Source: an uncultured Pelagibacteraceae bacterium (GTDB taxonomy: Bacteria > Pseudomonadota > Alphaproteobacteria > Pelagibacterales > AG-422-B15). Taken from it: a stretch of 64,000 nt of DNA. Below, one piece after another: positions 1-64,000 of this stretch. A model generated the notes under the pieces. The model ran no database searches and had not been told where the DNA came from. It saw only the letters and a list, made by a program, of their open reading frames with translations. Both the position numbers and the translations under genes were made by a program. The stretch spans positions 145,774 through 209,773 of the forward strand of contig CABZCR010000001.1 in NCBI GenBank assembly GCA_902524285.1, given 5' to 3'. The stretch's first letter is position 1. The number at the start of each line of letters is the position of its first letter.

Positions 1-438
1 GAACATAAACCACTGTTTACAGTCGAAGATTCTAAAAATCTTCGAGGTTCAATTGATGGTGCACATTCAAAGAATCTTTTTTTGAAAGATAAAAAAAATA
101 ATTTTTTTCTAGTAAGTTTTATTGAGGATATTATTGCTGATTTAAAAAAAGCATCAGTACCTTTTAACTCCAAAAAACTGTCTTTTGCAAATGAAGATTA
201 TTTAATGAATATTCTAGGTATCAAACCTGGATCAGTATCTCCATTTGGATTATTGAACGATAAAGAAAAAAAAGTTAAATTTTTCTTTGATCAAGAGTTT
301 ATGGATTATGAAATTGTGAATTTTCATCCTTTAATCAATACGTCAACAGTGTCGATAGCTCCGAAAGACCTGATAAATCTGATTGAACAGCATCATTCAA
401 AAGTCGAATTTATTAATATGAGAGATTTTCAAAAATGA
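1..438 (+). CDS. prdX: Prolyl-tRNA editing protein (YbaK/PrdX family), 3' part
   Basis: The frame is open from base 1, so the gene begins before the window; 145 codons and the stop are visible. The segment GAHSKNLFLKDKK followed by a hydrophobic strand (FFLVS) is the family signature of stand-alone prolyl-tRNA editing proteins related to ProRS INS/YbaK domains. Further on, PGSVSPFGLLND is the usual substrate-pocket segment. Such proteins hydrolyse mischarged tRNA-Pro (usually Ala-tRNA-Pro) in the cytoplasm. The stop overlaps the next start (ATGA), so it is cotranscribed with the NUDIX gene. Family assignment rests on recalled motif similarity; exact substrate specificity cannot be read from the fragment. 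Confidence 0.85.
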   Translation, partial: EHKPLFTVEDSKNLRGSIDGAHSKNLFLKDKKNNFFLVSFIEDIIADLKKASVPFNSKKLSFANEDYLMNILGIKPGSVSPFGLLNDKEKKVKFFFDQEFMDYEIVNFHPLINTSTVSIAPKDLINLIEQHHSKVEFINMRDFQK

Positions 439-968
439 CTTTAAGAAAAGCAAAATTTATTAAAACCAAGAAAAAAATTAAAGCGAATGTTTTTGATTTA
501 CATTTTGATGAAGTTAAATGGGTAAATGGAAACAAAACTATTAGGGATCTTATAGTACACAATGGCATAACTTGTATTGTTCCAATAATTGATAAGAAAT
601 TTATAGTTTTGCTCAAACAATATCGATACGGATCAGATCAAATCATGCTTGAAGTCCCAGCAGGGACTATTGATCCAGGAGAAAGGCCATTAAGTTGCGC
701 TAAAAGAGAATTAATTGAAGAAACCGGTTATCATGGAAAAAATTGGAAAATGATAGGCAAATACTTTTCAACCCCAGCATATAACAATTGCTTAGTGCAC
801 TGCTATCTAACTCATTGCTATAAGAAGAGTGAGACAAATTTTGACGAAGATGAGGTTCTAGAGACAAAAATATATTCAGTTCAAGAAGTAAGAAGACTAC
901 TTAAAACTAATAAGATTAATGATATGAAAACTTATATCAGCCTTGATCGATTTATGAATTATTATTGA
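435..968 (+). CDS. NUDIX hydrolase, ADP-ribose pyrophosphatase-like
   Basis: A 177-residue protein with a complete Nudix box at residues 77-99 (G-x5-E-x7-REL-x-EE-x-G, here GTIDPGERPLSCAKRE then LIEETGY). The strand before it, LLKQYRYGSDQIMLEVPAGT, is typical of the ADP-ribose/nucleoside-diphosphate-sugar branch. It would hydrolyse a nucleoside diphosphate linked to X, using Mg2+ held by the REXXEE glutamates. The ATG overlaps the preceding stop by four bases, indicating translational coupling with the tRNA-editing gene. Its end overlaps the convergent thioesterase by seven bases, leaving no room for a terminator. The substrate is inferred from the family only. Confidence 0.88.
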   Translation: MTLRKAKFIKTKKKIKANVFDLHFDEVKWVNGNKTIRDLIVHNGITCIVPIIDKKFIVLLKQYRYGSDQIMLEVPAGTIDPGERPLSCAKRELIEETGYHGKNWKMIGKYFSTPAYNNCLVHCYLTHCYKKSETNFDEDEVLETKIYSVQEVRRLLKTNKINDMKTYISLDRFMNYY

Positions 969-1399
969 TTTAATATTTTCCAAATACCTGAGGCAGATAA
1001 AATAATTTTATCTTGTGAGATTAAATTACCCTCAATAAATACGAGAGACTTCGTTGTTCTTGTAACCTTAGCATCACATTCTACAATATCATCTTGAAGA
1101 CCCGGACTTACAAAATTACAATTTAGTGAAATGGTGCTGCAAGGTTTTTTGCCACATGCAGCAAATACCATGGATCCGAGAAAAATGTCTGCTAATGACA
1201 TAGAGTAGCCACCATGTGCAATACCATGAGCATTGAGATGCTTATCCAGAATTTTTGTAATGAATTTATATTGGTTATTCTCTTCTTTTTTAAAATACAT
1301 TGGTCCAATTAAAACATCAAAGCCAGCATGCCATCCAAGTTTTTTGTATCCTTCTGGTACCCAACTTGGCGCTGAAACTTCTGTCTTTAACATGACCAT
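962..1399 (-). CDS. Hotdog-fold thioesterase (PaaI/4HBT family)
   Basis: A 145-residue single hotdog domain. The segment NAHGIAHGGYSMSLADIFLG (residues about 56-75) carries the HGG motif and the acidic residue on the central helix that define PaaI-type acyl-CoA thioesterases. The late strand pattern with VTRTTKSLVFIEGNL is also typical. It would hydrolyse a short-chain or aryl acyl-CoA in the cytoplasm. It lies opposite a thiolase gene and shares the 190-bp intergenic region with it, which fits a role in acyl-CoA housekeeping, but the sequence does not give the substrate. It is convergent with the NUDIX gene. Confidence 0.85.
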   Translation of the reverse strand: MVMLKTEVSAPSWVPEGYKKLGWHAGFDVLIGPMYFKKEENNQYKFITKILDKHLNAHGIAHGGYSMSLADIFLGSMVFAACGKKPCSTISLNCNFVSPGLQDDIVECDAKVTRTTKSLVFIEGNLISQDKIILSASGIWKILNQ

Positions 1400-1590
1400 A
1401 GAGAATCTCCCTAATTCAAAGATTGCGAATTTCTAGACTTCAATTCGAATATGGTCAAGAAGAATAAAGAAAAATATTTGCCAAAATTGAGGGTATTTTT
1501 GATATATTTTTTTTAAATAAAATTAAACTTTTTTTTTTGTATAAAAAGTCTATCTTACGGTTTTCTAAATATTTATAAGGGCAACATAGT

Positions 1591-2772
1591 ATGAGAGAAG
1601 CTGCAATAATTTCAACTGCAAGAACTGGTTTAGCAAAAGCTATGAGAGGTGGATTTAATAAAACTCACGGCATTACGATGGGTGGCCATACAGTTAAACA
1701 CGCTATTGAAAGAGCAGGAGTTGAAGCTGGTGAAGTAGAAGATGTAATTTTTGGATGTGGACAACCAGAGGGAGCAACAGGACATAATATTGGAAGAAAT
1801 GTTGCAATTGCAGGAGGATGCCCCGTAACTGTACCAGGTACTACAATAAATCGTTTTTGTTCATCAGGCTTACAATCAATCGCGGTAGCTGCTCAAAGAA
1901 TTATTGTCGATGGAATTAAAGTAGCTATAGGCGGGGGAGTAGAGTCAATCTCCATGACACAGCAAAACATGAATATGAAACACCTTATTGAGCCTGAACT
2001 TCAAAAAATTTGTCCTGCATTATGGATGCCTATGATCAATACTGCCGACGTTGTAGCAGATCGATACAAAGTAAGCAGAGAATACCAAGATGAATATTCA
2101 CTGCAAAGCCAACAACGAACAGCTGCAGCTCAAACTGCAGGAAAATTTAAAGACGAGATTGTTCCTTTGTCGACAAAAATGGATGTAATGAATAAAGAAA
2201 CAAAAGAGGTTTCAGAACAAGATGTGACAGTTGATAAGGATGAGTGTAATCGACCACAAACTACACTTGAAAGCCTTGCTGGTTTAATGCCAGTAATGGG
2301 ACCTGATAAATATATTACTGCGGGCAATGCTAGTCAGCTGTCAGATGGAGCGTCATCATGCTTATTGATGGATCTTAAAGAAGCAGAAAAAAGAAATATT
2401 GAACCTATGGGAATTTTTAGAGGACTTTCCGTTGCAGCTTGTGAGCCCGATGAGATGGGTATAGGACCAGTATTTGCTGTACCAAAACTCTTAGAGCAAC
2501 ACGGCTTAAAGGTAGATGATATCGATATATGGGAATTGAACGAAGCATTTGCTGTTCAAGTTTTATACTGTAGAGATAAGCTAGGAATTGATAATGAGAA
2601 ATTAAATGTTAACGGAGGATCAATTTCTATTGGACACCCATATGGTATGACCGGCTCTAGAATGACAGGACATATTTTAATAGAAGGTAAGAGACGAAAT
2701 GCTAAATACGGTGTTGTAACAATGTGCGTTGGTGGCGGAATGGGAGCGGCAGGCCTTTTTGAGATTTTATGA
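1591..2772 (+). CDS. Acetyl-CoA acetyltransferase (thiolase)
   Basis: A full-length 393-residue thiolase. All three catalytic elements are present: acyl-accepting Cys90 in NRFCSSG, His349 in GHPYGMTGS and the C-terminal Cys379 in CVGGGMGAAG. Spacing matches biosynthetic/degradative acetyl-CoA acetyltransferases. The enzyme condenses or cleaves acetoacetyl-CoA, or longer 3-ketoacyl-CoA, in the cytoplasm. It has a 190-bp upstream region rich in A/T runs where its promoter must lie. Its stop overlaps the next ATG (ATGA), coupling it to a PsiE-like membrane protein. No phaB or phaC neighbour is visible, so a specific role in polyhydroxyalkanoate synthesis cannot be claimed. Confidence 0.95.
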   Translation: MREAAIISTARTGLAKAMRGGFNKTHGITMGGHTVKHAIERAGVEAGEVEDVIFGCGQPEGATGHNIGRNVAIAGGCPVTVPGTTINRFCSSGLQSIAVAAQRIIVDGIKVAIGGGVESISMTQQNMNMKHLIEPELQKICPALWMPMINTADVVADRYKVSREYQDEYSLQSQQRTAAAQTAGKFKDEIVPLSTKMDVMNKETKEVSEQDVTVDKDECNRPQTTLESLAGLMPVMGPDKYITAGNASQLSDGASSCLLMDLKEAEKRNIEPMGIFRGLSVAACEPDEMGIGPVFAVPKLLEQHGLKVDDIDIWELNEAFAVQVLYCRDKLGIDNEKLNVNGGSISIGHPYGMTGSRMTGHILIEGKRRNAKYGVVTMCVGGGMGAAGLFEIL

Positions 2773-3140
2773 TAGATACAATTAAATACATTGAGAAAAT
2801 AGCTCTGGTAATAATTATCTTCGCCACAGCAATAGCTATTGGCTATGAAATATATGCAATGTATGAAAAAAATCTCGTTGAACTTGCTGATCTACTTTTA
2901 TTATTTATTTATCTCGAAGTTATACAGATGATCAGAGAATATTGGACATTAAATAGAATCAGGATCAGCATACCGCTGTTTATCGCTATTACTGCTGTTG
3001 CACGTTTAATAATCTTACAGGGCAAGACTATGGATCCAAGCATGCTGCTATACGAGGGAGGAGCTATTTTATTGATTGCTATAGCTGTTCTTATATTAAA
3101 AGCGAGAAAGCTTAAAATATTTGCTGATGTTGACGATTAA
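2769..3140 (+). CDS. PsiE-family small membrane protein
   Basis: A 123-residue protein with four predicted membrane spans (about residues 9-27, 38-55, 65-83 and 91-109). The segment ELADLLLLFIYLEVIQMIREYW followed by an RISIPLFIAITAVARLI helix is characteristic of the phosphate-starvation-inducible PsiE family, whose function is not established. Translation is coupled to the thiolase by ATGA, and the end overlaps the start of the next gene. No phosphate-regulon element is recognisable nearby. Family assignment is by recalled similarity. Confidence 0.75.
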   Translation: MIDTIKYIEKIALVIIIFATAIAIGYEIYAMYEKNLVELADLLLLFIYLEVIQMIREYWTLNRIRISIPLFIAITAVARLIILQGKTMDPSMLLYEGGAILLIAIAVLILKARKLKIFADVDD

Positions 3141-3561
3141 GATTGTCAAAGGATTAATACTTCCATTTTTAGTTGTCCTTTTAATAAGCACATCTGCGTT
3201 TTCACTTACTGATGAGGATGAACAAGAGATTATTTCTGTAGTAAGTCAGCAGCTGCAAGCATTTCAAAACGATGATTTCGAAAAAGCTTATTCTTTCGCA
3301 TCGCCAATTATTAAGAAAATATTTCCAAGTCCAAAAGCGTTTGGTGAAATGGTTGTAGGTCAGTACCAGGCTGTTTATCGTCCTAAAAGTGTGAATTTTG
3401 GCAACGTATCTTTTAGAGACGGAGAACCTTCCTTAGAAGTATATTTGGTTGATCCTGATGGTGAATTCGTAACTGCAATTTATTCGATGCAGCAACAAGA
3501 AAATGGAGAATGGCTAATTAATGGTTGTTTTCTTACTCAAGCTGAAAGTAGTGAAACTTAG
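3127..3561 (+). CDS. DUF4864 secreted protein
   Basis: I start at the ATG at 3127; a TTG two codons upstream is also possible. The N-terminus has a basic stretch and a hydrophobic core ending in STSAFS, a likely Sec signal peptide, so the product should be periplasmic. The mature part, beginning near LTDEDEQEIISVVSQQLQAF and continuing with DDFEKAYSFASPIIKKIF, matches the DUF4864 family (NTF2/SnoaL-like shape, function unknown). The start overlaps the end of the PsiE-like gene by 14 bases, so the three genes from the thiolase on form one operon. The end overlaps the convergent glycosidase by four bases. Confidence 0.75.
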   Translation: MLTIKIVKGLILPFLVVLLISTSAFSLTDEDEQEIISVVSQQLQAFQNDDFEKAYSFASPIIKKIFPSPKAFGEMVVGQYQAVYRPKSVNFGNVSFRDGEPSLEVYLVDPDGEFVTAIYSMQQQENGEWLINGCFLTQAESSET

Positions 3562-4802
3562 GATTGAGAGTTTTTGATAACTTGTTTGTAGAATTTTAGA
3601 CTTTCTTTACTTTTTCTCTCTAAAGTATCTCTATTCACCTCAATTAAACCAAAACGTGGTTTGTAGCCATATATCCATTCAAAGTTGTCAAGAAATGACC
3701 AATAGTAATAACCTCGAATATCTAAACCGTCATCTAAACAGCTTTGAAGCCCTTTTAATGCTGTAGTGATATATTTTATTCTTTGATTATCATCATCTGT
3801 TCCAATCCCATTTTCAGTTACAATCATCGGGCAATTTATATTTGGAGCAACATATCTCAATACATTTTCTAATGACTCAGGATAATATTCATATCCCATA
3901 ACAAGCATATTTTCATCGTTGACGTTAGGCTTCATGATGCCCTCTGGACCATAGGTGTGACGTGTATAAGTTTGAATACCAATGAAATCGTCGTCTTTAG
4001 TTTGATCCAAACATACATCAACAGTTTCAGCGTGAGCAATATCGCGTGATTGTTCACCTCCTTCTGCTGCTTGGTAATCCATAATTGAAAGTGTAATACC
4101 AACAGGCTGATTTTTTGTAAGTAGACCTTTGATAACTGGAAAAGCTTTTACATGCGCTGCCATCATGCAGTCACGTATTTTATAGGGATGGCCAAATAGA
4201 AATGGGCCAAAATTGTCTAGAGTTGACCCGCATGATTTAGCTGCATCTTCAACAAATGGCATGATAGTTTTCATCCCTTGTTCAGGGTAGCTAGGAAATG
4301 TATGTGCAAAACATGCAGTTAGATTCGCCTCATTTATTGTACAAACCGTATCTATACGGTCACCCAGCTCTTTTGTTACAAATTCAGCATATTTAACATA
4401 TAAATCTACGTTTTCCTTTTTTTCCCAACCTCCTTTAGCTGTAAACCAAAGTGGGGAAGTGAAGTGTTGGAATGTGACGCACGTTTGAAGATTATTTTCA
4501 TGACAACAATCTAAAACTTTTTTGTAATGATCAATTGCCTCATTTGAAAATTCTCCCTCGGACTCTTCGATACGAGCCCATTCAATAGATAGTCTATAAG
4601 ACTGTATTGCGTGAGATGACATAAGCTTAATATCTTCCTCATATCTATTCAATTGATCACAAGCAATTCCTGACGGTTCAGCAAATGTGGTATTTTTTGT
4701 ATTTTCAAGCAGCCAAAAATCTGAGTTTGTATTATTTCCTTCTACTTGATGCGCAGCAGTCGCTGTACCCCATATAAAGTCTTTTGGTAAATTAAGTTTC
4801 AT
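3558..4802 (-). CDS. GH1 family glycosidase (beta-glucosidase/beta-galactosidase type)
   Basis: A 414-residue cytoplasmic enzyme with no signal peptide. The N-terminus FIWGTATAAHQVEG is the classic GH1 opening and YRLSIEWARIEES the second signature. The nucleophile is Glu330 in VTENGIG. The acid/base Glu158 lies in TINEAN, where nearly all GH1 enzymes have NEP. It is the last gene of a four-gene minus-strand operon with galactokinase two bases upstream, so the likely reaction is hydrolysis of a beta-galactoside taken up by the neighbouring symporter. Specificity is inferred from the galactokinase. Confidence 0.9.
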   Translation of the reverse strand: MKLNLPKDFIWGTATAAHQVEGNNTNSDFWLLENTKNTTFAEPSGIACDQLNRYEEDIKLMSSHAIQSYRLSIEWARIEESEGEFSNEAIDHYKKVLDCCHENNLQTCVTFQHFTSPLWFTAKGGWEKKENVDLYVKYAEFVTKELGDRIDTVCTINEANLTACFAHTFPSYPEQGMKTIMPFVEDAAKSCGSTLDNFGPFLFGHPYKIRDCMMAAHVKAFPVIKGLLTKNQPVGITLSIMDYQAAEGGEQSRDIAHAETVDVCLDQTKDDDFIGIQTYTRHTYGPEGIMKPNVNDENMLVMGYEYYPESLENVLRYVAPNINCPMIVTENGIGTDDDNQRIKYITTALKGLQSCLDDGLDIRGYYYWSFLDNFEWIYGYKPRFGLIEVNRDTLERKSKESLKFYKQVIKNSQS

Positions 4803-4804
4803 AA

Positions 4805-5836
4805 TTATATAAATTTAGCATTTGGATACCCATCAAGAATATACTTTTTAAGTTCTTCAACCAGCTCTTTTTTTACTAAAGTTACGATTGCCCCACCAAA
4901 ACCAGCTCCAGTAAGTTTGGATCCTAAAGCGCCAAAGGAATTAGATAGATCAACCAACTTATTCAAATTATCAGTTGAAACTCTATAGTGTTGTGCTAAC
5001 GAAATATGACTTTCTGTCATTAATTTTCCAAATTCTTCAGCTTTATTATCTTTTAAATATTGAGCTGCTTTTACAACTCTCAAATTTTCCTCAATTACAT
5101 GTTTACTAACATTAAGCTCTTCATCTGAAAGCAATTGAATATCATTTTCATCAATTTTTGTTTTTGCACAGAGGTTTTGAATTTTCATTTTTTTTGCAGC
5201 ATTGAGACATAATTCTTTTTTCTTGTTAAACTCACTATCTGATAAAATCCTTTGTGTGTTGCTATCAATTATTAGAAATTGATAATCTGGAAAAATTGGT
5301 ATCAATTCATAATTTTTATTAAAAGTATCAAGAAAAAGAGCCTCATAATGATTTCCTAAGACCGATACAAATTGATCCATAACTCCACCGCCCACACCAA
5401 CAAAATCATTTTCAACCTCAAATGCTAAATTAATTAAATCTTCATCTGCCAAATTTTTTTGAAAATAATCACTTAGTGATCTTAAAGTACTAACGGTGAT
5501 TGCAGCAGAGGAAGAGAGACCGACTCCCAATGGAAGGCTGCTTTTGATAAAAATTGAGATATTGTTAATCTTAACTGAAAACTTCTTTTCAAAATAAAGA
5601 CATGATCCAATAACGAAATCTGCCCAATTATTTCTTTTTTCGAGTTTCTTAACAGCTAAAGAATCTTTATATTTATCTGAAACTATTGTAATAGACTCAC
5701 TATTTTTATTTTCAACGATTTCACAGATAATTGAGTTCTTGATTTGTAACGGTAAAACATGTCCACCATTATAGTCTAAATGCTCTCCAATGAGGTTAAC
5801 TCTGCCAAAGCCTTCACCAATCGAGACTGTGTTCAT
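4805..5836 (-). CDS. galK: Galactokinase
   Basis: A 343-residue GHMP kinase. The galactokinase signature GRVNLIGEHLDYNGGHVLP is at residues 12-30, the ATP-binding PLGVGLSSSAA loop near 101-111, and the third GHMP motif LTGAGFGGA near residue 313. It phosphorylates galactose at C1 in the Leloir pathway. It lies between a GPH sugar symporter and a GH1 glycosidase, spaced 2-3 bp from each, which makes a beta-galactoside pathway the best reading. No galT, galE or galM is present in the window, so the remaining Leloir steps must be encoded elsewhere. Confidence 0.93.
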   Translation of the reverse strand: MNTVSIGEGFGRVNLIGEHLDYNGGHVLPLQIKNSIICEIVENKNSESITIVSDKYKDSLAVKKLEKRNNWADFVIGSCLYFEKKFSVKINNISIFIKSSLPLGVGLSSSAAITVSTLRSLSDYFQKNLADEDLINLAFEVENDFVGVGGGVMDQFVSVLGNHYEALFLDTFNKNYELIPIFPDYQFLIIDSNTQRILSDSEFNKKKELCLNAAKKMKIQNLCAKTKIDENDIQLLSDEELNVSKHVIEENLRVVKAAQYLKDNKAEEFGKLMTESHISLAQHYRVSTDNLNKLVDLSNSFGALGSKLTGAGFGGAIVTLVKKELVEELKKYILDGYPNAKFI

Positions 5837-5839
5837 AAC

Positions 5840-7171
5840 TTAACTTTGTCTTTGTTTTAATTCAGAAAATATTCTTTCATAAAAGTTACTATCGTACTTA
5901 TTAAAGTACGTAACTATTATTGCTATAGTTCCGGCTACGGCTGGAAAAATATACCCCATAATAAATAGACCGTTCAATGTTTCTGGGCTTTGATCTATTG
6001 CATTTGCCACATAATCTGTACTTTCCAGAATTACTCCAGCAAGCCATGCACTAAAACCAACACTTAATTTAAAAACAAATACGTGAGCTGCGTTTAAGAC
6101 TCCTTCAGCACGAAATCCAGATTTCCATTCTCCGTACTCGATTGTATCAGCTATCATTGACCAGGCCATGACACCTGCCATACCGAAACCAATGAAGCCA
6201 AAGGTTGCAATAAAAGCTAACAACCAAAAGTTTTCATAACCAGTAATATAATAGATTATTAAATCTGTGATTACGTAAAGAAATGTTCCAATCATGAATA
6301 GAGTCTTTTTTTCAAACCTATGTTTTATTAAGTTAACTAAATATGCACCAAACATAATTTGTAAAATCACACCAAGCAAAATTGGACTAAAGTAAGCCTC
6401 TAATTGAAGATTATATTTTACAAAATAGACAACTGTTAGTTGCTTTATATTATTTGCAACCCAAGTTGTTAAAAGTGCCAATATTACAAAATGTAATGGA
6501 TAATTGTTAAATACCATTTTAGTAACTTTTTTAATACCAATGGTTTCTTTGTATGGCTTTGAATAAACTTCTTTAGTATTAAAAAAACATAGAAATGCAA
6601 AAATAGCTCCAAGCACTGCCAAACAACCTACTACAATCGGAAATCCGAACTGTGGTGAGCTAAAAAGGCCAACTAAAGGCAATGTTAGAACTGCAACAGC
6701 AATTGATCCAGAGCTGGCTCCTAAATATCTAAATGATGCGAGTGATGTTCTTTCGTCTCTGTCTTGAGTCATCGCTGGGATGAGCGATCCAACTGGAATA
6801 GCAATGATTGTATATAAAGTGGTGAATGTGATGTATGTAAAAAGTGCCCAGTAAAATTTACCCGTTTGTGATAAATCAGGTGAGGTAAAACATAGAATAA
6901 TCATTATAAGTGCAGGGACTGATCCAAACAAAATATAAGGTCTGAATTTCCCCCATTTGGTCGAAGTATTATCTGCAATGTACCCCATAATCGGGTCAGT
7001 AAATGCGTCCCAGATTTTCGCTAAAAAGAAAACTAAGCCAGCGTTTGCAGGCGATAATCCAAAAATATCTGTATAAAAAAATAGTAAGTAGAAGACAGTC
7101 AGTTGCCACATTATATTGATGGCAAAATCACCACCACCGTAAAACAATTTTGATCTAAAACTTAGTTTCAT
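5840..7171 (-). CDS. GPH-family sugar:cation symporter (MelB-like MFS)
   Basis: A 443-residue protein with about twelve hydrophobic spans. It opens with KLFYGGGDFAINIMWQL and contains AKIWDAFTDPIMGYIADNT, the signature loop of glycoside-pentoside-hexuronide symporters such as MelB and LacS. It would import a disaccharide or glycoside across the inner membrane with Na+ or H+. It overlaps the upstream serine-hydrolase gene by four bases and is three bases before galK, so it belongs to the same operon. The substrate is most likely a galactoside, by context. Confidence 0.88.
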   Translation of the reverse strand: MKLSFRSKLFYGGGDFAINIMWQLTVFYLLFFYTDIFGLSPANAGLVFFLAKIWDAFTDPIMGYIADNTSTKWGKFRPYILFGSVPALIMIILCFTSPDLSQTGKFYWALFTYITFTTLYTIIAIPVGSLIPAMTQDRDERTSLASFRYLGASSGSIAVAVLTLPLVGLFSSPQFGFPIVVGCLAVLGAIFAFLCFFNTKEVYSKPYKETIGIKKVTKMVFNNYPLHFVILALLTTWVANNIKQLTVVYFVKYNLQLEAYFSPILLGVILQIMFGAYLVNLIKHRFEKKTLFMIGTFLYVITDLIIYYITGYENFWLLAFIATFGFIGFGMAGVMAWSMIADTIEYGEWKSGFRAEGVLNAAHVFVFKLSVGFSAWLAGVILESTDYVANAIDQSPETLNGLFIMGYIFPAVAGTIAIIVTYFNKYDSNFYERIFSELKQRQS

Positions 7172-8310
7172 AGGGCATCATATATTGTTTCAACTAATTT
7201 AAGTGCTCTTTGATCACCGAGCATGGATCCAGTTAATAAATTCATAGTGTATGCGCAGCTAATTCCATTTTCAGGATCTCCAAATGCCATAGAACCGCCC
7301 CATCCAGTATGACCAAATGCTTTACTGCTTTTACCAAATAATTTTCCGCCACCAACACTATAACCTGCATGTGACCACTGCATAGGTGACTTCATTACGT
7401 GATCATCTCCACTTACTGCAACTGACGTAAGGGTATCAAAGGTATTTGATGAAATAAAATTATTTGATAAATGTGATAAGAAAAAATCATAAATTTTTGC
7501 AAGTGATCCTGAATTAGAGTGACAGTTCATAGCTGGAATTTCTGCAAGTCGCCATTCAGCTGTGTTTGCTGTTTTTGTTCTGTTTGCAGGATTAAGAAAC
7601 GCAGTAATTAGATACTCATCCACATTTGTAGGATCACTAAAAGCTTTTCTTAGGCTTTCAGAGCTAATTAGCTCAGCAATATTGTCATGATATGCTGAAG
7701 GTGTACCTATAAAACATTTAGTTTCAAGAGGACTATTCAGTAACTCTTCCAAGTTCTTACCGACTGATTTATTGGTCACCCGTTTAATTAATTCGCCAAT
7801 TAAGAAACCGATCGTTTTTGGATGATAGCATATTTTTTCATCAGCTTTGTGATATGGTTCTTGATTTGCTAGCAGATCAACCACATAGTCCCATTTGTAA
7901 AAATCGGTTTCATCTATAGGTTGTCTCCATCCATACATCCCTGCTTGATGCGAGAGTAATGTTTTTACTTTTATAATTTCTTTTCCACCATTCGCAAATT
8001 CAGGCCAGTAGTCAGCAACATTTTTCTCTAAATCTAGTTTGTTTTCATCAATCAATTTAGCAACAATCATCGCAACAATTCCCTTACTGGTCGAATGGAT
8101 GTTTACTATTGTATTTTGGTCCCACTTGTTTTTTTTATCACGATCCCGATAGCCGCCATAAAGGTTTACCAAAACTTCCCCATTTTGATAAACGGCAAAT
8201 GATGCACCCACCTCCTCATCATTTTCTAAGTTTTTCTTGAATAATTCGTAAGTGTTTTCGAACTTTTTATTAAACTCACCCAATGCTGTTATCTCATTTT
8301 CTGTAGTCAT
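7168..8310 (-). CDS. Serine hydrolase of the class C beta-lactamase/EstB family
   Basis: A 380-residue protein with the S-x-x-K motif at Ser73-Lys76 (HSTSKG), followed by the family segment VKTLLSHQAGMYGW. A C-terminal H-x-G motif is present (GHTGWGGSMAFGDPE) in place of the beta-lactamase KTG. There is no signal peptide, so it acts in the cytoplasm, more likely as an esterase or transacylase than as a beta-lactamase. It is the first gene of the sugar operon. It may deacylate the imported sugar or a derivative; this is inference from position. Divergent from the EamA transporter across 46 bp. Confidence 0.85.
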   Translation of the reverse strand: MTTENEITALGEFNKKFENTYELFKKNLENDEEVGASFAVYQNGEVLVNLYGGYRDRDKKNKWDQNTIVNIHSTSKGIVAMIVAKLIDENKLDLEKNVADYWPEFANGGKEIIKVKTLLSHQAGMYGWRQPIDETDFYKWDYVVDLLANQEPYHKADEKICYHPKTIGFLIGELIKRVTNKSVGKNLEELLNSPLETKCFIGTPSAYHDNIAELISSESLRKAFSDPTNVDEYLITAFLNPANRTKTANTAEWRLAEIPAMNCHSNSGSLAKIYDFFLSHLSNNFISSNTFDTLTSVAVSGDDHVMKSPMQWSHAGYSVGGGKLFGKSSKAFGHTGWGGSMAFGDPENGISCAYTMNLLTGSMLGDQRALKLVETIYDAL

Positions 8311-8356
8311 TTATAGTGTCATAAGGCTATTATTTATATATTCTGCAGTAGATTAT

Positions 8357-9265
8357 ATGACAGAGCAGAATAACAAAACATATTTAATAGGTTTTATACT
8401 GGCACTATCTGCTGGTTTGATATGGAGTTTTGGAGCTCCTACTGTTAGGTATATGGTAGATGCTCAGGTCTATCAATGGCATTACCTTTTTTATAGAGGT
8501 ATAGTTGTAGCAACAATTTTGTTGATATATTTGATTCATAACGAAGGAATTTCTTTCTATCATAATTTTAATAGAGTTGGATCATCTGGTTTATTGGGTG
8601 GTATTGGTCTTGCCGCAGCTTTTATATTTTTTATTTTTGGAATGACTTATACCTCTGCGGCTACCACATTATTTATGATTGGCACACAACCATTATTTGC
8701 TGGGCTCTTTGCATATATCTTTCTAAAAGAAAAAATTGGCATCACAACTGCGATAGCGTGTTTTGCATCTTTGTTTGGAATCTTTCTAATGGCTTATAAT
8801 GACTGGTATGCAGGAACCTTTTTAGGTTGGATATTTGGTTTATTCTGTTCTATTGGATTTGCAATATTTGCAACAACGCTCAGATGGCAACCAGACACAC
8901 CTAAATTTACGACAATCATTATTGCTGGAATTGCCTGTTCACTTTTTTCAATGATTATGATTGTTTTATTTGCTGACAGTTACTCAATGCCGTTACAAAA
9001 TATTTTATTAAGTATGCTACATGGAACTTTAGTCGGGATTGGACTTATACTTTTAAGTTTAGGTGCGCGCTATCTGCCTGCAGCAGAATTTATGTTACTC
9101 TCTTTAACAGAAGTTGTGGGAGGTGTAATTTGGTGTTGGATACCTTTATTCGGAGTAAACGAAGTTCCCTCAAACATAACTTTAATGGGCGGCTTGGTAA
9201 TTATCATCGCTATAAGTTTTTATGCATTTGGTACGACAAAAAAATCTATACCGCCAACGCTATAA
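8357..9265 (+). CDS. DMT-superfamily EamA transporter
   Basis: The frame extends further upstream, but I start at the ATG at 8357 (MTEQNNKTYLIG) because an earlier start would run into the divergent hydrolase gene and add an unconserved leader. The 302-residue product has ten hydrophobic spans in two EamA repeats; AGLIWSFGAPTVRYM opens the first and GTLVGIGLILLSLGARYLPAAE lies in the second. It is an inner-membrane drug/metabolite exporter or permease of unknown substrate. It precedes an iron alcohol dehydrogenase by six bases and is probably cotranscribed with it. Confidence 0.85.
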   Translation: MTEQNNKTYLIGFILALSAGLIWSFGAPTVRYMVDAQVYQWHYLFYRGIVVATILLIYLIHNEGISFYHNFNRVGSSGLLGGIGLAAAFIFFIFGMTYTSAATTLFMIGTQPLFAGLFAYIFLKEKIGITTAIACFASLFGIFLMAYNDWYAGTFLGWIFGLFCSIGFAIFATTLRWQPDTPKFTTIIIAGIACSLFSMIMIVLFADSYSMPLQNILLSMLHGTLVGIGLILLSLGARYLPAAEFMLLSLTEVVGGVIWCWIPLFGVNEVPSNITLMGGLVIIIAISFYAFGTTKKSIPPTL

Positions 9266-9271
9266 AAAAGT

Positions 9272-10435
9272 ATGAGTGATATTGATAATGTTAGCTGGAA
9301 TTATCCTACCCCAATATGGTTTGGTTTAGGCCGTTCCCTAGAGGTTCCAAATGCTTTAGAAGCTCAAGGTATGCAAAATCCTATAGTTGTTACCGATCCA
9401 GAATTTACGTCCAATAAAAACTTTATAAAAATCATTGAATTATTAAAAAATAATAAAATCAAACACTCAATTTTTTCAAATATAAAAGGAAATCCAACAG
9501 GCAAGAACGTAATGGACGGCGTTGAACACTTTTTATCTAACAAAAATGATGGTGTAATTGCGATTGGCGGAGGCAGTTCTCTTGATGCCGGTAAGGCAAT
9601 TGCATTTATGACGAAACAAAAGGAAAACCTATGGTTTTTCGAAGATATTGGGGATAATTGGAAAAGGGCAATTACAGATCAACTTCCAAAAGTAATTGCG
9701 ATACCAACTACGGCTGGGACAGGTTCGGAAACAGGTCGCGCTTCACTTATTTTAGACGAAAGTGATAAGACAAAAAAAATAATATTTCATCCTTCGTTGT
9801 TACCAGACCTGGTGATACTTGATCCAAATTTAACTTTATCTCTTCCACCTCATCTCACAGCTGCAACAGGTATGGATGCTTTAGCTCATTGTTTAGAGGC
9901 ATATTGTGCTAGAGGTTTTCATCCTATGGCGGATGGTATTGCACTAGAAGGAATAAAGAACGTAAAAGATAGTCTTCTAAGTGCTTATAAAAATCCAGAT
10001 GATATATTTGCAAGATCAAAAATGTTAGTAACATCATCAATGGGATCAACTGCATTTCAAAAAGGACTGGGAGCTATACATTCTCTTTCACATCCTATAA
10101 ATGCAGTTAATGATATTCATCACGGTCTTTCAAATGCAATATTTATGCCATATGTACTTAAGTTTAATGAACCAATAATAAATCAGAGGATACAACTGTT
10201 AACAAAATACTTAGAATTAGAGAATTCTACATTTGATGGATTTCTGTCTTGGATATTGAAGCTTAGAGATGAACTCGCTATTCCTCATACTCTGAAGGAG
10301 CTTAATCAAGAATTTGATTTTGAATTACTTAGTGAAATGGCCTTGAAAGATCCATCCACTGGACCAAACCCACGTGATATAAGTCTTGATGAAATGAAGC
10401 AACTTTACATTAACTCATATGAGGGTATTCTATAA
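9272..10435 (+). CDS. Iron-containing (group III) alcohol dehydrogenase
   Basis: A 387-residue protein with the NAD(P)-binding GGGSSLDAGKA at residues 99-109 and IPTTAGTGSE at 144-153. The metal ligands Asp202, His206, His270 and His284 keep the family spacing (D-x3-H, then H-x13-H, within GAIHSLSHPINAVNDIHHG). It interconverts an alcohol and an aldehyde in the cytoplasm. It sits between a transporter and a dienelactone-hydrolase-family gene with gaps of 6 and 2 bases, forming a three-gene operon. The natural substrate is not evident. Confidence 0.92.
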   Translation: MSDIDNVSWNYPTPIWFGLGRSLEVPNALEAQGMQNPIVVTDPEFTSNKNFIKIIELLKNNKIKHSIFSNIKGNPTGKNVMDGVEHFLSNKNDGVIAIGGGSSLDAGKAIAFMTKQKENLWFFEDIGDNWKRAITDQLPKVIAIPTTAGTGSETGRASLILDESDKTKKIIFHPSLLPDLVILDPNLTLSLPPHLTAATGMDALAHCLEAYCARGFHPMADGIALEGIKNVKDSLLSAYKNPDDIFARSKMLVTSSMGSTAFQKGLGAIHSLSHPINAVNDIHHGLSNAIFMPYVLKFNEPIINQRIQLLTKYLELENSTFDGFLSWILKLRDELAIPHTLKELNQEFDFELLSEMALKDPSTGPNPRDISLDEMKQLYINSYEGIL

Positions 10436-10437
10436 GT

Positions 10438-11178
10438 ATGATCAAAACTGAAAAACTAGTTTATGGTTCTGCTAATTCTAGTGTTCAATTTGAAGGTTCA
10501 ATAAGTTATGAAGATAGTTCTGATACACCAAGACCAGGGGTGCTTGTATGTCATGCTTATGGAGGCCATTCTGATTTTGATATTAAGAAATCAGAACAAC
10601 TTGCTGAGCTTGGGTACTTTGCATTTGCTATAGATTTATATGGACAGGGAAGAAGAGGTTCAAATCCCCAAGAGTCAATGGAGTTGATGAATGAATTTAA
10701 TTCTGACCGGGTATTGCTTCAACAAAGAATGATCCATGCTTTTGAAACCCTCAAGAATTTTGATAAAGTTGATGAAAACAAAACCGGAGCAATTGGATTT
10801 TGTTTTGGAGGAAAATGTGCACTTGATCTGGCTAGGGCAGGCGAAGATGTAAAAGGGGTTGTTAGCTTTCATGGATTATATGACGCACCAACGGCAAGTT
10901 CAGGAAAGCAATTAAAAGGAACAATAAAAATTAACTCATCGATTTTAATTCTACATGGATACGATGATCCCATGGCCACTCCACAAAATATGATTGATTT
11001 AGCTGATGAATTAAATTCAAAAAAAGCAAATTGGCAAATTCATGCTTACGGCAATGTTGGACATGCTTTTACAAATCCTGAAGCTAATGATCGAAACTCA
11101 GGATTATTCTATGATGCACATGCCGATCAGCATTCATGGCGAGAAATGTCTAATTTCTTTGAAAAAATTTTTTCTTAA
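10438..11178 (+). CDS. Dienelactone hydrolase family alpha/beta-hydrolase
   Basis: A 246-residue protein with the cysteine nucleophile elbow GFCFGG (Cys122), an aspartate in HGYDDPMAT and the catalytic histidine in YGNVGHAFTNP, the C-D-H triad of the DLH family. The N-terminal VLVCHAYGGHSDF is the oxyanion region. It is cytoplasmic and two bases behind the iron alcohol dehydrogenase. Proteins of this family hydrolyse lactones or esters; the alcohol/lactone pairing with the neighbour is suggestive, but a specific substrate cannot be named. Convergent with a MarR-like gene five bases away. Confidence 0.87.
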   Translation: MIKTEKLVYGSANSSVQFEGSISYEDSSDTPRPGVLVCHAYGGHSDFDIKKSEQLAELGYFAFAIDLYGQGRRGSNPQESMELMNEFNSDRVLLQQRMIHAFETLKNFDKVDENKTGAIGFCFGGKCALDLARAGEDVKGVVSFHGLYDAPTASSGKQLKGTIKINSSILILHGYDDPMATPQNMIDLADELNSKKANWQIHAYGNVGHAFTNPEANDRNSGLFYDAHADQHSWREMSNFFEKIFS

Positions 11179-11182
11179 ATTA

Positions 11183-11539
11183 TTATTCGGACTTCCAATT
11201 GATATTTTTCATTGAATTAAGATAATTTTTAAATTCTTTTATCAATTCTGAGCTTGGTTTTACTGTTTTTCGTCTTTTATCGTTCTCTGTTTTCTCTAAA
11301 TGTATAAAACCTCTGTCACAAGCCTCATTAATCATCATAGATGACTTAGGGCGAGATGTATGAAAGAGCTTTGTCTTTAATTCTTCAACACATAGCTTTT
11401 CTTTATTTTGATGGGCTGACATCACAAGGAGCATCATATGATAATGAGATGGGGTCTTTCTGAAAAAGTGCTTACTAGAACGGTGTGAGGTTCCCATTTG
11501 TTCTTCCCAAAATCTTAGGAGTGAATTTGTTGCGCTCAT
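11183..11539 (-). CDS. MarR-like winged-helix DNA-binding protein
   Basis: A 118-residue protein. The middle (LCVEELKTKLFHTSRPKSSM to ACDRGFIHLEKTENDKRRKT) has the helix-turn-helix and wing pattern of MarR regulators, including the wing motif with D-x-R-x-K and the following PSSEL helix. It is shorter than the usual 140-160 residues and seems to lack part of the N-terminal dimerisation helix. It may control its own operon or the adjacent sulfatase operon, but nothing in the sequence decides this. Confidence 0.65.
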   Translation of the reverse strand: MSATNSLLRFWEEQMGTSHRSSKHFFRKTPSHYHMMLLVMSAHQNKEKLCVEELKTKLFHTSRPKSSMMINEACDRGFIHLEKTENDKRRKTVKPSSELIKEFKNYLNSMKNINWKSE

Positions 11540-11601
11540 ATAGAAAAAAATTTTACAGCAAATACAGCGATCGTCTAATTAAATTTTATAAAAATTACTA
11601 T

Positions 11602-13275
11602 TTAATTATCCCAATAAGTGAATTCATCGCCATCTTGAAATGCATACCCATTGTGTTTATCAATTAATATGGGAGCAGACATTGTGTTATCATATAGTGG
11701 AGGAGGTTGAACCTTTTTATGGTCATTTAATAATCTTTTCAGCTCTTCAACTTTCAACGTCATTTCGCTTGCAAGATTAATTCTCTCATAGGGGTCACTC
11801 TCAACATTAAATAACCAGTCTTTACCAGTTCGGTGATCAGTAATGAGCTTCCAATTTTTGTGAAGAACAGTTTGAAGGCGACCTTGTAGCCAATATAGTG
11901 TTTCATGCGGCATGTCTGAATTGTGATTTTTTAAAAAGGGCAATAAGTTTACTCCGTCGACGATTCTATCATCTGGTAATTCCGCTCCAGCTGCAGCAGC
12001 AAATGTTGGTAAAATATCATTTGCGTGAATAGGAGCGTTAAATTCTATTCCTGGTTCAATTTTATTTGGCCACTTAGCCATAAAAGGGACATGCAAACCA
12101 CCTTCGAAATGAGTTAGTTTCCATCCACGATAAGGTTTATTGATATCAGATAAATGAATATAGTTAGCTCCACCGTTATCGCTGGTTAATACAATTAATG
12201 TATTATCCGTTAGATTATTCTTTTCAAGTGTATCTAATATTCTGCCAACACTCCTATCAAGAGCTTTTAACATTGCAGAATATACTTTTAATTCTTCACT
12301 GGATTCACCCTCGATATGGTGAAAATGATCGTAGTCGTCTCTAAGAGCTTGAAGTGGATTATGAGGTGCAAAGTGAGATAGGTATAAAAAGAAAGGCCTG
12401 TTCTTATTTTTTTCAATAACTTTGATTGCTTCATCTGTGTAGTAGTCAGTAATATATCCACGAGGTTCAAATGGTTCACTCTTATTGTTTCTTGCAGCGT
12501 ATTGAGTACTGGCCCAAACCATCTCGTCAATAATTTCCCCAGTTCTAGCATTTACAACATCCGGATGATTCTCTGGAAGATAAAGTCCGCCCATTAATTG
12601 AAGGCTGTCGTCAAATCCCTGATCAGTTGGACTATAACTTGGAGCAGTTCCAAGATGCCACTTTCCAATTATTGCACTGTAATATCCTTCATTTTTTAGT
12701 ACCTCTGGAATAGTTATTTCGCTAGATGGCATGCCTGGGTATCCAATATTACCATCATTATCTAAAGCAGTGAGTTCAGCTTCATCATCAAAAATTATAG
12801 ACAACCCCGTATCGTTTAATTCTTCACCCCATTTTGCAATAGTAATGAGTGATTTAAATGCAGGGGTAAATTCAAATCCAAATCTTGTTGAATAGCGACC
12901 AGTCATAATTGAAGCGCGTGAAGGAGAGCAACTTGCACTTGCCGCATAACCATTATTAAATTTTATACCTTCTAAACCAATACGGTCCATGTTTGGTGTC
13001 ATTAAACTGCCATCCCCAGCACCACCATTATAAAGCGATACATCATTGAAGCCCAAATCATCAGCAAGTATTAAAATTATATTTGGTTTATTAGCTAAGG
13101 TAGGGTCTCTTTCTGATGGACCGTCTGGCCAAATGACCTCACGGTTTTCAGCAACTGGTCTTGTGAACTCAAATATAGTTGGTAGTGACCAAAGAAATAT
13201 TTGAAGTTTGTAGGTCCATAGGATTAAAGCAAGAATAAGAATAAAAAAAACTGAAAGAGATATTTTTTTTATCAT
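11602..13275 (-). CDS. Membrane-anchored sulfatase (formylglycine type)
   Basis: A 557-residue protein with an N-terminal hydrophobic anchor (residues 5-30) and a periplasmic sulfatase domain. The metal motif is ILADDLGFNDVSLY, and the cysteine-type maturation motif CSPSRASIMTGRYSTRFG begins at Cys116, which a formylglycine-generating enzyme must oxidise. Further segments (GKWHLGTAPSYSPTDQGFD, TSDNGGANYIHLS) are typical of arylsulfatase A-like enzymes. It hydrolyses a sulfate ester outside the cytoplasm. It overlaps the upstream metallo-hydrolase by one base (TAATG) and ends a five-gene operon. No maturation enzyme is encoded nearby. Confidence 0.92.
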   Translation of the reverse strand: MIKKISLSVFFILILALILWTYKLQIFLWSLPTIFEFTRPVAENREVIWPDGPSERDPTLANKPNIILILADDLGFNDVSLYNGGAGDGSLMTPNMDRIGLEGIKFNNGYAASASCSPSRASIMTGRYSTRFGFEFTPAFKSLITIAKWGEELNDTGLSIIFDDEAELTALDNDGNIGYPGMPSSEITIPEVLKNEGYYSAIIGKWHLGTAPSYSPTDQGFDDSLQLMGGLYLPENHPDVVNARTGEIIDEMVWASTQYAARNNKSEPFEPRGYITDYYTDEAIKVIEKNKNRPFFLYLSHFAPHNPLQALRDDYDHFHHIEGESSEELKVYSAMLKALDRSVGRILDTLEKNNLTDNTLIVLTSDNGGANYIHLSDINKPYRGWKLTHFEGGLHVPFMAKWPNKIEPGIEFNAPIHANDILPTFAAAAGAELPDDRIVDGVNLLPFLKNHNSDMPHETLYWLQGRLQTVLHKNWKLITDHRTGKDWLFNVESDPYERINLASEMTLKVEELKRLLNDHKKVQPPPLYDNTMSAPILIDKHNGYAFQDGDEFTYWDN

Positions 13276-14342
13276 TATTCAATATTTGTAATTGTAATAT
13301 CCTCTGAATTAACTGGTAAAATTGCTATAGTACCATCATCAGCTAATGTCCAGTTATCAGGTCGAACTTCGCTTACCCCTTTTACGAAAATTATTTTAGC
13401 AATAAAACTATCAGGAGCTGGTATCAGGTGATAAAAAATTAACTCTTTTACATTTGCTTCATTTGCGGCTTGCGCAGCTTCAACAGGTGAGGCGTGATAT
13501 CCCTGAATATCATAAAAAACTCTTGAAAGTTGAGGTTGTATAATCTCTGATATATCCTCAGCTCTACCTATCATATTATATGACAATGCATCATGAAAAA
13601 GTAAGTCCGCATTTTTTGATTGTTCAATCAAATTTGTACTGTAATCCGTATCTCCACTAATTACGATTGATCTTCCTTTATAATCAAAGCGAAATCCCAA
13701 TGAGGGATAAACTGGCAGATGTTCAACTTCAAATGCTGTTATCTTCAGACTGCCATCATCAAAAATAACTGGATTATTTAAATCTATTATTTTTGTATCA
13801 AAGCCAGCAATGTCAGATGGGGCTACTTCCTCTCCATGATGCAGCGTTCTCCATTCATAATCAAGCTCGTAAGCCCTTGTTATGCCCTCTGTAACTAATT
13901 GTGTTCCCTCTGGTCCATAAACAGGAAGTTTTCCTTCTCTATTTTGAGTCACCCATGAATAAAGATGAAAATCAGCCAAATCAGAAATATGGTCTGAATG
14001 CAGGTGAGTAAACAGTACGGCATCTAAATTACCAAGATCTATCTGCCAATTTATTAGATTTTGCCTACTTCCATCCCCGGTATCCACAATAAACATATGG
14101 TCTGGAGTTTTGATCATAATACATGGCTCAGCTCTTCCTTTACCAGGTAATGGACCTCGTGATCCACAGACAAGTCCAATAATATAATCACCTTCAAAGG
14201 TAACTAATTTATCTTGATTATTTAACTGTGATTCAAAAATTAAGTCGATAAAGAAATTTTGAACTGACGTATTTCTTATTCCAAAGAACCCAACAGCAAA
14301 TATTAAGATTACAACTATTAAGAAAAAATAGATTTTCCTCAT
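13275..14342 (-). CDS. Metallo-beta-lactamase-fold hydrolase, exported
   Basis: A 355-residue protein with an N-terminal hydrophobic segment (residues 4-22) that should anchor or export it. The metal-binding motif THLHSDHISD (His113, His115, Asp117, His118) and the later SGDTDYS and YHASPVEAAQAA segments place it in the RNase Z/arylsulfatase-AtsA-like branch of the fold. An exported hydrolase of this branch next to a classical sulfatase may be a second sulfatase or phosphodiesterase; this is inferred from context only. It is translationally coupled to the sulfatase. Confidence 0.85.
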   Translation of the reverse strand: MRKIYFFLIVVILIFAVGFFGIRNTSVQNFFIDLIFESQLNNQDKLVTFEGDYIIGLVCGSRGPLPGKGRAEPCIMIKTPDHMFIVDTGDGSRQNLINWQIDLGNLDAVLFTHLHSDHISDLADFHLYSWVTQNREGKLPVYGPEGTQLVTEGITRAYELDYEWRTLHHGEEVAPSDIAGFDTKIIDLNNPVIFDDGSLKITAFEVEHLPVYPSLGFRFDYKGRSIVISGDTDYSTNLIEQSKNADLLFHDALSYNMIGRAEDISEIIQPQLSRVFYDIQGYHASPVEAAQAANEANVKELIFYHLIPAPDSFIAKIIFVKGVSEVRPDNWTLADDGTIAILPVNSEDITITNIE

Positions 14343-14344
14343 AG

Positions 14345-14722
14345 TTAATTACCAGAAACCTTTCTGGATGTAATAAGCAATATTGCAACAATTACAATTT
14401 CAATAATAATAAATTGTGTTGCAAAAGTTGCATCATGCGCTGCCCAAGATATGACTCTAAATATTGCTGTAACACTTAAAAGCATTGCAGGAGCATAAAA
14501 CCAAATATTTTTTAGAGTATAAGCTGCAAGTATCATCATCAAACCAATGCAAAAGAAATAACTTCCAACATCGCCAATTAGACTGCTTCGACCTAATCCT
14601 TCTGGAATTACTAATATTCCAAAATTTGCTCCAGCATCGTAAGGGGATATTATCCAAACAAGACCAAGTACAATAAATATAAATCCGTTTATTGTATTTA
14701 GAATAATTAAAAATTTATTCAT
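14345..14722 (-). CDS. Small four-span membrane protein
   Basis: A 125-residue protein with four predicted membrane helices (about 5-26, 50-66, 72-90 and 98-118) and few polar residues, resembling the loose DUF4345/DoxX-like group of small membrane proteins. I do not recognise the family with certainty. It overlaps the upstream DJ-1-like gene by four bases and is two bases from the metallo-hydrolase, so it is an operon member. No function can be assigned. Confidence 0.6.
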   Translation of the reverse strand: MNKFLIILNTINGFIFIVLGLVWIISPYDAGANFGILVIPEGLGRSSLIGDVGSYFFCIGLMMILAAYTLKNIWFYAPAMLLSVTAIFRVISWAAHDATFATQFIIIEIVIVAILLITSRKVSGN

Positions 14723-15570
14723 GATGACTCCTCTATTATTTCCATAATTCTTTGTGCTGTTTCATGGCCTGAATTTTGATTTTGGCCAGTTACAAATCGT
14801 TTTTCGTCATCAACAACTACGTGATAAGCAAACTGGTCAAGAAATTTGGTTTTAGCTTCAAACAGTGCGCCTGCTTTTTTTAATTCTTCTTCTGGATGTA
14901 ATGGTGTCATTGTAATCTTAAGTTCTTTAACTTGTTTGTCAGTTACACCAGTCATTTTCCTTCCAGCAATGAGAATGTTGCCGTTTTTATCTTTTGAATT
15001 AATTAACCCCAAAGGACCATGGCAAATTGCTCCTATTATACTCCCTGAGTAATATGCTTTAGAAATTCCTGCAGCTAAGGTATCTGAAAAGCCCAAGTCA
15101 TAAGCAGCTCCCCATCCACCAGCAAGAAATACAATATCATACACAGAGAAATCTATTTCATTAATATTGATTGAATTGTTAAGTTTATTTACCGCCTCAG
15201 CATCCTTATAAAATCTTTTATCAGATGAAGACCTCACGAAATATGATGTTGTTTGTGGATCCACTGGAATTTCTCCACCTTTGATGCTTGCAATATCAAC
15301 ACTTATGTTAGCATCTATAAATTCGAAATAGGGAGCAGTTAATTCAGAACTCGCGAGGCCCGAGGGTTTACCAGATGACTCTCCCGGATAATTTAAAACC
15401 CCATGACTTGTTGCAATTATAAGAGCTTTTTTTCCAGCCAAATCAAATGTATTTCCCTCATAGTCTGGATGTAAACCCAAGTTTTTAAGAATATATGGTA
15501 AAAGAATAATTACTGTAATGACAATAAAAATTAGAGATAATAAAGTTTTTCTAACTGTTGATTGATACAT
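14719..15570 (-). CDS. DJ-1/PfpI-superfamily protein with membrane anchor
   Basis: A 283-residue protein: an N-terminal hydrophobic helix (residues 9-27), then a type 1 glutamine-amidotransferase-like domain. The nucleophile elbow AICHGPLGL carries Cys183-His184, and Glu76 in ASSELTAPY is the likely third residue, as in Hsp31/glyoxalase III-like members. The domain would lie in the periplasm if the helix is a signal anchor, which is unusual since most DJ-1 proteins are cytoplasmic. It is eight bases behind the TetR regulator gene. Possible activities are glyoxalase III-like or deglycase-like; unproven. Confidence 0.85.
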   Translation of the reverse strand: MYQSTVRKTLLSLIFIVITVIILLPYILKNLGLHPDYEGNTFDLAGKKALIIATSHGVLNYPGESSGKPSGLASSELTAPYFEFIDANISVDIASIKGGEIPVDPQTTSYFVRSSSDKRFYKDAEAVNKLNNSININEIDFSVYDIVFLAGGWGAAYDLGFSDTLAAGISKAYYSGSIIGAICHGPLGLINSKDKNGNILIAGRKMTGVTDKQVKELKITMTPLHPEEELKKAGALFEAKTKFLDQFAYHVVVDDEKRFVTGQNQNSGHETAQRIMEIIEESS

Positions 15571-15577
15571 AATTTTC

Positions 15578-16165
15578 TTACTTAAGTTTCATTAAAAATA
15601 GTAACTTTAACTCTTCAATAAGCCTTTCTTCTTTTGTATTATTAAATTTGGTCATACGAAACCATGCTGCGTATGAAATTAGGGCATCAATAAGATTTTG
15701 TTTATCTTCGTTAATCATTTTAATTTCAGGTATTAAATCTTCGAATCTCTGTCTCAAAATATGATTAAATTTTATAAATCCAGTTCTTATTGCTTTAGAA
15801 TTATTTAAACTTGTAATGGTTAAATTAAATACGTGTTGGTATGTGTTATATAAATAAAAACGCTCTTTAATTACATGTTCAATTCTCTGATCTTTGTTGT
15901 TTTGTTTTGGATTATTTTTTGCAATATAGCTCTCAAGATCGTTTAGATAACGACGATTTACTTCCTCAATTAATCCTTCCATATCGTCAATGTGCCTAAA
16001 AACAGTTCTTATTCCAACTCCAGATTTTTCAGCAATTTCCTGAGCGGTTGGTATTTGACCATTGTTATTTTTTCTTAATAAAGAAATAGTGGCTGCAACA
16101 ATTTTATTTAATGTTGTTTTACTTCTATTGATGCGTCCATCGTTAACAATTGGTGTAATTACCAT
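15578..16165 (-). CDS. TetR-family transcriptional regulator
   Basis: A 195-residue protein with an N-terminal helix-turn-helix (residues about 18-62; PTAQEIAEKSGVGIRTVFRH is the recognition region) and a variable all-helical C-terminal ligand domain. It is the first gene of the minus-strand operon with the DJ-1-like, membrane, metallo-hydrolase and sulfatase genes. It is divergent from the nitronate-monooxygenase operon across 66 bp that contain a strong palindrome, so it probably represses both itself and the divergent operon. Confidence 0.88.
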   Translation of the reverse strand: MVITPIVNDGRINRSKTTLNKIVAATISLLRKNNNGQIPTAQEIAEKSGVGIRTVFRHIDDMEGLIEEVNRRYLNDLESYIAKNNPKQNNKDQRIEHVIKERFYLYNTYQHVFNLTITSLNNSKAIRTGFIKFNHILRQRFEDLIPEIKMINEDKQNLIDALISYAAWFRMTKFNNTKEERLIEELKLLFLMKLK

Positions 16166-16179
16166 AGATAAAAATTATC

Positions 16180-16202
16180 TATTGACAGTGTTTATGTCAA
16201 TA
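16180..16202. promoter_or_regulatory. TetR-type operator palindrome in divergent promoter
   Basis: Perfect 8-bp inverted repeat TATTGACA - 7 nt - TGTCAATA, in the 66-bp gap between the TetR gene and the nitronate monooxygenase gene. Each arm contains TTGACA, the consensus -35 hexamer, one for each direction; on the minus strand GATAAT lies 15 bp further on. Binding of the regulator here would block both promoters. The palindrome is seen directly; its role is inferred. Confidence 0.65.
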
Positions 16203-16231
16203 CTTTAGGCTTTATTAAAAATATAAAATTC

Positions 16232-17161
16232 GTGAATAGAATTACAGAAATACTTGGTTCTAAATATCCTATTATACAGGCCCCAATGGGATGGATTGCA
16301 AGAAGTGCATTAGCTTCAGCGGTTTCTAATGCTGGAGGGTTTGGAATTATTGAAACTTCATCAGGTGAGCTTGAGGAGTGTAAGCAAGAAATTAAAAAAA
16401 TGAGTACACTTACCAATCGACCCTTTGGCGTGAATCTTCCAATTCTTTTTTTACGTGATGAAAGTATGATCAATTTGGTTATCGAAGAGAAAGTAAAATT
16501 TGTAACTACATCTGCAGGCGATCCAGCAAAATATCTTCACATTTTAAAAGATGCAGGCATTAAAGTGTTTCATGCTGTACCAAGTTTAGCCGGCGCACTA
16601 AAAGCAATAAAAGCTGGCGTAGATGGCTTGGTAGTTGAAGGGACTGAGGGAGGCGGATTTAAAAATCCTGAAGAAGTTGGACTTTACGTATTATTACAGT
16701 CTATTAGAAAGCATTCTGATATACCAATGGTTGCGGCAGGTGGTATAGTTGATGGCATAGGAATGGCCGCAGCATTTGCAGCAGGAGCTGAGGGAATACA
16801 AATGGGGACTAGGTTTGTATCTTCTAAAGAGAGTCCGGTTCATCAAAATTACAAGCAAGCAATTTTAGATTCAGACGAACAGGGAACTTACATCTTAAAT
16901 AAAAAATCTAAACCTTGTGTTCGTGCAATTAAAACTGACTTCACTCACGGTATTTATGAAAAAGGTGAAATGGATATGTCCGCAATGTTCGGTATTAAGA
17001 AACTTTATTTTGAGGGTGACATGAACGCAGCACCAGCATTGGCAGGTCAATCGATGGGCTTAATTGATGAGATCAAAGGTGTTGAAGAAATTATCAATGA
17101 AACTATTTTGCAGTTTAATGAAGTGTGTAAAAAAATGGGAAATCACAAATTTTCTAATTAA
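16232..17161 (+). CDS. Nitronate monooxygenase-like FMN oxidoreductase
   Basis: A 309-residue TIM-barrel protein starting at GTG. The opening KYPIIQAPMGWIARSALASA, the segment VEGTEGGGF and the phosphate-binding AAGGIVDGIGMAAAFAAGAE then IQMGTRF are typical of the nitronate monooxygenase/2-nitropropane dioxygenase family. It oxidises an alkyl nitronate such as propionate 3-nitronate with FMN, or is a related enoyl-reductase-like enzyme. It heads a six-gene plus-strand operon rich in glutathione-transferase genes, consistent with detoxification, and is divergent from tetR. Confidence 0.88.
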   Translation: MNRITEILGSKYPIIQAPMGWIARSALASAVSNAGGFGIIETSSGELEECKQEIKKMSTLTNRPFGVNLPILFLRDESMINLVIEEKVKFVTTSAGDPAKYLHILKDAGIKVFHAVPSLAGALKAIKAGVDGLVVEGTEGGGFKNPEEVGLYVLLQSIRKHSDIPMVAAGGIVDGIGMAAAFAAGAEGIQMGTRFVSSKESPVHQNYKQAILDSDEQGTYILNKKSKPCVRAIKTDFTHGIYEKGEMDMSAMFGIKKLYFEGDMNAAPALAGQSMGLIDEIKGVEEIINETILQFNEVCKKMGNHKFSN

Positions 17162-17635
17162 ATGAAGTTTATCAGCCTTTTGCCAACAGAAGCAAACAAC
17201 AATTATCGGGGTTTAAAGTTTGCACTTTGGTTTTTTTATTTATATCTCGCATTAGTGGCGTTCAGATCGTTTACCCATATGTTTGCTCAAGATGCTGGTT
17301 TAAATTCAATTGCATCAATTATAATTTTTCCAGAGGTTAATAATTTAAATCCTAATAGTGTAATTTATCTTATAGGTTCTTTATGGGGTGGATCACAGAT
17401 CATAGTACTTTTTATATCAATTATAATTCTTATTAAATATAAAAGCCTCTTATCATTAGCCTGGCTAGTTTTCGTATTCGATAATATATTAAGAATTATA
17501 ACGATGACGATGCATAATTTAGATCAGGATTATCTCACTTCAACCGCCCCAGGGGGTTTAGTTGGGACAAGCGTCATGTTATTTGTTACACTTTTAATGT
17601 TTTTTATCTCGACCATTGAAAGGAAACAGAAATGA
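17162..17635 (+). CDS. Uncharacterised membrane protein
   Basis: A 157-residue protein with about four predicted membrane helices (residues 20-38, 63-86, 92-110 and 132-150) and a short loop rich in asparagine. The start directly follows the preceding stop and the end overlaps the DUF1330 start by four bases, so it is cotranscribed. I recognise no family. Its position between nitronate monooxygenase and DUF1330 suggests an accessory role in the same pathway. Confidence 0.65.
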   Translation: MKFISLLPTEANNNYRGLKFALWFFYLYLALVAFRSFTHMFAQDAGLNSIASIIIFPEVNNLNPNSVIYLIGSLWGGSQIIVLFISIIILIKYKSLLSLAWLVFVFDNILRIITMTMHNLDQDYLTSTAPGGLVGTSVMLFVTLLMFFISTIERKQK

Positions 17636-18054
17636 AAGTAGAGAATCGTGTTTTTCCAAATAGAGAACAAATGAAAGGTTTTTTTGAGAATACGGATGAC
17701 AATGAACCAATCTACATGCTCAATCTTCTTAAGTTTAAAGAGAAAGCGGAATATAAAGATGGGAGAGCAACCAACTTAACTGGAAGAGAGGCTTACACAA
17801 TTTATGCTGAGTTCATGGATAAACATCTAAAGGAAATTGGAGGGGAATTAGTTTTGCATACAGATGTAAAACGTTTAGCGGTCGGTAAAGTTGAAGAATT
17901 ATGGGACGTTGTTGCTATTGCAAAATGGCCTTCAAGAAAAATAATGGGTGAAAATATGATGCCCAGTGACCCAGAATATCTTGAAGCTTATCAGCATCGC
18001 GAAGCAGGATTAGCAGGCCAATTAAACATTGAAACAAAAGAAATTAATGATTGA
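17632..18054 (+). CDS. DUF1330 family protein
   Basis: A 140-residue protein of the dimeric alpha/beta-barrel type. [17 protein letters not shown], the [12 protein letters not shown] helix and [10 protein letters not shown] are hallmark strands and helices of DUF1330, a family of unknown function in which small-molecule binding is suspected. Its stop lies eight bases inside the start of the next glutathione S-transferase gene. It is probably part of the same detoxification operon. Confidence 0.82.
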
Positions 18055-18733
18055 ATTATATACTTCACCTACACCAAATGGATATAAGATTTCAGTAGCT
18101 CTTGAGGAGTTGGAAATACCTTACAATGTTCATGTTGTGAATTTACAAGCTGGTGATCAAAAGAAGCCTGAATTTTTAGCAATGAATCCTAACGGGCGTA
18201 TCCCTGTCATAGTTGATACTGAAAATGATAACCTTTCAATCATGGAAAGTGGTGCACAACTAATTTATTTAGCTGAGAAAGCAGGTAAACTACTGCCTAC
18301 AGAGTCAGTTGCACGTTCAAAAGTTATTCAGTGGTTAATGTTTCAAATGGGAGGAATTGGTCCGATGATGGGGCAGGCCAATGTTTTCTTTCGTTATTGG
18401 CCTGGTGAAAAATTACAGCCAGCAATTGACCGTTACCAAAACGAAGGAAGACGCTTGTTTGAAGTTATGGAGACTCGTTTAAAAGATAATGAGTTTCTCG
18501 CTGATGATTTTAGTATAGCTGATATTGCAAATTGGTGTTGGGTAAGAACATATAAATGGTCAGGTGTGAATATCGACGGTCTTGAAGGTGTAAAAAGATG
18601 GATGCAGATGATGGAAGATAGACCGGCTTGCAAAAAAGGTGTTGCAGTACCAATCGATATTATGGAGTTGATGAGAAATATGAAACAGTCAAAAGATCTA
18701 ACCGATACCGGTTCAAAAATAATTCAGAAGTAG
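18047..18733 (+). CDS. Glutathione S-transferase, YfcG/YghU (Nu-class) type
   Basis: I start at the ATG at 18047 ([15 protein letters not shown]) rather than an upstream TTG, giving 228 residues. The N-terminal thioredoxin-like domain has [15 protein letters not shown] and the glutathione-binding GRIPVIVD and [13 protein letters not shown] (Glu-Ser pair). The C-terminal helical domain has [13 protein letters not shown]. The TPNG-K arrangement without an N-terminal Tyr or Ser nucleophile is that of YfcG/YghU, which act as disulfide-bond reductases with two bound glutathiones. The gene overlaps DUF1330 by eight bases. Confidence 0.9.
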
Positions 18734-18743
18734 GAGAATAAAG

Positions 18744-19781
18744 ATGAGTTTACCAAATCCATTAGTTGTTCTTGGCGGTGTGGGCTCACCCTATACACGT
18801 AAGATGCTCTCATATCTTAGGTATAAACGTATTCCTCATAAAATGATTTGGGGAGACCCTTCAAAATATCTTGATCAAGAGGGTATTGAAAAGCCCAAGC
18901 CTGGATTACTGCCAACATTTGTCCTACCTGATGAAAATGGAAATTTAAAAGCTGTAACAGATTCGACTCCGTTAATAAGAAGGATTGATAAAGAGGTTAG
19001 TGAGCGAAGCACTATTCCATCTGATCCTGCACTTGCGTTTATAAATTATTTAATTGAAGATTTTGCTGATGAGTGGGGGACTAAATATATGTTTCATTAC
19101 AGATGGCATGATCAAAAAGATGCTGAAAATGCAGGAACAATTTTACCTCTTCAAACCGTAGGAATGATGCCAAATGAAATGCTAGATAATTTAAAGGGAA
19201 TGATAAGCAAAAGGCAGATAGATAGGTTATGGGTAGTGGGTTCCAACAACGACACAGCTCCTATCATAGATGCAAGTTTCAGACGTTTATTGGGTATACT
19301 TGAGAAACATTTCACATCAACACCTTATTTGATAAGCAATAGACCCTCATCAAGCGATTTTGCAATGTATGGTCAACTGTCTCAACTTGTAAACTTTGAT
19401 CCCACGCCTAGAGAAATTTGTCATGAAGTATCTCTTAGGACAGTCGCGTGGGTTGGTTTAATTGAAGATCAATCTGGTATTGAGGTAGATGATGAACAAT
19501 GGGGATCAATTGATACTTTACCGTCAACGGTAAAGGAATTACTTGCAGAAATCGGTAAGGGTTATGTGCCTGCACAGCTAGCAAACGCTAAAGCATTAGA
19601 AAATGGCGATAAAGAATGGCAAACAGAGATTGATGGATGTTTGTGGAAACAAAAATCATTTCCTTACCAGGCAAAGTGTTTAAAGTGGCTTAACGAAGAA
19701 TATAAAATGCTTGAAGATAATGATCAGATAAAAGTGAATGATCTTCTTAAAGACACTGGATGTGAAAGGTTAATATTTTAG
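18744..19781 (+). CDS. Glutathione S-transferase-like protein, extended
   Basis: A 345-residue protein preceded by a good ribosome-binding site (GGAG, eight bases before ATG). The N-terminal part (LGGVGSPYTRKMLSYLRYKRI, then GLLPTFVLPDENG and VTDSTPLIRRID) is a GST thioredoxin-like domain. The long C-terminal region includes the N-cap motif RPSSSDFAMYGQL of the GST helical domain. It is about 100 residues longer than typical GSTs because of extensions in the helical half. Substrate unknown; the operon holds two further GST-type genes. Confidence 0.82.
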   Translation: MSLPNPLVVLGGVGSPYTRKMLSYLRYKRIPHKMIWGDPSKYLDQEGIEKPKPGLLPTFVLPDENGNLKAVTDSTPLIRRIDKEVSERSTIPSDPALAFINYLIEDFADEWGTKYMFHYRWHDQKDAENAGTILPLQTVGMMPNEMLDNLKGMISKRQIDRLWVVGSNNDTAPIIDASFRRLLGILEKHFTSTPYLISNRPSSSDFAMYGQLSQLVNFDPTPREICHEVSLRTVAWVGLIEDQSGIEVDDEQWGSIDTLPSTVKELLAEIGKGYVPAQLANAKALENGDKEWQTEIDGCLWKQKSFPYQAKCLKWLNEEYKMLEDNDQIKVNDLLKDTGCERLIF

Positions 19782-19783
19782 AT

Positions 19784-20422
19784 ATGAAAGTAGATTTATA
19801 TTTCTCCTTTAGAAGCCCATATTCTTATTTAATCTTACCACGTATCGTTTTGTTAAGAGATAAATACGGTGTTGATATAAATTTTAAACAAGTCTATCCG
19901 TTAGCAATAAGAGAACCAGAATTCTTTAAAGGTAAGAACTTATTTACATATTTTCTTCTAAAACGATTTGATTATTTTTTACAGGCAAAAAAACTAGGTA
20001 TGGTATTTAAAAAACCAAATCCAGATCCAATAAAACAAAATATGCTAACTGGTAAAATTTCTGATGATCAGCCACGTATATTTAAATTATGTCATTACTG
20101 TCAGGCAATAGAAAAAGATAGACAACTTGATTTTGCCGTGGAAGTTTCAAGTAAGATTTGGAGTGGCATGAAGAATTGGAATTCTGAAAAATCAATTTCT
20201 GAGTCATCATCAAAATTAGGCTTAAATCATATTGATATTGAAAAAAAACGAACAGAAGCTGAGCAAAGTTTGATTGATGAAATAAAATTAAACCAAAAGG
20301 AACAATTAGAGGCAGGTCATCATGGAGTCCCATTAACAGTCTATAAAGACAAGTTTTTCTTTGGGCAAGACAGATTTAATGATCTTATAAGAGTATTAAA
20401 AAAAGATGGACTTGAGTTATAG
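19784..20422 (+). CDS. Kappa-class GST / 2-hydroxychromene-2-carboxylate isomerase-like DsbA-fold protein
   Basis: A 212-residue protein opening with MKVDLYFSFRSPYSYLILPR, whose SFRSPYSY replaces the CxxC of DsbA with the serine used by kappa-class GSTs and HCCA isomerases. The C-terminal HHGVPLTVYKDKFFFGQDR is the conserved cis-proline region. It would catalyse a glutathione-dependent isomerisation in aromatic degradation or a related reaction. It is the last gene of the operon, two bases after the previous stop, and converges on the ABC permease. Confidence 0.85.
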   Translation: MKVDLYFSFRSPYSYLILPRIVLLRDKYGVDINFKQVYPLAIREPEFFKGKNLFTYFLLKRFDYFLQAKKLGMVFKKPNPDPIKQNMLTGKISDDQPRIFKLCHYCQAIEKDRQLDFAVEVSSKIWSGMKNWNSEKSISESSSKLGLNHIDIEKKRTEAEQSLIDEIKLNQKEQLEAGHHGVPLTVYKDKFFFGQDRFNDLIRVLKKDGLEL

Positions 20423-20447
20423 TATATTTAACGACTTGTCGTAACTT

Positions 20448-21320
20448 TTATTGAGCCGAAATTCCTCTTATCCTCTCAGATCTTCTCCTTAACAACTCAG
20501 TCACAATCAGGATTAATGTTGAAAGCACTATTAAGCATGTAGCAACAGCCATGATCGTTGGGCTAAGCTGTTCTCTTAAACCAGTCCACATTTGAAGTGG
20601 TATAGTTGTAAGATTTCTATCTCCTCCAGCCACGAAAAGAATTACAACGATTTCATCAAAAGAAGTTACAAAAGCAAATAAGGCACCAGAGATTATACCG
20701 GGCGTTATTAGAGGTAATGTAATTTTAAAAAAAGTATTAGTTGGTGTGCTGCCTAGACTTGATGCTGCACGCGTAATACTGTCATCAAATCCACTTAAAG
20801 TTGCAGTAACTGTTATTACAACAAATGGTGTGCCTAAAATAATATGTGCAATGACGATGCCAGGAAAAGTTGCAGCTAATCCTAATTTTGCAAGTGAAAA
20901 AAAGATAGCTGAGCCAGAAATAATTAGTGGAATAATCATCGGCGAAATTAATACACTCATGATCAATTGTTTGTAAGGCATGTAACGACTACTTAGACCC
21001 AATGCTGCAATAGTTCCAAGTACAGTTGCACCTATTGTTGAGAAAAAAGCATAATAAACACTATTTCGAGCTGCGATTCCCCATGGATTTTTAGTTCCAT
21101 AAATCATGTCTTCATACCACCTAAGTGAAAATGCCTCAGGCTGTAATGCAAGCATGCCGTCAGAGAAGTGGATATACTGCTCGGCATTGAATGATAGTGG
21201 TATGATCACAAAAAGAGGCGCAATCAAAAATACGAAAACTGCAGTACAAATTACTAAATAAGAATAGTGCCAAACTCTGTATCTCATTTCAGTATATTTT
21301 GGTAATGCCATATTATCCAA
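20448..21320 (-). CDS. ABC transporter permease, spermidine/putrescine PotC type
   Basis: A 290-residue membrane protein with six spans. The cytoplasmic EAA loop (AASSLGSTPTNTFFKITLPL followed by ITPGIISGALFAF) is the site of contact with the ATPase. It resembles PotC of polyamine importers. The start overlaps the preceding permease gene by eight bases. It is the final gene of the minus-strand transporter set: ATPase, binding protein, PotB-like, PotC-like. Actual substrate is unknown; polyamine or a related amine is the family default. Confidence 0.9.
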   Translation of the reverse strand: MDNMALPKYTEMRYRVWHYSYLVICTAVFVFLIAPLFVIIPLSFNAEQYIHFSDGMLALQPEAFSLRWYEDMIYGTKNPWGIAARNSVYYAFFSTIGATVLGTIAALGLSSRYMPYKQLIMSVLISPMIIPLIISGSAIFFSLAKLGLAATFPGIVIAHIILGTPFVVITVTATLSGFDDSITRAASSLGSTPTNTFFKITLPLITPGIISGALFAFVTSFDEIVVILFVAGGDRNLTTIPLQMWTGLREQLSPTIMAVATCLIVLSTLILIVTELLRRRSERIRGISAQ

Positions 21321-22560
21321 GCCTCATGTTATCTATGCCAACAATCTTATTGTACAGCCAGTATACCACTAGCACTGCTATTAAAAGAACTGTCGCCATC
21401 GCCGTTGCAAGAGACCAGTCTAGTGATTGCTGCATGTGATATGCTATTCTATTACTAATTAAAATTCCTTTTGCTCCACCAACCAATGCAGGTGTTATGT
21501 AATAACCAATCGCTAAAACAAATACTAAAATTGATCCTGCACTAATTCCCGCGTATGTCAGAGGAAAATATATTTTTCTAAAAGCGTGAAAAGGTGTTGC
21601 ACCCATTGACGTTGCAGCGCGCATTAAACTTGGTGAAATTGTTTTCATTACACTATAAAGAGGCAAAACCATGAATGGCAATAGGATTTGTGTCATTGCA
21701 ATGAATGTGCCTGTCATATTATACATGAGCTCAAGTCTCGATTCATCTGCAACAAATCCAAGCGACACTAAGGTATCATTTAACACTCCTTGTTTTTGTA
21801 ATAGAACCATCCAACTGGATGTTCTAACAAGCAGTGACGTCCAAAAAGGTAATAGAACACAAATCATCAATAGATTTGAATAACGAGTCGGTAAGACTGA
21901 AAGTAAGTGTGAAATCGGGTAAGCTAAAATAAAGCAGCAGAAAGTTACTCCAACGGCAACAAATATTGTTCGCAGCCACAAGGTTACATTAATTCTAAGC
22001 TTTTCAGGAATCCTTTCAATTGAGCCATCAAACTTTTGTTCATAATCAAATGTGGTTAAATATTTTCGAAAATGATAAGCGTCAGTTCCTCTCTTTAATG
22101 CTTGCCAGTATTCAATGTCACCCCATTTTTTATGAACATCAATGAATTGGTCTAGAAAGTTAGCATTTTCATCAAAGTTTTTAAGTTTACGTGACGTCTT
22201 TTTAATCAGACTTGTAAAGCCACCTTTTTCATAGTTTAAACGAGTTGCAATCTTACCGTGGTATTTATTTTCTACAGCAGTCTTTAATTCATAATAAAAA
22301 GTTGAGGTTACATCCTCGCCAGGCATTTCACTGCCATCCCATGTCTGCATAACCTCGTGTGTTTCTGTAAGAAACGAGTTCATTTCAGCGTTATCAATAC
22401 TTCGCCCCAACATCTGAAAAATAGGAATTACGTATGCAAAAACAATGAAGAATAGGAGTGGAGCGGCCAGTAAAAAAGCAGTAGTTCTGCGTCTTCTCTC
22501 AACTTTTTTGAGTTTGACGGATAGAAGTTCTCCATCCGAGGTTCTTATTTCGGCAGTCAT
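21313..22560 (-). CDS. ABC transporter permease, PotB type with long periplasmic loop
   Basis: I start at the ATG ending at 22560 (MTAEIRTSDGELLS), as earlier codons look unconserved; this gives 415 residues. TM1 (about residues 24-46) is followed by an insertion of roughly 140 residues before TM2, absent from E. coli PotB (about 275-285 residues). The core six-span domain has the EAA loop AATSMGATPFHAFRKIYFPLT. This long-loop form is common in alphaproteobacterial permeases. It pairs with the downstream PotC-like permease and follows the binding-protein gene. Confidence 0.88.
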   Translation of the reverse strand: MTAEIRTSDGELLSVKLKKVERRRRTTAFLLAAPLLFFIVFAYVIPIFQMLGRSIDNAEMNSFLTETHEVMQTWDGSEMPGEDVTSTFYYELKTAVENKYHGKIATRLNYEKGGFTSLIKKTSRKLKNFDENANFLDQFIDVHKKWGDIEYWQALKRGTDAYHFRKYLTTFDYEQKFDGSIERIPEKLRINVTLWLRTIFVAVGVTFCCFILAYPISHLLSVLPTRYSNLLMICVLLPFWTSLLVRTSSWMVLLQKQGVLNDTLVSLGFVADESRLELMYNMTGTFIAMTQILLPFMVLPLYSVMKTISPSLMRAATSMGATPFHAFRKIYFPLTYAGISAGSILVFVLAIGYYITPALVGGAKGILISNRIAYHMQQSLDWSLATAMATVLLIAVLVVYWLYNKIVGIDNMRLG

Positions 22561-22586
22561 ATTTAAAAGGATACTTAATTTGAGGT

Positions 22587-22614
22587 ACTTGGGCAACCCA
22601 TAGGTTGCCCAAGT
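22587..22614. terminator. Perfect 12-bp stem-loop between binding-protein and permease genes
   Basis: ACTTGGGCAACC (22587-22598), loop CATA, then its exact reverse complement (22603-22614). It lies just after the binding-protein stop (22622, minus strand) and before the permease ATG. Neither side has a good T-run, so it is more likely an mRNA-stabilising or partly terminating hairpin that keeps binding-protein mRNA more abundant than permease mRNA than a full terminator. Confidence 0.75.
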
Positions 22615-22621
22615 TTAAACC

Positions 22622-23743
22622 TTATAGGTTAGCTTTCCAAGCTTCCCAAGCGTCGTTGATTTCAGTGTTGTTATCAGCGTACCACTCAGGGTTCATAAGA
22701 ACGTAGTTCTCAGTATTTGCTGGAGCAGTAGGCATGTGAGGCATAATCTCAACAGCACCTGCTTGCTCAGAATAGAACCACGGCTCATCAGCCATGATCA
22801 CATCAAGAGATGAGATACGGAAAGGAGCGTAAGCAATGTGCTTAGCACTTCCAGCTAAACCTTCAGAACTAGTAAAGTACTGAAGAGCTTTCATAGCTTC
22901 TTCTTGGTTTGGTCCACCTTTAACAAGTACGAAGTACTCATAGTCAAGGATCTGACCATCCCATACCATTTTCATTGGTGAACCTTCGTTCACGATGGCA
23001 TTGAAGTGACGTCCATTCCAACCAGTAGCCATTAAAGCTTCACCAGAAACTAACTGCTCAGGCGGTTGTGCACCAGCTGACCAGAAAATGCATCCACCAT
23101 CTGGGTGAGTGCAAAGCTCTGTAAGCTTATCAAGAGCTCTATCAATTCCGTTGTCTTCCATGTAGTCATACACATCAGATGCAGGAACACCATCAGCAAC
23201 CAGTGCAAACTCTAAGTTTGACATTGCTGAAGAGTAGATAGATCTAACTCCTGGATATTTACTTGGATTAAAGAAGTCTTCCATTGAATCTGGATAACTA
23301 CCATCAAAATTTACGTTATCAGTGTTGTAAGCGTAGTTCCATGAGTAAAGAATGTTACCCACAGCACAATCACTAGGCATTGGAGCAAAGAAATCGTCAC
23401 TTGCTTTCATACCGTTAACACCAGCAGGGAAGTCGTTATCGAAATCGAATTCTACAAACAATCCTTCGTCACAACCGATAATTGTATCACGTGCATACAC
23501 ATCGATAATGTCCCAAGTAATTGCTCCAGACTCGACCTGAGCTTTAATTTCACTCAAACCTCCACTGTAGTCGATCCAGTTTACTTGAACGCCACTCATT
23601 TCCTGATATGGGTCCCCGTAACCTAGCTTTTGACTTTCAGTATAAGCACCTCCCCATGACACCACGTTTACTTCCGCAGCTGTAGCCATAGATGGAGCCA
23701 CCAATAAAGCAGCCAAAGAGATTAGTTTAGTTAATCTAGACAT
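22622..23743 (-). CDS. ABC transporter periplasmic binding protein, PotD/PotF-like
   Basis: I start at the ATG ending at 23743 because a strong Shine-Dalgarno (AAAGGAGA, about nine bases upstream) precedes it. The 373-residue product has a signal peptide (MSRLTKLISLAALLVAPSMA then TAAEV), so the mature protein is periplasmic. NVVSWGGAYTESQKLGYGDP is the typical opening of spermidine/putrescine-type binding proteins, and MATGWNGRHFNAIVNEG lies in the second lobe. It captures the substrate for the adjacent permeases. A stem-loop after the stop and the strong RBS indicate high expression. Confidence 0.92.
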   Translation of the reverse strand: MSRLTKLISLAALLVAPSMATAAEVNVVSWGGAYTESQKLGYGDPYQEMSGVQVNWIDYSGGLSEIKAQVESGAITWDIIDVYARDTIIGCDEGLFVEFDFDNDFPAGVNGMKASDDFFAPMPSDCAVGNILYSWNYAYNTDNVNFDGSYPDSMEDFFNPSKYPGVRSIYSSAMSNLEFALVADGVPASDVYDYMEDNGIDRALDKLTELCTHPDGGCIFWSAGAQPPEQLVSGEALMATGWNGRHFNAIVNEGSPMKMVWDGQILDYEYFVLVKGGPNQEEAMKALQYFTSSEGLAGSAKHIAYAPFRISSLDVIMADEPWFYSEQAGAVEIMPHMPTAPANTENYVLMNPEWYADNNTEINDAWEAWKANL

Positions 23744-23823
23744 GATTAATCGTCTCCTTTTTTTATATAAAGAAATATTACACAAGGCCTAGAGTAAAAA
23801 CGCAACAAAAAAAAATATTATTT

Positions 23824-23843
23824 TTCAACATATTAATGTTGAA
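23824..23843 (-). terminator. 8-bp stem-loop between ATPase and binding-protein genes
   Basis: TTCAACAT - ATTA - ATGTTGAA is a perfect 8-bp hairpin in the 121-bp gap. Read on the minus strand it is followed, after about ten A/T bases, by a run of nine T residues. It could reduce read-through from the ATPase gene and separate it from a promoter for the binding protein. The T-run is displaced from the stem, so a role as terminator is uncertain. Confidence 0.4.
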
Positions 23844-23864
23844 TCTACATGTAGTATCAAAGGA

Positions 23865-24953
23865 TTAGTAATCTAGAGCCCTGCAGTCATGAGATGACCA
23901 GCCAAGGTCCAATTTGTCGCCGACATTAAGCTTTAAATCACTGCTCGCGTTTGGAACTTTCAAAATAAAGTCATCATTACCAAGAAGATTTACACGTACT
24001 CTTGTATGGTCACCATGGTAGATAATTTCCCGTATCTCACTCGTGAATTTATTTTCAAGTTGTTCATTTGGGTCAATACTCACTCGCTCAGGTCTTAGAG
24101 AAATTCTGGATTTTTCTCCAGAGGAGCTCACAGCAATAGGATTAGCAACAATAGTTTCACCAGATTCAGTTTCAATCTTTGCTGATCCAGACGCGATTTC
24201 TTTTACAGTTCCAGTGAAAGTATTATTTTCTCCAATAAAACTTGCAACAAATGAATTCACTGGTGTTTCATATAATTCATTTGGTCCAGAAAGCTGTTGG
24301 ACTTTACCGTCATTGAACACAGCAATTCGGTTTGACATGGTCAATGCTTCACCCTGGTCGTGTGTAACATAAACAACAGTCACCCCTAATGACTCGTGAA
24401 TGTGCTTTAATTCATATTGCATACTCTCTCGTAAATTTTTATCAAGAGCTCCAAGAGGTTCATCCATTAATACAAGTTTTGGATCAAACACAAGCGCGCG
24501 GGCAACAGCAACTCTCTGTTGCTGGCCACCAGATAATTGTGCAGGCATTCTGTTTTCAAAACCTGTTAATGAAACCATTTTCAAAGTTTTATTAATTCTC
24601 TCTTCAATTTCTGATTTATCTACTTTTCTTACTTTGAGAGGAAAAGCTAAATTTTCATAAACTGATAAATGCGGAAATAGAGCATAATTTTGGAAAACCA
24701 TTCCTATTCCACGTTTGTGAGGTGGGATATTGTTTATCGGACGTCCATCAAAATATATCTCTCCATTCGTTGGAGTTTCAAAACCAGCAAGCATCATGAG
24801 AGTTGTTGTTTTGCCAGATCCAGATGGCCCAAGTAAGGTAAGAAACTCACCTTCTGCAATATCTAAGTCGAGACCTTTAACAACAAGCTCTTTTCCATCA
24901 TAACTTTTATCGACTTGTTCAAATTTAACAAAATCAGACTTTTTTGAATTCAT
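23865..24953 (-). CDS. ABC transporter ATP-binding protein, PotA-like
   Basis: A 362-residue ATPase with Walker A GPSGSGKTT (residues 43-51), Q-loop in GMVFQNYALFPH, signature LSGGQQQRVAVARAL, Walker B LVLMDEPLGALD and H-loop VTHDQGEA. A C-terminal TOBE domain follows (VASFIGENNTFTG and SLRPERVSI), typical of polyamine and related importers. It powers the two permeases encoded downstream. It is divergent from the aldehyde dehydrogenase gene across 110 bp, so the uptake and catabolic genes may share a control region. Confidence 0.93.
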   Translation of the reverse strand: MNSKKSDFVKFEQVDKSYDGKELVVKGLDLDIAEGEFLTLLGPSGSGKTTTLMMLAGFETPTNGEIYFDGRPINNIPPHKRGIGMVFQNYALFPHLSVYENLAFPLKVRKVDKSEIEERINKTLKMVSLTGFENRMPAQLSGGQQQRVAVARALVFDPKLVLMDEPLGALDKNLRESMQYELKHIHESLGVTVVYVTHDQGEALTMSNRIAVFNDGKVQQLSGPNELYETPVNSFVASFIGENNTFTGTVKEIASGSAKIETESGETIVANPIAVSSSGEKSRISLRPERVSIDPNEQLENKFTSEIREIIYHGDHTRVRVNLLGNDDFILKVPNASSDLKLNVGDKLDLGWSSHDCRALDY

Positions 24954-25063
24954 GTTGGTAAGACTAAGGTAAAAATAGTTGGGAATCTAGGAATTTTTGA
25001 ACTAAATTAAGACTGACCTTATTAGAAAAATAGATCAGTATTTAACAAGAAAGACTCTAACTT

Positions 25064-26497
25064 ATGAAAAAATACCAGCACTATATAAACGGTGAATGGA
25101 CCGATGCCTCAAGCAAAGACCTTATTCCAATTATTAATCCTGCGAATGAAGAGGTCATTGGTGAAATAACTTGCGCAAAAGATGAAGATATTAATCAAGC
25201 TGTAGAGTCTGCTAAAAAAGCATACGAGTCTCGAATACTTGTAGATATGAATCCGATGGAACGAGCAAAACTTATGCGACGCATTGCTGAAGAGCTTCGC
25301 AAGGTCAGTAAAGAGGGTGGGGCATTACTTTGTGCTGAAAATGGGAAACTACTTGCTGCTTCAGAATATGAATTTGTTGATGCAGCAAACTACTTTGATT
25401 ACTACAGTGGCTTAACAGATAAAATCGAAGGCCAAACTATTCCCGTGAATAGTCAGGTCATGGATTACACGATCTATGAACCTTACGGTGTTTCAGGACA
25501 TATTGTTCCTTGGAACTTTCCAATTTCAATGATTGCTCGTTCTTTGGCATGTTCGTTTGCTGCTGGAAATTCTACAGTCATTAAACCTGCTGAACTGACA
25601 CCTTTAGCTACAACATCTTTTTTCGCTCAGGCAATTCATAATGCTGAAGTTCCAAAAGGCTTAATAAATATAGTTACAGGTTATGGAAGTGAAGCTGGAG
25701 CAGCACTTACTGCCCATCCAGATGTTGCACAAATAACTTTTACTGGATCTGTAAAAACTGGAAAAGCAATTTTACATGCTGCTGCTGAAAGAGCTGTACC
25801 CGCTGTTGTTGAGTTGGGAGGAAAATCTGCTGCCGTTGTTCTGCCAGATGCAGATATTGATAAAGTTGTTAATGCAACCAAAATTGGAATTTTTAGCCAA
25901 GCTGGACAAATTTGTTCTGCAATGTCGAGAATGATAGTACATAAATCTATCAAGGATGAAGTACTTGAAAAGTTATCAAAATTAGCAGCTTCAATTAAAG
26001 TTGGCCCTGGTGATGAAGAAGGTGTTGATCTTACGCCTGTTATATCTGAAGAACAGTTACAAAAAGTTGAAAATTATGCACGTTCTGGATTACAAGCGGG
26101 TGCAAAAGCTGTTTCAGGTGGTAACAGAGTAGATAGAAAAGGTTTTTTCTTTGAACCTACAATTTATTCAGATGTTAAGCCAGATATGACAATCGCACAG
26201 GAGGAAATTTTTGGACCATTCTTATCTGTTTTAGATTATGAAGATCATGAAGAAGCAATCCATATTGCAAATGACACAGATTATGGTCTAGCAGCCGGTG
26301 TATTCACAAAAGATGTTGATATGGCTACAAAAACTGCTTCACGTTTAAATGGTGGTCAAGTTTATGTGAACAGTTGGTTCACAGGAAGTATCGCAACTCC
26401 ATTTGGAGGTTATAAACAATCAGGTTACAGCCGTGAGAAAGGTCAACAAGCAATTAAAAGCTACTTGCAGCTGAAGAACGTTGGTATACAACTTTAA
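25064..26497 (+). CDS. NAD(P)+-dependent aldehyde dehydrogenase
   Basis: A 477-residue ALDH. It has the catalytic Cys284 in SQAGQICSAMSR, general-base Glu250 in VELGGKSA, substrate-channel segment VPWNFPISM and cofactor motif FTGSVKTGK. It oxidises an aldehyde to the carboxylate in the cytoplasm. Divergently next to a polyamine-type ABC importer, it may oxidise an aminoaldehyde derived from the imported amine (as PuuC or betaine aldehyde dehydrogenase do); that is inference from position. Convergent with DUF3726, three bases apart. Confidence 0.93.
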   Translation: MKKYQHYINGEWTDASSKDLIPIINPANEEVIGEITCAKDEDINQAVESAKKAYESRILVDMNPMERAKLMRRIAEELRKVSKEGGALLCAENGKLLAASEYEFVDAANYFDYYSGLTDKIEGQTIPVNSQVMDYTIYEPYGVSGHIVPWNFPISMIARSLACSFAAGNSTVIKPAELTPLATTSFFAQAIHNAEVPKGLINIVTGYGSEAGAALTAHPDVAQITFTGSVKTGKAILHAAAERAVPAVVELGGKSAAVVLPDADIDKVVNATKIGIFSQAGQICSAMSRMIVHKSIKDEVLEKLSKLAASIKVGPGDEEGVDLTPVISEEQLQKVENYARSGLQAGAKAVSGGNRVDRKGFFFEPTIYSDVKPDMTIAQEEIFGPFLSVLDYEDHEEAIHIANDTDYGLAAGVFTKDVDMATKTASRLNGGQVYVNSWFTGSIATPFGGYKQSGYSREKGQQAIKSYLQLKNVGIQL

Positions 26498-26500
26498 ATA

Positions 26501-27115
26501 TTAATCGTTATCTCGAAGACCGGCCCCAGCCCCAGTTTGTTTTGACTGTTCTGTTTCCTCAACAAAGGTCTCTGTTGACATTTCATATAGCTCATTCCAA
26601 GTTTTGCTGGAAAAACTATCTTCATTTTCTAAAATATTGATTTTCACTGTACTAGCTTTTTTAATAATTAAAGATTTGATTTGATGATCAGCAAGTACAC
26701 ATGTGTTTAGATTGCATTCCACATTAATATCATCAATAGAAATTTCAATTCTCTTACCAATTAAATATGAAAGTTTATTTACAAAAGGTAAAAGTAACAA
26801 TGGGTAATCCAGGTTTATAAATTTTAATGCTTTTATTCCATCTACAGATTTATAGTTATCAATTAATTTTAATCCTGTATAGATAGGGCAGAGACTTTTA
26901 TCATCCAATTTATTAGTTTTTTCAATTTGCTTTGGACCTTCTGGTTCAATGCCTTTGATGGTTTTAAAATAATTATTTAAATTTTCTACTCCAGAAATTC
27001 CAAACATCTCTATTGAACTTATACATTTACCAACTTCTTCTGCTACTCCCCATGAATAACCAACCGCTCTTGCAGCTCTCTTTGATATGGTATTAATTTC
27101 ACTTGATGATTGCAT
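26501..27115 (-). CDS. DUF3726 family protein
   Basis: I start at the ATG ending at 27115, which overlaps the preceding stop as TAATG; a start five codons earlier is possible. The opening SSEINTISKRAARAVGYSWG and the following AEEVGKCISSIEMFGISG match DUF3726, a family of unknown function found mainly in Alphaproteobacteria. The rest shows no known catalytic motif. It is translationally coupled to the 551-residue unknown protein and lies downstream of an M19 dipeptidase-like gene, a combination I take to be a conserved three-gene unit. Confidence 0.75.
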   Translation of the reverse strand: MQSSSEINTISKRAARAVGYSWGVAEEVGKCISSIEMFGISGVENLNNYFKTIKGIEPEGPKQIEKTNKLDDKSLCPIYTGLKLIDNYKSVDGIKALKFINLDYPLLLLPFVNKLSYLIGKRIEISIDDINVECNLNTCVLADHQIKSLIIKKASTVKINILENEDSFSSKTWNELYEMSTETFVEETEQSKQTGAGAGLRDND

Positions 27116-28770
27116 TAATTGTAAATCCATGTGTCATTTGATTTGTTTATTTCGTGCATCAATGGTGCTCCCTGATACATGCAAATTCTCAGCCACTTGT
27201 CTGATCGAGGATCAAATTTTTGGGCTCCAAAAAAAGATAATTTTAGTCTTAGCATATCAATAGGCATCAACTCTGCACCAATGGAGTTGTCTTGAATTTC
27301 TGCGTAAGGCAACTTTTCGACAATGTGGCATCTTCTAACAACATGTCTTAGGTCGCTATTTTCTTCTAAAAATTTAGATAATTCTTCATTTTTATAAGAT
27401 GATAATCTTGCATGAAGTTCTTTAATATCTCTCGCAATTGCTAGAGGTTGCTCTAATTCCGATCCCGGCTCATCAAAGCGACGCGCCAGTCGAGGCTCTT
27501 CCTTATTTTTTGAAATATACCAAAAATTTTCATTACTTTTATCAAGAGAGAAGTCCATTCTAATTATATCTGGATAAGATTTTTCAATTGATGATTTTAA
27601 TTGTTCTGTGCGTCTATTTGTAGGTATATGAAAATATTGATCTTCGTCAGAACTCATTTGAGGAACTAGTAAATTAACAAGGTTTTCGTATGGTTCCATC
27701 ATGAGAGAAACAATATATTCTACGCCTTCATGAGTTAAATTCTTTTCAACCCACTTATACATTTCATCCCAAAAATGTTCTTCATCAAAAGTTATATTCC
27801 AGAGATAGTTCTCCTCAAATTTTTTAATATCATCTTTTAATTGAGTAATTTTTATATTTTGATATTTGCTATCTGTATTCCAATTATTTATATTTTTCTT
27901 TGAAAGTTCTAAGAATTTTTTAAACATTTCAATATCATCGTTTGATACATTTTTAGTTTCTCTAATTTGCTTTAAAGCTTCTTCTCTCACATAAATCCAT
28001 TGATGTAGTAGAGCTGGGTGATTGATAATAAAGGGAGCCATGCCAAGGCCAGTTGAATTACCAATACCAAGCTGTCTGGCTAATTCAAGATCTAGTTTAA
28101 CAGATTGATTTGGATTCTTTTTATTAGCAATGTGATTAACTTGATCAAAAGTAAATTGACGAACCAGATAAACAAGCATCATTTCAATTCTAAATGGACC
28201 ATTTATTTCAGGACGATCTTTAATTCTATATCTATCAGCTAATCCAAATTTGCCTGACCCATAAACCGCAGTGGTTCTATATAAATAACCTACTTCAGAA
28301 AGTAGTTTTTTATCAGGCTGCGTTCCATTTGATAGACTATCAATTACATGGTTAAAAACTCTTACGGAGCGATTTGCTCTTGATAAAGCAAGTTCCTTAA
28401 ATGAACATCTTCCCACTTCTTGTTTTGGGACATTTTCACGAAGTCTTTCAATATCATCTTTACTAGGAAGTCCATCATGAATTACAAATGCCGCATCCCA
28501 TTTAGTGGCTATCACTCGATCAGATCTTTCTGTGTCATCTAATTTGTTTGCAAAGCATACAAGAGAGTATGTGCGCACCTTATTTGAAACAGAATAAACA
28601 GCAGTTCCATAACCCTTTTCATTAAGTTCAAAAAGTTCATTTTTAAATTCCCAATCTTTAAATTCTCTTATGAAACTTCTTAAAAATGATAGCTTAGATT
28701 GATGGAAACAACCTAATCGACTGAGCTTCATGATTTGGTTTGGATCTCTGTGCTGAACTTTTATTCTCAT
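27115..28770 (-). CDS. Conserved protein of unknown function (551 aa)
   Basis: No family is recognised. The protein is soluble, without signal peptide or membrane span, and rich in charged residues. Visible features: a basic N-terminus with KLSRLGCFHQSKLSFLRSF, an ATKWDAAFVIHDG segment near residue 90, a GSGKFGLADRYRIKDRP loop near residue 172 (not a P-loop ATPase context), a glycine-rich GIGNSTGLGMAPFI near 237, and a helical, lysine-rich middle (about 280-340). Conserved-looking glycine and aspartate clusters suggest an enzyme. It is four bases from the M19-like gene and overlaps DUF3726 by one base, so the three are one operon. Confidence 0.7.
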   Translation of the reverse strand: MRIKVQHRDPNQIMKLSRLGCFHQSKLSFLRSFIREFKDWEFKNELFELNEKGYGTAVYSVSNKVRTYSLVCFANKLDDTERSDRVIATKWDAAFVIHDGLPSKDDIERLRENVPKQEVGRCSFKELALSRANRSVRVFNHVIDSLSNGTQPDKKLLSEVGYLYRTTAVYGSGKFGLADRYRIKDRPEINGPFRIEMMLVYLVRQFTFDQVNHIANKKNPNQSVKLDLELARQLGIGNSTGLGMAPFIINHPALLHQWIYVREEALKQIRETKNVSNDDIEMFKKFLELSKKNINNWNTDSKYQNIKITQLKDDIKKFEENYLWNITFDEEHFWDEMYKWVEKNLTHEGVEYIVSLMMEPYENLVNLLVPQMSSDEDQYFHIPTNRRTEQLKSSIEKSYPDIIRMDFSLDKSNENFWYISKNKEEPRLARRFDEPGSELEQPLAIARDIKELHARLSSYKNEELSKFLEENSDLRHVVRRCHIVEKLPYAEIQDNSIGAELMPIDMLRLKLSFFGAQKFDPRSDKWLRICMYQGAPLMHEINKSNDTWIYN

Positions 28771-28773
28771 ATG

Positions 28774-29745
28774 TTAACCAATATAATTTTTATAAAAATT
28801 AAACCAATTATTGCCTAAGATGCCATTTATCTCATCTGTATTAAACCCCACACTTTTTAATCCATTCTCAATATTGTCAAAGCCAGTAGCATTTTTGAAC
28901 CATTCCGGCTGTTTTGGAAAAGCTGCATTATTTTTAGAACCTTCGCCGTAATCTTTTGTTTTGGTCCAAGTTCCGTTTCGCATCCAATCTACAACTGAGT
29001 CAGGTTGGTTTAAGCATAAATCAGATCCAATACCAATATGTTCTGCTCCCATAATGTCTGCAGTGCGGGCAACCATTTCACAAAAGCTTTCAAGAGAACA
29101 ATCGGTACCATTTAATAAGTGATGTGGATAAAGTGAGAGACCTATCATCCCATTTGATTGGCCTAGTTCTTTTAATAAAGTTTCAGATTTATTTCTTTTT
29201 GCTTGATGCCAAAAAGAAGGATTAGCGTGCGTGATAGCAATTGGTTTTTCTGAAATATCGATCGCATCCAGCGTAGACTTTTCTGCTGAGTGAGACATGT
29301 CTACTATAATCCCTACACGATTCATTTCTTTAATAACTTCTTTTCCCATTCTTGTTACGCCACTATCATTTTCTTCGTAGCATCCTGTAGCTAGTAAAGA
29401 CTGATTATTGTATGTTAATTGCATAAATACTGTTCCCATTTTGTGAACAGTTTCAACCAAATTTATATCATCCTCTATTGGTGAGCAGTTTTGAAAACCA
29501 AAGAATACAGCAGTTTTATTTTCCTCATTAGCTTTCTCAATATCTTTGTATGACTTGCCGTGAAATATTAATTCATTAAATTTATTAAAATAAGCATTCC
29601 ATTTATCAATATTTTTTTGAACCTCATCATAGTCTTCATGATAGGCAATTGTAACGTGAACAGCGTCTAATTTTGCCTGTCTGTTAATCTTAAATATCTC
29701 CTCATTCCAATTGCAATATTGAAGATTATCGATTCTATAGTTCAT
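28774..29745 (-). CDS. Peptidase M19 (membrane dipeptidase) family protein, atypical
   Basis: A 323-residue TIM-barrel protein without signal peptide. LTYNNQSLLATG, VDMSHSAEKSTLDAI, AITHANPSFWH and HIGIGSD correspond to the M19 barrel and its histidine and aspartate ligands. The N-terminal H-x-D metal motif is absent (the region reads RIDNLQYCNWNEEIF), and the bridging glutamate position is glutamine in FGFQNCSPIEDD. It therefore probably binds one metal or works on a different substrate than classical renal-type dipeptidases. It is the first gene of the operon with the 551-residue protein and DUF3726. Confidence 0.85.
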   Translation of the reverse strand: MNYRIDNLQYCNWNEEIFKINRQAKLDAVHVTIAYHEDYDEVQKNIDKWNAYFNKFNELIFHGKSYKDIEKANEENKTAVFFGFQNCSPIEDDINLVETVHKMGTVFMQLTYNNQSLLATGCYEENDSGVTRMGKEVIKEMNRVGIIVDMSHSAEKSTLDAIDISEKPIAITHANPSFWHQAKRNKSETLLKELGQSNGMIGLSLYPHHLLNGTDCSLESFCEMVARTADIMGAEHIGIGSDLCLNQPDSVVDWMRNGTWTKTKDYGEGSKNNAAFPKQPEWFKNATGFDNIENGLKSVGFNTDEINGILGNNWFNFYKNYIG

Positions 29746-29937
29746 AAAGTAGCTTTTGAGTTATAACTCTTACTTATCTCTTACCAAGGGTCCAATGCAA
29801 ACAAATAAATTGCAATTTTTACTGAATTTTCTCTATTCTAACAAGAAAACTGCGACAATTTAAGCATGGTTCGTTCTCTGTAGATCTTTTAATTATCATA
29901 GAAAATACTATATTAAACTTGGATACTAAAAAAAAAT

Positions 29938-30537
29938 ATGTACACACCCATTAACCAATATATTGAAAGGCTTGAAAATATCTCATTTGATGTTGATAAA
30001 TTAAATGAGGCTGTTAGCGATTTAGTAAAGATCAGACCTTTTGAAAATTCTGAACAAAAACCAGGCATGCTTAAATCAAATGCTATTTGTCTTAATTATG
30101 ATGAGAAAGAGCTTGATGAATGGTTTGGGGGCAATATTAGAGGTAAATATTGGACAAAACCAGACTCTTCATTTGAAGAAATGGAGAGAGAGCCATACAT
30201 TGATGAAACAAGGTACACGCTCTTTAATCCAAAATTAAACAATACTTACTTCAAGTATGTATATGAAAAAATAAATGAGTTTTTTGAAATAGGGAGATGT
30301 CGTGTGATTAAAATGCCACCACGCACCACTTTAAGCTGGCATAGAGATCCAGAAAGAAGACTTCATATTGCAATCAAAACCAATTACGGCGCTCGAATGT
30401 TCATTGAACATACAGGCCATCACATACCTGCTGATGGAAACATTTATTTAACTGATAATACTAAATATCATACAGCTATTAATGGCGGTGAAGAGGATAG
30501 AATTCACTTGGTAGCTACTGTTCTAGGAACAAAATAA
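29938..30537 (+). CDS. Aspartyl/asparaginyl beta-hydroxylase-like Fe(II)/2OG oxygenase
   Basis: A 199-residue protein. The iron motif is H-x-D at His135-Asp137 (LSWHRDPERRLHIAI) with the distal His178 (KYHTAINGG) and Arg188 for 2-oxoglutarate (EEDRIHLVAT), the layout of AspH/PF05118-type oxygenases. It would hydroxylate an amino acid, peptide or small molecule with O2 and 2-oxoglutarate. It is divergent from the M19-like operon across 192 bp and converges on the glutamine-synthetase-like gene, so it may be a tailoring enzyme in the same cluster. Substrate unknown. Confidence 0.8.
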   Translation: MYTPINQYIERLENISFDVDKLNEAVSDLVKIRPFENSEQKPGMLKSNAICLNYDEKELDEWFGGNIRGKYWTKPDSSFEEMEREPYIDETRYTLFNPKLNNTYFKYVYEKINEFFEIGRCRVIKMPPRTTLSWHRDPERRLHIAIKTNYGARMFIEHTGHHIPADGNIYLTDNTKYHTAINGGEEDRIHLVATVLGTK

Positions 30538-30539
30538 TT

Positions 30540-31859
30540 TTAACAATCAATTATATTTTTACGCATCCAGCTCGCTTTGTTTGCTTCACCTACTTGACTA
30601 AATTCCTTTAACTCACGTTTCTTCAATTTTACATACTTCGAGACTACTTTTGCACCGATTGACTTTTTAACAATTGTGTCATTGCTAAATTTTTTTATAG
30701 CTTGTACTAGATTGTTAGGTAGTTTTTTCACTCTTTTTAGTTTGTGACCCTGTGTATACATATTTATATCAAGGCGTTTTCCAGGGCTGCGTTTGTTTTT
30801 CATTCCATCGAGACCCATTGCTATAATTCCTGATTGAAGCAGGTACGGGTTAACAGCACCATCTGCAGCTCTTAATTCAAATCGTCCTTCATCTGGAATT
30901 CGTATCATATGTGTACGGTTATTTCCTGAGTATGTCACAGCAGTTGGAGAATAAGTTGAACCGGAGTTTGTTGTTTTTGCATTTAATCGTTCATAACTGT
31001 TTAGACACGGATTTAGCCACGCAGCGAAAGAGTCTACTGATTTCATAATACCACCAATGAATTGATAACCCATTTTTGATAGACCTAGTTGGTCAGAAGA
31101 GTCCTGAAATAAGTTTTTTTTCTTTTTTTTGTCCCACACAGACACATGTGCATGACAACCGTTACCCGTAAGTTCAGCAAATGGCTTTGGCATGAACGTC
31201 GCTCTCAATCCGTGTTTTTCAGCAATTGATTTTACCATAAATTTGAAAAACACGTGTCGATCAGCAGTAGTGAGACAATCTGTAAAATCCCAATTCATTT
31301 CAAATTGACCATTCGCATCTTCGTGGTCATTTTGATAAGGCTTCCAGCCTAGTGTAATCATAGAGTCACAAATCTCACTCAACACATCAAAGCGTCTCAT
31401 TAACGCAGCTACATCGTAGCAGGGTTTTAGAGCATCATCACGGTTGTCAGCAACTTCAGTACCGTCTTCATTTAAAATAAAAAATTCACATTCAACGCCA
31501 GTCATCATTTTAAGATTTAGTTTATCTAAATTATTAATTTGGTTTTTTAAAATCACACGAGGACATTGGTCCATAAATTTATTATTCATGACCAGGTCAC
31601 TTGCTAACCAGCCAACATCCGGCTGCCAGGGCAATTGAATGAGGCTATCTGGATCAGGCAAAGCAAACATATCGGGTTCTGAAAATGAGAGATCTAAATG
31701 TGTTGCGAAGCCACCAAAGCCAGCACCTGTTATTTGCATATCTCCGATAGCTCGAGTTGGCACGAGTTTAGCCCTTTGTACTCCAAAAAGGTCTACAAAT
31801 GTGACAAGGAAGTATTTGATTTTCTTTTGCTTTGCGATTTTTTCTAAGTTTTTTACCAT
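30540..31859 (-). CDS. Glutamine-synthetase-like ligase (type III/GlnT group)
   Basis: A 439-residue GS-fold ligase. VTFVDLFGVQRAKLVP lies in the N-terminal beta-grasp domain; MMTGVECEFFI and the NGQFEMNW and GNGCHAHVSVW segments hold the metal-binding Glu and His residues; NRTHMIRIPDEGRFELRAAD carries the late Arg and Glu residues. Members of this group include gamma-glutamylmethylamide synthetase and gamma-glutamyl-polyamine-type ligases as well as glutamine synthetases. Near an amine importer and an aldehyde dehydrogenase, a gamma-glutamyl-amine ligase is plausible. Divergent from a regulator gene across 90 bp. Confidence 0.85.
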   Translation of the reverse strand: MVKNLEKIAKQKKIKYFLVTFVDLFGVQRAKLVPTRAIGDMQITGAGFGGFATHLDLSFSEPDMFALPDPDSLIQLPWQPDVGWLASDLVMNNKFMDQCPRVILKNQINNLDKLNLKMMTGVECEFFILNEDGTEVADNRDDALKPCYDVAALMRRFDVLSEICDSMITLGWKPYQNDHEDANGQFEMNWDFTDCLTTADRHVFFKFMVKSIAEKHGLRATFMPKPFAELTGNGCHAHVSVWDKKKKKNLFQDSSDQLGLSKMGYQFIGGIMKSVDSFAAWLNPCLNSYERLNAKTTNSGSTYSPTAVTYSGNNRTHMIRIPDEGRFELRAADGAVNPYLLQSGIIAMGLDGMKNKRSPGKRLDINMYTQGHKLKRVKKLPNNLVQAIKKFSNDTIVKKSIGAKVVSKYVKLKKRELKEFSQVGEANKASWMRKNIIDC

Positions 31860-31949
31860 TTAAAGAATTATGCGCAGCATTGATGATTATTCAATAGGTA
31901 AATGTTTATTGATATTTGAGCAAAAAACCCATATTGGGTATAACTAAAA

Positions 31950-33011
31950 ATGGATCATAATCTAAAAAAAATTCGAGACTCTGTCATCGAGCACACTTTA
32001 AAGTTGAACAACGATCAACTTGCACTTTTATTATTAATTCAACTTTCTCGTCATCAAAATCTATTTATTCACGAACCGTCAGATTGGGAAGATAGTCCAA
32101 CAGGTTGGATTACAAAAGATCAAAGACTGCAAGATGAAGTAATTGCTATTTTGTCTTTTATAATACTTTTTTCATTTACGAATGCATATCATGATGAAGA
32201 TTTATTTAAAGATCATAGAGCTGAAATTTTAGCAATGCGTCCGGAAGACTTTCTGAATAATTCAATTTATCAGTCACCTTTTAGTCAATTCATTGGAAAA
32301 AAAATTACCATTGGTTCGCTTTCAACTTATTTCAATATTCCAAAAGAAAGTATGAGAAGATATTTAAATTCAGTTTTAGAAAGTGATTTGATAACTAAGG
32401 ATCCAAAATATGGATATCTTGTGAATTTTGAAGCATATCAAGCATATATATTTACCAATTCATTAAGTAATATCTATAAATCAGTCATGCGCTCATTAAA
32501 TGATTTTATAGTGAATTTAGAAGATTATTTTAAAATTAATTTTAATTTAAAACCTCTAACTTCAATCAATGCAAAAAAATTTTCTCAGCCAAAATGGAAT
32601 AGAGTGCGATTACATTTATATCACTTCTGGGTAAGAATACTTACTTTAGAGGGAAGCGACCAATCACTTTTGCCGGCCGATCGCATAATACTCTCAGCTG
32701 CGGTATATTTTAAAAACAGACACGGTATATTAAAGTATAAATCAATTGAAGATTTATACGAGAGTGAACATCTTCTTCCAACAAATCTTTCTTCGATTTC
32801 TGAAGCAGCAAAAATGCCACGTGAAACTGTAAGAAGATCAAGTAAGAAATTAATTGAATTGAAACATCTTGAAAAAAAAGGCAGGAATATTTATCGGATT
32901 AATTATCCAAAACTCAATGGAGAGGTAGATATTTTTTTAAAATTTAAAGAATTAACTTTTACTGAAATGATGAACTTTTATTTCAATATTTATGAGGATT
33001 TAATGAATTAA
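31950..33011 (+). CDS. Putative regulator with two winged-helix segments
   Basis: A 353-residue protein with two similar helix-turn-helix segments: ITIGSLSTYFNIPKESMRRYL (about residues 115-135) and LSSISEAAKMPRETVRRSSK (about 278-298). Each is followed by a short wing-like stretch (DPKYGYLVN; KKGRNIYRIN). The pattern P-[KR]-E-[ST]-[MV]-RR is shared, indicating an internal duplication. Between them is a helical region of about 130 residues. No known family is recognised. It is divergent from the glutamine-synthetase-like gene, which it may control, and its end overlaps the TolC gene by four bases. Confidence 0.6.
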   Translation: MDHNLKKIRDSVIEHTLKLNNDQLALLLLIQLSRHQNLFIHEPSDWEDSPTGWITKDQRLQDEVIAILSFIILFSFTNAYHDEDLFKDHRAEILAMRPEDFLNNSIYQSPFSQFIGKKITIGSLSTYFNIPKESMRRYLNSVLESDLITKDPKYGYLVNFEAYQAYIFTNSLSNIYKSVMRSLNDFIVNLEDYFKINFNLKPLTSINAKKFSQPKWNRVRLHLYHFWVRILTLEGSDQSLLPADRIILSAAVYFKNRHGILKYKSIEDLYESEHLLPTNLSSISEAAKMPRETVRRSSKKLIELKHLEKKGRNIYRINYPKLNGEVDIFLKFKELTFTEMMNFYFNIYEDLMN

Positions 33012-35830
33012 ATTGAGCACATTAGAATGACTTCTTCATTACAAGTAAGTTCAGCGTCAACAATTGAGCTATTCTCTGAACTTAATTGAGTATCAAGTTC
33101 TTCGAGCATCGATTTAGCCTCAATCATTGGAACTGGACCGATTACTACTGAGAAGTCATTTTTATCAAATTTTTCCACATTTATATCATACTGAAGGAAA
33201 CGCGTATCAAAGCCCATCAATTCATATATGTAATTCATAAGGCTGTTTGCAGAATTTCCTCGCGTATAAGAGCCAATTTTTATATATACATATTCAGCAT
33301 TAGATGAACTTTCAGATAGATTATTACTCTCTGTAGTTGTTGTTTCATTTGCTTGAGCACTGAATGAACTAGTTTCAGTATCAATAGTTGTATCCACAAG
33401 CTCATTTAAGTTCGCTAACGCTTCTTCAGTCTCTTTAGCTAACTTTTCTTCAAGCTCTTCCTGAGCTTTTTTTTCTGCAATTTCTTTCTGTTTATTTTCT
33501 TCAACTAATTGAGCTAATTCTTCTCTTGCTTCAGTTGCTTCAGTGATTAGTTGCTCATTATCAGCCAGAAGCTGCTCATTATCAGCTAGAAGCTGCTCGT
33601 TTTCTTGAATAATCTTTTTTGTTGGCAATATATTATTTTCTTCAACTGCATTAGCAATTGTTTCATTTGCAGTTACAACTTCCGATTCAGTATTTGCGTC
33701 AGCACTTTCATCAAAAATTTGATTATTAAATTCTAGTGAATCTTGCTCTTCATTCAAATTATCAATTGATCCCTCAAGTAATTGGTCAACCGAATCCAAA
33801 AGACTGTTTAAATCTTCAGCTGATGCATTACTAAACTCGTATTCTGTTTCAATTGGCTCTGGTGGAGTTTCTTCAACTTCTATTGTTTCATCAATCTCGG
33901 CTGACTCAACTGTACTTTCGTCAACTTCTTCAACCGGCAATGTTTCTTCTTGATTGCTCAGTTTGGACATTTGTGCCAGTTCTTTTCTAGCTCTTTCACC
34001 TTCATTTGCTAAGAATGTTTCTTCATCAACAAACTTAAGTATGAATTGGTCTTCTGTTGAAACTAACGCATTAGCAACGCTAATTTTTAGTTTTATACCT
34101 GTCACGTCTTCGGGCGGATTACCAACTATAGACAAGTCTGAAGTCAAGAATGCAAGCCATCGAGGTAAATCACTGCCGTCTTGTTGAGTAACTGAATATC
34201 TTAATTTACCAGGACCCGAGATATTAAATGTATTTTTTGATATTTTAAATTTATTGTTTTTTTGTTTTGTATTGATTGGGTCTTTGATGATTAAAAGTTG
34301 TGGGTTTTGCTCTTCTAAAGGAATATTTACAGACGCTTGGTATGAAGTACCCCATTCAGCTAAATTAGTCTTTATGCTGCTGCTTAAATCTTCAATTGTC
34401 ATATTTTGATGATTTTCTGGAAGCAGATCCTTACCAATTGATGCGTAAATTTGGCCAATGCTGTGCTGCATTTCTGAGAAAGCTAAGTCTTTTCTCAATT
34501 CTGCAACTAGTAGGCTTGCTTCTTCTCTAATGACTTCCAGTTCGCCAAACCTTGATACCTTTTGTGCATTTTGTACTTGCTTACTTATTCTTTCCGCAAC
34601 ATCTAAATACCTTTGCGCCGTATCATATTCTTCGATAGCAAGGTCATAGTTTATATTTGATAAATGTACTTGCGAAATAACTGTCATTGCTATCGCTAAA
34701 TGTCTCTCAGCAATGACTTCTTGATTAGCTTTAGAAGCCTTTCTTGATGCTCCAATAGAGAATATATCAAATAAATTCCCGCCAATTGATGCGCCATACT
34801 CAGTAGTATCTTGGTTTAATAAGTAATTATTATTTGTATATCCATACGCTGCATTAAATTTTAAACTTGGTATCAGTGCTAGCATAGCAGCTCTTGTGTC
34901 TTTACTTGAAATCCGTTTTTGGTATCTGCTTTCCATAAGTTCAGGTCTCGAACGAAGGGCTATTTCCTCCATAGCTTGAATATTCATGTTTAAATTTGTT
35001 AAAAATGTATTTTCGTCTGCCAGTGTGAATTTTTGACTGGGCATTAGACCCATCAGAGAAGCAAGTTCGTTTCTAGAATTTATGAGTGCACGTTGCTGGG
35101 TTTGAAGTGTGCGCTGAACATCGAGCAGTTCTTTTTGATAAAGCAATGAGTCCATTGGCGCAGAAATTAAAAGCTCTTCTATATACTGAGAATCAGCAAG
35201 AGCATCTTCAACTCTCTTTAAAAGAGGATTGAGTTTCTCAAGAAGTTTCTCAGAAGCCTGAGCTTTCCAATAAGATCTAATGATATCTCGTGTTATATTT
35301 TGAATAGCTTTTCTCTCAAGCTCCTTAGCAATTAAATACCTGTCAGCCTGTTGTCCTGCACGGATGTATGAAAGACCAAAGTCTAGGGCGTTCCAAGTAA
35401 ATTCAATATTTCTTGTAGTTTGAGATCTGTCTCTTGAAATAGTATATGACTCATTACCCTCTAAGTCAGGTGCGGGTTCAGAGTCATTCAAAACTGTAAC
35501 ACTTGTAGAAGGTTGAAGCTCAGTAAACTTTGAATAACCTGCGTTAAGCGCTATATCAGGAAGCATATCAAATTTTTGCAAGTCTCTTTGACGCTGTGAA
35601 AGTGCAGACTCCATTACACTTATTCTTAGGTCACGATTGTTTCTTACTGCAATTGCAATTGCGGTGTGTAAATCAATATTTTGTAAAGTCGCATCAACTT
35701 CAAGCTGAGCTATATCTTCAGCAATTGAAAAACTTAAAGACTCTTCATCAATTACTTTTGGAGATCGCGCACAAGCAACGAGTGCCAAACATATGAAAAC
35801 TATAAATAATTTTTTTATTGAGTTGACCAT
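33008..35830 (-). CDS. TolC-family lipoprotein fused to Ig-like, coiled-coil and SPOR domains
   Basis: A 940-residue protein, twice the length of TolC. The lipobox LVAC places the lipidated Cys at residue 20. Residues about 50-470 are the TolC/OEP duct (two repeats; LDVQRTLQTQQRALINSRNEL and the corresponding second half). Residues about 520-602 form an Ig/cadherin-like module (SDLPRWLAF, NPPEDVTGI). Residues 630-735 are very acidic. Residues 738-815 are a heptad coiled coil (ENEQLLADNEQLLADNEQ). Residues about 847-917 look like a SPOR domain (YVYIKIGSYTRG, FSVVIGPV), which would bind denuded septal peptidoglycan. Divergent from the giant adhesin, it is the likely outer-membrane channel for that protein. 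Confidence 0.85.
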   Translation of the reverse strand: MVNSIKKLFIVFICLALVACARSPKVIDEESLSFSIAEDIAQLEVDATLQNIDLHTAIAIAVRNNRDLRISVMESALSQRQRDLQKFDMLPDIALNAGYSKFTELQPSTSVTVLNDSEPAPDLEGNESYTISRDRSQTTRNIEFTWNALDFGLSYIRAGQQADRYLIAKELERKAIQNITRDIIRSYWKAQASEKLLEKLNPLLKRVEDALADSQYIEELLISAPMDSLLYQKELLDVQRTLQTQQRALINSRNELASLMGLMPSQKFTLADENTFLTNLNMNIQAMEEIALRSRPELMESRYQKRISSKDTRAAMLALIPSLKFNAAYGYTNNNYLLNQDTTEYGASIGGNLFDIFSIGASRKASKANQEVIAERHLAIAMTVISQVHLSNINYDLAIEEYDTAQRYLDVAERISKQVQNAQKVSRFGELEVIREEASLLVAELRKDLAFSEMQHSIGQIYASIGKDLLPENHQNMTIEDLSSSIKTNLAEWGTSYQASVNIPLEEQNPQLLIIKDPINTKQKNNKFKISKNTFNISGPGKLRYSVTQQDGSDLPRWLAFLTSDLSIVGNPPEDVTGIKLKISVANALVSTEDQFILKFVDEETFLANEGERARKELAQMSKLSNQEETLPVEEVDESTVESAEIDETIEVEETPPEPIETEYEFSNASAEDLNSLLDSVDQLLEGSIDNLNEEQDSLEFNNQIFDESADANTESEVVTANETIANAVEENNILPTKKIIQENEQLLADNEQLLADNEQLITEATEAREELAQLVEENKQKEIAEKKAQEELEEKLAKETEEALANLNELVDTTIDTETSSFSAQANETTTTESNNLSESSSNAEYVYIKIGSYTRGNSANSLMNYIYELMGFDTRFLQYDINVEKFDKNDFSVVIGPVPMIEAKSMLEELDTQLSSENSSIVDAELTCNEEVILMCSI

Positions 35831-36036
35831 TTAATTGTATCTAAAAAAAACAGATACAGTCATATCGGCTAACCGTATCCGGCGCAAGTAATACCAAACT
35901 TTAGCAATTTCAGTGTACACATAACCGCTCATTTTGGGTTTTTTTTTCGATCTTGCTACATTTAGTAGTATAACTGCTGTATATAGAAAAGTTATATTTA
36001 TCAATAAATTAATAAATTTTATTTATATAAATTATC

Positions 36037-39000
36037 ATGACCAAAAAACTAATTCAGGCACTTGAACCACGCATGATGCTCGATGGAGCAGCAGTCGCAA
36101 CTGCAATCGACACCATCGACGATCTAGCAAATTTGAACAAGACTGATTTAGATAAAAAATCAAAAGAAAATAATTTTAAAACCGACCAAGATACAAAACT
36201 TCCATTTGTAAATCGAGAGGGCATTAATCAAAACACAAGAACAAAACAATTTGTATTCATTGACAGTGCAGTTGATGACATTGAAGTTTTAATTGAAAGT
36301 TTTGATGACCACACTGAAGTGCATATCATTCAAAGTGATGTTGATGGTTTTAAAGAAATGCAAAGCATTCTTTCTGATGAAAAAAACATTGATGGCATCC
36401 ATGTTATTGGTCACGGTAGTATTGGTCAGATAGCATTCGGCGATGCGATTTTAAATAGTGAAACATTAAATGAGTACAAACAAACGTTAAAAGATATTGG
36501 TGCAAGCTTAAGTGCTGATGGCGATATTCTATTCTACGGTTGTAACATTGCAGCTGATGAAAGTGGCGAGATTTTAATTAAGCAAATTGCTCAAATTACC
36601 GACGCTGATATTGCTGCATCAGACGATATAACCGGTAAGGGTGGTGACTGGGATCTTGAAAAGCATACAGGTATTATCGAGACTAAAAATATTGATGTTG
36701 AACACTATAATTATTCACTTGCTAACGATATAACTGAAACTAACACAAGTGTCATTAACCTTTCCTCTTCTGCAACCGACTTTAGGGCACAAGTTACTAC
36801 TGATGATACTAATAACAGAGGAGTGCAGGATACTACTTCAGATCGATTTATAATAGTCCAAGAAAGAGCAGATGTTAAAAGTGGTACAGGGGCCCTAAAC
36901 TTCGATGTCTCTGGAGCAAAAAGCTCACATACACCAAGTACGAGTGAGCCTGTTCATGTATATTTACTTTTCTCTAATGATGACACTAATAGTAACTCTA
37001 GACGAACTGGTAGTCGAGTAGGTGAAGTAACTTTTGATTATGAAATACTTGGCGTATTTGCGGAACCTGAAAATTTGATTGAAATGACAGGGGTTTCAAT
37101 GGATGGCGGGATTTATCCAACATTGGAATCAGATAAAATTGGTAAGAGGGAGTTGGAATACAAGAATGAAAATCCTCCGGGTGTAGAAGGGAATAAAGAC
37201 TGGTTTGCAATATCAAATGGCAACAAGACGATTAGAATTGGTACTAAAAATGGTGAGAAAGGTGACTTTATTCGTATTATCACGAGAGCACCAGTATCCA
37301 ATCCTGTCGTCGGCAACAATGATTCAGGTTACATTAATGAAGATGACATATTAAGTGTTCTTGATGGAGCAAGTGCAAATGATAGTACACCAGATACATC
37401 AGGCGAACATACAGGTGATGTATTGCTCAATGATACTGGTGGAGTTGCAAGTTTATACGTAAGTGCTATTGCCGGAGGATCTCTTGGTTCGCCAGTTGAT
37501 GGTACCTATGGACAGTTGACACTGTCTCCAAATGGATCATACAGTTATAACGCCAACAAAGATGCTGCTGATGCTCTAGATGCTGGCAGCCCAGGAGATA
37601 CAGAAACTGACACATTCACTTACACTGTAACTGATGGAACCACAACAGCTAACGCTACAATCACCATCACTATTGAAGGAGTAAATGATGCTCCTGTTGG
37701 AGTCGCGGATACTGGATCAGTCAATGAAGATAAACAGGTTACAGTCAGTGCAGGAAGTGGGGTTTTATCAAATGATACAGATGAGGACGGCAGTTCAAGT
37801 CTACAAGTTTCTGCTGTCGGAGGCAATGGATCAGCCGTTGGTCAAGATGTTACAGGATCTCTTGGTACTTTAAATTTAGATGCTGATGGATCTTACACCT
37901 ATATTGCTGACCAAGCTGGTGCTGATGCAATCACCGCAGGACAAACTGCAACAGATACATTTGCGTATACTGTTAGTGATGGCACAGCAACAAGCACCGT
38001 AAACTTAGTCATCACCGTTACAGGTGTCGGACCCGCTGCTGTCAATGATACTGATACCGTTGCTGAGAATGGTTCTCTTAATCGTAATGCAGCTGCCGGA
38101 GTACTTGACAATGACAATGATAATGCAGCAAAAGACTCTGAAAATTTAATTGTCACAGAGATCTCCTCCAACAGCACAGGAAACAGTGGTAATGCTACTC
38201 AAGGCGTACTTGGAACCTATGGTACCTTAACGGTTGCAGCTGATGGAAGTTACACATATATCGCAAATACTGCTGCAGCAGAGGCTTTAGCTGCAGGCGA
38301 TAATAGTCAAACTGATATATTCACTTATAAAATGAAAGATGATAATGGGGTCAACGAAGCTCAAGCCACTTTAACTATTACAATACAAGGTCAAGATGAT
38401 GATCCTGTCGCATCCGCAGATACAGGAACAGCCAACGAAGATGGACCACTAGTATCAGTTGCTGCTACTGGTGTTTTAGCCAATGATACAGATGTAGATG
38501 CCGGAGAAACGTTAGTGGTTTCAGCTGTTGGAGGTAATGGAGCAGCCGTTGGTCAAGATGTTACAGGATCTCTTGGTACTTTGAATTTAGATGCAGATGG
38601 ATCTTACACGTATATTGCTGACCAAGCTGGTGCCGATGCAATCATCGCAGGACAAACTGCAACAGATACATTTAATTATACTTTAAGTGACGGTGCAGGA
38701 ACAACAAGTACTGTGAACTTAGTCATCACGGTTACAGGTAAAGGACCACAAGGTGTTAATGATACAGCGTCGGTAGATGAGAATTCAACAGTAGCGAAGA
38801 GTAACGCCTCTACAAATGGGGTACTTTCCAACGATGATGATAATGCGATATACGACCAAGAAAGTCTTGAAGTAACTGCTATCACTGGAGCATCATCTGG
38901 AACAGTTGGAGGTGAAACAGCTGGTACACACGGTACTCTTACTATGGACTCGGATGGTACTTATTCTTATGAAGCAACCAACAATGCGCTGGATGAGGGA

Positions 39001-42000
39001 GAAACTGTTACTGATGTCTTCACTTACACAGTTAAGGATGATGATAACAAGAATGCAAGCACAGCAACCTTAACCATTACTGTTACTGGTAAAAATGATG
39101 ATATTACTGCGGTTGCAGATACAGATACAATAAGTGCTGGATCGACGATCACAAGAGACGAGGCATCAACGTTTGAATTAGATCACGATGATACTGACCC
39201 TGACGGCGATGATGTACCAGGCAATTTTATTATTACAAATATCAGACATGGTTCTGATGATTATAACCCTGGTCAAGAAATTACGACATCAAAAGGTAGA
39301 TTAACAGTCGATGAAAATGGTTCTTATACTTATGTAGCTGATCAAAGCGGTTCAACAGGCTTATCAAACGGTGCTCAAGCAACTGATGTCTTTACTTATA
39401 CAGTTCGTGATCATGCGAGCAGTCCAAATGATACAGATACTGCGACACTAACAATCACAATTACCGGTTCAAACAACAACCCACCTGTTGCAGATGCTGA
39501 TGGCAATGCTGGAACAGGATACATCCTAGAAGATCAAACATTGACAGTTACGAATGGTTCTACTGGAGAAACAGGATCTGACGGCAATAATAATAATGAA
39601 AGTGGAGATAATACGGGGGATGTGCTAGAAAACGACACCGACGCTGATGGACACACACTTACTGTTTCAGATATCTCGGGAGGATCAGTTGGCGCTAGTG
39701 GCGCAACAGGAACATACGGAACATTAACTATTCAAAGTGATGGTAGTTATACCTACAACGCAAACAATGCAAACTCGATAGCAAAAGATGCAACAGCAAC
39801 TGATGTCTTTACTTATACAGTCAGTGATGGCAATGGTGGGTTTGATACTGCCACAATAACCATTACTGTTTTAGGTGTGAATGATGCTCCAAGTGCAAGC
39901 AACGATACGAACGCCGTTGATGAAGATGCTACAGCATCAAAAAATGCTGGAGCAGGAGTACTTTCAAACGATAGTGATGCTGACACGGGTTCAAGCATGA
40001 CGGTGACAGGAATTACTGGAGCATCAGCAGGTTCAGTTGGTGGATCAACTGATGGAACTTATGGTACTCTGACTCTCAATTCTGATGGCAGTTATTCTTA
40101 TACTGCTGACAAAACAGCTGCTGATGCACTGGCACATAACGCAACGGCTAATGATGTATTCACTTATACGGTTACAGATAATGAGGGAGCTACTGCTACG
40201 GCAACTCTGACCATCACGGTAACCGGTAAGGGGCCTGTTGGTTCAGCAGATACAGCTACAGCAACCGAAAGTCAGACATTAACAGTCAATGAGGCAGATG
40301 GAGTATTAACAAATGACTCTGGTGGAGATACGGAAAGTCTCGCCGTTACAAATATTGAGTCAGGTGGTACGGGTAATACAGGCACTGCTGGTCAAGGTGT
40401 TTTAGGTACGTATGGTACTTTAACTATTGCAGCTGATGGAAGTTACACATACACACCAAACACAGCTGCCGCAGAGGCATTGGATGCAGGTGATACTGTT
40501 ACCGAAGTATTTACTTATACTGTAAAGGATGATGACGATAAAAACTCATCCACTGCAACGCTTACCTTTACAATCAATGGAGCAAACGATGCAATTGTTG
40601 CCGTTGATGATACAGATAGTGTTAACGAGGATGCAACGGTTACAAGATTAATTAGTGATGACCAAGAACTTGATCATGATGACACAGATGTTGATGGGGA
40701 TGATACAAGTGGAAACTTTACAATTACAGATATCAGAACTGGTCCAAAGGATGGAACTGGAACTGATGGTACAGTTGGTGTGGCACTCACTGGTGAATTT
40801 GGAACTCTTACTGTTAATGCAGATGGTTCGTATACCTATGTTGCTGATCAAGATAAATCTGATCAATTGTTAACAAACCAAACAGGAACCGATATATTTA
40901 CATACACAGTAAGTGATGGCACTGCAACGTCAACCGGACAACTAACGTTCACTGTGACAGGTATCAATGATAACGATCCAGTCGCTGTTGATGACACAGA
41001 TACTGTTAAACGTGACTCGTCAATTACCCGAGATGCTGGTTCAGCATTTGATATTGACTCTGATGATACTGACAACGATGGTGATACTTTGACAATTGCC
41101 GCGGTTCGTACAGGTCAAGCTGAAGGCGGAGGCAAAGGTGGCAGTAGTTCCGTTGGGTCGACGCTTGTGGGCACTTACGGTACGCTCACTTTAAATAGTG
41201 ATGGTAGCTATACATACTCAGCAGATCAGGATGCCGCGAATAGCTTAAAAAGAGGTGACAGTGCTATTGATTATTTCAACTATACTGTTACCGATGGAAG
41301 TAGAACAGATACTGGAGTAATTGCATTTACAGTTGAGGGTATAAGTGATCCACCTGAGCCAGTAAACGATGTTTTAGAAGTCGATGCGGCTGCAACAGCA
41401 TCTAAAAATGCAGCTCAGGGAGTATTAATAAATGATACCGATCCAGACGGAGATACTTTATCTGTAGATAGCATTAGAACTGGTCGTGAAAATAAAACAG
41501 GCACGTCAGGAACAATCGGCACAGCTCTGTCTGGAGCATACGGTGATCTTACAATGAATTCTAATGGTAGTTATGAGTACAAGGCAAACAATGCTGGACG
41601 ACTTAATCCCGGGGAAACAGCCATAGATTATTTCACTTATACAGCAACTGATGGCGATTCCTCTGTTGAAGCTCAAATTGCAGTGACAGTCACTGGTATA
41701 AATGACCCACCTGAAGTTTTATATCCTGTCCAAGATCCAAATACAGTTACTGGAGCATCAATCGTTATTAAACACAAACAGATTTTTGATGATCCAGATA
41801 GTGGTATTTACGACATTGCAGAATACAAGATTATTGATCCTGATAGTGGTGCAGAGACAAGTCTTCCAGAGGGTCTTAGACTAAAACAAAATAAAATTAC
41901 TGGATCGATAAGCACACCAGGAGTGTATATAGTAACTATAAGAGCAATAGACGGTGCAGGTCTATACGCTGATCATACTTTTACAATTACTGTGAATCCA

Positions 42001-43083
42001 AAACCAGGTGAAATTGCAGAGAACGAATTTATTAATGAAGAGATAAACCCTTACACTGAAACAGTTGTAATTAAACCTAAGAAAGATTATTTAGCGGCAA
42101 TAAAAGAAACAATTAACGAAGTATCAATCAGTGATGAGGGGTTCTCACTTGATACAGTTTCAATTGCTGATACAGCGTCTCTATCAAAACCTTTAAAATT
42201 TAATGGCGGATTAAGGTTAATGGATGCTGTTGCAAATGAAGTTTCCGGGGATTTAGCATCTGATTTAAAAGTTGGCGTTAAATTAAATGATGATAATCAA
42301 AAAAATGTTGAGCTATATTCAGGCCAGCTATCAAACGGTGAGGCATTGCCTGAATGGATCAAAGTCAATCCTGAAACAGGAGAAACAACAGCAGACATGC
42401 CTGAAGGGGTTGATGCAGTTGAGGTTCAATTAGTTGCTCTTGATAAAGATGGGAATACAAGGGATATCAACATTATTTTAGATAAAGCCAAAATTAAAGG
42501 TGACCAAGATTTTACGAGAGGCGCTGTCGATCAAGCAAGAGTAGTAGTTGATAATGACTCAAACGTTAATTTGATTAGAGAAAATAATAATTCTTCCGGT
42601 AATGCTACTAACAATAATTTAAATGCTCAAACAGACTTTGAGGGCACAATGAAGATAAGCAGTCTTCAAATGGACGCAGGCCAATACACTATAGATGTAA
42701 TTGATGACAACCAACCAAATGTGAAAATTTACAAAGCAGAGTTAAAAGGTGGTGGCTCTCTTCCTGATTGGATTACAATTGATCCTGAAACTGGAAAAAT
42801 TGCAGCTGACCCTTCAAAAGGTAGGACAGGCTTAGCAGCTCCAGCATTCTTAACTGAAAGCCTTCAAGTTCTTGAACTAAAAATTATTGCTGAAGACGAA
42901 GATGGAAAAGAGAGAGTTATTGAAGTTGAGATTGATCTTAATGAAGTGATAGGAACTGAGTCTAATGAGGAAAATTCTGCAACAAACGATGAAATCTCCT
43001 TTATTCCACTTGATGAACAATTAAAACTACATGCTAAAGCAGCAGATAGCTATGGCGAAAAGATTGTATCTCTAGTAAGTTAA
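36037..43083 (+). CDS. Giant DUF4347/VCBS-repeat adhesin with N-terminal LEPR motif
   Basis: A 2348-residue surface protein with no Sec signal. The N-terminus MTKKLIQALEPRMMLDGAA is the LEPR-type motif found at the start of many giant exported proteins. Residues about 70-230 are DUF4347 with HVIGHGSIG (His126) and ILFYGCNIA (Cys169). Residues about 420-1887 hold twelve VCBS/cadherin-like repeats of about 122 residues, with conserved GTYGTLT, DGSYTY and DVFTYTV strands and many acidic Ca2+-type loops. One further cadherin-like domain follows (1888-1990), then a C-terminal tail with two LPEWIKVNPETG/LPDWITIDPETG modules. No RTX nonapeptides are visible. It is followed by three adaptor genes with gaps of 11, -4 and 0 bases. 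Confidence 0.9.
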   Translation: MTKKLIQALEPRMMLDGAAVATAIDTIDDLANLNKTDLDKKSKENNFKTDQDTKLPFVNREGINQNTRTKQFVFIDSAVDDIEVLIESFDDHTEVHIIQSDVDGFKEMQSILSDEKNIDGIHVIGHGSIGQIAFGDAILNSETLNEYKQTLKDIGASLSADGDILFYGCNIAADESGEILIKQIAQITDADIAASDDITGKGGDWDLEKHTGIIETKNIDVEHYNYSLANDITETNTSVINLSSSATDFRAQVTTDDTNNRGVQDTTSDRFIIVQERADVKSGTGALNFDVSGAKSSHTPSTSEPVHVYLLFSNDDTNSNSRRTGSRVGEVTFDYEILGVFAEPENLIEMTGVSMDGGIYPTLESDKIGKRELEYKNENPPGVEGNKDWFAISNGNKTIRIGTKNGEKGDFIRIITRAPVSNPVVGNNDSGYINEDDILSVLDGASANDSTPDTSGEHTGDVLLNDTGGVASLYVSAIAGGSLGSPVDGTYGQLTLSPNGSYSYNANKDAADALDAGSPGDTETDTFTYTVTDGTTTANATITITIEGVNDAPVGVADTGSVNEDKQVTVSAGSGVLSNDTDEDGSSSLQVSAVGGNGSAVGQDVTGSLGTLNLDADGSYTYIADQAGADAITAGQTATDTFAYTVSDGTATSTVNLVITVTGVGPAAVNDTDTVAENGSLNRNAAAGVLDNDNDNAAKDSENLIVTEISSNSTGNSGNATQGVLGTYGTLTVAADGSYTYIANTAAAEALAAGDNSQTDIFTYKMKDDNGVNEAQATLTITIQGQDDDPVASADTGTANEDGPLVSVAATGVLANDTDVDAGETLVVSAVGGNGAAVGQDVTGSLGTLNLDADGSYTYIADQAGADAIIAGQTATDTFNYTLSDGAGTTSTVNLVITVTGKGPQGVNDTASVDENSTVAKSNASTNGVLSNDDDNAIYDQESLEVTAITGASSGTVGGETAGTHGTLTMDSDGTYSYEATNNALDEGETVTDVFTYTVKDDDNKNASTATLTITVTGKNDDITAVADTDTISAGSTITRDEASTFELDHDDTDPDGDDVPGNFIITNIRHGSDDYNPGQEITTSKGRLTVDENGSYTYVADQSGSTGLSNGAQATDVFTYTVRDHASSPNDTDTATLTITITGSNNNPPVADADGNAGTGYILEDQTLTVTNGSTGETGSDGNNNNESGDNTGDVLENDTDADGHTLTVSDISGGSVGASGATGTYGTLTIQSDGSYTYNANNANSIAKDATATDVFTYTVSDGNGGFDTATITITVLGVNDAPSASNDTNAVDEDATASKNAGAGVLSNDSDADTGSSMTVTGITGASAGSVGGSTDGTYGTLTLNSDGSYSYTADKTAADALAHNATANDVFTYTVTDNEGATATATLTITVTGKGPVGSADTATATESQTLTVNEADGVLTNDSGGDTESLAVTNIESGGTGNTGTAGQGVLGTYGTLTIAADGSYTYTPNTAAAEALDAGDTVTEVFTYTVKDDDDKNSSTATLTFTINGANDAIVAVDDTDSVNEDATVTRLISDDQELDHDDTDVDGDDTSGNFTITDIRTGPKDGTGTDGTVGVALTGEFGTLTVNADGSYTYVADQDKSDQLLTNQTGTDIFTYTVSDGTATSTGQLTFTVTGINDNDPVAVDDTDTVKRDSSITRDAGSAFDIDSDDTDNDGDTLTIAAVRTGQAEGGGKGGSSSVGSTLVGTYGTLTLNSDGSYTYSADQDAANSLKRGDSAIDYFNYTVTDGSRTDTGVIAFTVEGISDPPEPVNDVLEVDAAATASKNAAQGVLINDTDPDGDTLSVDSIRTGRENKTGTSGTIGTALSGAYGDLTMNSNGSYEYKANNAGRLNPGETAIDYFTYTATDGDSSVEAQIAVTVTGINDPPEVLYPVQDPNTVTGASIVIKHKQIFDDPDSGIYDIAEYKIIDPDSGAETSLPEGLRLKQNKITGSISTPGVYIVTIRAIDGAGLYADHTFTITVNPKPGEIAENEFINEEINPYTETVVIKPKKDYLAAIKETINEVSISDEGFSLDTVSIADTASLSKPLKFNGGLRLMDAVANEVSGDLASDLKVGVKLNDDNQKNVELYSGQLSNGEALPEWIKVNPETGETTADMPEGVDAVEVQLVALDKDGNTRDINIILDKAKIKGDQDFTRGAVDQARVVVDNDSNVNLIRENNNSSGNATNNNLNAQTDFEGTMKISSLQMDAGQYTIDVIDDNQPNVKIYKAELKGGGSLPDWITIDPETGKIAADPSKGRTGLAAPAFLTESLQVLELKIIAEDEDGKERVIEVEIDLNEVIGTESNEENSATNDEISFIPLDEQLKLHAKAADSYGEKIVSLVS
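37300..41700 (+). repeat. Twelve VCBS-type repeats in the adhesin gene
   Basis: Twelve in-frame repeats of about 330-400 bp, each encoding one cadherin-like domain. DNA conservation is low overall, but the stretches 37840-37962 and 38551-38673 (711 bp apart, 123 bp each) differ at only about five positions, showing recent duplication or gene conversion between the second and fourth repeats. The third and ninth repeats also share a closely similar core. Confidence 0.85.
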
Positions 43084-43094
43084 TAAACACCTTT

Positions 43095-43814
43095 ATGAAC
43101 AAAATTGTAACATTTGCGGTAACAGCGTGCTGCATATTATTGCCTTATAATTTGTCAGCAGAAGAATATTCTACACGTGTTTTAGTAACTGCAACCGAAG
43201 AGGCAACACTCTCAAGTGAACTTGCTGCAAAAGTTGAGTCAATTCCAATTGATGAAGGATCTGAATTTAAAGAGTCTGATATTTTAATTAAGTTTGATTG
43301 TTCATTCTTTGAAGAACAAAGAAAAGTTGTTGAAGCACAATTAGAAAGTGCAAGAGTAACTCTAAAGAGCAATCAAGACCTTGCCTTGATGAGATCCATT
43401 GGTGAGTATGAGGTTCAATTATCAGAAATCGATGTAAAGCGTGCAGAAGCTGAATTACAGATTGCTAAACTCAATACAGATCGATGTATAATTACAGCCC
43501 CTTATGATGGCAAAGTATCCAAAGTGTTTGTAAACGAGTTTGAAAGTATTGAAAGGCAGCAGCCGTTAGTTGAAATCATTGGATCTGGCATTCTTGAGGC
43601 CAAACTGATTGTTTCAAGTAAATGGCTGGCTTGGATTGATGAGGGTTATCCAATGAAAATCAGTATTGATGAAAATGGACAAACATATAGCGCCAAAATT
43701 CATACCATTGGCGTAGATATTGATCCTGTTAGCCAAACAATCGACATTACTGCAAAGTTTGATGAAAATTATGATACATTACTGCCAGGCATGAGTGGGA
43801 CAGCAACGTTTTGA
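43095..43814 (+). CDS. Periplasmic adaptor (HlyD/RND membrane-fusion protein), short
   Basis: A 239-residue protein with a signal peptide (MNKIVTFAVTACCILLPYNL then SAEE), so it is exported or membrane-tethered. The biotinyl-lipoyl-like halves are present (TLSSELAAKVESIPIDEGSE and CIITAPYDGKVSKVFVNEFE), separated by one coiled-coil hairpin (residues about 75-120), then a beta-barrel segment ending PGMSGTATF. It lacks the membrane-proximal domain of full RND adaptors. It is the first of three adaptor genes after the adhesin and should bridge inner-membrane components to the TolC-like duct. Confidence 0.85.
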   Translation: MNKIVTFAVTACCILLPYNLSAEEYSTRVLVTATEEATLSSELAAKVESIPIDEGSEFKESDILIKFDCSFFEEQRKVVEAQLESARVTLKSNQDLALMRSIGEYEVQLSEIDVKRAEAELQIAKLNTDRCIITAPYDGKVSKVFVNEFESIERQQPLVEIIGSGILEAKLIVSSKWLAWIDEGYPMKISIDENGQTYSAKIHTIGVDIDPVSQTIDITAKFDENYDTLLPGMSGTATF

Positions 43815-45148
43815 ATGATAATACTTCAATAAAAATAGCAAGATTAATTACTCTTGAGAAAAAATTTCGGACAGCAGAAAACTTATCCGAACTCGGATTC
43901 GTTTGTGCAAATGAGTTAAGAAGTGTTGTTGATTATAATTTTTTATTTTTTCTCACAAGATCTGCTACAGGCCGACAGAAAGTCCAAACAATTTCGGATA
44001 TTTCAGTCGTTGATAGAACTGCGCCGACAGTCACATTTGTTGAAAGATTAATAAATAAAAAGAAAGTTGAAACGGGAGTTTTTTCAGAAGTTTCAATTAG
44101 TGATTTAAGAGAAGATGGTTCAAATTTAGACTTACCTGACAATTTTCCAAATGAATTAATGGTTGTCCCGTTAATTTCAAGAACAAAGGGCGACTTAGGT
44201 TCTCTAATTATTGTACGATCTGCTAAAGTTTCAAATACAGAAAAAGAACTGCTGCAGCACATTGCTGAAACATTCAGTCATGCATTAGACTCATTTTTAT
44301 CTCAAGGATCGATTTTATCCTTTTTTGGTAGAATTTTTTCAGGTTGGTTAAAGTGGTTAATATTATCAGCAATCGCACTTGCAATGTTTATGCCAATTAA
44401 TATATCCGCAGTGGCTCCAGTTGAGGTTATCGCTAAAAATCCCTCAGTTGTTACATCACCAGTGAATGGTGTAGTGAAAAAAGTATTAGTAAACACCAAT
44501 GATGTTGTTGATGTTGGCATGGAGCTTATAAAATTAGATGATCTCAATTTTAAATCTCAATACGAAATTAACTTACAAGAATTAGAAGTTGCTGAAGCAG
44601 AATTACTAAGGGCTAAACAATCCTCATTTACAAATGATGAGGCAAAAGCAAAACTCGTTGAACTATCAACTGAAGTTGCTTTGAAAAAAAAGCAAGTCGC
44701 TTATGCTGAGGAACAATTAAAATATTCTGTCATAAAAGCGGAGGTTTCGGGCGTTGCTGTTGTTGAAGATTTTATTGATTGGCAAGGTCGTCCTGTAAAT
44801 ATAGGTGAAAAGATACTAACTATTGCAAATTCAGACGATATTGAGTTCTTAATTTACCTGCCGACAAAAGACTCACTCTTTATTGAAAAATCAGCAAGAG
44901 TTAAGGTTTTTTTAGACAGCAGCCCACTTAGCTCAATTGAAGGAAAAATATTAAGAACTTCTTACAAACCTGAATTAACAGCTGAGAATATTTTAGCTTA
45001 TAAAATACACGCTAGCCTTGAGGATAATATTGAGCCGCCGCGTATTGGATTACGAGGATCTGCAAAAATTTACGGAGATCGGACATCTCTTTTTTATTAT
45101 ATCTTTAGAGTTCCAATTAATATCAGCAGACAGTTTTTAGGAATATAA
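43811..45148 (+). CDS. GAF-like domain fused to a HlyD-type adaptor
   Basis: Starts at TTG overlapping the preceding stop (TTGA); no suitable ATG exists in frame. The 445 residues divide into a cytoplasmic GAF-like domain (about 10-165; LGSLIIVRSAKVSNTEKELL is the typical end), one transmembrane helix (about 180-198), and a periplasmic HlyD portion. The HlyD portion has two lipoyl-like halves (VTSPVNGVVKKVLVNTND; SVIKAEVSGVAVVEDF) around a coiled coil, then a barrel. It would couple a cytoplasmic signal to adaptor assembly. The next gene begins on the following base. Confidence 0.82.
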   Translation: MNDNTSIKIARLITLEKKFRTAENLSELGFVCANELRSVVDYNFLFFLTRSATGRQKVQTISDISVVDRTAPTVTFVERLINKKKVETGVFSEVSISDLREDGSNLDLPDNFPNELMVVPLISRTKGDLGSLIIVRSAKVSNTEKELLQHIAETFSHALDSFLSQGSILSFFGRIFSGWLKWLILSAIALAMFMPINISAVAPVEVIAKNPSVVTSPVNGVVKKVLVNTNDVVDVGMELIKLDDLNFKSQYEINLQELEVAEAELLRAKQSSFTNDEAKAKLVELSTEVALKKKQVAYAEEQLKYSVIKAEVSGVAVVEDFIDWQGRPVNIGEKILTIANSDDIEFLIYLPTKDSLFIEKSARVKVFLDSSPLSSIEGKILRTSYKPELTAENILAYKIHASLEDNIEPPRIGLRGSAKIYGDRTSLFYYIFRVPINISRQFLGI

Positions 45149-47257
45149 ATGATTGTACCGTCTATTCGACAAGATTTGAAACTCAGTGAGGGGCCAAAGA
45201 AAGAGGACGGCTCAGCGTCATGGCTTCTTTATGATTCATTAAGAAATAAATACTTTTCAATAAATAAAAAAGCATTTGATCTTCTTAAAAATTGGTCAAG
45301 TGGAATTGAGACCACAGAATTTATTGAAAAAATTAAAAAAAGTAATTTGTCTATTACACAAGAAGAAATTGAAGAATTTATCAGTTTTCTAAATCTTAAT
45401 AATTTAACTATTAAAAAAACAAGTGATGAAGTTAAATCCTTGGTTGTTCAAAAAGAAAAACTTAACAAGCATTGGCTGTTAAAAATTATTCATAATTATT
45501 TGTTCTTTAAAATTCCTTTATTTAAACCAGGAAATGGTCTTGAAAACAGTTTACCTTTTGCATTGTTTCTTGGATCACAAACCAGCAGACTTATAATTTA
45601 TATTCTGGGGATCATTGGTATTTTTTTAACAATCCAAAACTATGAAACATTTTTAACAACATTTTCTTATTTCTTTAATGTTAATGGATTGATTTTGTTT
45701 GGTATAACGATTGTTTTTGTAAAAGCCTTACACGAACTTGGGCACGCATATGTTGCCACTTATTATAAATGCAAAGTTTCTTCAATTGGCCTTGCAATGC
45801 TGGTTTTTTTCCCCTTCTTGTACACAGATACAACCGATGCTTATAAATTAACTGATCATAGAAAACGCTTACTGATTAATTTTGCCGGCATGCTGACTGA
45901 AATGCATCTTGCCCTTCTTGCTACATTTGTTTGGGCTGTAAGCCCTGAAGGCGTTATCAAAAGTGCTTCATTTTTTATTGCAACTTCAAGCTGGATATCA
46001 TCACTTCTTATTAATATTAGCCCGTTTATGCGATTTGACGGTTACTATGTGCTCTCAGATTTTCTTAAAGCGGAAAATCTTCAACCGCGCTCTTTTGCTT
46101 TAGGTCGATGGCAGATTAGAGAATGGATCTTTGGATTTAAATTCCAACCACCGGAACAACTCATGAGTCAAAGACGGTGGACTTTCATCATTTACGCTTG
46201 GATGACATGGATATATCGCTTCTTCATATTTATCGGAATTGCCTTATTAGTCTATTATTTAACATTCAAAATTCTTGGAATAATTCTGTTCATTATTGAG
46301 ATTGTTTGGTTCATTTTACTACCAATTTGGAGAGAAATTAAACAGTGGTGGGGACTTAGAAGGTACATGCGCTTTAATTGGACTTCATTGAGATCAATTT
46401 TTATTTTTTCATTATTTTTGGCAGCAATGTTAGTACCATGGCGAAGTTCACTCAGTCTTCCTGCGTTGATTGATCGAGGTGAAGTAGTCGATATCTATCC
46501 AACAGAAGCCTCTGAGATAAAAGAGATTTTTGTTATTTCAAATCAACAAGTCGAAAAGGGTGACTTATTAATTACAATGATGAGTCCGTCTTTATCAAAT
46601 AAAGTTGATAAAGCAATTGAGCGCGTAAAGATGATACAGCAAAAACTAGATCGTCGAATTGGATCAGAGGCTGATATGAGTAATCTCATGGTATTGGAAA
46701 ACCAATTAAAAGTAGAATTTGAAATTCTTAAAAGTCTTAAAGAAGAAAATGAAAATCTATCAATTTATGCACCAATGAGCGGGGTAATAAAAGACCTTAA
46801 GTATTTAAATAATGGACAGTGGGTGAATATAAAAGAAAAATTATTTTCTATTGTTCAATTTAATGACACTAAAGTTGTTGCATTTATAAGCGAGAATGAT
46901 TTGGACAAGCTTGAAGGTAATACAAGCGGCTATTTTATTCCAAAAAACAATGAATTTGATGAAGCAGAAGTTGTCTTAGTTTCACAAAATAATTCATCAA
47001 CTGAAGAACTTCCCTACTTATCATTAGTATCCACTTTTGGTGGATCAATTGCATCACGTGAAGTTAAGGGAGATGGAAAAGTTGTTTATCGACCAGAAGA
47101 AGCTTTGTACCAGCTTAATTTTTCTACTAGTACAGAAGTTGAGACTGTTCAATGGCAAACAGCAGGTAAAGTAAAAATTCAGACTGAAAACTATAATATT
47201 TTTCAAAATTTATTTAATCTGATTTCATCAACGTTAATCAGAGAAAGTGGATTTTAG
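45149..47257 (+). CDS. M50-type membrane protease fused to a HlyD-type adaptor
   Basis: A 702-residue protein. The N-terminal 100 residues resemble a PqqD-like domain (LLYDSLRNKYFSINKKAFDLL). A multi-span M50 core follows, with the zinc motif HELGH (His195-Glu196-His199) inside a helix and the third ligand region NISPFMRFDGYYVLSD (Asp297). Further spans follow to about residue 430, then a periplasmic HlyD part with LPALIDRGEVVDIYPTEASE, a coiled coil and YAPMSGVIKDLKYLNNGQW. Catalytic residues are intact, so intramembrane or juxtamembrane proteolysis is expected. It ends directly at the 3' end of the tRNA-like gene on the other strand. Confidence 0.88.
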   Translation: MIVPSIRQDLKLSEGPKKEDGSASWLLYDSLRNKYFSINKKAFDLLKNWSSGIETTEFIEKIKKSNLSITQEEIEEFISFLNLNNLTIKKTSDEVKSLVVQKEKLNKHWLLKIIHNYLFFKIPLFKPGNGLENSLPFALFLGSQTSRLIIYILGIIGIFLTIQNYETFLTTFSYFFNVNGLILFGITIVFVKALHELGHAYVATYYKCKVSSIGLAMLVFFPFLYTDTTDAYKLTDHRKRLLINFAGMLTEMHLALLATFVWAVSPEGVIKSASFFIATSSWISSLLINISPFMRFDGYYVLSDFLKAENLQPRSFALGRWQIREWIFGFKFQPPEQLMSQRRWTFIIYAWMTWIYRFFIFIGIALLVYYLTFKILGIILFIIEIVWFILLPIWREIKQWWGLRRYMRFNWTSLRSIFIFSLFLAAMLVPWRSSLSLPALIDRGEVVDIYPTEASEIKEIFVISNQQVEKGDLLITMMSPSLSNKVDKAIERVKMIQQKLDRRIGSEADMSNLMVLENQLKVEFEILKSLKEENENLSIYAPMSGVIKDLKYLNNGQWVNIKEKLFSIVQFNDTKVVAFISENDLDKLEGNTSGYFIPKNNEFDEAEVVLVSQNNSSTEELPYLSLVSTFGGSIASREVKGDGKVVYRPEEALYQLNFSTSTEVETVQWQTAGKVKIQTENYNIFQNLFNLISSTLIRESGF

Positions 47258-47331
47258 TGGTGCCCCTAGCTGGTTACGCTCCAGCGGCTGATCATTACCA
47301 ATGACCTGCTTTACTATTAAGCGATAGGGGC
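47258..47331 (-). tRNA. tRNA-Thr(GGT)-like gene with atypical D and T loops
   Basis: Read on the minus strand, 74 nt fold into a full cloverleaf: acceptor GCCCCTA/TAGGGGC (7 bp), D stem GCTT/AAGC, anticodon stem GGTCA/TGATC (one G-T), anticodon loop TTGGTAA (anticodon GGT, Thr), a 4-nt variable region, T stem GCTGG/CCAGC, then A-CCA encoded. The D loop AATAGTA lacks the GG pair and the T loop is AGCGTAA instead of TTCRANN. It may be an odd but functional tRNA, a non-translational tRNA or a decaying copy. The CCA end abuts the stop codon of the M50-adaptor gene. Confidence 0.65.
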
Positions 47332-47332
47332 T
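47294..47332. repeat. Direct repeat, left copy (putative att core)
   Basis: 39 bp identical to 50918-50956. It contains the tRNA-like 5' acceptor strand, D arm, anticodon stem 5' strand and anticodon loop. Here the rest of the tRNA follows, so this copy completes the gene. Confidence 0.9.
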
Positions 47333-47384
47333 AAATATTTCTGCGTCTTATCAATAACTTACAAACCTAAATTTGTAAATTTTT

Positions 47385-47425
47385 TGTAGGACACACCTAG
47401 GACACAAATCCAATTATTCACGGGA
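47385..47425. repeat. Inner direct repeat, left copy (putative arm sites)
   Basis: 41 bp matching 50765-50805 with three mismatches; the last 28 bases (from 47398) are identical. It contains two tandem TAGGACACA units, resembling arm-type binding sites of a tyrosine recombinase beside an attachment core. The remainder of the 298-bp gene-free stretch (47258-47555) shows no other feature. Confidence 0.75.
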
Positions 47426-47555
47426 CATCGCTTGTGCTTTAACTTACTGTTTTATTTAAACATTTATACTTACTTAAATTTTAATGAATGGATAAAATTA
47501 TTTTTCATATTACTTATGCAAAATGTTTACGCGGACTCTCTTACAATTACTCTAA

Positions 47556-48581
47556 CTAATGAAATGTGCTTGTGAGTCTCTCATACTCTTCAGATTGTCT
47601 TTGAAGCCATAAATCACGATAACCCATTCCTGAAGCAGCATCAAAATCTATGTATTGATAAGCATTTGAAAGTTTGGAATTTAAAACCTTCAATACAAAT
47701 TCTTTATTCTTCAGTAATTCTGTATCTATTAATTCTGTCATGAATTCACTATCAAATGCTCTACTTCTGTTGCATTGATTAATGGCAGTAAAGATGACTT
47801 CTGGATCACTTCGAAACGAATCATCCATATATTCCAGAGAGTACATTGTTCCAGTCTCAAATGATGCGATCAAAATCTCTTTATCCAATTTAAAATTTTT
47901 GTGAATATACATGTAATTAGAGTCATATGTTTTAACTGCGAGTAATGTTAATTCCTTATCTTTTTTTAATTCAACACTTATGCTTTCAAATATTTTTGGA
48001 GCATACATTATAAGTTCTTTAACAAGATTTTTATCATTAAGAAACTTTCTTATAGGTGAATTTTTTTTAATATCAGGGCATGCACCCAATCTATGTACTT
48101 TTGATATTTTTTTTGTTTTTTTTATAAACTGTTGCAAGCCAAAATTTATTAATTTTTTATCATTACAAACTATCTTGCCTGCAAAGAAAACTATCACAGG
48201 ATTTACTTCTATTGCTTTTTTAATAAAGCCTTTATCATCTAAAATCTCATCAGGATAAAATTCTATTCCATAATGATCAATCCAATCTCTATTTCTTTTT
48301 TTTAAATCGTGAAAATAAATATTTTTATCTAAATAATATTTTGATTTTGATTTTTTTAAAAATCTAATGTTCTCATAGGTTACTATTTCACGTATAAAAT
48401 AGTAATCATTTAAAATCTTATCTGTCAGTTTTTTTGTTAGAATATATAGTCCTGCACTTCTTTTACCAAGAGCTCTCATTACTTTGATATCATTCAAATA
48501 CTCTGGAAAATCTTTATTAAAGTTACTAATGTCAATGTAATCATTATTTTGTAGTTTTAGAATTAAATCTTTTTTATTCAT
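47556..48581 (-). CDS. DUF4116-like repeat protein
   Basis: A 341-residue, lysine- and asparagine-rich soluble protein. It contains repeated helical units of the DUF4116 type, for example KKDKELTLLAVKTYDSNYM then KNFKLDKEILIASFETG and RSDPEVIFTAINQC, each about 35-45 residues. Such repeats are seen in protists, giant viruses and some bacteria and have no known function. The start overlaps the nuclease-like gene upstream by eight bases. It is the distal gene of the inserted element and ends near the left inner repeat. Confidence 0.6.
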   Translation of the reverse strand: MNKKDLILKLQNNDYIDISNFNKDFPEYLNDIKVMRALGKRSAGLYILTKKLTDKILNDYYFIREIVTYENIRFLKKSKSKYYLDKNIYFHDLKKRNRDWIDHYGIEFYPDEILDDKGFIKKAIEVNPVIVFFAGKIVCNDKKLINFGLQQFIKKTKKISKVHRLGACPDIKKNSPIRKFLNDKNLVKELIMYAPKIFESISVELKKDKELTLLAVKTYDSNYMYIHKNFKLDKEILIASFETGTMYSLEYMDDSFRSDPEVIFTAINQCNRSRAFDSEFMTELIDTELLKNKEFVLKVLNSKLSNAYQYIDFDAASGMGYRDLWLQRQSEEYERLTSTFH

Positions 48582-49686
48582 TGATTAATTTCCTTATTTC
48601 ATCAATCTTAATTCTATTATCATTTCCACTAACTTTATCTGAAAGTTTAATTAATATTTCTTTTAGATGAATGATATCAATATCAAAGAATTCTCTGTTT
48701 TTATTTACTCTATTTTTTTCAAGTATCTTATGGACTGATTTTTCGTAATATTCTGCATCTTTCATTTCATAGGACATTTCAACTTTAAATGGATGAAGAT
48801 GACCTGTGCCAGTTAGTTCTTCTGCTCTTTCTTCTGGTAGACCATAAGTTGAACCAATTTTGTAAACGCCTGGATAAGCCTTATTAGACATTACATAAAT
48901 AAATCCTACGTTTGACGCTTTTTCATGTTGTTTTATTCTTGATCTTTGTATCAGCTCAATTTTTCTTAATACTTTTTCGTTCTCTATGATTTTTTCTGAT
49001 GCTTGTTCTTCAAAGTTAATAGGGATTTTGACTGTATGTATTGAAAAGCATTTTAAATACTTTGAAAGCATATTGCTTGATTGAACACTTATTTTATCAT
49101 AATTCCCAACCATATAACCTAATTGACCAGCATGAAATTGAAACACAGGTAAACGAGCATCTTTGTTTAATACTTGCTCGTAAATATTGCCCATCCAAGT
49201 AACTCCAAAGTTATTTTTATTATCAGCAAGATCATTGTGATAATCAATTTTATAGTTTTTGATTTGAACACTATGAAGTTCATGCTCTGTATTCATAGTT
49301 TCTAAAAAAAACTTTTTTGAAGAATGGTCTAGCTCTCTAATTAATGCAGTTATCTGTTGTGCATTCTTATAGAAACTTAAGTCATTAAATTTAATGTCTA
49401 TCTCTTTGACATTTCGAAATGATAGTATCTTAATGGCTATCTCATTGTCACTTTTTACACTTATCCTTGCATTACGATTGAAATCTTCAACCATATTATT
49501 ATTCAATGTTTTAATTTTCTTTTTATATTCATCAACAAGTTCTATAAATGATAGATATTTGTCTTTAAGGTTATCTAAATCGATATTTAGTTCTAATAAT
49601 TCATTTACTTCATCGATTAGATCCTGATCTGAATAGCTTTCGTATTTTGATAAATTTAGTTTATTTTTGGATCTTCTATAGTTCAT
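48574..49686 (-). CDS. T5orf172/GIY-YIG-superfamily protein
   Basis: A 370-residue protein. The C-terminal part (about residues 265-350) has VGFIYVMSNKAYPGVYKIGST, the GIY-YIG-like core, then ERAEELTGTGHLHPFKVEM and a conserved REFFD, matching the T5orf172 domain of phage and mobile-element proteins. The N-terminal 260 residues are charged and partly coiled coil, with no clear family. It may cut or bind DNA. It is the only gene of the inserted element with a mobility- or defence-related domain. Confidence 0.75.
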   Translation of the reverse strand: MNYRRSKNKLNLSKYESYSDQDLIDEVNELLELNIDLDNLKDKYLSFIELVDEYKKKIKTLNNNMVEDFNRNARISVKSDNEIAIKILSFRNVKEIDIKFNDLSFYKNAQQITALIRELDHSSKKFFLETMNTEHELHSVQIKNYKIDYHNDLADNKNNFGVTWMGNIYEQVLNKDARLPVFQFHAGQLGYMVGNYDKISVQSSNMLSKYLKCFSIHTVKIPINFEEQASEKIIENEKVLRKIELIQRSRIKQHEKASNVGFIYVMSNKAYPGVYKIGSTYGLPEERAEELTGTGHLHPFKVEMSYEMKDAEYYEKSVHKILEKNRVNKNREFFDIDIIHLKEILIKLSDKVSGNDNRIKIDEIRKLINE

Positions 49687-49692
49687 TCTTAT

Positions 49693-50637
49693 TTACTCAA
49701 AAGGCCAATCTTTCCAATAGGATTTATTATTACTACTGATTAAAGGTTTGTTTATAAATGTTGCTGTTCCAATCTCAAATAGATTACCCTTCTTTGCTAA
49801 GCTATGGATCATTTCTGATGTATCGCTTTTAGGTGATTTTCGAAGAATAGTTTTCACTCTTTTTTTTGCTTCAACCAAATAATTTTTGAATAGAGGCACA
49901 TCATTTACAAAGTGTGTTCTTTTTTTAGTATTCTTTTTACCCCTACAAACCAAACTATCCTTTAACAGCTTTGTAGTTTCATCACATACTTCGATAATAT
50001 CCCAAGGATAACACTGAGGAGTAAAGGAATCTAGAGAGTCTAAAAATATAAAATTAAATAATGCCTTATTAAATTTACCACTATGTTTTTTGACAACTAC
50101 GAAATCTTGGATTGTTGCTCTATTATTAGGAAAATTTATCATCTTGATAAGATAGCTATTTTTAGAATCTATTTTCAGATTTATATATAGTAAGTTTGGG
50201 TAGTCATTTTTTAAATTCTGTTCACAAACAGAGAAGAAACAAATTTGTGAAAGTTCAACAGATGAGAAATGGAGTATATCGTAAATATCGTACATACTTT
50301 CTCCGTTGTATTCATCAATAAACCCATTAGAGCAGACATTTGCTACATAGTCAGGATCAAGATCAGGGGGACAAAAAGCACTTAGCACGTCAATTTTAAG
50401 GCGTGTAAGACTATAAAAATTATCGTAGTCAAAATCTTCGTATTTTATTTTACCCTTATATTTTTTGCTCTGATATTTTCTTAAATTACTATCCAGAATC
50501 TTTTGTAATTTCTTTTTATCTAAGAATTTAGATATATCTTTTTTTGTTTTGATCTTATTCTCTGTAAGCCATGTGTGGACTTTGAACAAATCGTATTCGT
50601 GTTCGTCAACAAAGTTATCAATATCATTTTTTCCCAT
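49693..50637 (-). CDS. Unknown protein of the inserted element (314 aa)
   Basis: No family is recognised. A soluble, lysine/aspartate-rich protein with an acidic and aromatic middle (EDFDYDNFYSLTRLKIDVLS), several cysteines (CPPDLDPDYVANVC; CFFSVC) and a basic C-terminal third (RGKKNTKKRTHF; AKKRVKTILRKSPK). There is no signal or membrane span. It is the first gene of the three-gene minus-strand unit, six bases before the T5orf172 gene, so the two may work together. Confidence 0.6.
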   Translation of the reverse strand: MGKNDIDNFVDEHEYDLFKVHTWLTENKIKTKKDISKFLDKKKLQKILDSNLRKYQSKKYKGKIKYEDFDYDNFYSLTRLKIDVLSAFCPPDLDPDYVANVCSNGFIDEYNGESMYDIYDILHFSSVELSQICFFSVCEQNLKNDYPNLLYINLKIDSKNSYLIKMINFPNNRATIQDFVVVKKHSGKFNKALFNFIFLDSLDSFTPQCYPWDIIEVCDETTKLLKDSLVCRGKKNTKKRTHFVNDVPLFKNYLVEAKKRVKTILRKSPKSDTSEMIHSLAKKGNLFEIGTATFINKPLISSNNKSYWKDWPFE

Positions 50638-50764
50638 TGGATAACTTTATATTAGTTAAACTAAAAGACAATTTCGTTTACAAACCCCCCTATATGTACA
50701 GTTATCAAGTTCATCATGTATAAAATTAAAATTGTTTAATTAATCTAGCAGTTATTACTAAATT

Positions 50765-50805
50765 TCTAGGACACAAATAGGACACAAATCCAATTATTCA
50801 CGGGA
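50765..50805. repeat. Inner direct repeat, right copy (putative arm sites)
   Basis: Matches 47385-47425 with three mismatches, including two tandem TAGGACACA-type units, in the same orientation. It lies in the 328-bp gene-free stretch 50638-50965, in which I see only this repeat, the outer repeat and A/T-rich sequence. Confidence 0.75.
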
Positions 50806-50917
50806 TATTATCACTCTATCGAACAGTAAGGCAAAACCTCAGTTATTCTGCAGTTTGCAGACCATAATGAATTATTTTAAAAGTCTCAGGAAATAGGCAG
50901 ATACCGTCAATACATTT

Positions 50918-50956
50918 ATTACCAATGACCTGCTTTACTATTAAGCGATAGGGGCT
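50918..50956. repeat. Direct repeat, right copy: orphan tRNA 5' half
   Basis: Identical to 47294-47332. On the minus strand it begins ten bases after the ABC permease stop and runs through the anticodon loop; the following bases do not form the 3' half of a tRNA. It is therefore a truncated tRNA and the probable original 5' part of the insertion site. Confidence 0.85.
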
Positions 50957-50965
50957 TAATAGAAG

Positions 50966-51727
50966 TTACTCCTTTGTACCATAGCCTTTTGTGATAGCAA
51001 TTGCCACGCCAGCAACACAGATGCTTAGGAAAGCAACTAGAGAGATTACACTGACCCAAATATTAATATCGGATGCCCCGTAAAAGGACCATCTCATGCC
51101 ATTCACAAGATATAAAACTGGATTAAAGTAAGTTACGTTTTGCCAAAATTCTGGAAGCATTTCAACGGTGTAAAGACTACCACCTAAAAAAACTAAAGGA
51201 GTGACGATGATAAGTGGTACAACTTGCAACTGTTCAAAATTTTCACTGAGCAGTCCAATTAGAAATCCAAAAAGACTAAATGTAAGACATGTTAATACCA
51301 AAAGAAAAAGCATTAATAATGGATATTGAATTTCTAGCTCGACAAAAAAAGTTGCAGTAATGAGTATAATGACACCAACAATAAGTGATTTAGTTGCACT
51401 TGCGCCAACAAATCCTATGATAATTTCTAAAGAGGAAATAGGTGCCGCGAGGACTTCATAAATCGATCCGGTAAATTTTGGAAAAAATATTCCAAACGAA
51501 GAGTTTGATATGCTTTGAGTTAGCAAAGTCAGCATTAATAAACCAGGTACGATGAATGAACCATAACTAACACCTTCAATTTGCGGAATCATACCCCCAA
51601 TAACTGAACCAAATACAATGAAATATAAAGAAGTTGAAAGTACAGGTGAAAGCACGCTTTGAAAAAGAGTTCTTCTCATTCGATCCATTTCATGAAAATA
51701 AATTGCTCTGATCGCGTAAAAATTCAT
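50966..51727 (-). CDS. ABC-2 type transporter permease
   Basis: A 253-residue membrane protein with six spans; SYGSFIVPGLLMLTLLTQSI, the FTGSIYEVLAAPIS loop and TPLVFLGGSLYTVEMLP are typical of ABC-2 permeases of the YadH/NodJ group. The TAATG junction couples it to the upstream ATPase gene. Together they export a lipid, drug or polysaccharide across the inner membrane; the substrate is unknown. The truncated tRNA repeat starts ten bases downstream. Confidence 0.9.
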   Translation of the reverse strand: MNFYAIRAIYFHEMDRMRRTLFQSVLSPVLSTSLYFIVFGSVIGGMIPQIEGVSYGSFIVPGLLMLTLLTQSISNSSFGIFFPKFTGSIYEVLAAPISSLEIIIGFVGASATKSLIVGVIILITATFFVELEIQYPLLMLFLLVLTCLTFSLFGFLIGLLSENFEQLQVVPLIIVTPLVFLGGSLYTVEMLPEFWQNVTYFNPVLYLVNGMRWSFYGASDINIWVSVISLVAFLSICVAGVAIAITKGYGTKE

Positions 51728-52650
51728 TATTTTTCCTTTACCAGTTCCACAAAGATCTTTTCAAGCGAACTTTGCTCTGTGTTTAAATCTTTCAGTTTTA
51801 ATCCAGCCTCTTTCATATCTTGCAAAAGAGAAGTTATCCCAGTTTGTTTGCTTTGTGTATCGTATTGGTAATCAATTGATAAACCATCATTAACTATTGT
51901 AAGCTTATAATTATTAAGCGTCTCAGGTAATGCTTCAATTTTTTCATGTAAATCAATTGTCAGAGTTTTCTGGCCTAAACTTTTTATTAAATTTGAGGTT
52001 TCATCAACTACTATCATTTCGCCTTTATTAATGACAGCTACTCGGTCAGCTATTGCTTCTGCTTCTTCTATATAATGTGTTGTTAAAATTATTGTGACAC
52101 CTTTATTCCTTAAATTCTTAATAACTTCCCACATATCTTTTCTTAATTCGACATCAACCCCCGCTGATGGCTCATCAAGAAATAAGACTGAAGGCTCATG
52201 AGAAAGAGCCTTAGCAATCAAGACTCTTCTTTTCATTCCACCAGAAAGCTCATTAATTTTGGAGTCTTTTTTATCCCACAGGCTGAGATCTTTAAGTATT
52301 TTTTCAATATGCTGAGGATTAGGAGGTTTGCCATATAAGCCTCTCGTATAAGATACATTGTTATAAACAATTTCAAATTGTTCTAAAGTTAACTCTTGAG
52401 GGACAAGTCCAATTTGTGATCTAGTTTTTCTATAATCTTTAATAATATCGTAGTTACCAACCTCTACTGTCCCAATACTCGGCGTTACTATTCCACAAAT
52501 TATACTGATCAAAGTTGTCTTGCCTGCACCATTTGGTCCAAGAAGTGCAAATATTTCATTCTGTTTGATATCTAAATTCACATTATTTAGTGCCTGAAAT
52601 TGATTACCGTAAGTTTTAGATAAATTCTTTACTGAGACGACATTTTGCAT
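51727..52650 (-). CDS. ABC transporter ATP-binding protein (YadG-like)
   Basis: A 307-residue ATPase with Walker A GPNGAGKTT (residues 38-46), signature ELSGGMKRRVLIAKAL, Walker B VLFLDEPSAGVD and H-loop TTHYIEEA. The C-terminal 80 residues resemble the regulatory extension of ABC-2 exporters. It pairs with the permease that follows. There is no periplasmic adaptor gene beside it, so I do not connect it to the adhesin locus 4 kb away, although it is the nearest ABC ATPase on that side. Confidence 0.92.
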   Translation of the reverse strand: MQNVVSVKNLSKTYGNQFQALNNVNLDIKQNEIFALLGPNGAGKTTLISIICGIVTPSIGTVEVGNYDIIKDYRKTRSQIGLVPQELTLEQFEIVYNNVSYTRGLYGKPPNPQHIEKILKDLSLWDKKDSKINELSGGMKRRVLIAKALSHEPSVLFLDEPSAGVDVELRKDMWEVIKNLRNKGVTIILTTHYIEEAEAIADRVAVINKGEMIVVDETSNLIKSLGQKTLTIDLHEKIEALPETLNNYKLTIVNDGLSIDYQYDTQSKQTGITSLLQDMKEAGLKLKDLNTEQSSLEKIFVELVKEK

Positions 52651-52755
52651 CGGTCTCTTATATCAGCAAATTTTTGAAAATAAACACTTCTATCTTGTTT
52701 TGAACATATTTTTATCAAAATTAAGCCTTGCTTTTTAGGTACATATTTATCAAAC

Positions 52756-52935
52756 ATGAAAAAGTCGAAGATGAAGCCTCAGTACATAAGAAGACAATCC
52801 TATAACGGTGAGTCGACTCTCGTGATTATTCCTTCAACCACAAAGCTTAAATTTTCCAGAACCCCTAAACTTTTATCAAGCTTTGTGATCGCGACAGGTT
52901 TTCTTGGCTTGATGTTTTTCTCCATCAGTGGCTAA
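52756..52935 (+). CDS. Small membrane protein, 59 codons
   Basis: A short open frame from ATG 52756: a basic N-terminus (MKKSKMKPQYIRRQ), a middle VIIPSTTKLKFSRTPK and a C-terminal hydrophobic helix (LLSSFVIATGFLGLMFFSIS). A hairpin lies six bases after the stop, which supports transcription of this unit. It sits in a 414-bp stretch otherwise without genes. No family is recognised; a single-span inner-membrane peptide is likely. Confidence 0.55.
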   Translation: MKKSKMKPQYIRRQSYNGESTLVIIPSTTKLKFSRTPKLLSSFVIATGFLGLMFFSISG

Positions 52936-52940
52936 AATCC

Positions 52941-52968
52941 TTTCGGTACGGTTGTACTGGTACCGAAA
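52941..52968 (+). terminator. Stem-loop after the 59-codon gene
   Basis: TTTCGGTAC (52941-52949), a 10-nt loop and GTACCGAAA (52960-52968) form a perfect 9-bp stem. The following sequence is A/T-rich with a short T-run about 12 bases later, giving moderate support for an intrinsic terminator. Confidence 0.5.
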
Positions 52969-53064
52969 AGATTATAAATTTTTCATATCAATCCCTGAAG
53001 ATGAAATATACAAGAAATAAATTCTTGTTGAAATTTTAAAGAGAACTTTTATTTTTTTAACAAG

Positions 53065-53511
53065 ATGTTTATGCGGACAGCTGCACTAATAATAGTTGCA
53101 TTAATTATTGCTTTTTTTCTATATCAGGCTTTTAGCAATCAATCGATAGAAGAAGAAGTTGCTCAAGCTCAAAAGCCAATTCACCCTGAAACAATAGCCG
53201 CTTATCAAAATAATTGTGCTTCTTGTCACGGAGTTAATTTACAGGGTCAAGAGGATTGGCAAAATACTCTAGATGAAGATGGGCATCGATTAGCCCCACC
53301 ATTAAATGGCACAGGCCACACGTGGCATCATTCTCCAGATTACTTGTTTCAAGTTATTAAATATGGCTTTCCAAGTTTTGATCCTAATTATGAGGGAAAA
53401 ATGCTTGGCAATGACAGCTTAAGTGAAGAAGAGGTTTGGCAGCTGATCACTTACATCAGACAAGAATGGCCAGTACAAATACAAGATGTCTATAACAGTA
53501 GATATGAGTAA
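53065..53511 (+). CDS. Membrane-anchored class I cytochrome c
   Basis: A 148-residue protein with an N-terminal membrane anchor (residues 5-22) and a periplasmic cytochrome c domain. The heme motif CASCH is at Cys51-Cys54-His55, and Met113 in YEGKMLGND is the likely distal ligand. LSEEEVWQLITYIRQEW is the usual C-terminal helix. It transfers electrons in the periplasm or at the membrane. It stands alone, with no oxidase or reductase genes nearby, and resembles small cbb3-associated or DUF305-neighbour cytochromes; the partner is unknown. Confidence 0.88.
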   Translation: MFMRTAALIIVALIIAFFLYQAFSNQSIEEEVAQAQKPIHPETIAAYQNNCASCHGVNLQGQEDWQNTLDEDGHRLAPPLNGTGHTWHHSPDYLFQVIKYGFPSFDPNYEGKMLGNDSLSEEEVWQLITYIRQEWPVQIQDVYNSRYE

Positions 53512-53580
53512 TTGCTGTTAGCAGTCAAATTAGGATGTCGAAACGAATAAAAAGCAGAATTCACTTATATTAAATAATAT

Positions 53581-53844
53581 TTAATTTTTTTCATGTCTTA
53601 GTGTCTTAACGTCTTCCCTCTGTATCTGATCCAAAGCTTTGTGAATTCGTAAGTTGGAAGTGCTTCCATCAGCTTTACGGATCGTAATAATTGTTTCTTT
53701 TGGTGGGCAATTTGGTTCATGACAGCTTAGTTCAGCAATGCTTACAGTAGTATCTTCATTTAATCTAAATTTTTCTATGATTAGATTTTTTAAATTTTGA
53801 GTAGCACTTTTATTTGATTTTTTTTTCTGAAACATACCCTGCAT
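53581..53844 (-). CDS. Small conserved protein with CHEPxCPP motif
   Basis: An 87-residue soluble protein. ELSCHEPNCPPKETIITIRK carries two cysteines and a histidine (C-H-x3-C) that could bind a metal, and RIHKALDQIQREDVKTL closes the domain. I recall similar small proteins at the end of CobW/WD40 operons in Alphaproteobacteria, but no function is known. It lies one base after the WD40 gene on the same strand, so it shares the zinc-related operon. Confidence 0.65.
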   Translation of the reverse strand: MQGMFQKKKSNKSATQNLKNLIIEKFRLNEDTTVSIAELSCHEPNCPPKETIITIRKADGSTSNLRIHKALDQIQREDVKTLRHEKN

Positions 53845-53845
53845 T

Positions 53846-54865
53846 TTACTGCTCCCAAAGAGGTGACCATAAAATTTGGCCTTTTGAGTCTCCGACTAAT
53901 ATATGTGATCGATCGGGTGAAATACTAATATTTGATACTTCTGATCCTGTAGGATTTTGAATAAGGACGTCATTTGGATGTTCTGATAATTCTGAGAGAA
54001 GAACCATGCCATTTCTAAATCCAGCAAAAATTGCTTTCTCCCCAGGCAACGACTCAACAAAAGTTGCGTTTTGTTGACCACCACTTGCAATGCACAGAGG
54101 CTTGCGTCCTTTAGGACCCTCCTTGCCATCGAATGGCCAGCATATAGCTTCTTTTGCACCCGCTGTTACTAGATAAGGGTTGTCTCCGGCCCATGTAAAA
54201 CTTTTTACTTTTGACGGGTAACCTGACATCGCAAAACTTGCTTTGTCTCGAATTCGCCAAGCATGAAGCTCATTTTCTTGCATTGTTGTCACCAGATACT
54301 TACCATCTGGACTAAACCCAACTTTACCGTGTGAACCTTTCCAAGCAAATTTCGATGATTTCCATTTGTTTTTTTCTAATCTCCACAAAGTTACTCCTCC
54401 ATAACATGAGACAGCAATTCTCCTTCCATTTTGATCAATTGCGATACCACCTATCGTACTTTGATGCTCTAGTATTTTTGGCTTATCATTTTCATCTGAC
54501 CAGATGTAGACATTTTTTCCAGACGAACATAAAACCATACTTTCATATGCCGCTACATTATCTACCCAACGTGTTCCAAAATTGTAAATTTCCTCGACCT
54601 CAGCATTTGTCGATATTTTTAAAAAACGACCATCTTGCCCGCCTGTTATGACCCCATCATTACTTGAAGCTATGCTTAGTATTGCGCCAGAGTGCGCTTG
54701 AACTTCTAAGGGATCATTATCTGGCCAAAAAAACCTTATTGATCCGTCTCCAAATCCAACTGCAACAGCATTCTCTATTGAAACTGCACCTGTAACAGGA
54801 GCGCCTGTTTCAAAGACCTTTCCATTTTCTTCAAAGCGGGATTTTATTACAGATTCGTTATTCAT
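53846..54865 (-). CDS. WD40-repeat protein of the CobW operon
   Basis: A 339-residue beta-propeller without signal peptide. About seven WD40-like units are visible (VGFGDGSIRFFWPDND; GVITGGQDGRFLKIS; IAVSCYGGVTLWRLE; GKVGFSPDGKYLVTT; YLVTAGAKEAICWPF; IFAGFRNGMVLLSEL; ISPDRSHILVGDSKGQILW). It is probably a scaffold. It is encoded 11 bases after the CobW-type GTPase and one base before the small CHEP protein; the co-occurrence suggests a role in metal delivery with the GTPase. Confidence 0.82.
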   Translation of the reverse strand: MNNESVIKSRFEENGKVFETGAPVTGAVSIENAVAVGFGDGSIRFFWPDNDPLEVQAHSGAILSIASSNDGVITGGQDGRFLKISTNAEVEEIYNFGTRWVDNVAAYESMVLCSSGKNVYIWSDENDKPKILEHQSTIGGIAIDQNGRRIAVSCYGGVTLWRLEKNKWKSSKFAWKGSHGKVGFSPDGKYLVTTMQENELHAWRIRDKASFAMSGYPSKVKSFTWAGDNPYLVTAGAKEAICWPFDGKEGPKGRKPLCIASGGQQNATFVESLPGEKAIFAGFRNGMVLLSELSEHPNDVLIQNPTGSEVSNISISPDRSHILVGDSKGQILWSPLWEQ

Positions 54866-54876
54866 CTAAAGCAGAA

Positions 54877-55851
54877 CTAATCTGATTTACAACTTTCGAA
54901 GCCCTCTTTCAAATTCATAGTCTCTAATTTGCGACCAATAAATACAACTCGGGAATTTCGAATACTTTTCTCAGGCCATGGACCCATAGGAGATGCATCC
55001 ATGAGCATATGAACTCCTTGAAATACGTAGCGATCTTTTTCATTCTTAAAATCAAGAATGCCCTTTGATCTAAGAATATTTTGACCATGCGTTTGTAATA
55101 GGTTTCCAAACCACTTCTCAAATTTTTCTAAGTCAAGCGGAGTGTCAGAAACAAAAGAAACACTGGTTACATCGTCATCATGTTCATGATCATGATCGGA
55201 GTCCAAAAAATCAGGTTCAACCTCTAAGACGCGATCAAGACTAAAAGCATTAAGACCAAGAATTTCCTCAAGAGGTGCAGCGCATCTATTTGTTTCGATA
55301 ATTTTTGTATAAGGATTAATTTTTCTAATACGATCCTTAACACCTGCAAGCTTACTTTTATCGACTAAATCAATCTTATTGAGCAGAACTACATCCGCAA
55401 AAGCGATCTGCTCTTCTGCCTCATGATGTTCTCCGAGTTGAGTGCTAAGGTGGACAGCATCTGCGACAGTGACAATAGCGTCTAATTTAGTTCGGTCTGC
55501 AACATCTTGATCGACAAAAAATGTTTGAGCTACAGGCGCAGGGTCAGCAAGTCCTGTTGTCTCTACAATTATTGCATCCAGCTGATCTGCACGCTTCATG
55601 AGACCTCCAAGTATACGTATTAAATCGCCTCTAACTGTGCAACAAATACATCCATTGTTCATTTCAAAAACTTCTTCATCAGCATCAACTACGAGATCAT
55701 TGTCTATTCCTTGCTCACCAAACTCATTAACAATTACAGCATAACGACGACCGTGTTGTTCAGTTAAAATACGATTTAATAAAGTAGTTTTACCTGCTCC
55801 TAAAAAACCTGTTAATACTGTTACTGGTACTTGTGATGTATTAGTTTCCAT
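54877..55851 (-). CDS. CobW/COG0523-family GTPase (zinc metallochaperone type)
   Basis: A 324-residue G3E GTPase: Walker A GFLGAGKTT (residues 15-23), the metal motif GCICC (Cys68, Cys70, Cys71), VETTGLADPAP and the guanine motif NKIDLV. A His/Asp stretch (DSDHDHEHDDD) precedes the CobW C-terminal domain, typical of members that handle zinc. Zur-regulated relatives (ZigA, ZNG1) deliver zinc to client enzymes in starvation. It is downstream of the zrg-like genes and upstream of WD40, all on the minus strand. Confidence 0.9.
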   Translation of the reverse strand: METNTSQVPVTVLTGFLGAGKTTLLNRILTEQHGRRYAVIVNEFGEQGIDNDLVVDADEEVFEMNNGCICCTVRGDLIRILGGLMKRADQLDAIIVETTGLADPAPVAQTFFVDQDVADRTKLDAIVTVADAVHLSTQLGEHHEAEEQIAFADVVLLNKIDLVDKSKLAGVKDRIRKINPYTKIIETNRCAAPLEEILGLNAFSLDRVLEVEPDFLDSDHDHEHDDDVTSVSFVSDTPLDLEKFEKWFGNLLQTHGQNILRSKGILDFKNEKDRYVFQGVHMLMDASPMGPWPEKSIRNSRVVFIGRKLETMNLKEGFESCKSD

Positions 55852-55915
55852 AAATATTTATTTTATTAAGAGTTTTATCAAATTTACATTTATATTTATA
55901 AGAATGCACGATTAA

Positions 55916-56380
55916 TTACCAATCAAAAAAACCATGAACACCCGTCTCGCCACGATAATATTCAATTTTGTTAGCAGCCATCTCATAACCTACTATGGCA
56001 AGATCTTCTATATTTTGATTTTCAATTTTCATTGTTCCAGTCACATAAACAGGCTCCCACCACGCAAGTCCTTTCCATGGATTTTCTGCCTCAACATAAA
56101 CGAGTTGGTTTGGTGCTGGTGGCGGTACATGAATACAAGCTCCAATATAGGGAACTAATAAAAAAGTATTCACACCACGGCCATACATATCTAATGGGAG
56201 GACATAACCTGGTATTTTTACTTCTTTATCTACCAAACTTTTATTGAACTTTACTTCTCCGGGACTGAAAACAGAAGTCCATGGAATTAAATCATCCCAA
56301 TCTATTTCCTTTGGTGAAGCGTAAGAAACAAGAGGTATAAGCAAAAAAATTAATATTAATAATCGAGATAGTTTTATCAT
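55916..56380 (-). CDS. DUF3299 periplasmic protein of the zinc transport operon
   Basis: A 154-residue protein with a signal peptide (MIKLSRLLILIFLLIPLVSY then ASP). The mature part has IPGYVLPLDMYGRGVNTFLLVPYIGACIHVPPPAPN, the signature of DUF3299, an all-beta lipoprotein-like family of unknown function. It overlaps the permease gene upstream by four bases. In gene order it follows an ABC permease, an ATPase and a ZrgA-like protein, as in the Vibrio zrg zinc uptake cluster described from V. cholerae. Confidence 0.8.
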   Translation of the reverse strand: MIKLSRLLILIFLLIPLVSYASPKEIDWDDLIPWTSVFSPGEVKFNKSLVDKEVKIPGYVLPLDMYGRGVNTFLLVPYIGACIHVPPPAPNQLVYVEAENPWKGLAWWEPVYVTGTMKIENQNIEDLAIVGYEMAANKIEYYRGETGVHGFFDW

Positions 56381-57627
56381 ACTTTAATAGACATACCGTC
56401 ATTGATGGAAAACCAGTACGCTCTTACCGCTGGCAATAAGCTGACAATTATTGAAGAAATTATAAACATGATGAAAACATAAATATCTCTCAAAGTAAAA
56501 AATTCAACATTTACCAAAATCCCGTAATTATAATCAATCCATGGCTGAAGTATATTAAGCGTGCCAAATAAAAGTATAACACTAAGCAATATGCTTAATA
56601 GCGCTATAAATATTGCCTCTAGCATCAATAAACCCATTACTATACTGGGAGAGGCTCCCATGGCTCTCCATATTGCCATTTCTCTTCTTCTTTCATTTAA
56701 GTTTGAAAACATAATAGCAGCCATACCAACTAGCGTTGTGAATATTACAACAATGGATATTCCAAGCAGTAAATTTTCCACAACCCCCACCACACGCCAT
56801 AGTTCTTGTAATGCAGCGCCTGGCAAAATTGCTGTCATAGCCTCTTCGGGATATTCATTTACCCAACGTTGGAGATTAAAAATGGAAAGTTTTGATTTAA
56901 CTCCAACTAATACTGCTGTGATATTTTTTGGAGTAAGATCCATTTTTCTTATTTCTTCAATTGGAGTCTGCTGTCCAGGAATCTTGGCTCCGGTTGACCA
57001 GTCAACATGGATTGCTTCAATAGCTGCTAAACTGACAATCACAGTATTATCTACTGGCGTACCAGTCTTTTCCAATATTCCTGAAACTCTAAAAGGTTGA
57101 TCGTCATGATCTGAGAATGATCTCAAACCATGAGATACTATAAGCGGCGTGTCAATTGAATAGTCTAATTTTTCAGCTACGCCTGCCCCTAATACGACAT
57201 CATAGAGGTCCTCAAATAAATTTCCTTTTTGAATATTTATTGATTGTCCTCCTCTATATTTATATCGTGAAAAGAATTCCTTGTTTGTGCCCATTACTCT
57301 AAAACCTTTATGGCTATCCCCAAGCGAAATGGGTACTGTCCAGTCAACTTCTTCTTTGTTTTCCAAATCCTGATAGCTTTCCCATGTTATGTTATTCGTT
57401 GCATTTCCAATTCGGAACACTGAATAAAGTAGTAATTGAACTGAACTTGCCCTTGCGCCAATAATCAAATCTGTTTGAGAAATAGTATCCGTGAAACTTG
57501 TATAAGCTGATGTTCTTAATTTTTCTACGCTCATATAAAGCATTAAAGATAATGAAATTGCAACAACAGTCATACTTACAGTCAACGCACGCGCATAAAG
57601 AGAACTGATTGAAAGCTTTATTAGCAT
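56377..57627 (-). CDS. FtsX/MacB-type ABC permease (Zrg-like)
   Basis: A 416-residue permease with an N-terminal span (residues 12-30), a large periplasmic domain (about 45-265) and three C-terminal spans, the FtsX/MacB/LolC topology. MFSNLNERRREMAIWRAMGASPSIVMGLL is the conserved cytoplasmic loop before the penultimate span. It works with the ATPase encoded two bases upstream. Such transporters usually act mechanically on periplasmic or outer-membrane components rather than as classical importers. Context with a DUF2796 protein points to zinc acquisition. Confidence 0.85.
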   Translation of the reverse strand: MLIKLSISSLYARALTVSMTVVAISLSLMLYMSVEKLRTSAYTSFTDTISQTDLIIGARASSVQLLLYSVFRIGNATNNITWESYQDLENKEEVDWTVPISLGDSHKGFRVMGTNKEFFSRYKYRGGQSINIQKGNLFEDLYDVVLGAGVAEKLDYSIDTPLIVSHGLRSFSDHDDQPFRVSGILEKTGTPVDNTVIVSLAAIEAIHVDWSTGAKIPGQQTPIEEIRKMDLTPKNITAVLVGVKSKLSIFNLQRWVNEYPEEAMTAILPGAALQELWRVVGVVENLLLGISIVVIFTTLVGMAAIMFSNLNERRREMAIWRAMGASPSIVMGLLMLEAIFIALLSILLSVILLFGTLNILQPWIDYNYGILVNVEFFTLRDIYVFIMFIISSIIVSLLPAVRAYWFSINDGMSIKV

Positions 57628-57629
57628 AA

Positions 57630-58316
57630 TTAATTTTCCCTGATTAGAATTTCATTTATGTTGATTTGGCGATCAAATCGATTTGAAAGTGATTTATCAT
57701 GAGATACCATGAGTAGAGTTGAATTATTTTCAGAAATTTGCTTAAACATTAAGTCCAAAAAAAGTTGCTGTGCATTTGTATCAAGTGAAGAAGTCGGTTC
57801 ATCTGCGATAATTAATGACGGATTTCCAATTAACGCCCTTGCAACTGCAACTCTCTGCTGCTGCCCGACACTTAAATTACTAGCCCTATATTGGGCTATA
57901 TCATCTGGCAACCGTAATTGCTTAAATAGCTCCAACGCTGCCGCTCTTTTATTTACAATATTTTTTGACCTTGCTTGAGAGAAATACAAAGGAAGTAAAA
58001 CATTATCAACGACATTAGCGTAAGGAAGCAAATTAAACTGTTGAAAAATTATTCCAATATTGTCTGCCCGATACTCATCTTTTGTTTTAGATGAAAGTTT
58101 ATTAATAGTATTGCCATTGATGGATATACTGCCAGATAATGGATTTAAGAATCCACATATCAGAGACAAAAGAGTAGTTTTACCAGAACCACTTTCCCCC
58201 AATAAGAGAACTTTTTCACCTTTTTTAATTTCAAGGCTTGGGACAAATATTTTAAAATTACTTTTTTTTGACCAGTAGAAATTTAGAGACTCGATCTTAA
58301 TTATACTTTCATCCAA
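57630..58316 (-). CDS. ABC ATPase, LolD/MacB type (Zrg-like)
   Basis: A 228-residue ATPase with Walker A GESGSGKTT (residues 36-44), signature LSVGQQQRVAVARAL, Walker B LIIADEPTSSLD and H-loop VSHDKS. Closest in type to LolD/MacB ATPases. It starts one base before the end of the DUF2796 gene upstream and is two bases from the permease. It energises the FtsX-like permease of the same operon, which is presumed to be zinc-related. Confidence 0.9.
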   Translation of the reverse strand: MDESIIKIESLNFYWSKKSNFKIFVPSLEIKKGEKVLLLGESGSGKTTLLSLICGFLNPLSGSISINGNTINKLSSKTKDEYRADNIGIIFQQFNLLPYANVVDNVLLPLYFSQARSKNIVNKRAAALELFKQLRLPDDIAQYRASNLSVGQQQRVAVARALIGNPSLIIADEPTSSLDTNAQQLFLDLMFKQISENNSTLLMVSHDKSLSNRFDRQININEILIREN

Positions 58317-58964
58317 CTAGATTTTTCCTTTTAAGTCTATGAAAGGCTCATCTCCTTCCACTTCAAAACCCGTAGAACCTTTTTCAGATACAAACTGTAC
58401 CTCAAGTTCTCCAGAGTTTGGAAAATTAGTAAAATATGGAAAGCTTATTCTGTCAATTTCTTTTATGTTTTCGCAGTTAAATGAGTAGTGAGCTACAAAT
58501 TCATTGTGAGCCTCTTCATCGTGATCATCATGGTCATCGTGGTCATCATGCTCATCATGGTCATCATGGTCATCATGCTCATCATGGTCATCATGGTCAT
58601 CGTGATCATCATGGTCATCGTGATCATCATGGTCATCGTGATCATCATCTTGATTGACCCCAATTTCAGAATTTACTAAATTACAATTTGAGGACTCGGG
58701 AAGACTAAAAATATTATCAAAATTTCCAAATTTTTCTAAAGCTGCATTTACAAGAGCAATATCAGACTGAGTTTTAGCTTCATATTCAAAACCTACAATA
58801 TCAGCTCCAGGAATAAAAAATTCAAAATCTATGGCATTTCCTTCAATAGCAATATTTAATTCACCAACACCATGCTCATGTTTATCAACTTGTCTTGTTT
58901 CTTCAGCCACCGAAACTGACACCATTGCAGATATTAGTAGCGAATAGTAAATATTTTTTTTCAT
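58317..58964 (-). CDS. zrgA: ZrgA-like DUF2796 zinc-binding protein with Asp-His repeats
   Basis: A 215-residue exported protein with a signal peptide (MKKNIYYSLLISAMVSVSVA then EE). VDKHEHGVGELNIAIEGN and GADIVGFEYEAKT are DUF2796 signatures. Near residues 105-150 is a run of about fourteen DDH/DEH triplets. The C-terminal beta domain ends in GDEPFIDLKGKI. It should bind Zn2+ in the periplasm, as ZrgA of Vibrio does, and pass it to the downstream transporter. A Zur-type palindrome lies 58 bp upstream of its ATG, so it is very likely derepressed in zinc starvation. Confidence 0.85.
   Translation of the reverse strand: MKKNIYYSLLISAMVSVSVAEETRQVDKHEHGVGELNIAIEGNAIDFEFFIPGADIVGFEYEAKTQSDIALVNAALEKFGNFDNIFSLPESSNCNLVNSEIGVNQDDDHDDHDDHDDHDDHDDHDDHDEHDDHDDHDEHDDHDDHDDHDEEAHNEFVAHYSFNCENIKEIDRISFPYFTNFPNSGELEVQFVSEKGSTGFEVEGDEPFIDLKGKI
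58517..58650. repeat. 9-bp tandem repeat encoding DDH/DEH in zrgA
   Basis: About fourteen near-identical 9-bp units (on the plus strand mostly TCATCATGG, TCATCGTGG or TCATCATGC). Triplet runs of this kind change copy number by slippage, so the number of histidines may vary among strains. Confidence 0.85.
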
Positions 58965-59022
58965 CCATGCTCCCTTTTGAATTTAAAAAATTTTATTGAA
59001 AAAAATTTTGTGTGTCTAGAAA

Positions 59023-59041
59023 AATGTTATTTTATAACATT
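59023..59041. promoter_or_regulatory. Zur box upstream of the zrg-like operon
   Basis: AATGTTAT - TTT - ATAACATT, a perfect 8-bp inverted repeat with 3-nt spacer, between the zur stop and the zrgA start. Its core TGTTAT-N3-ATAACA is the same as that of the znuA/znuC box, and it matches the known proteobacterial Zur consensus with GTTAT/ATAAC half-sites. Confidence 0.82.
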
Positions 59042-59048
59042 GTATAAT

Positions 59049-59468
59049 CTATTGACTCGTATTTTGAAGATGTTTTTGATCACATGTCTTACAAGTGCCG
59101 AATAACTCTAAATTATATCCACTTAATTTAAGACCATTCATATCTCTTACTTCAGACAAATATTTATAAAGTTTTTTATCACTTATCTCATCTATTTGAT
59201 CACAGCTTTTACAAATTGAAAAAATTGTTCCATGCGGTTCCACACATTTTGAATTGCAAGCAACAAATGCATTTTGACTTTCAATTTTATGTATTTCCCC
59301 AATTTTTATTAACTTTTCTAGGGCTCTATAGACTTGAGGTGGGGCTTTGATTCCTCGTTTATTGACATTGTTTAGAATAGAGTAAGCTTTAACGGGTCTG
59401 TTAGATTTTTGTATGAACTCGAGTACAATTCTTTGGTTTTTTGTTAACTTTTTACTATTTTCATTCAT
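59049..59468 (-). CDS. zur: Zur, zinc-responsive Fur-family repressor
   Basis: A 139-residue Fur-family protein. The N-terminal winged helix (KLTKNQRIVLEFIQKSNRPV and APPQVYRALEKLIKIGEIHK) carries the DNA contacts; the dimerisation domain has two CxxC pairs (CKSC and CKTC) for structural zinc and CVEPHGTIF for the regulatory site. Repression with Zn2+ bound is expected at the two boxes described here. It is the last gene of znuC-znuB-zur and overlaps znuB by eight bases, giving autoregulation through the znuC promoter. Confidence 0.92.
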   Translation of the reverse strand: MNENSKKLTKNQRIVLEFIQKSNRPVKAYSILNNVNKRGIKAPPQVYRALEKLIKIGEIHKIESQNAFVACNSKCVEPHGTIFSICKSCDQIDEISDKKLYKYLSEVRDMNGLKLSGYNLELFGTCKTCDQKHLQNTSQ

Positions 59469-60258
59469 AATTTTTTTTTCTGATTCTCATTAATGATAGG
59501 ATAAATAAAATTAACGCAACTACAACAATTGATGGTCCTGATGAAGTGTTTATTTCAAAAGAAGCATACAGTCCGATCAAAACCGATAATAGACCGCCAA
59601 TAATAGATAGTATTACCATTTGTCTTGGATTATCAGATAGATTACGAGCCATTGCAGTTGGTATAATTAGTAAACCAGTTATAAGAAGTATACCGATCAT
59701 CTTAATAGATATTGCAATCAGGGCTGCAAGTAAAATTGTGAATATGGCATTTACTCTTTCTGGCTTCATACCTTCAGCTTCAGCTAACTCATAATTTACT
59801 GTTGATGCAAAAAGAGGTTTCCAAATATAGCTTAAAACAACAAGTATCAAAGCCCCTCCAATCCATATTACTAGCAAGTCATTCGAATTAACTGAGAGAA
59901 TATCTCCAAACAAAACACCCATAACATCAAATCTTATAAAGGATAAAAAACCAAGTATTACCAACCCAATCGCTAGTGATGAGTGTGATATCAGGCCTAG
60001 GAGTGAGTCCCCTGCTAGATTGGTTGTTCTTTCAAGCCTTAATAAAAGTATTGCAACCAGAGATGCAACAACAAAGATAGTTAAGGAAACATTTATATCT
60101 AATGTTATTGAAATTAAAACACCTAGTAATGCTGAATGAGCTAACGTGTCACCAAAAAAAGATAATCTCCTCCAAACCACAAAACAACCTAACGGTCCAG
60201 TAACAAGGGCAATCCCAATACCTGCTATTATAGCTCTTACGATAAAATCATCCAACAT
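59461..60258 (-). CDS. znuB: ZnuB, zinc ABC transporter permease
   Basis: A 265-residue inner-membrane permease with about eight hydrophobic spans. GPLGCFVVWRRLSFFGDTLAHSALLG is the family signature in the second span region, and ELAEAEGMKPERVNAIFTIL the cytoplasmic loop. It imports Zn2+ with ZnuC and ZnuA. It is two bases from znuC and overlaps zur, so it is cotranscribed with both. Manganese-type permeases of the same family look alike; zinc is assigned from the Zur box and neighbours. Confidence 0.92.
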   Translation of the reverse strand: MLDDFIVRAIIAGIGIALVTGPLGCFVVWRRLSFFGDTLAHSALLGVLISITLDINVSLTIFVVASLVAILLLRLERTTNLAGDSLLGLISHSSLAIGLVILGFLSFIRFDVMGVLFGDILSVNSNDLLVIWIGGALILVVLSYIWKPLFASTVNYELAEAEGMKPERVNAIFTILLAALIAISIKMIGILLITGLLIIPTAMARNLSDNPRQMVILSIIGGLLSVLIGLYASFEINTSSGPSIVVVALILFILSLMRIRKKNYE

Positions 60259-60260
60259 AG

Positions 60261-61010
60261 CTACTCAACTTCCTTAATGATATTACCATCTGATGAATGA
60301 ATATGATCATGGTTGTGTTCATATATCGATAACAGTTTTGCAGATTTCTCTCCAAATAATTGTTTATAAGGATTACTTTCTGCAACGTCTCTTGGCGTTC
60401 CACAGCAACATACATGACCATTCAAACAAACAACGTAGTCAGTTGCAGACATTACCACATGCAAATCATGAGAGATAAGGAGTATCCCACAGTTTAGATT
60501 TTCACAGATAGTTTTTATTAGGGAGTACAAGGCAACTTCTCCAGTAAAATCTACACCCTGTACTGGCTCATCAAGAACTAAGAGCTCAGGTTTTTTTGCT
60601 ATTGCGCGCGCTAACAAAACTCTTTGAAACTCACCTCCAGACAAATCTCTAAGATTGCTATCTTTTAAATGCTGCACACCAGTTAAATTGAGAGCACTAT
60701 CAATATCATCTACTTTTAAGTTTTGAGTTAAAACCATGAAGTCAGCAACCCTTAAAGGCAATGTCCAATCAATCGACACTTTTTGGGGTACATAGGATAT
60801 TTTTTTTGTATTTCTCTCAACTCTTCCACTAATAGTCTTATATAAACCTAGAGCTATTTTAGCGGTTGTCGTTTTACCAGAACCATTGGGACCAATTAAC
60901 GTTACAATTTGCCCTCGTTTTATTTCTAAATCAACATCTCGAACAAGCCATTTTTTATTTTTAAAAATTCCTGCATTAGTCAATCTAATTAGAGTTTCAC
61001 TATCGTTCAT
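60261..61010 (-). CDS. znuC: ZnuC, zinc ABC transporter ATPase
   Basis: A 249-residue ATPase: Walker A GPNGSGKTT (residues 40-48), Q-loop SYVPQKVSIDWTLPL, signature DLSGGEFQRVLLARAI, Walker B LLVLDEPVQGVD and H-loop ISHDLH. The Q-loop segment with W-x-LP is characteristic of ZnuC. The C-terminal tail has HNHDHIHSS, typical of zinc members. Transcribed divergently from znuA; the shared 71-bp gap contains a Zur-type palindrome 23 bp before its ATG. Confidence 0.94.
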   Translation of the reverse strand: MNDSETLIRLTNAGIFKNKKWLVRDVDLEIKRGQIVTLIGPNGSGKTTTAKIALGLYKTISGRVERNTKKISYVPQKVSIDWTLPLRVADFMVLTQNLKVDDIDSALNLTGVQHLKDSNLRDLSGGEFQRVLLARAIAKKPELLVLDEPVQGVDFTGEVALYSLIKTICENLNCGILLISHDLHVVMSATDYVVCLNGHVCCCGTPRDVAESNPYKQLFGEKSAKLLSIYEHNHDHIHSSDGNIIKEVE

Positions 61011-61033
61011 AAATAATGCTTGATAAATTTTTT

Positions 61034-61048
61034 TGTTATATTATAACA
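61034..61048. promoter_or_regulatory. Zur box between znuC and znuA
   Basis: TGTTAT - ATT - ATAACA, an inverted repeat with the same half-sites and spacing as the box before zrgA. It is 33 bp before the znuA ATG and 23 bp before the znuC ATG, so one dimer (or two) could repress both divergent transcripts. Confidence 0.85.
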
Positions 61049-61081
61049 CTATATTTATTTAACCATGAAAGCAATAAATCT

Positions 61082-62182
61082 ATGAAATTACAACTCAAAT
61101 TTGGACTTTTATTATCAATTATTTCAATTCTGTCATATTCATCTTTTGCTAATGCAGAAACAAAAGTTGTTGTTTCAATCAAACCAGTTCATTCGTTAGT
61201 TAGCTATGTGATGGACGGAGTGGGCAAGCCTAGTTTATTAGTCGATGGTAGTGCCTCACCTCATACATTCCAATTAAAGCCTTCTCATGCAACAATGTTA
61301 CAAGAAGCTGATGTAGTTTTTTGGATTGGGGAAGATTTAGAGTCTTTTCTAGAAGACCCTCTAGATTCAATTGCTAATGATGCCAGAAAAGTAACTTTAA
61401 TGGAGTCAGATCAGATAGATTTACTAAAATTTAGAGAAAAAAACGTATTTGAAGATCACCACGATGATCATGATGAACACGAAGATCATGCTGATGGACA
61501 CGACGAACATGATGAACACGACGAACATGATGAACATGATGAACATGACGAACACGACGAACACGACGAACACGACGAACATGACGAACACGAGGGTCAC
61601 GACGATCATGAAGAACACGCTGACGGACATGACGATCATGATGAACACGAAGGACATGATGATCACGGTCACCATCACGGTGAGCACGATATACATTTTT
61701 GGCTAGATCCAGAAATAGCAAAAACAATTGTAAGTATTGCTTCAGAAGAATTATCTGAAATTGATCCTGCCAATAAATCAATTTATTCATCCAATGCTGC
61801 GAATGCTATTAATGACCTTGACCAGTTAATAGACAATACAAGATCAAAAATAAATAGTGATGCAACATACATTGTGTTTCATGATGCCTATCAATATTTT
61901 GAGCAGAGATTTGGTATTGAAGTAATTGGTGCTCTTACTGTAAATCCTGAGGTGTTGCCTGGTGCGAAGCAACTTGCAGAAATAAGAGAAGTAATTGAGC
62001 ATGAGAGTGTTAATTGTTTATTTTCAGAGCCTCAATTTAACCCAAGTATTGCAGAAACAATTGCAAGTGATACTGGTATAAAGTCTGCCGTTTTAGATCC
62101 ATTAGGAGCTGAATTGGAGCCAGGAAAAGATCTTTATTTTGATCTAATAGGTGACATGGCATCTTCATTTGAAAATTGCTAA
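61082..62182 (+). CDS. znuA: ZnuA, periplasmic zinc-binding protein
   Basis: I start at ATG 61082, which gives a normal signal peptide (MKLQLKFGLLLSIISILSYS then SFANA/ETK); an upstream in-frame ATG would run through the Zur box. The mature protein has IKPVHSLVSYVMDG, GSASPHTFQLKPS and FHDAYQYFEQRFGIEVIGAL, which supply the zinc ligands of cluster A-I binding proteins. The His/Asp/Glu loop at residues about 125-202 is exceptionally long (mostly DEH triplets). It delivers Zn2+ to ZnuBC. A DUF1826 gene follows 18 bases later. Confidence 0.94.
   Translation: MKLQLKFGLLLSIISILSYSSFANAETKVVVSIKPVHSLVSYVMDGVGKPSLLVDGSASPHTFQLKPSHATMLQEADVVFWIGEDLESFLEDPLDSIANDARKVTLMESDQIDLLKFREKNVFEDHHDDHDEHEDHADGHDEHDEHDEHDEHDEHDEHDEHDEHDEHDEHEGHDDHEEHADGHDDHDEHEGHDDHGHHHGEHDIHFWLDPEIAKTIVSIASEELSEIDPANKSIYSSNAANAINDLDQLIDNTRSKINSDATYIVFHDAYQYFEQRFGIEVIGALTVNPEVLPGAKQLAEIREVIEHESVNCLFSEPQFNPSIAETIASDTGIKSAVLDPLGAELEPGKDLYFDLIGDMASSFENC
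61456..61688. repeat. Low-complexity His/Asp/Glu-coding repeat in znuA
   Basis: A 9-bp-periodic tract, mostly GACGAACAC or GATGAACAT units with interspersed GATGGACAC. It encodes the metal-binding loop of ZnuA and creates long spurious open frames on both strands. Confidence 0.85.
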
Positions 62183-62200
62183 CTCTACAAAATATTTTTC

Positions 62201-62848
62201 ATGAGCTTATTTAAAGCTGACAATCTAGAATCTTTAAAAGAATTCAAGGATACTGAATATAAATTAGGTATATTGGAGCGAGAACAACCTGAGGGTGCAG
62301 GTTCTTTCTTTCAAAAATTAATGAAAAATAACTTTGGAATTGAGGGCACTCTTAGCTCAATTAATTTGAAAGAAGATTTAAAAAATTTGGTCCAGGAAAT
62401 AATTCCTAACCAGTTAAGTTCAACTGAGTTTTATAATTATTGGCTTGCAGATATGGAAACCGTTTGCAGAACATTCTTACTGATTGAAAATACTGATACA
62501 CTTTGCTTTTGGCTTGGGACAAAACGAGAGTGTAGACGTTATCATGTTGATAACGTACCAAGACGTCTTTTGGTCACTTATGCTGGACAAGGTACAGAAT
62601 GGATACAAAATCAGGATGCTGACCGTCTAGCCTATGAGGCAGGTGAACCAAATGAAATGATCGTTAGAGATAAAAGTAAATTAAATTTCATTGATAAATG
62701 GAACATTGCAATATTTACCGGTGGTAGCAATGGTATACTTCATCGCACACCTGATTCTGCTCTAAATGGTCCTTCAATATTAATGAAACTTGATCATCCG
62801 GAGTATTTAAATTCTGTATATTCTTCAGAAGTTCTTAAATTAAATTAG
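62201..62848 (+). CDS. DUF1826 protein, zinc-starvation operon
   Basis: A 215-residue protein. CRRYHVDNVPRRLLVTYAGQ, GEPNEMIVRD and GSNGILHRTPDSALNGPSIL are the DUF1826 signature. The H-x-D near residue 114-116 and the later His in LLHRTP give the facial-triad pattern of cupin or Fe(II)/2OG-oxygenase folds, which is my inference and not established. I recall DUF1826 genes next to CobW-type GTPases in Zur-regulated loci. It is 18 bases behind znuA and presumably under the same Zur box. Confidence 0.8.
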   Translation: MSLFKADNLESLKEFKDTEYKLGILEREQPEGAGSFFQKLMKNNFGIEGTLSSINLKEDLKNLVQEIIPNQLSSTEFYNYWLADMETVCRTFLLIENTDTLCFWLGTKRECRRYHVDNVPRRLLVTYAGQGTEWIQNQDADRLAYEAGEPNEMIVRDKSKLNFIDKWNIAIFTGGSNGILHRTPDSALNGPSILMKLDHPEYLNSVYSSEVLKLN

Positions 62849-62849
62849 A

Positions 62850-63473
62850 TTAAATTAAATCAAACTTTTTTTTCTCAAAATCATACGTCTCTATAGATCC
62901 AGATCCAATATCATTCCAAACCCCATAAAGCGTAATTCCACCTGACTTTACTTCAGTATTTATAAAGGGATATTTACTTAAATTCTCTAATGATACGATA
63001 ATGCTTTCTTTCTCCATGTACTTAACTTTCACATCGTTTCCTTCGCCTGAAATATTGTCGTACACTGGTTTTAGTAACTTTAGCCAATTAGAAATTGATG
63101 AGTTATCATCAAAATTATTTTCATGACACATATGATACCCATTCTTTATACCTCCACATCCTGAGTGCCCAATTATAATAATATTTTTAATATTTAATGC
63201 TGTTACACCAAATTCGATAGCTGCAATTGTTCCGCTATGTTCCGTTAATTGACTATAGGGTGGTACTATATTAGCAATATTTCTATGAACTAGCATTTCA
63301 CCAGCTTTTGATTTGAATATAGCATTCGGATCAACTCTTGAATCTACGCACGATATAATCATGTATTTAGGTGACTGGCCTTCTCTTGCAAGTCTTTCAA
63401 AGTGATCTTTTTCTTGTGCGAAAGAGTTTTCCTTCCAGTTTTTATATTTATCGATGAGATCTTTTGGTAACAT
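62850..63473 (-). CDS. Beta-class carbonic anhydrase
   Basis: A 207-residue beta-carbonic anhydrase. The zinc ligands and dyad are complete: Cys42-x-Asp44-x-Arg46 in SCVDSRVDP, and His103 and Cys106 in GHSGCGGIK. It hydrates CO2 to bicarbonate in the cytoplasm and is itself a zinc enzyme, fitting its place beside the zinc genes. It is convergent with the DUF1826 gene, one base apart. No Zur-like palindrome is visible upstream (63474-63581), so zinc regulation is not indicated. Confidence 0.93.
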   Translation of the reverse strand: MLPKDLIDKYKNWKENSFAQEKDHFERLAREGQSPKYMIISCVDSRVDPNAIFKSKAGEMLVHRNIANIVPPYSQLTEHSGTIAAIEFGVTALNIKNIIIIGHSGCGGIKNGYHMCHENNFDDNSSISNWLKLLKPVYDNISGEGNDVKVKYMEKESIIVSLENLSKYPFINTEVKSGGITLYGVWNDIGSGSIETYDFEKKKFDLI

Positions 63474-63581
63474 TCACTTATTTATTTTTTATCCAAATTG
63501 GTGAAGACCATGCCATTCTAGTTATAATTTTCTCATAATATCTAGTCATAGACAATATAAGGGTATAAAATTTTTACAAGC

Positions 63582-64000
63582 ATGTCAGAAGGATATATTT
63601 TAAAAAAAACTGAAAAATCTCTACCTTTACATTGGTATTTCAATCAAAAGCAATTTGATAAAGAGATTTCAAAAGTTTTGTCTAAAGAGTGGCTATATGT
63701 TTGCCACGTGGATACTATTTCAAAACCTTTATCTTTTCACACAGTTGAAATTAGCAAATTTAATATACTTATTGTTCGTGATAAAGAAGGAGAAATAAAT
63801 GCTTTTTATAATTCATGTAGTCATCGAGGTTCAATTTTAAAAAAAGAAAAAACTAGCAAACTAAAATCAAATTTACTAGTTTGCCCATACCATCAATGGT
63901 CATATAACGCCAGCAATGGAAATTTAGTTAGAACTACATCTATTATTGATCCTAAAAATTTTAGAAAAGATGAAAATTGTCTAATAAAAGTAAAAATTAA
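63582..64000 (+). CDS. Rieske-type ring-hydroxylating oxygenase alpha subunit, 5' part
   Basis: An open frame from ATG 63582 to the end of the window (139 codons). The Rieske [2Fe-2S] ligands are present: C-x-H in NSCSHRGSIL and C-x2-H in LVCPYHQWSYNASNG. The preceding WLYVCHVDTI and the following DPKNFRKDENCLIKVK are typical of alpha subunits of aromatic or quaternary-ammonium (choline/carnitine/stachydrine-type) dioxygenases. The catalytic iron domain lies beyond the window. Divergent from the carbonic anhydrase across 108 bp. Confidence 0.9.
   Translation, partial: MSEGYILKKTEKSLPLHWYFNQKQFDKEISKVLSKEWLYVCHVDTISKPLSFHTVEISKFNILIVRDKEGEINAFYNSCSHRGSILKKEKTSKLKSNLLVCPYHQWSYNASNGNLVRTTSIIDPKNFRKDENCLIKVKI

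Follow-up and report, generated by a model that had tools for sequence, protein, structure and literature searches.

A SAR11 TolC-family protein with a predicted C-terminal SPOR-type domain, a likely peptidoglycan tether for an adhesin-associated duct

Introduction

How TolC ducts, which cross the peptidoglycan and must be held at it, are kept in place is still debated in E. coli, and a duct protein of a SAR11 bacterium raises the question of whether the hold can be built into the duct polypeptide itself. The protein is encoded in the window analysed here (the whole stretch of DNA, 64,000 nucleotides), the host of which lies nearest to Pelagibacteraceae single-cell genomes (best AG-422-B15, 90% protein identity). 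A preliminary description read the protein as a TolC-like lipoprotein with an extension ending in a SPOR-like domain, which would tether the duct to peptidoglycan and could place adhesin export at the division septum or new pole. Ducts with built-in wall-associated domains make the hold at peptidoglycan directly testable.

Domain organization of the duct protein

The gene (33008-35830, minus strand) is a single intact open reading frame of 940 aa, the product of which is predicted to be a lipoprotein of the TolC/OEP family with a C-terminal SPOR-fold domain. Its signal peptide and lipobox (35771-35830, minus strand; sequence LALVAC, with LVAC followed by A) place the predicted acylated residue at Cys20, which is unchanged across 16 aligned relatives. 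Residues 54-470 (34421-35671, minus strand) constitute the OEP duct domain, matching Pfam PF02321 with an E value of 3.4e-35 and 122 bits against a cut-off of 22. The full-length AlphaFold2 model is weak as a whole (pLDDT 63.5) and served only for domain limits; used in this coarse form as a Foldseek query it matched SilC, TolC, CusC and OprM (E about 1e-6 to 1e-4), and the duct region is predicted to adopt the TolC-type helical fold. The reading as a TolC-like lipoprotein is upheld. The protein is therefore like TolC, CusC and OprM by Pfam and by fold, and a predicted lipidated N-terminus is common in the homologues. It is unlike them in its ∼470 extra residues, in having M50-HlyD and DUF4347 adhesin genes as neighbours, and in the absence of an adjacent gene for an ABC or RND pump.

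The extra residues contain, in the order originally proposed, an Ig-like module, an acidic linker, a coiled coil and the SPOR-type end. The first of these (residues 499-602; 34025-34336, minus strand) was modelled as a beta domain with pLDDT mostly 80-91, and includes a match to He_PIG (PF05345, residues 516-596, E 1.3e-4) that is marginal, scoring 22.8 bits where the gathering cut-off is 24; among relatives the score reaches 23.5 bits in L057 and is lower in others. Comparison of this module with the adjacent adhesin gave no significant match, and a docking module common to the two proteins was discarded. The linker that follows (residues 603-736; 33623-34024, minus strand) is acidic and mostly disordered, with 40 D/E and four K/R in residues 603-735 and low pLDDT over most of its length, and leads into a long helix or coiled coil (residues 738-812; 33395-33619, minus strand) recognizable in the model and from repeated EQLLADN heptads. 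The number of these tandem heptads differs among relatives.

A precedent for a large C-terminal fusion on TolC is Bucl8 of Burkholderia, a TolC-like protein with a collagen-like C-terminal region (PMC8277102), whereas the region fused in the window protein ends in a predicted wall-binding-type fold. In the open-licence literature no paper was found on TolC-SPOR fusions or on the duct-adhesin operon.

The C-terminal domain

The C-terminal domain (residues 845-940; 33011-33298, minus strand) was modelled with AlphaFold2 from sequences of the window's own lineage (type A) only, giving a beta-alpha-beta-beta-alpha-beta-beta arrangement (pLDDT 77, pTM 0.70) in which a SPOR core at residues ∼847-919 is followed by an additional strand pair that holds two conserved cysteines, Cys930 and Cys938. 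The Pfam SPOR profile (PF05036) did not match the window protein even at E 10, and tails placed alike in sister SAR11 proteins (L060, L063, L064, and L110) scored 21.8-22.8 bits against a cut-off of 21. Profile-profile alignment related the type-A tail to a broad set of SPOR domains (E 1e-5, score 30.9) and to SPOR domains from outside the duct family (E 1.2e-4), the best score among 98 control alignments (38 decoy windows and 60 shuffles) being 15.0. Structural alignment of the tail model with VIA-align superimposed 71-72 residues on the SPOR domain of RlpA at an rmsd of 2.1-2.3 A, with Z 7.3-7.4, a range reached also by common ferredoxin-like arrangements and not decisive alone; the RlpA structures ranked second and fifth and had the lowest rmsd among the matches listed. 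The best 50 Foldseek matches to the tail model were mostly de novo ferredoxin folds with SPOR absent, and SPOR was likewise not among the matches of the type-A profile to PDB sequences, where a single match to Csa3 (E 0.07) was judged to be chance.

On the strength of the sister Pfam scores, the profile-profile alignments, the AlphaFold2 model with its RlpA match and the duct tree described below, the domain is predicted to carry a SPOR-type (RNP-like) fold. The SPOR-like C-terminus of the preliminary description is accordingly borne out by structure prediction, and PF05036 scored over its cut-off both in the sister SAR11 ducts and in OEPs of other Pseudomonadota, although the limits of the core had to be moved and the cysteine-bearing strand pair added. 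In 14 proteins of the same genus, retention of the majority residue averages ∼90% over residues 845-912 and 913-940 and 48-56% in the linkers, and the C-terminal core is retained as well as the duct. A core conserved at ∼90% beside linkers at ∼50% points to strong constraint rather than chance.

A SPOR fold at the C-terminus on a long flexible linker is also the design of RlpA, FtsN, DamX, and DedD, and RlpA is, like the window protein, a lipoprotein predicted in the outer membrane (PMC6895207). The window protein differs from all four in having an N-terminal export duct instead of a hydrolase or divisome protein, and from RlpA in its additional C-terminal strands with two cysteines and at the residues that contact glycan, as described for the RlpA SPOR domain (PMC6895207). 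The equivalents of RlpA Q270 and R309 are K851 and S894, and these positions are occupied by K and S in 19/19 aligned type-A tails but by Q and R in 15/15 tails of the canonical type B of sister SAR11 proteins, which also lack the Cys930/Cys938 extension. The type-A tail has thus diverged and its glycan site is altered, which makes its exact ligand uncertain. Other SAR11 genomes encode SPOR lipoproteins that likewise have K at the Q270 position (SIKIADF), so the change from Q to K need not by itself abolish binding.

Ancestry of the fusion

In a tree of 74 SAR11-type ducts and outgroups, the window-type tails form one clade (support 100/100), the sister clade of which carries the canonical SPOR type. 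SPOR tails are found on either side of the deepest split among the SAR11-type ducts, for which a single ancient fusion is the simplest reading, and the fusion looks ancestral in this duct family and later lost in two lineages, with the caveat that long outgroup branches leave the root of the tree not firm. The two lineages retain duct and adhesin without SPOR; certain relatives end in a coiled-coil tail alone or have no tail. Other SAR11 ducts, of the clade I type (L085-L108), bear charged coiled-coil tails in place of SPOR, several of which end in a common helical segment (NLDLDKRLDLTKKIVQDVF-like) that Pfam left unnamed in those examples that were scanned.

Tails on ducts of other Pseudomonadota

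TolC relatives in genomes that bear a peptidase M50-HlyD fusion are mostly short, and several are tailed. Matches over the Pfam cut-offs identified these tails as SPOR (L204, L207, L214, and L216), OmpA (L203, L209, and L211), AMIN (L205, L206, and L210), SH3 (L195, L212, and L213), or the NTF2-like Cds6_C (L185 and L188). The M50 gene lies ∼0.8 kb from the SPOR-tailed duct gene of L207 on the same contig, and some of the other tailed ducts are on different contigs.

Such tails are not peculiar to this duct family, as was considered, since SPOR or SH3 domains are also present on ordinary OEPs of those non-SAR11 genomes. In a control of 17 further OEP loci, which were chosen by frame length and yield no frequency, SPOR was above the cut-off in L222 and L229-L231 and SH3 in L236. 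Wall-associated tails therefore recur on ducts generally in those lineages. Open-frame length was itself abandoned as a control for tails because frames were counted from stop to stop. The SPOR and SH3 domains of these Pseudomonadota OEPs (L204, L207, L214, L216, L222, L229-L231, and L236) stand at the same end of the duct as in SAR11, but the linkers are unlike, the fusions are apparently independent, and some belong to other duct families. The loci L222, L228-L232, and L236 represent unrelated OEP ducts that end in one or two SPOR domains or in SH3.

Role of the C-terminal domain

The likeliest role of the tail is that of a general peptidoglycan tether, to which a probability of roughly 0.55 is given, the domain make-up, the predicted fold, the ancestry of the tail and the synteny being the part of this explanation that the analysis establishes. 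The duct would form a trimer in the outer membrane, and the long acidic, partly coiled-coil linker of each subunit would reach into the periplasm with a SPOR fold at its tip. Three such domains would hold the peptidoglycan and fix the depth of the duct against the wall, keeping it in place while inner-membrane parts dock and the adhesin passes; anchoring would be mechanical and positional in general, without septum specificity. This role is favoured by the different wall-associated modules that homologous ducts bear at the same end, and supported by the proposal that the equatorial domain of E. coli TolC touches peptidoglycan (PMC13082787). It is weakened by the failure of Pfam SPOR to match in the window, by the change at the Q270/R309 positions in all 19 type-A tails, by a Z score shared with ferredoxin-like folds, and by the two lineages with SPOR-less ducts.

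The preliminary description, in which export could be sited at the septum or new pole, supposes that SPOR binds denuded glycan there. The SPOR fold itself (AlphaFold2, the RlpA match, and profile-profile alignment) and the Q270 and R309 equivalents kept together in the 15 sister tails are in its favour, but both residues are altered in the lineage of the window. Amidase_3, the usual producer of denuded glycan, went undetected across 39 SAR11 genomes (completeness of 90% or more in 19), and a signal peptide is missing from the sole Amidase_2 protein, judged from three sequences. One SPOR lipoprotein of 245-290 aa occurs per SAR11 genome (L112-L139) and looks RlpA-like from its sequence, so some denuded glycan may exist. 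Related lineages have lost SPOR and retained the system, and homologous ducts carry OmpA, AMIN, or SH3 tails instead. Placement of export at the septum is for these reasons improbable, and the general tether is preferred over it, given the undetected Amidase_3, the Amidase_2 protein without a signal peptide and the loss of SPOR from a system that was kept.

Next to the tether in rank, and ahead of septal targeting, although still unlikely, is re-use of the SPOR fold for docking to an adaptor, the adhesin or an envelope protein through the surface formed by the cysteine pair and extra strands. That the contact residues are gone from a domain nonetheless ∼90% conserved, and that the cysteine extension is missing from type-B tails, would fit such a change of partner; the type-B sisters, however, retain a canonical-looking site, the tails of distant homologues are wall-associated modules, and the candidate partner is hypothetical. 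Least probable is a passive spacer, in which the tail sets length or is disordered and the end domain contributes little. Linker sequences do vary freely, and some relatives are tailless or have a coiled-coil tail alone, but an end domain conserved to the same degree as the duct is hard to reconcile with it. A peptidoglycan tether formed by the SPOR-type end, as originally suggested, is supported as the likeliest role.

The adjoining adhesin locus

The duct gene adjoins that of a giant adhesin of 2348 aa (36037-43083, plus strand) with a LEPR-type N-terminus, DUF4347 and cadherin/Ig repeats, and the adhesin gene is followed by genes for a 239-aa HlyD/RND-type adaptor (43095-43814, plus strand; NCBIfam TIGR01730 above cut-off, and Pfam), a 445-aa HlyD-like adaptor (43811-45148, plus strand; Pfam HlyD_3 and HlyD_D23), and a 702-aa peptidase M50-HlyD fusion (45149-47257, plus strand; Pfam). 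Of 80 related loci, 76 have a DUF4347 adhesin adjoining the duct gene and the remaining four are near a contig end. M50-HlyD relatives were detected in 91 genomes, that of the window among them, out of the 398 searched across the phylum. TolC-like duct, DUF4347/LEPR adhesin, two HlyD-like adaptors and M50-HlyD protein together constitute what is, judged by gene content, a conserved SAR11 cell-surface system. Adhesin export, as assumed in the preliminary description, is made plausible by the conserved synteny, which falls short of demonstrating it.

No ABC exporter gene is present among the genes of the duct-adhesin operon, and the locus is accordingly not one of type I secretion in the sense of an adaptor, a duct and an ABC exporter encoded together. 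The TIGR03375 exporter was above cut-off in 0/39 SAR11 genomes, with weaker ABC matches elsewhere in those genomes, and an exporter encoded at a distance or of another ABC type may serve the system. It is possible, though put at somewhat less than an even chance, that the locus represents an undescribed ABC-less exporter of giant adhesins, the duct of which has repeatedly been fixed to the wall by unrelated C-terminal peptidoglycan-associated modules. Its parts, taken jointly and just as tentatively, would be a LEPR/DUF4347 substrate, M50-HlyD, HlyD adaptors and a dedicated TolC, with SPOR, OmpA, AMIN, and SH3 as the modules. SAR11 is known for streamlined genomes, and if this were true such a genome would retain a dedicated wall-anchored exporter of surface adhesins, possibly without an adjacent ABC transporter.

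A PDB sequence search with the DUF4347 region of the adhesin (36037-43083) gave no match, and a match to Peptidase_C80 remained below threshold (E 0.064). The region contains GHG and YGCN motifs that recall caspase-like cysteine peptidases, and may serve for self-cleavage or retention.

Follow-up and report, generated by a model that had tools for sequence, protein, structure and literature searches.

The locus considered here raises the question of whether a tRNA gene whose D- and T-loops both depart from the standard form is a working gene or the relic of one. It lies in the genome of an uncultured Pelagibacteraceae bacterium, in a 64-kb stretch of DNA that was analysed as a whole (the window), and is very probably a working, apparently the only, tRNA-Thr(GGU) of this AG-422-B15-family member of the Pelagibacterales, with alternative elbow contacts, and an integration hot spot as well. 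The gene and its parts are the following.

47258-47331, minus strand: tRNA-Thr(GGU) gene with encoded CCA (Rfam RF00005, GTDB conservation, stem covariation)
47312-47318, minus strand: D-loop AATAGTA, with A18 replacing G18 and G19 kept (sequence)
47297-47299, minus strand: anticodon GGU, in the loop UUGGUAA at 47295-47301 (sequence)
47274-47280, minus strand: T-loop AGCGTAA, with A54, G55, C56, G57 and U58 (sequence)

The gene is 74 nt long and on the minus strand its 5' part reads GCCCCTA TC GCTT AATAGTA AAGC A GGTCA TTGGTAA TGATC, continuing in the 3' part with AGCC GCTGG AGCGTAA CCAGC TAGGGGC A CCA. The stems are of 7 bp (acceptor), 4 bp (D), 5 bp (anticodon, with one G-U pair) and 5 bp (T); in standard numbering the D-loop is A14 A15 U16 A18 G19 U20 A21 and the T-loop is A54 G55 C56 G57 U58 A59 A60. 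The earlier note, which gave no strand, had described the stems, the TTGGTAA loop, the CCA, the two loops and the pairing of C56 with a D-loop G, and is right in every detail. Among the gene-finding checks that it proposed, the Rfam tRNA model RF00005 matches over the full length with 50.9 bits (gathering score 29; E 5.7e-08 in the window) and is the sole Rfam match in the 64 kb, and ARAGORN reports no tRNA at 47331-47258. Because ARAGORN does report a phage tRNA-Thr(GGU) with the identical two loops, another feature, perhaps C9 in place of A9, contributes to its miss. The 3' end of the gene adjoins the stop codon of a convergent M50/HlyD-type gene (45149-47257), and a promoter scan of the window gives no match to a sigma-70-type promoter directly upstream of the tRNA. 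The region 36037-47257 codes for a 2348-aa repeat-rich protein, probably surface-located or secreted, followed by HlyD- and M50-type genes, and resembles a secretion locus.

Threonine identity in tRNA rests on G1-C72, C2-G71, G34, G35 and U36. All of these are present here and are invariant in the alignment of relatives, in which the anticodon belonged to the search pattern for most rows; U33 and the 7-nt anticodon loop are also invariant. The gene shares with canonical bacterial tRNA-Thr(GGU) the cloverleaf, the GGU anticodon, A73, the encoded CCA and the T8-A14 and G19-C56 pairs, and its anticodon loop UUGGUAA is that of most alphaproteobacterial tRNA-Thr. It differs in having a 4-nt variable loop, A15 with C48 in place of the standard Levitt pair, A18 for G18, G55 for T55, and A54/T58 for T54/A58, such that in the elbow G19-C56 is kept, the G18-Psi55 site reads A18/G55 and the T54-A58 site reads A54/T58. 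Both G18-Psi55 and T54-A58 are regarded as nearly universal contacts. A review of the tRNA elbow (PMC4810234) calls Psi55 universally conserved.

Twenty-five GTDB species records contain the 74-nt sequence unchanged, and a search for the same loops, as the earlier note suggested, finds the loop pair AATAGTA/AGCGTAA around the UUGGUAA anticodon loop in 50. Besides the 25, these comprise five near variants, a single intermediate (L158) and 19 records of a second type. The 19, one of which is titled HIMB59-MED-G10, share one version, with the window gene's loops but with changes in each of the four stems, and in both types the stems all remain paired. The pattern used for the GTDB scan fixed both loops, and wider searches that left the loops free found the same loops in every allele of the window's kind (type A, AATAGTA/AGCGTAA). 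A match of the scan in Candidatus Omnitrophica has no D-stem pairs and is due to chance. Among ten distinct tRNA-Thr(GGU) sequences of relatives, 99.5% of stem cells are paired and 17 of the 21 stem pairs have changed on both sides; none of 500 shuffles reaches the observed stem covariation, and slid structures are 27-43% paired. Within the genus, a first search found the sequence identical, or differing only before G1, in 20 other genomes; among 43 genomes, 27 carry type A, 11 carry an allele with the T-loop GTCAGTA (type B), and five, which are incomplete, carry neither. Type A also occurs in other genera of the family (G060, G063, G083 and G100), in some with identical sequence. As read from the alignments, this pattern is one of purifying selection on an unusual tRNA rather than of decay. 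The earlier note's proposal of a real non-canonical tRNA, against which loss of the cloverleaf in relatives would have told, is supported by loops that are invariant in two lineages and by a cloverleaf kept through compensatory changes in all four helices.

Changes at the same elbow positions are seen in other cellular tRNAs of the order. In the complete tRNA sets of four Pelagibacterales genomes, 114 tRNAs are G18/T55. ARAGORN finds four exceptions, each of them A18/G55: Val(GAC), Phe(GAA) and Thr(GGU) in G048, and His(GUG) in G036. In two of their D-loops (AGGAGTA and AGGTAGTA) an earlier GG precedes A18, and position 18 was counted back from A21. Searching for A18 with a GCTC D-stem gives about 130 tRNAs in 85 Pelagibacterales genomes, all of them with G55, and no tRNA in 286 genomes of other Alphaproteobacteria; three class-level A18 matches outside the order are not tRNAs. 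The Pelagibacter tRNA-Val(GAC) has exactly the D- and T-loops of the window gene, with a different anticodon, different stems and a 5-nt variable loop. The tRNA-Thr(GGU) of other Alphaproteobacteria is canonical except for C55 in several families (T-loop TCCGATT, e.g. G369, G386, G317 and G351), and the one other AGCGTAA case among them (G304) matches the HIMB59-type records. Four elbow combinations are thus represented in the order's own tRNA-Thr(GGU): canonical (G036), A18/G55 with T54-A58 (G048), G18/T55 with G54/G58 (type B and much of the second family), and A18/G55 with A54/T58 (type A).

The loops could have arisen by neutral drift after streamlined marine bacteria lost their elbow-modifying enzymes, being neither selected nor imported. 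TrmFO is above cut-off in none of ten genomes, its weak matches falling in frames of some 620-640 codons, a length that fits MnmG, and TruB, the Psi55 synthase (Pfam PF01509), has no match in G048 and G042, two complete Pelagibacter genomes that also carry A18/G55 tRNAs. However, TruB is found in the window's genus and in the HIMB59-type genome, both of which have this tRNA (and in G036 too); drift would not leave the loop bases unaltered in two lineages whose stems have changed; and phages, which use host enzymes, show the same combination. We consider drift an unlikely explanation, though one with some claim to attention; modification loss may have eased elbow change in some lineages, and by itself leaves this tRNA unexplained.

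The phage tRNAs in question come from IMG/VR contigs with large tRNA arrays, in which tRNA-Thr(GGU) genes with AATAGTA/AGCGTAA and tRNA-Thr(GGU) genes with GTCAGTA T-loops are present; both T-loop forms are shared by phage and mobile-element arrays with the order's tRNA-Thr(GGU), from whose array counterparts the window gene differs in standing alone on a chromosome and in being the sole isoacceptor. ARAGORN predicts 1181 tRNAs in 144 IMG/VR stretches, and the coupling of elbow positions was assessed in 226 distinct tRNAs with a 4-bp D-stem and a 7-nt D-loop (in which positions are fixed), with the loop pairs used for searching excluded. A18/G55 is found in 29 of these, A18 with another base in one, G55 with another base in four, and neither in 192 (Fisher p 3.7e-31, relatedness ignored). 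The other pair behaves similarly, with A54/T58 in 17, A54 with another base in four and T58 with another base in none (Fisher p 3.8e-22, relatedness ignored), and A54/T58 is associated with A18/G55 (odds ratio 5.9, p 0.002, relatedness again ignored). Positions 18 and 55 accordingly change together across independent tRNAs of both cells and phage arrays, and the co-variation of 54 and 58 in phage tRNAs fits the earlier note's remark that the reverse-Hoogsteen pair looks as if it were swapped. The exact loop pair AATAGTA/AGCGTAA recurs in 33 different phage-array tRNAs, covering 15 isoacceptor types, and is therefore a general module, not a threonine feature; the swapped contact set, hardly known from cells, is common in bacterial viruses.

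For the window tRNA itself, an exact search of IMG/VR for the 5' half found nothing, the IMG/VR phage Thr tRNAs with the same loops have stems that are not close to it, and among named phages there is no close match. A tRNA-Thr(GGU) on one IMG/VR viral contig (L217) is one base off that of the Pelagibacter genome G042. In some arrays (L209, L210, L211 and L214) the 19-56 pair also seems to be exchanged, as A19 with U56 or U19 with A56, and 25 of 40 phage-array tRNAs with A18/G55 and A54/T58 have A15 with C48 and no standard Levitt pair, as does the window tRNA.

The 5' half of the gene is repeated further along the window, on the far side of a small island with these features.

47294-47337, minus strand: attachment-type repeat, copy 1, the tRNA 5' half through the anticodon loop (44-bp direct repeat)
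47383-47428, no strand: inner repeat with paired TAGGACACA motifs, integrase arm-site-like (46-nt direct repeat, 91%)
47556-48581, minus strand: cargo gene, DUF4116 (Pfam PF13475)
48574-49686, minus strand: cargo gene, T5orf172 / MUG113 domain (Pfam PF10544; PADLOC PDC-S57)
49693-50637, minus strand: cargo gene of no known family (no match in Pfam, PADLOC or PHROGs)
50763-50808, no strand: inner TAGGACACA repeat, second copy (direct repeat comparison)
50918-50961, minus strand: attachment-type repeat, copy 2, a left-over tRNA 5' half beside an ABC permease gene

The two 44-bp copies are 98% identical and bound an island of 3.6 kb (47338-50917) with the three cargo genes, none of whose proteins is an integrase. 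Two other genomes, G032 and G033, have the same island ends, including the paired TAGGACACA arrangement of the inner repeats, and different cargo, so that, as at an integration site, a direct repeat of part of a tRNA bounds a variable insert. The equivalent island of G032 is 8.5 kb long and codes for a PLD/SNF2 helicase and an Eco57I-type methylase, which are defence-like. Recombination at the anticodon loop would leave behind a copy of the tRNA 5' half such as that seen around the 3.6-kb island. In G031, an element of about 9 kb with a tyrosine integrase (L131:2580-4178 with L199:5800-5835) splits a type B tRNA within its anticodon loop (shared ATTGGTAA); immediately ahead of its integrase gene the element carries a complete tRNA-Thr(GGU) of a third type with another unusual T-loop. 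This element shows one way in which unusual tRNA-Thr alleles can replace one another, and type A may have arrived through replacement by an element of this sort. The identical type A gene is followed at its 3' end by an M50 gene, a prolyl oligopeptidase gene, a glutamine-synthetase-like gene (named from its sequence alone) or others, and in other species it is type B that stands beside the prolyl oligopeptidase gene.

The arrays and the G031 element would also suit an account in which the alternative elbow is an escape of phages or mobile elements from host enzymes or nucleases that read the standard elbow, and was taken over by cells later. Such an origin would agree with the spread of the loop pair over 15 isoacceptor types in phage arrays, with an integrase-bearing element that splits a resident tRNA-Thr and brings its own, and with the presence of the identical tRNA in several unrelated genomic contexts and several genera, but other phage tRNAs of the same arrays keep the standard elbow. 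We know of no host enzyme of the kind that it requires, and escape from host enzymes seems to us quite improbable.

Whether the cell depends on this tRNA was addressed in the window's own assembly (G000, 69% complete) and in a congener (G020, 99% complete). The earlier note had asked for a canonical tRNA-Thr(GGT) elsewhere in the genome; none was found in either assembly, G020 shows a single Thr(GGU) gene, which is of the present type, and there is no second Thr(GGU) among the other 24 tRNAs of G000 or the other 30 of G020, both of which sets include Thr(UGU). Of the 1072 threonine codons in 44 long open reading frames of the window, 500 (about 47%) are ACU or ACC, and since no other Thr(GGU) is found in G020 or the bacterium's own genome, this tRNA should have to decode them; it would be charged with threonine and would read ACC and ACU. 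A pattern search found no Thr(GGU) in five genomes of the genus that are 54-90% complete, so the gene may be dispensable in some, and Thr(UGU) might read all four ACN codons.

A tRNA specialised outside translation, for example one that donates its amino acid to cell wall or lipid and binds EF-Tu weakly, might be expected to have two loops as unusual and as perfectly conserved as these, and the earlier note had likened the gene to the cell-wall tRNA-Gly of staphylococci. That likeness appears unsupported, as this is the only Thr(GGU) found in G020 and the bacterium's own genome, its codons are common, and the same loops occur in phage-array tRNAs for many amino acids and in the Pelagibacter tRNA-Val(GAC). 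EF-Tu contacts the T-stem and acceptor stem of a tRNA, and both are ordinary here, leaving a non-translational role with very little probability. The least credible explanation is a decaying copy or insertion relic, as the earlier note had also proposed: the neighbouring island does come with a truncated copy of the gene's 5' half, but that copy is a separate one at 50918-50961, and decay is refuted by a sequence identical in 25 species records, with loops invariant in two lineages and compensatory stem changes in all four helices.

In the preferred reading, that of a working tRNA with alternative elbow contacts, the D- and T-loops would still dock through an alternative contact set in which G19-C56 is kept. 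A18 would dock on G55 in the way that G18 docks on Psi55, and A54/U58 would close the T-loop in place of U54-A58, with purine 57 still stacked between; that bases 18 and 55, and 54 and 58, touch is a prediction. The elbow would thereby form with neither the uridine that is usually methylated at 54 nor the one usually converted to pseudouridine at 55, and T54 methylation and Psi55 formation are presumably absent because their target uridines are gone. The gene was probably obtained from a phage or another mobile element.

There is artificial precedent for parts of this arrangement. Doyon, Zagryadskaya and Steinberg are said to have selected, in 2004, 'specific purine trap' tRNAs from libraries with randomised D- and T-loops in E. 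coli, in which the purine at 18 reportedly has to be G with U55 and A with G55; the title reportedly mentions normal tRNAs too, and natural A18-G55 cases may be listed there. The 18-55 coupling of these tRNAs is exactly that of the window gene, but they are suppressors with U54-A58, whereas the window gene is conserved, the sole isoacceptor and A54/U58. In suppressor tRNAs with altered 54-58 pairs, G54-G58 can reportedly replace U54-A58 (Zagryadskaya, Doyon and Steinberg 2003, NAR 31:3946, a paper cited in PMC7912444). The G54-G58 combination occurs naturally in the sister allele, type B, with its T-loop GTCAGTA; A54/U58 is not known to be an outcome of that selection. A search of a limited set of literature returned no description of natural A18/G55 coupling, of non-canonical T-loops in phage arrays or of Pelagibacter T-loops. 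The A18/G55 coupling was reportedly anticipated by artificial selection; neither its natural, conserved use in a sole cellular isoacceptor nor its connection with phage tRNA arrays was found described there.

More speculatively, and with no great likelihood, there may be a second coherent 'elbow code', consisting of A18/G55 with either T54-A58 or A54/U58 and lacking the T54 and Psi55 modification sites, that arose or was maintained in phage and mobile-element arrays under pressure from host systems that target tRNAs, and was taken over by abundant marine bacteria, where it serves in the only tRNA for an anticodon.

A tRNA finder such as ARAGORN can miss a sole isoacceptor of this kind, so that a decoding tRNA falsely seems to be missing from such genomes. 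The alternative elbow is conserved in dozens of marine species and common to phage tRNA arrays, and a cell relying on a tRNA without G18-Psi55 and T54-A58 offers a natural experiment on the elbow contacts that translation requires, on the modifications that it can do without, and on the reason why many phage tRNAs differ.
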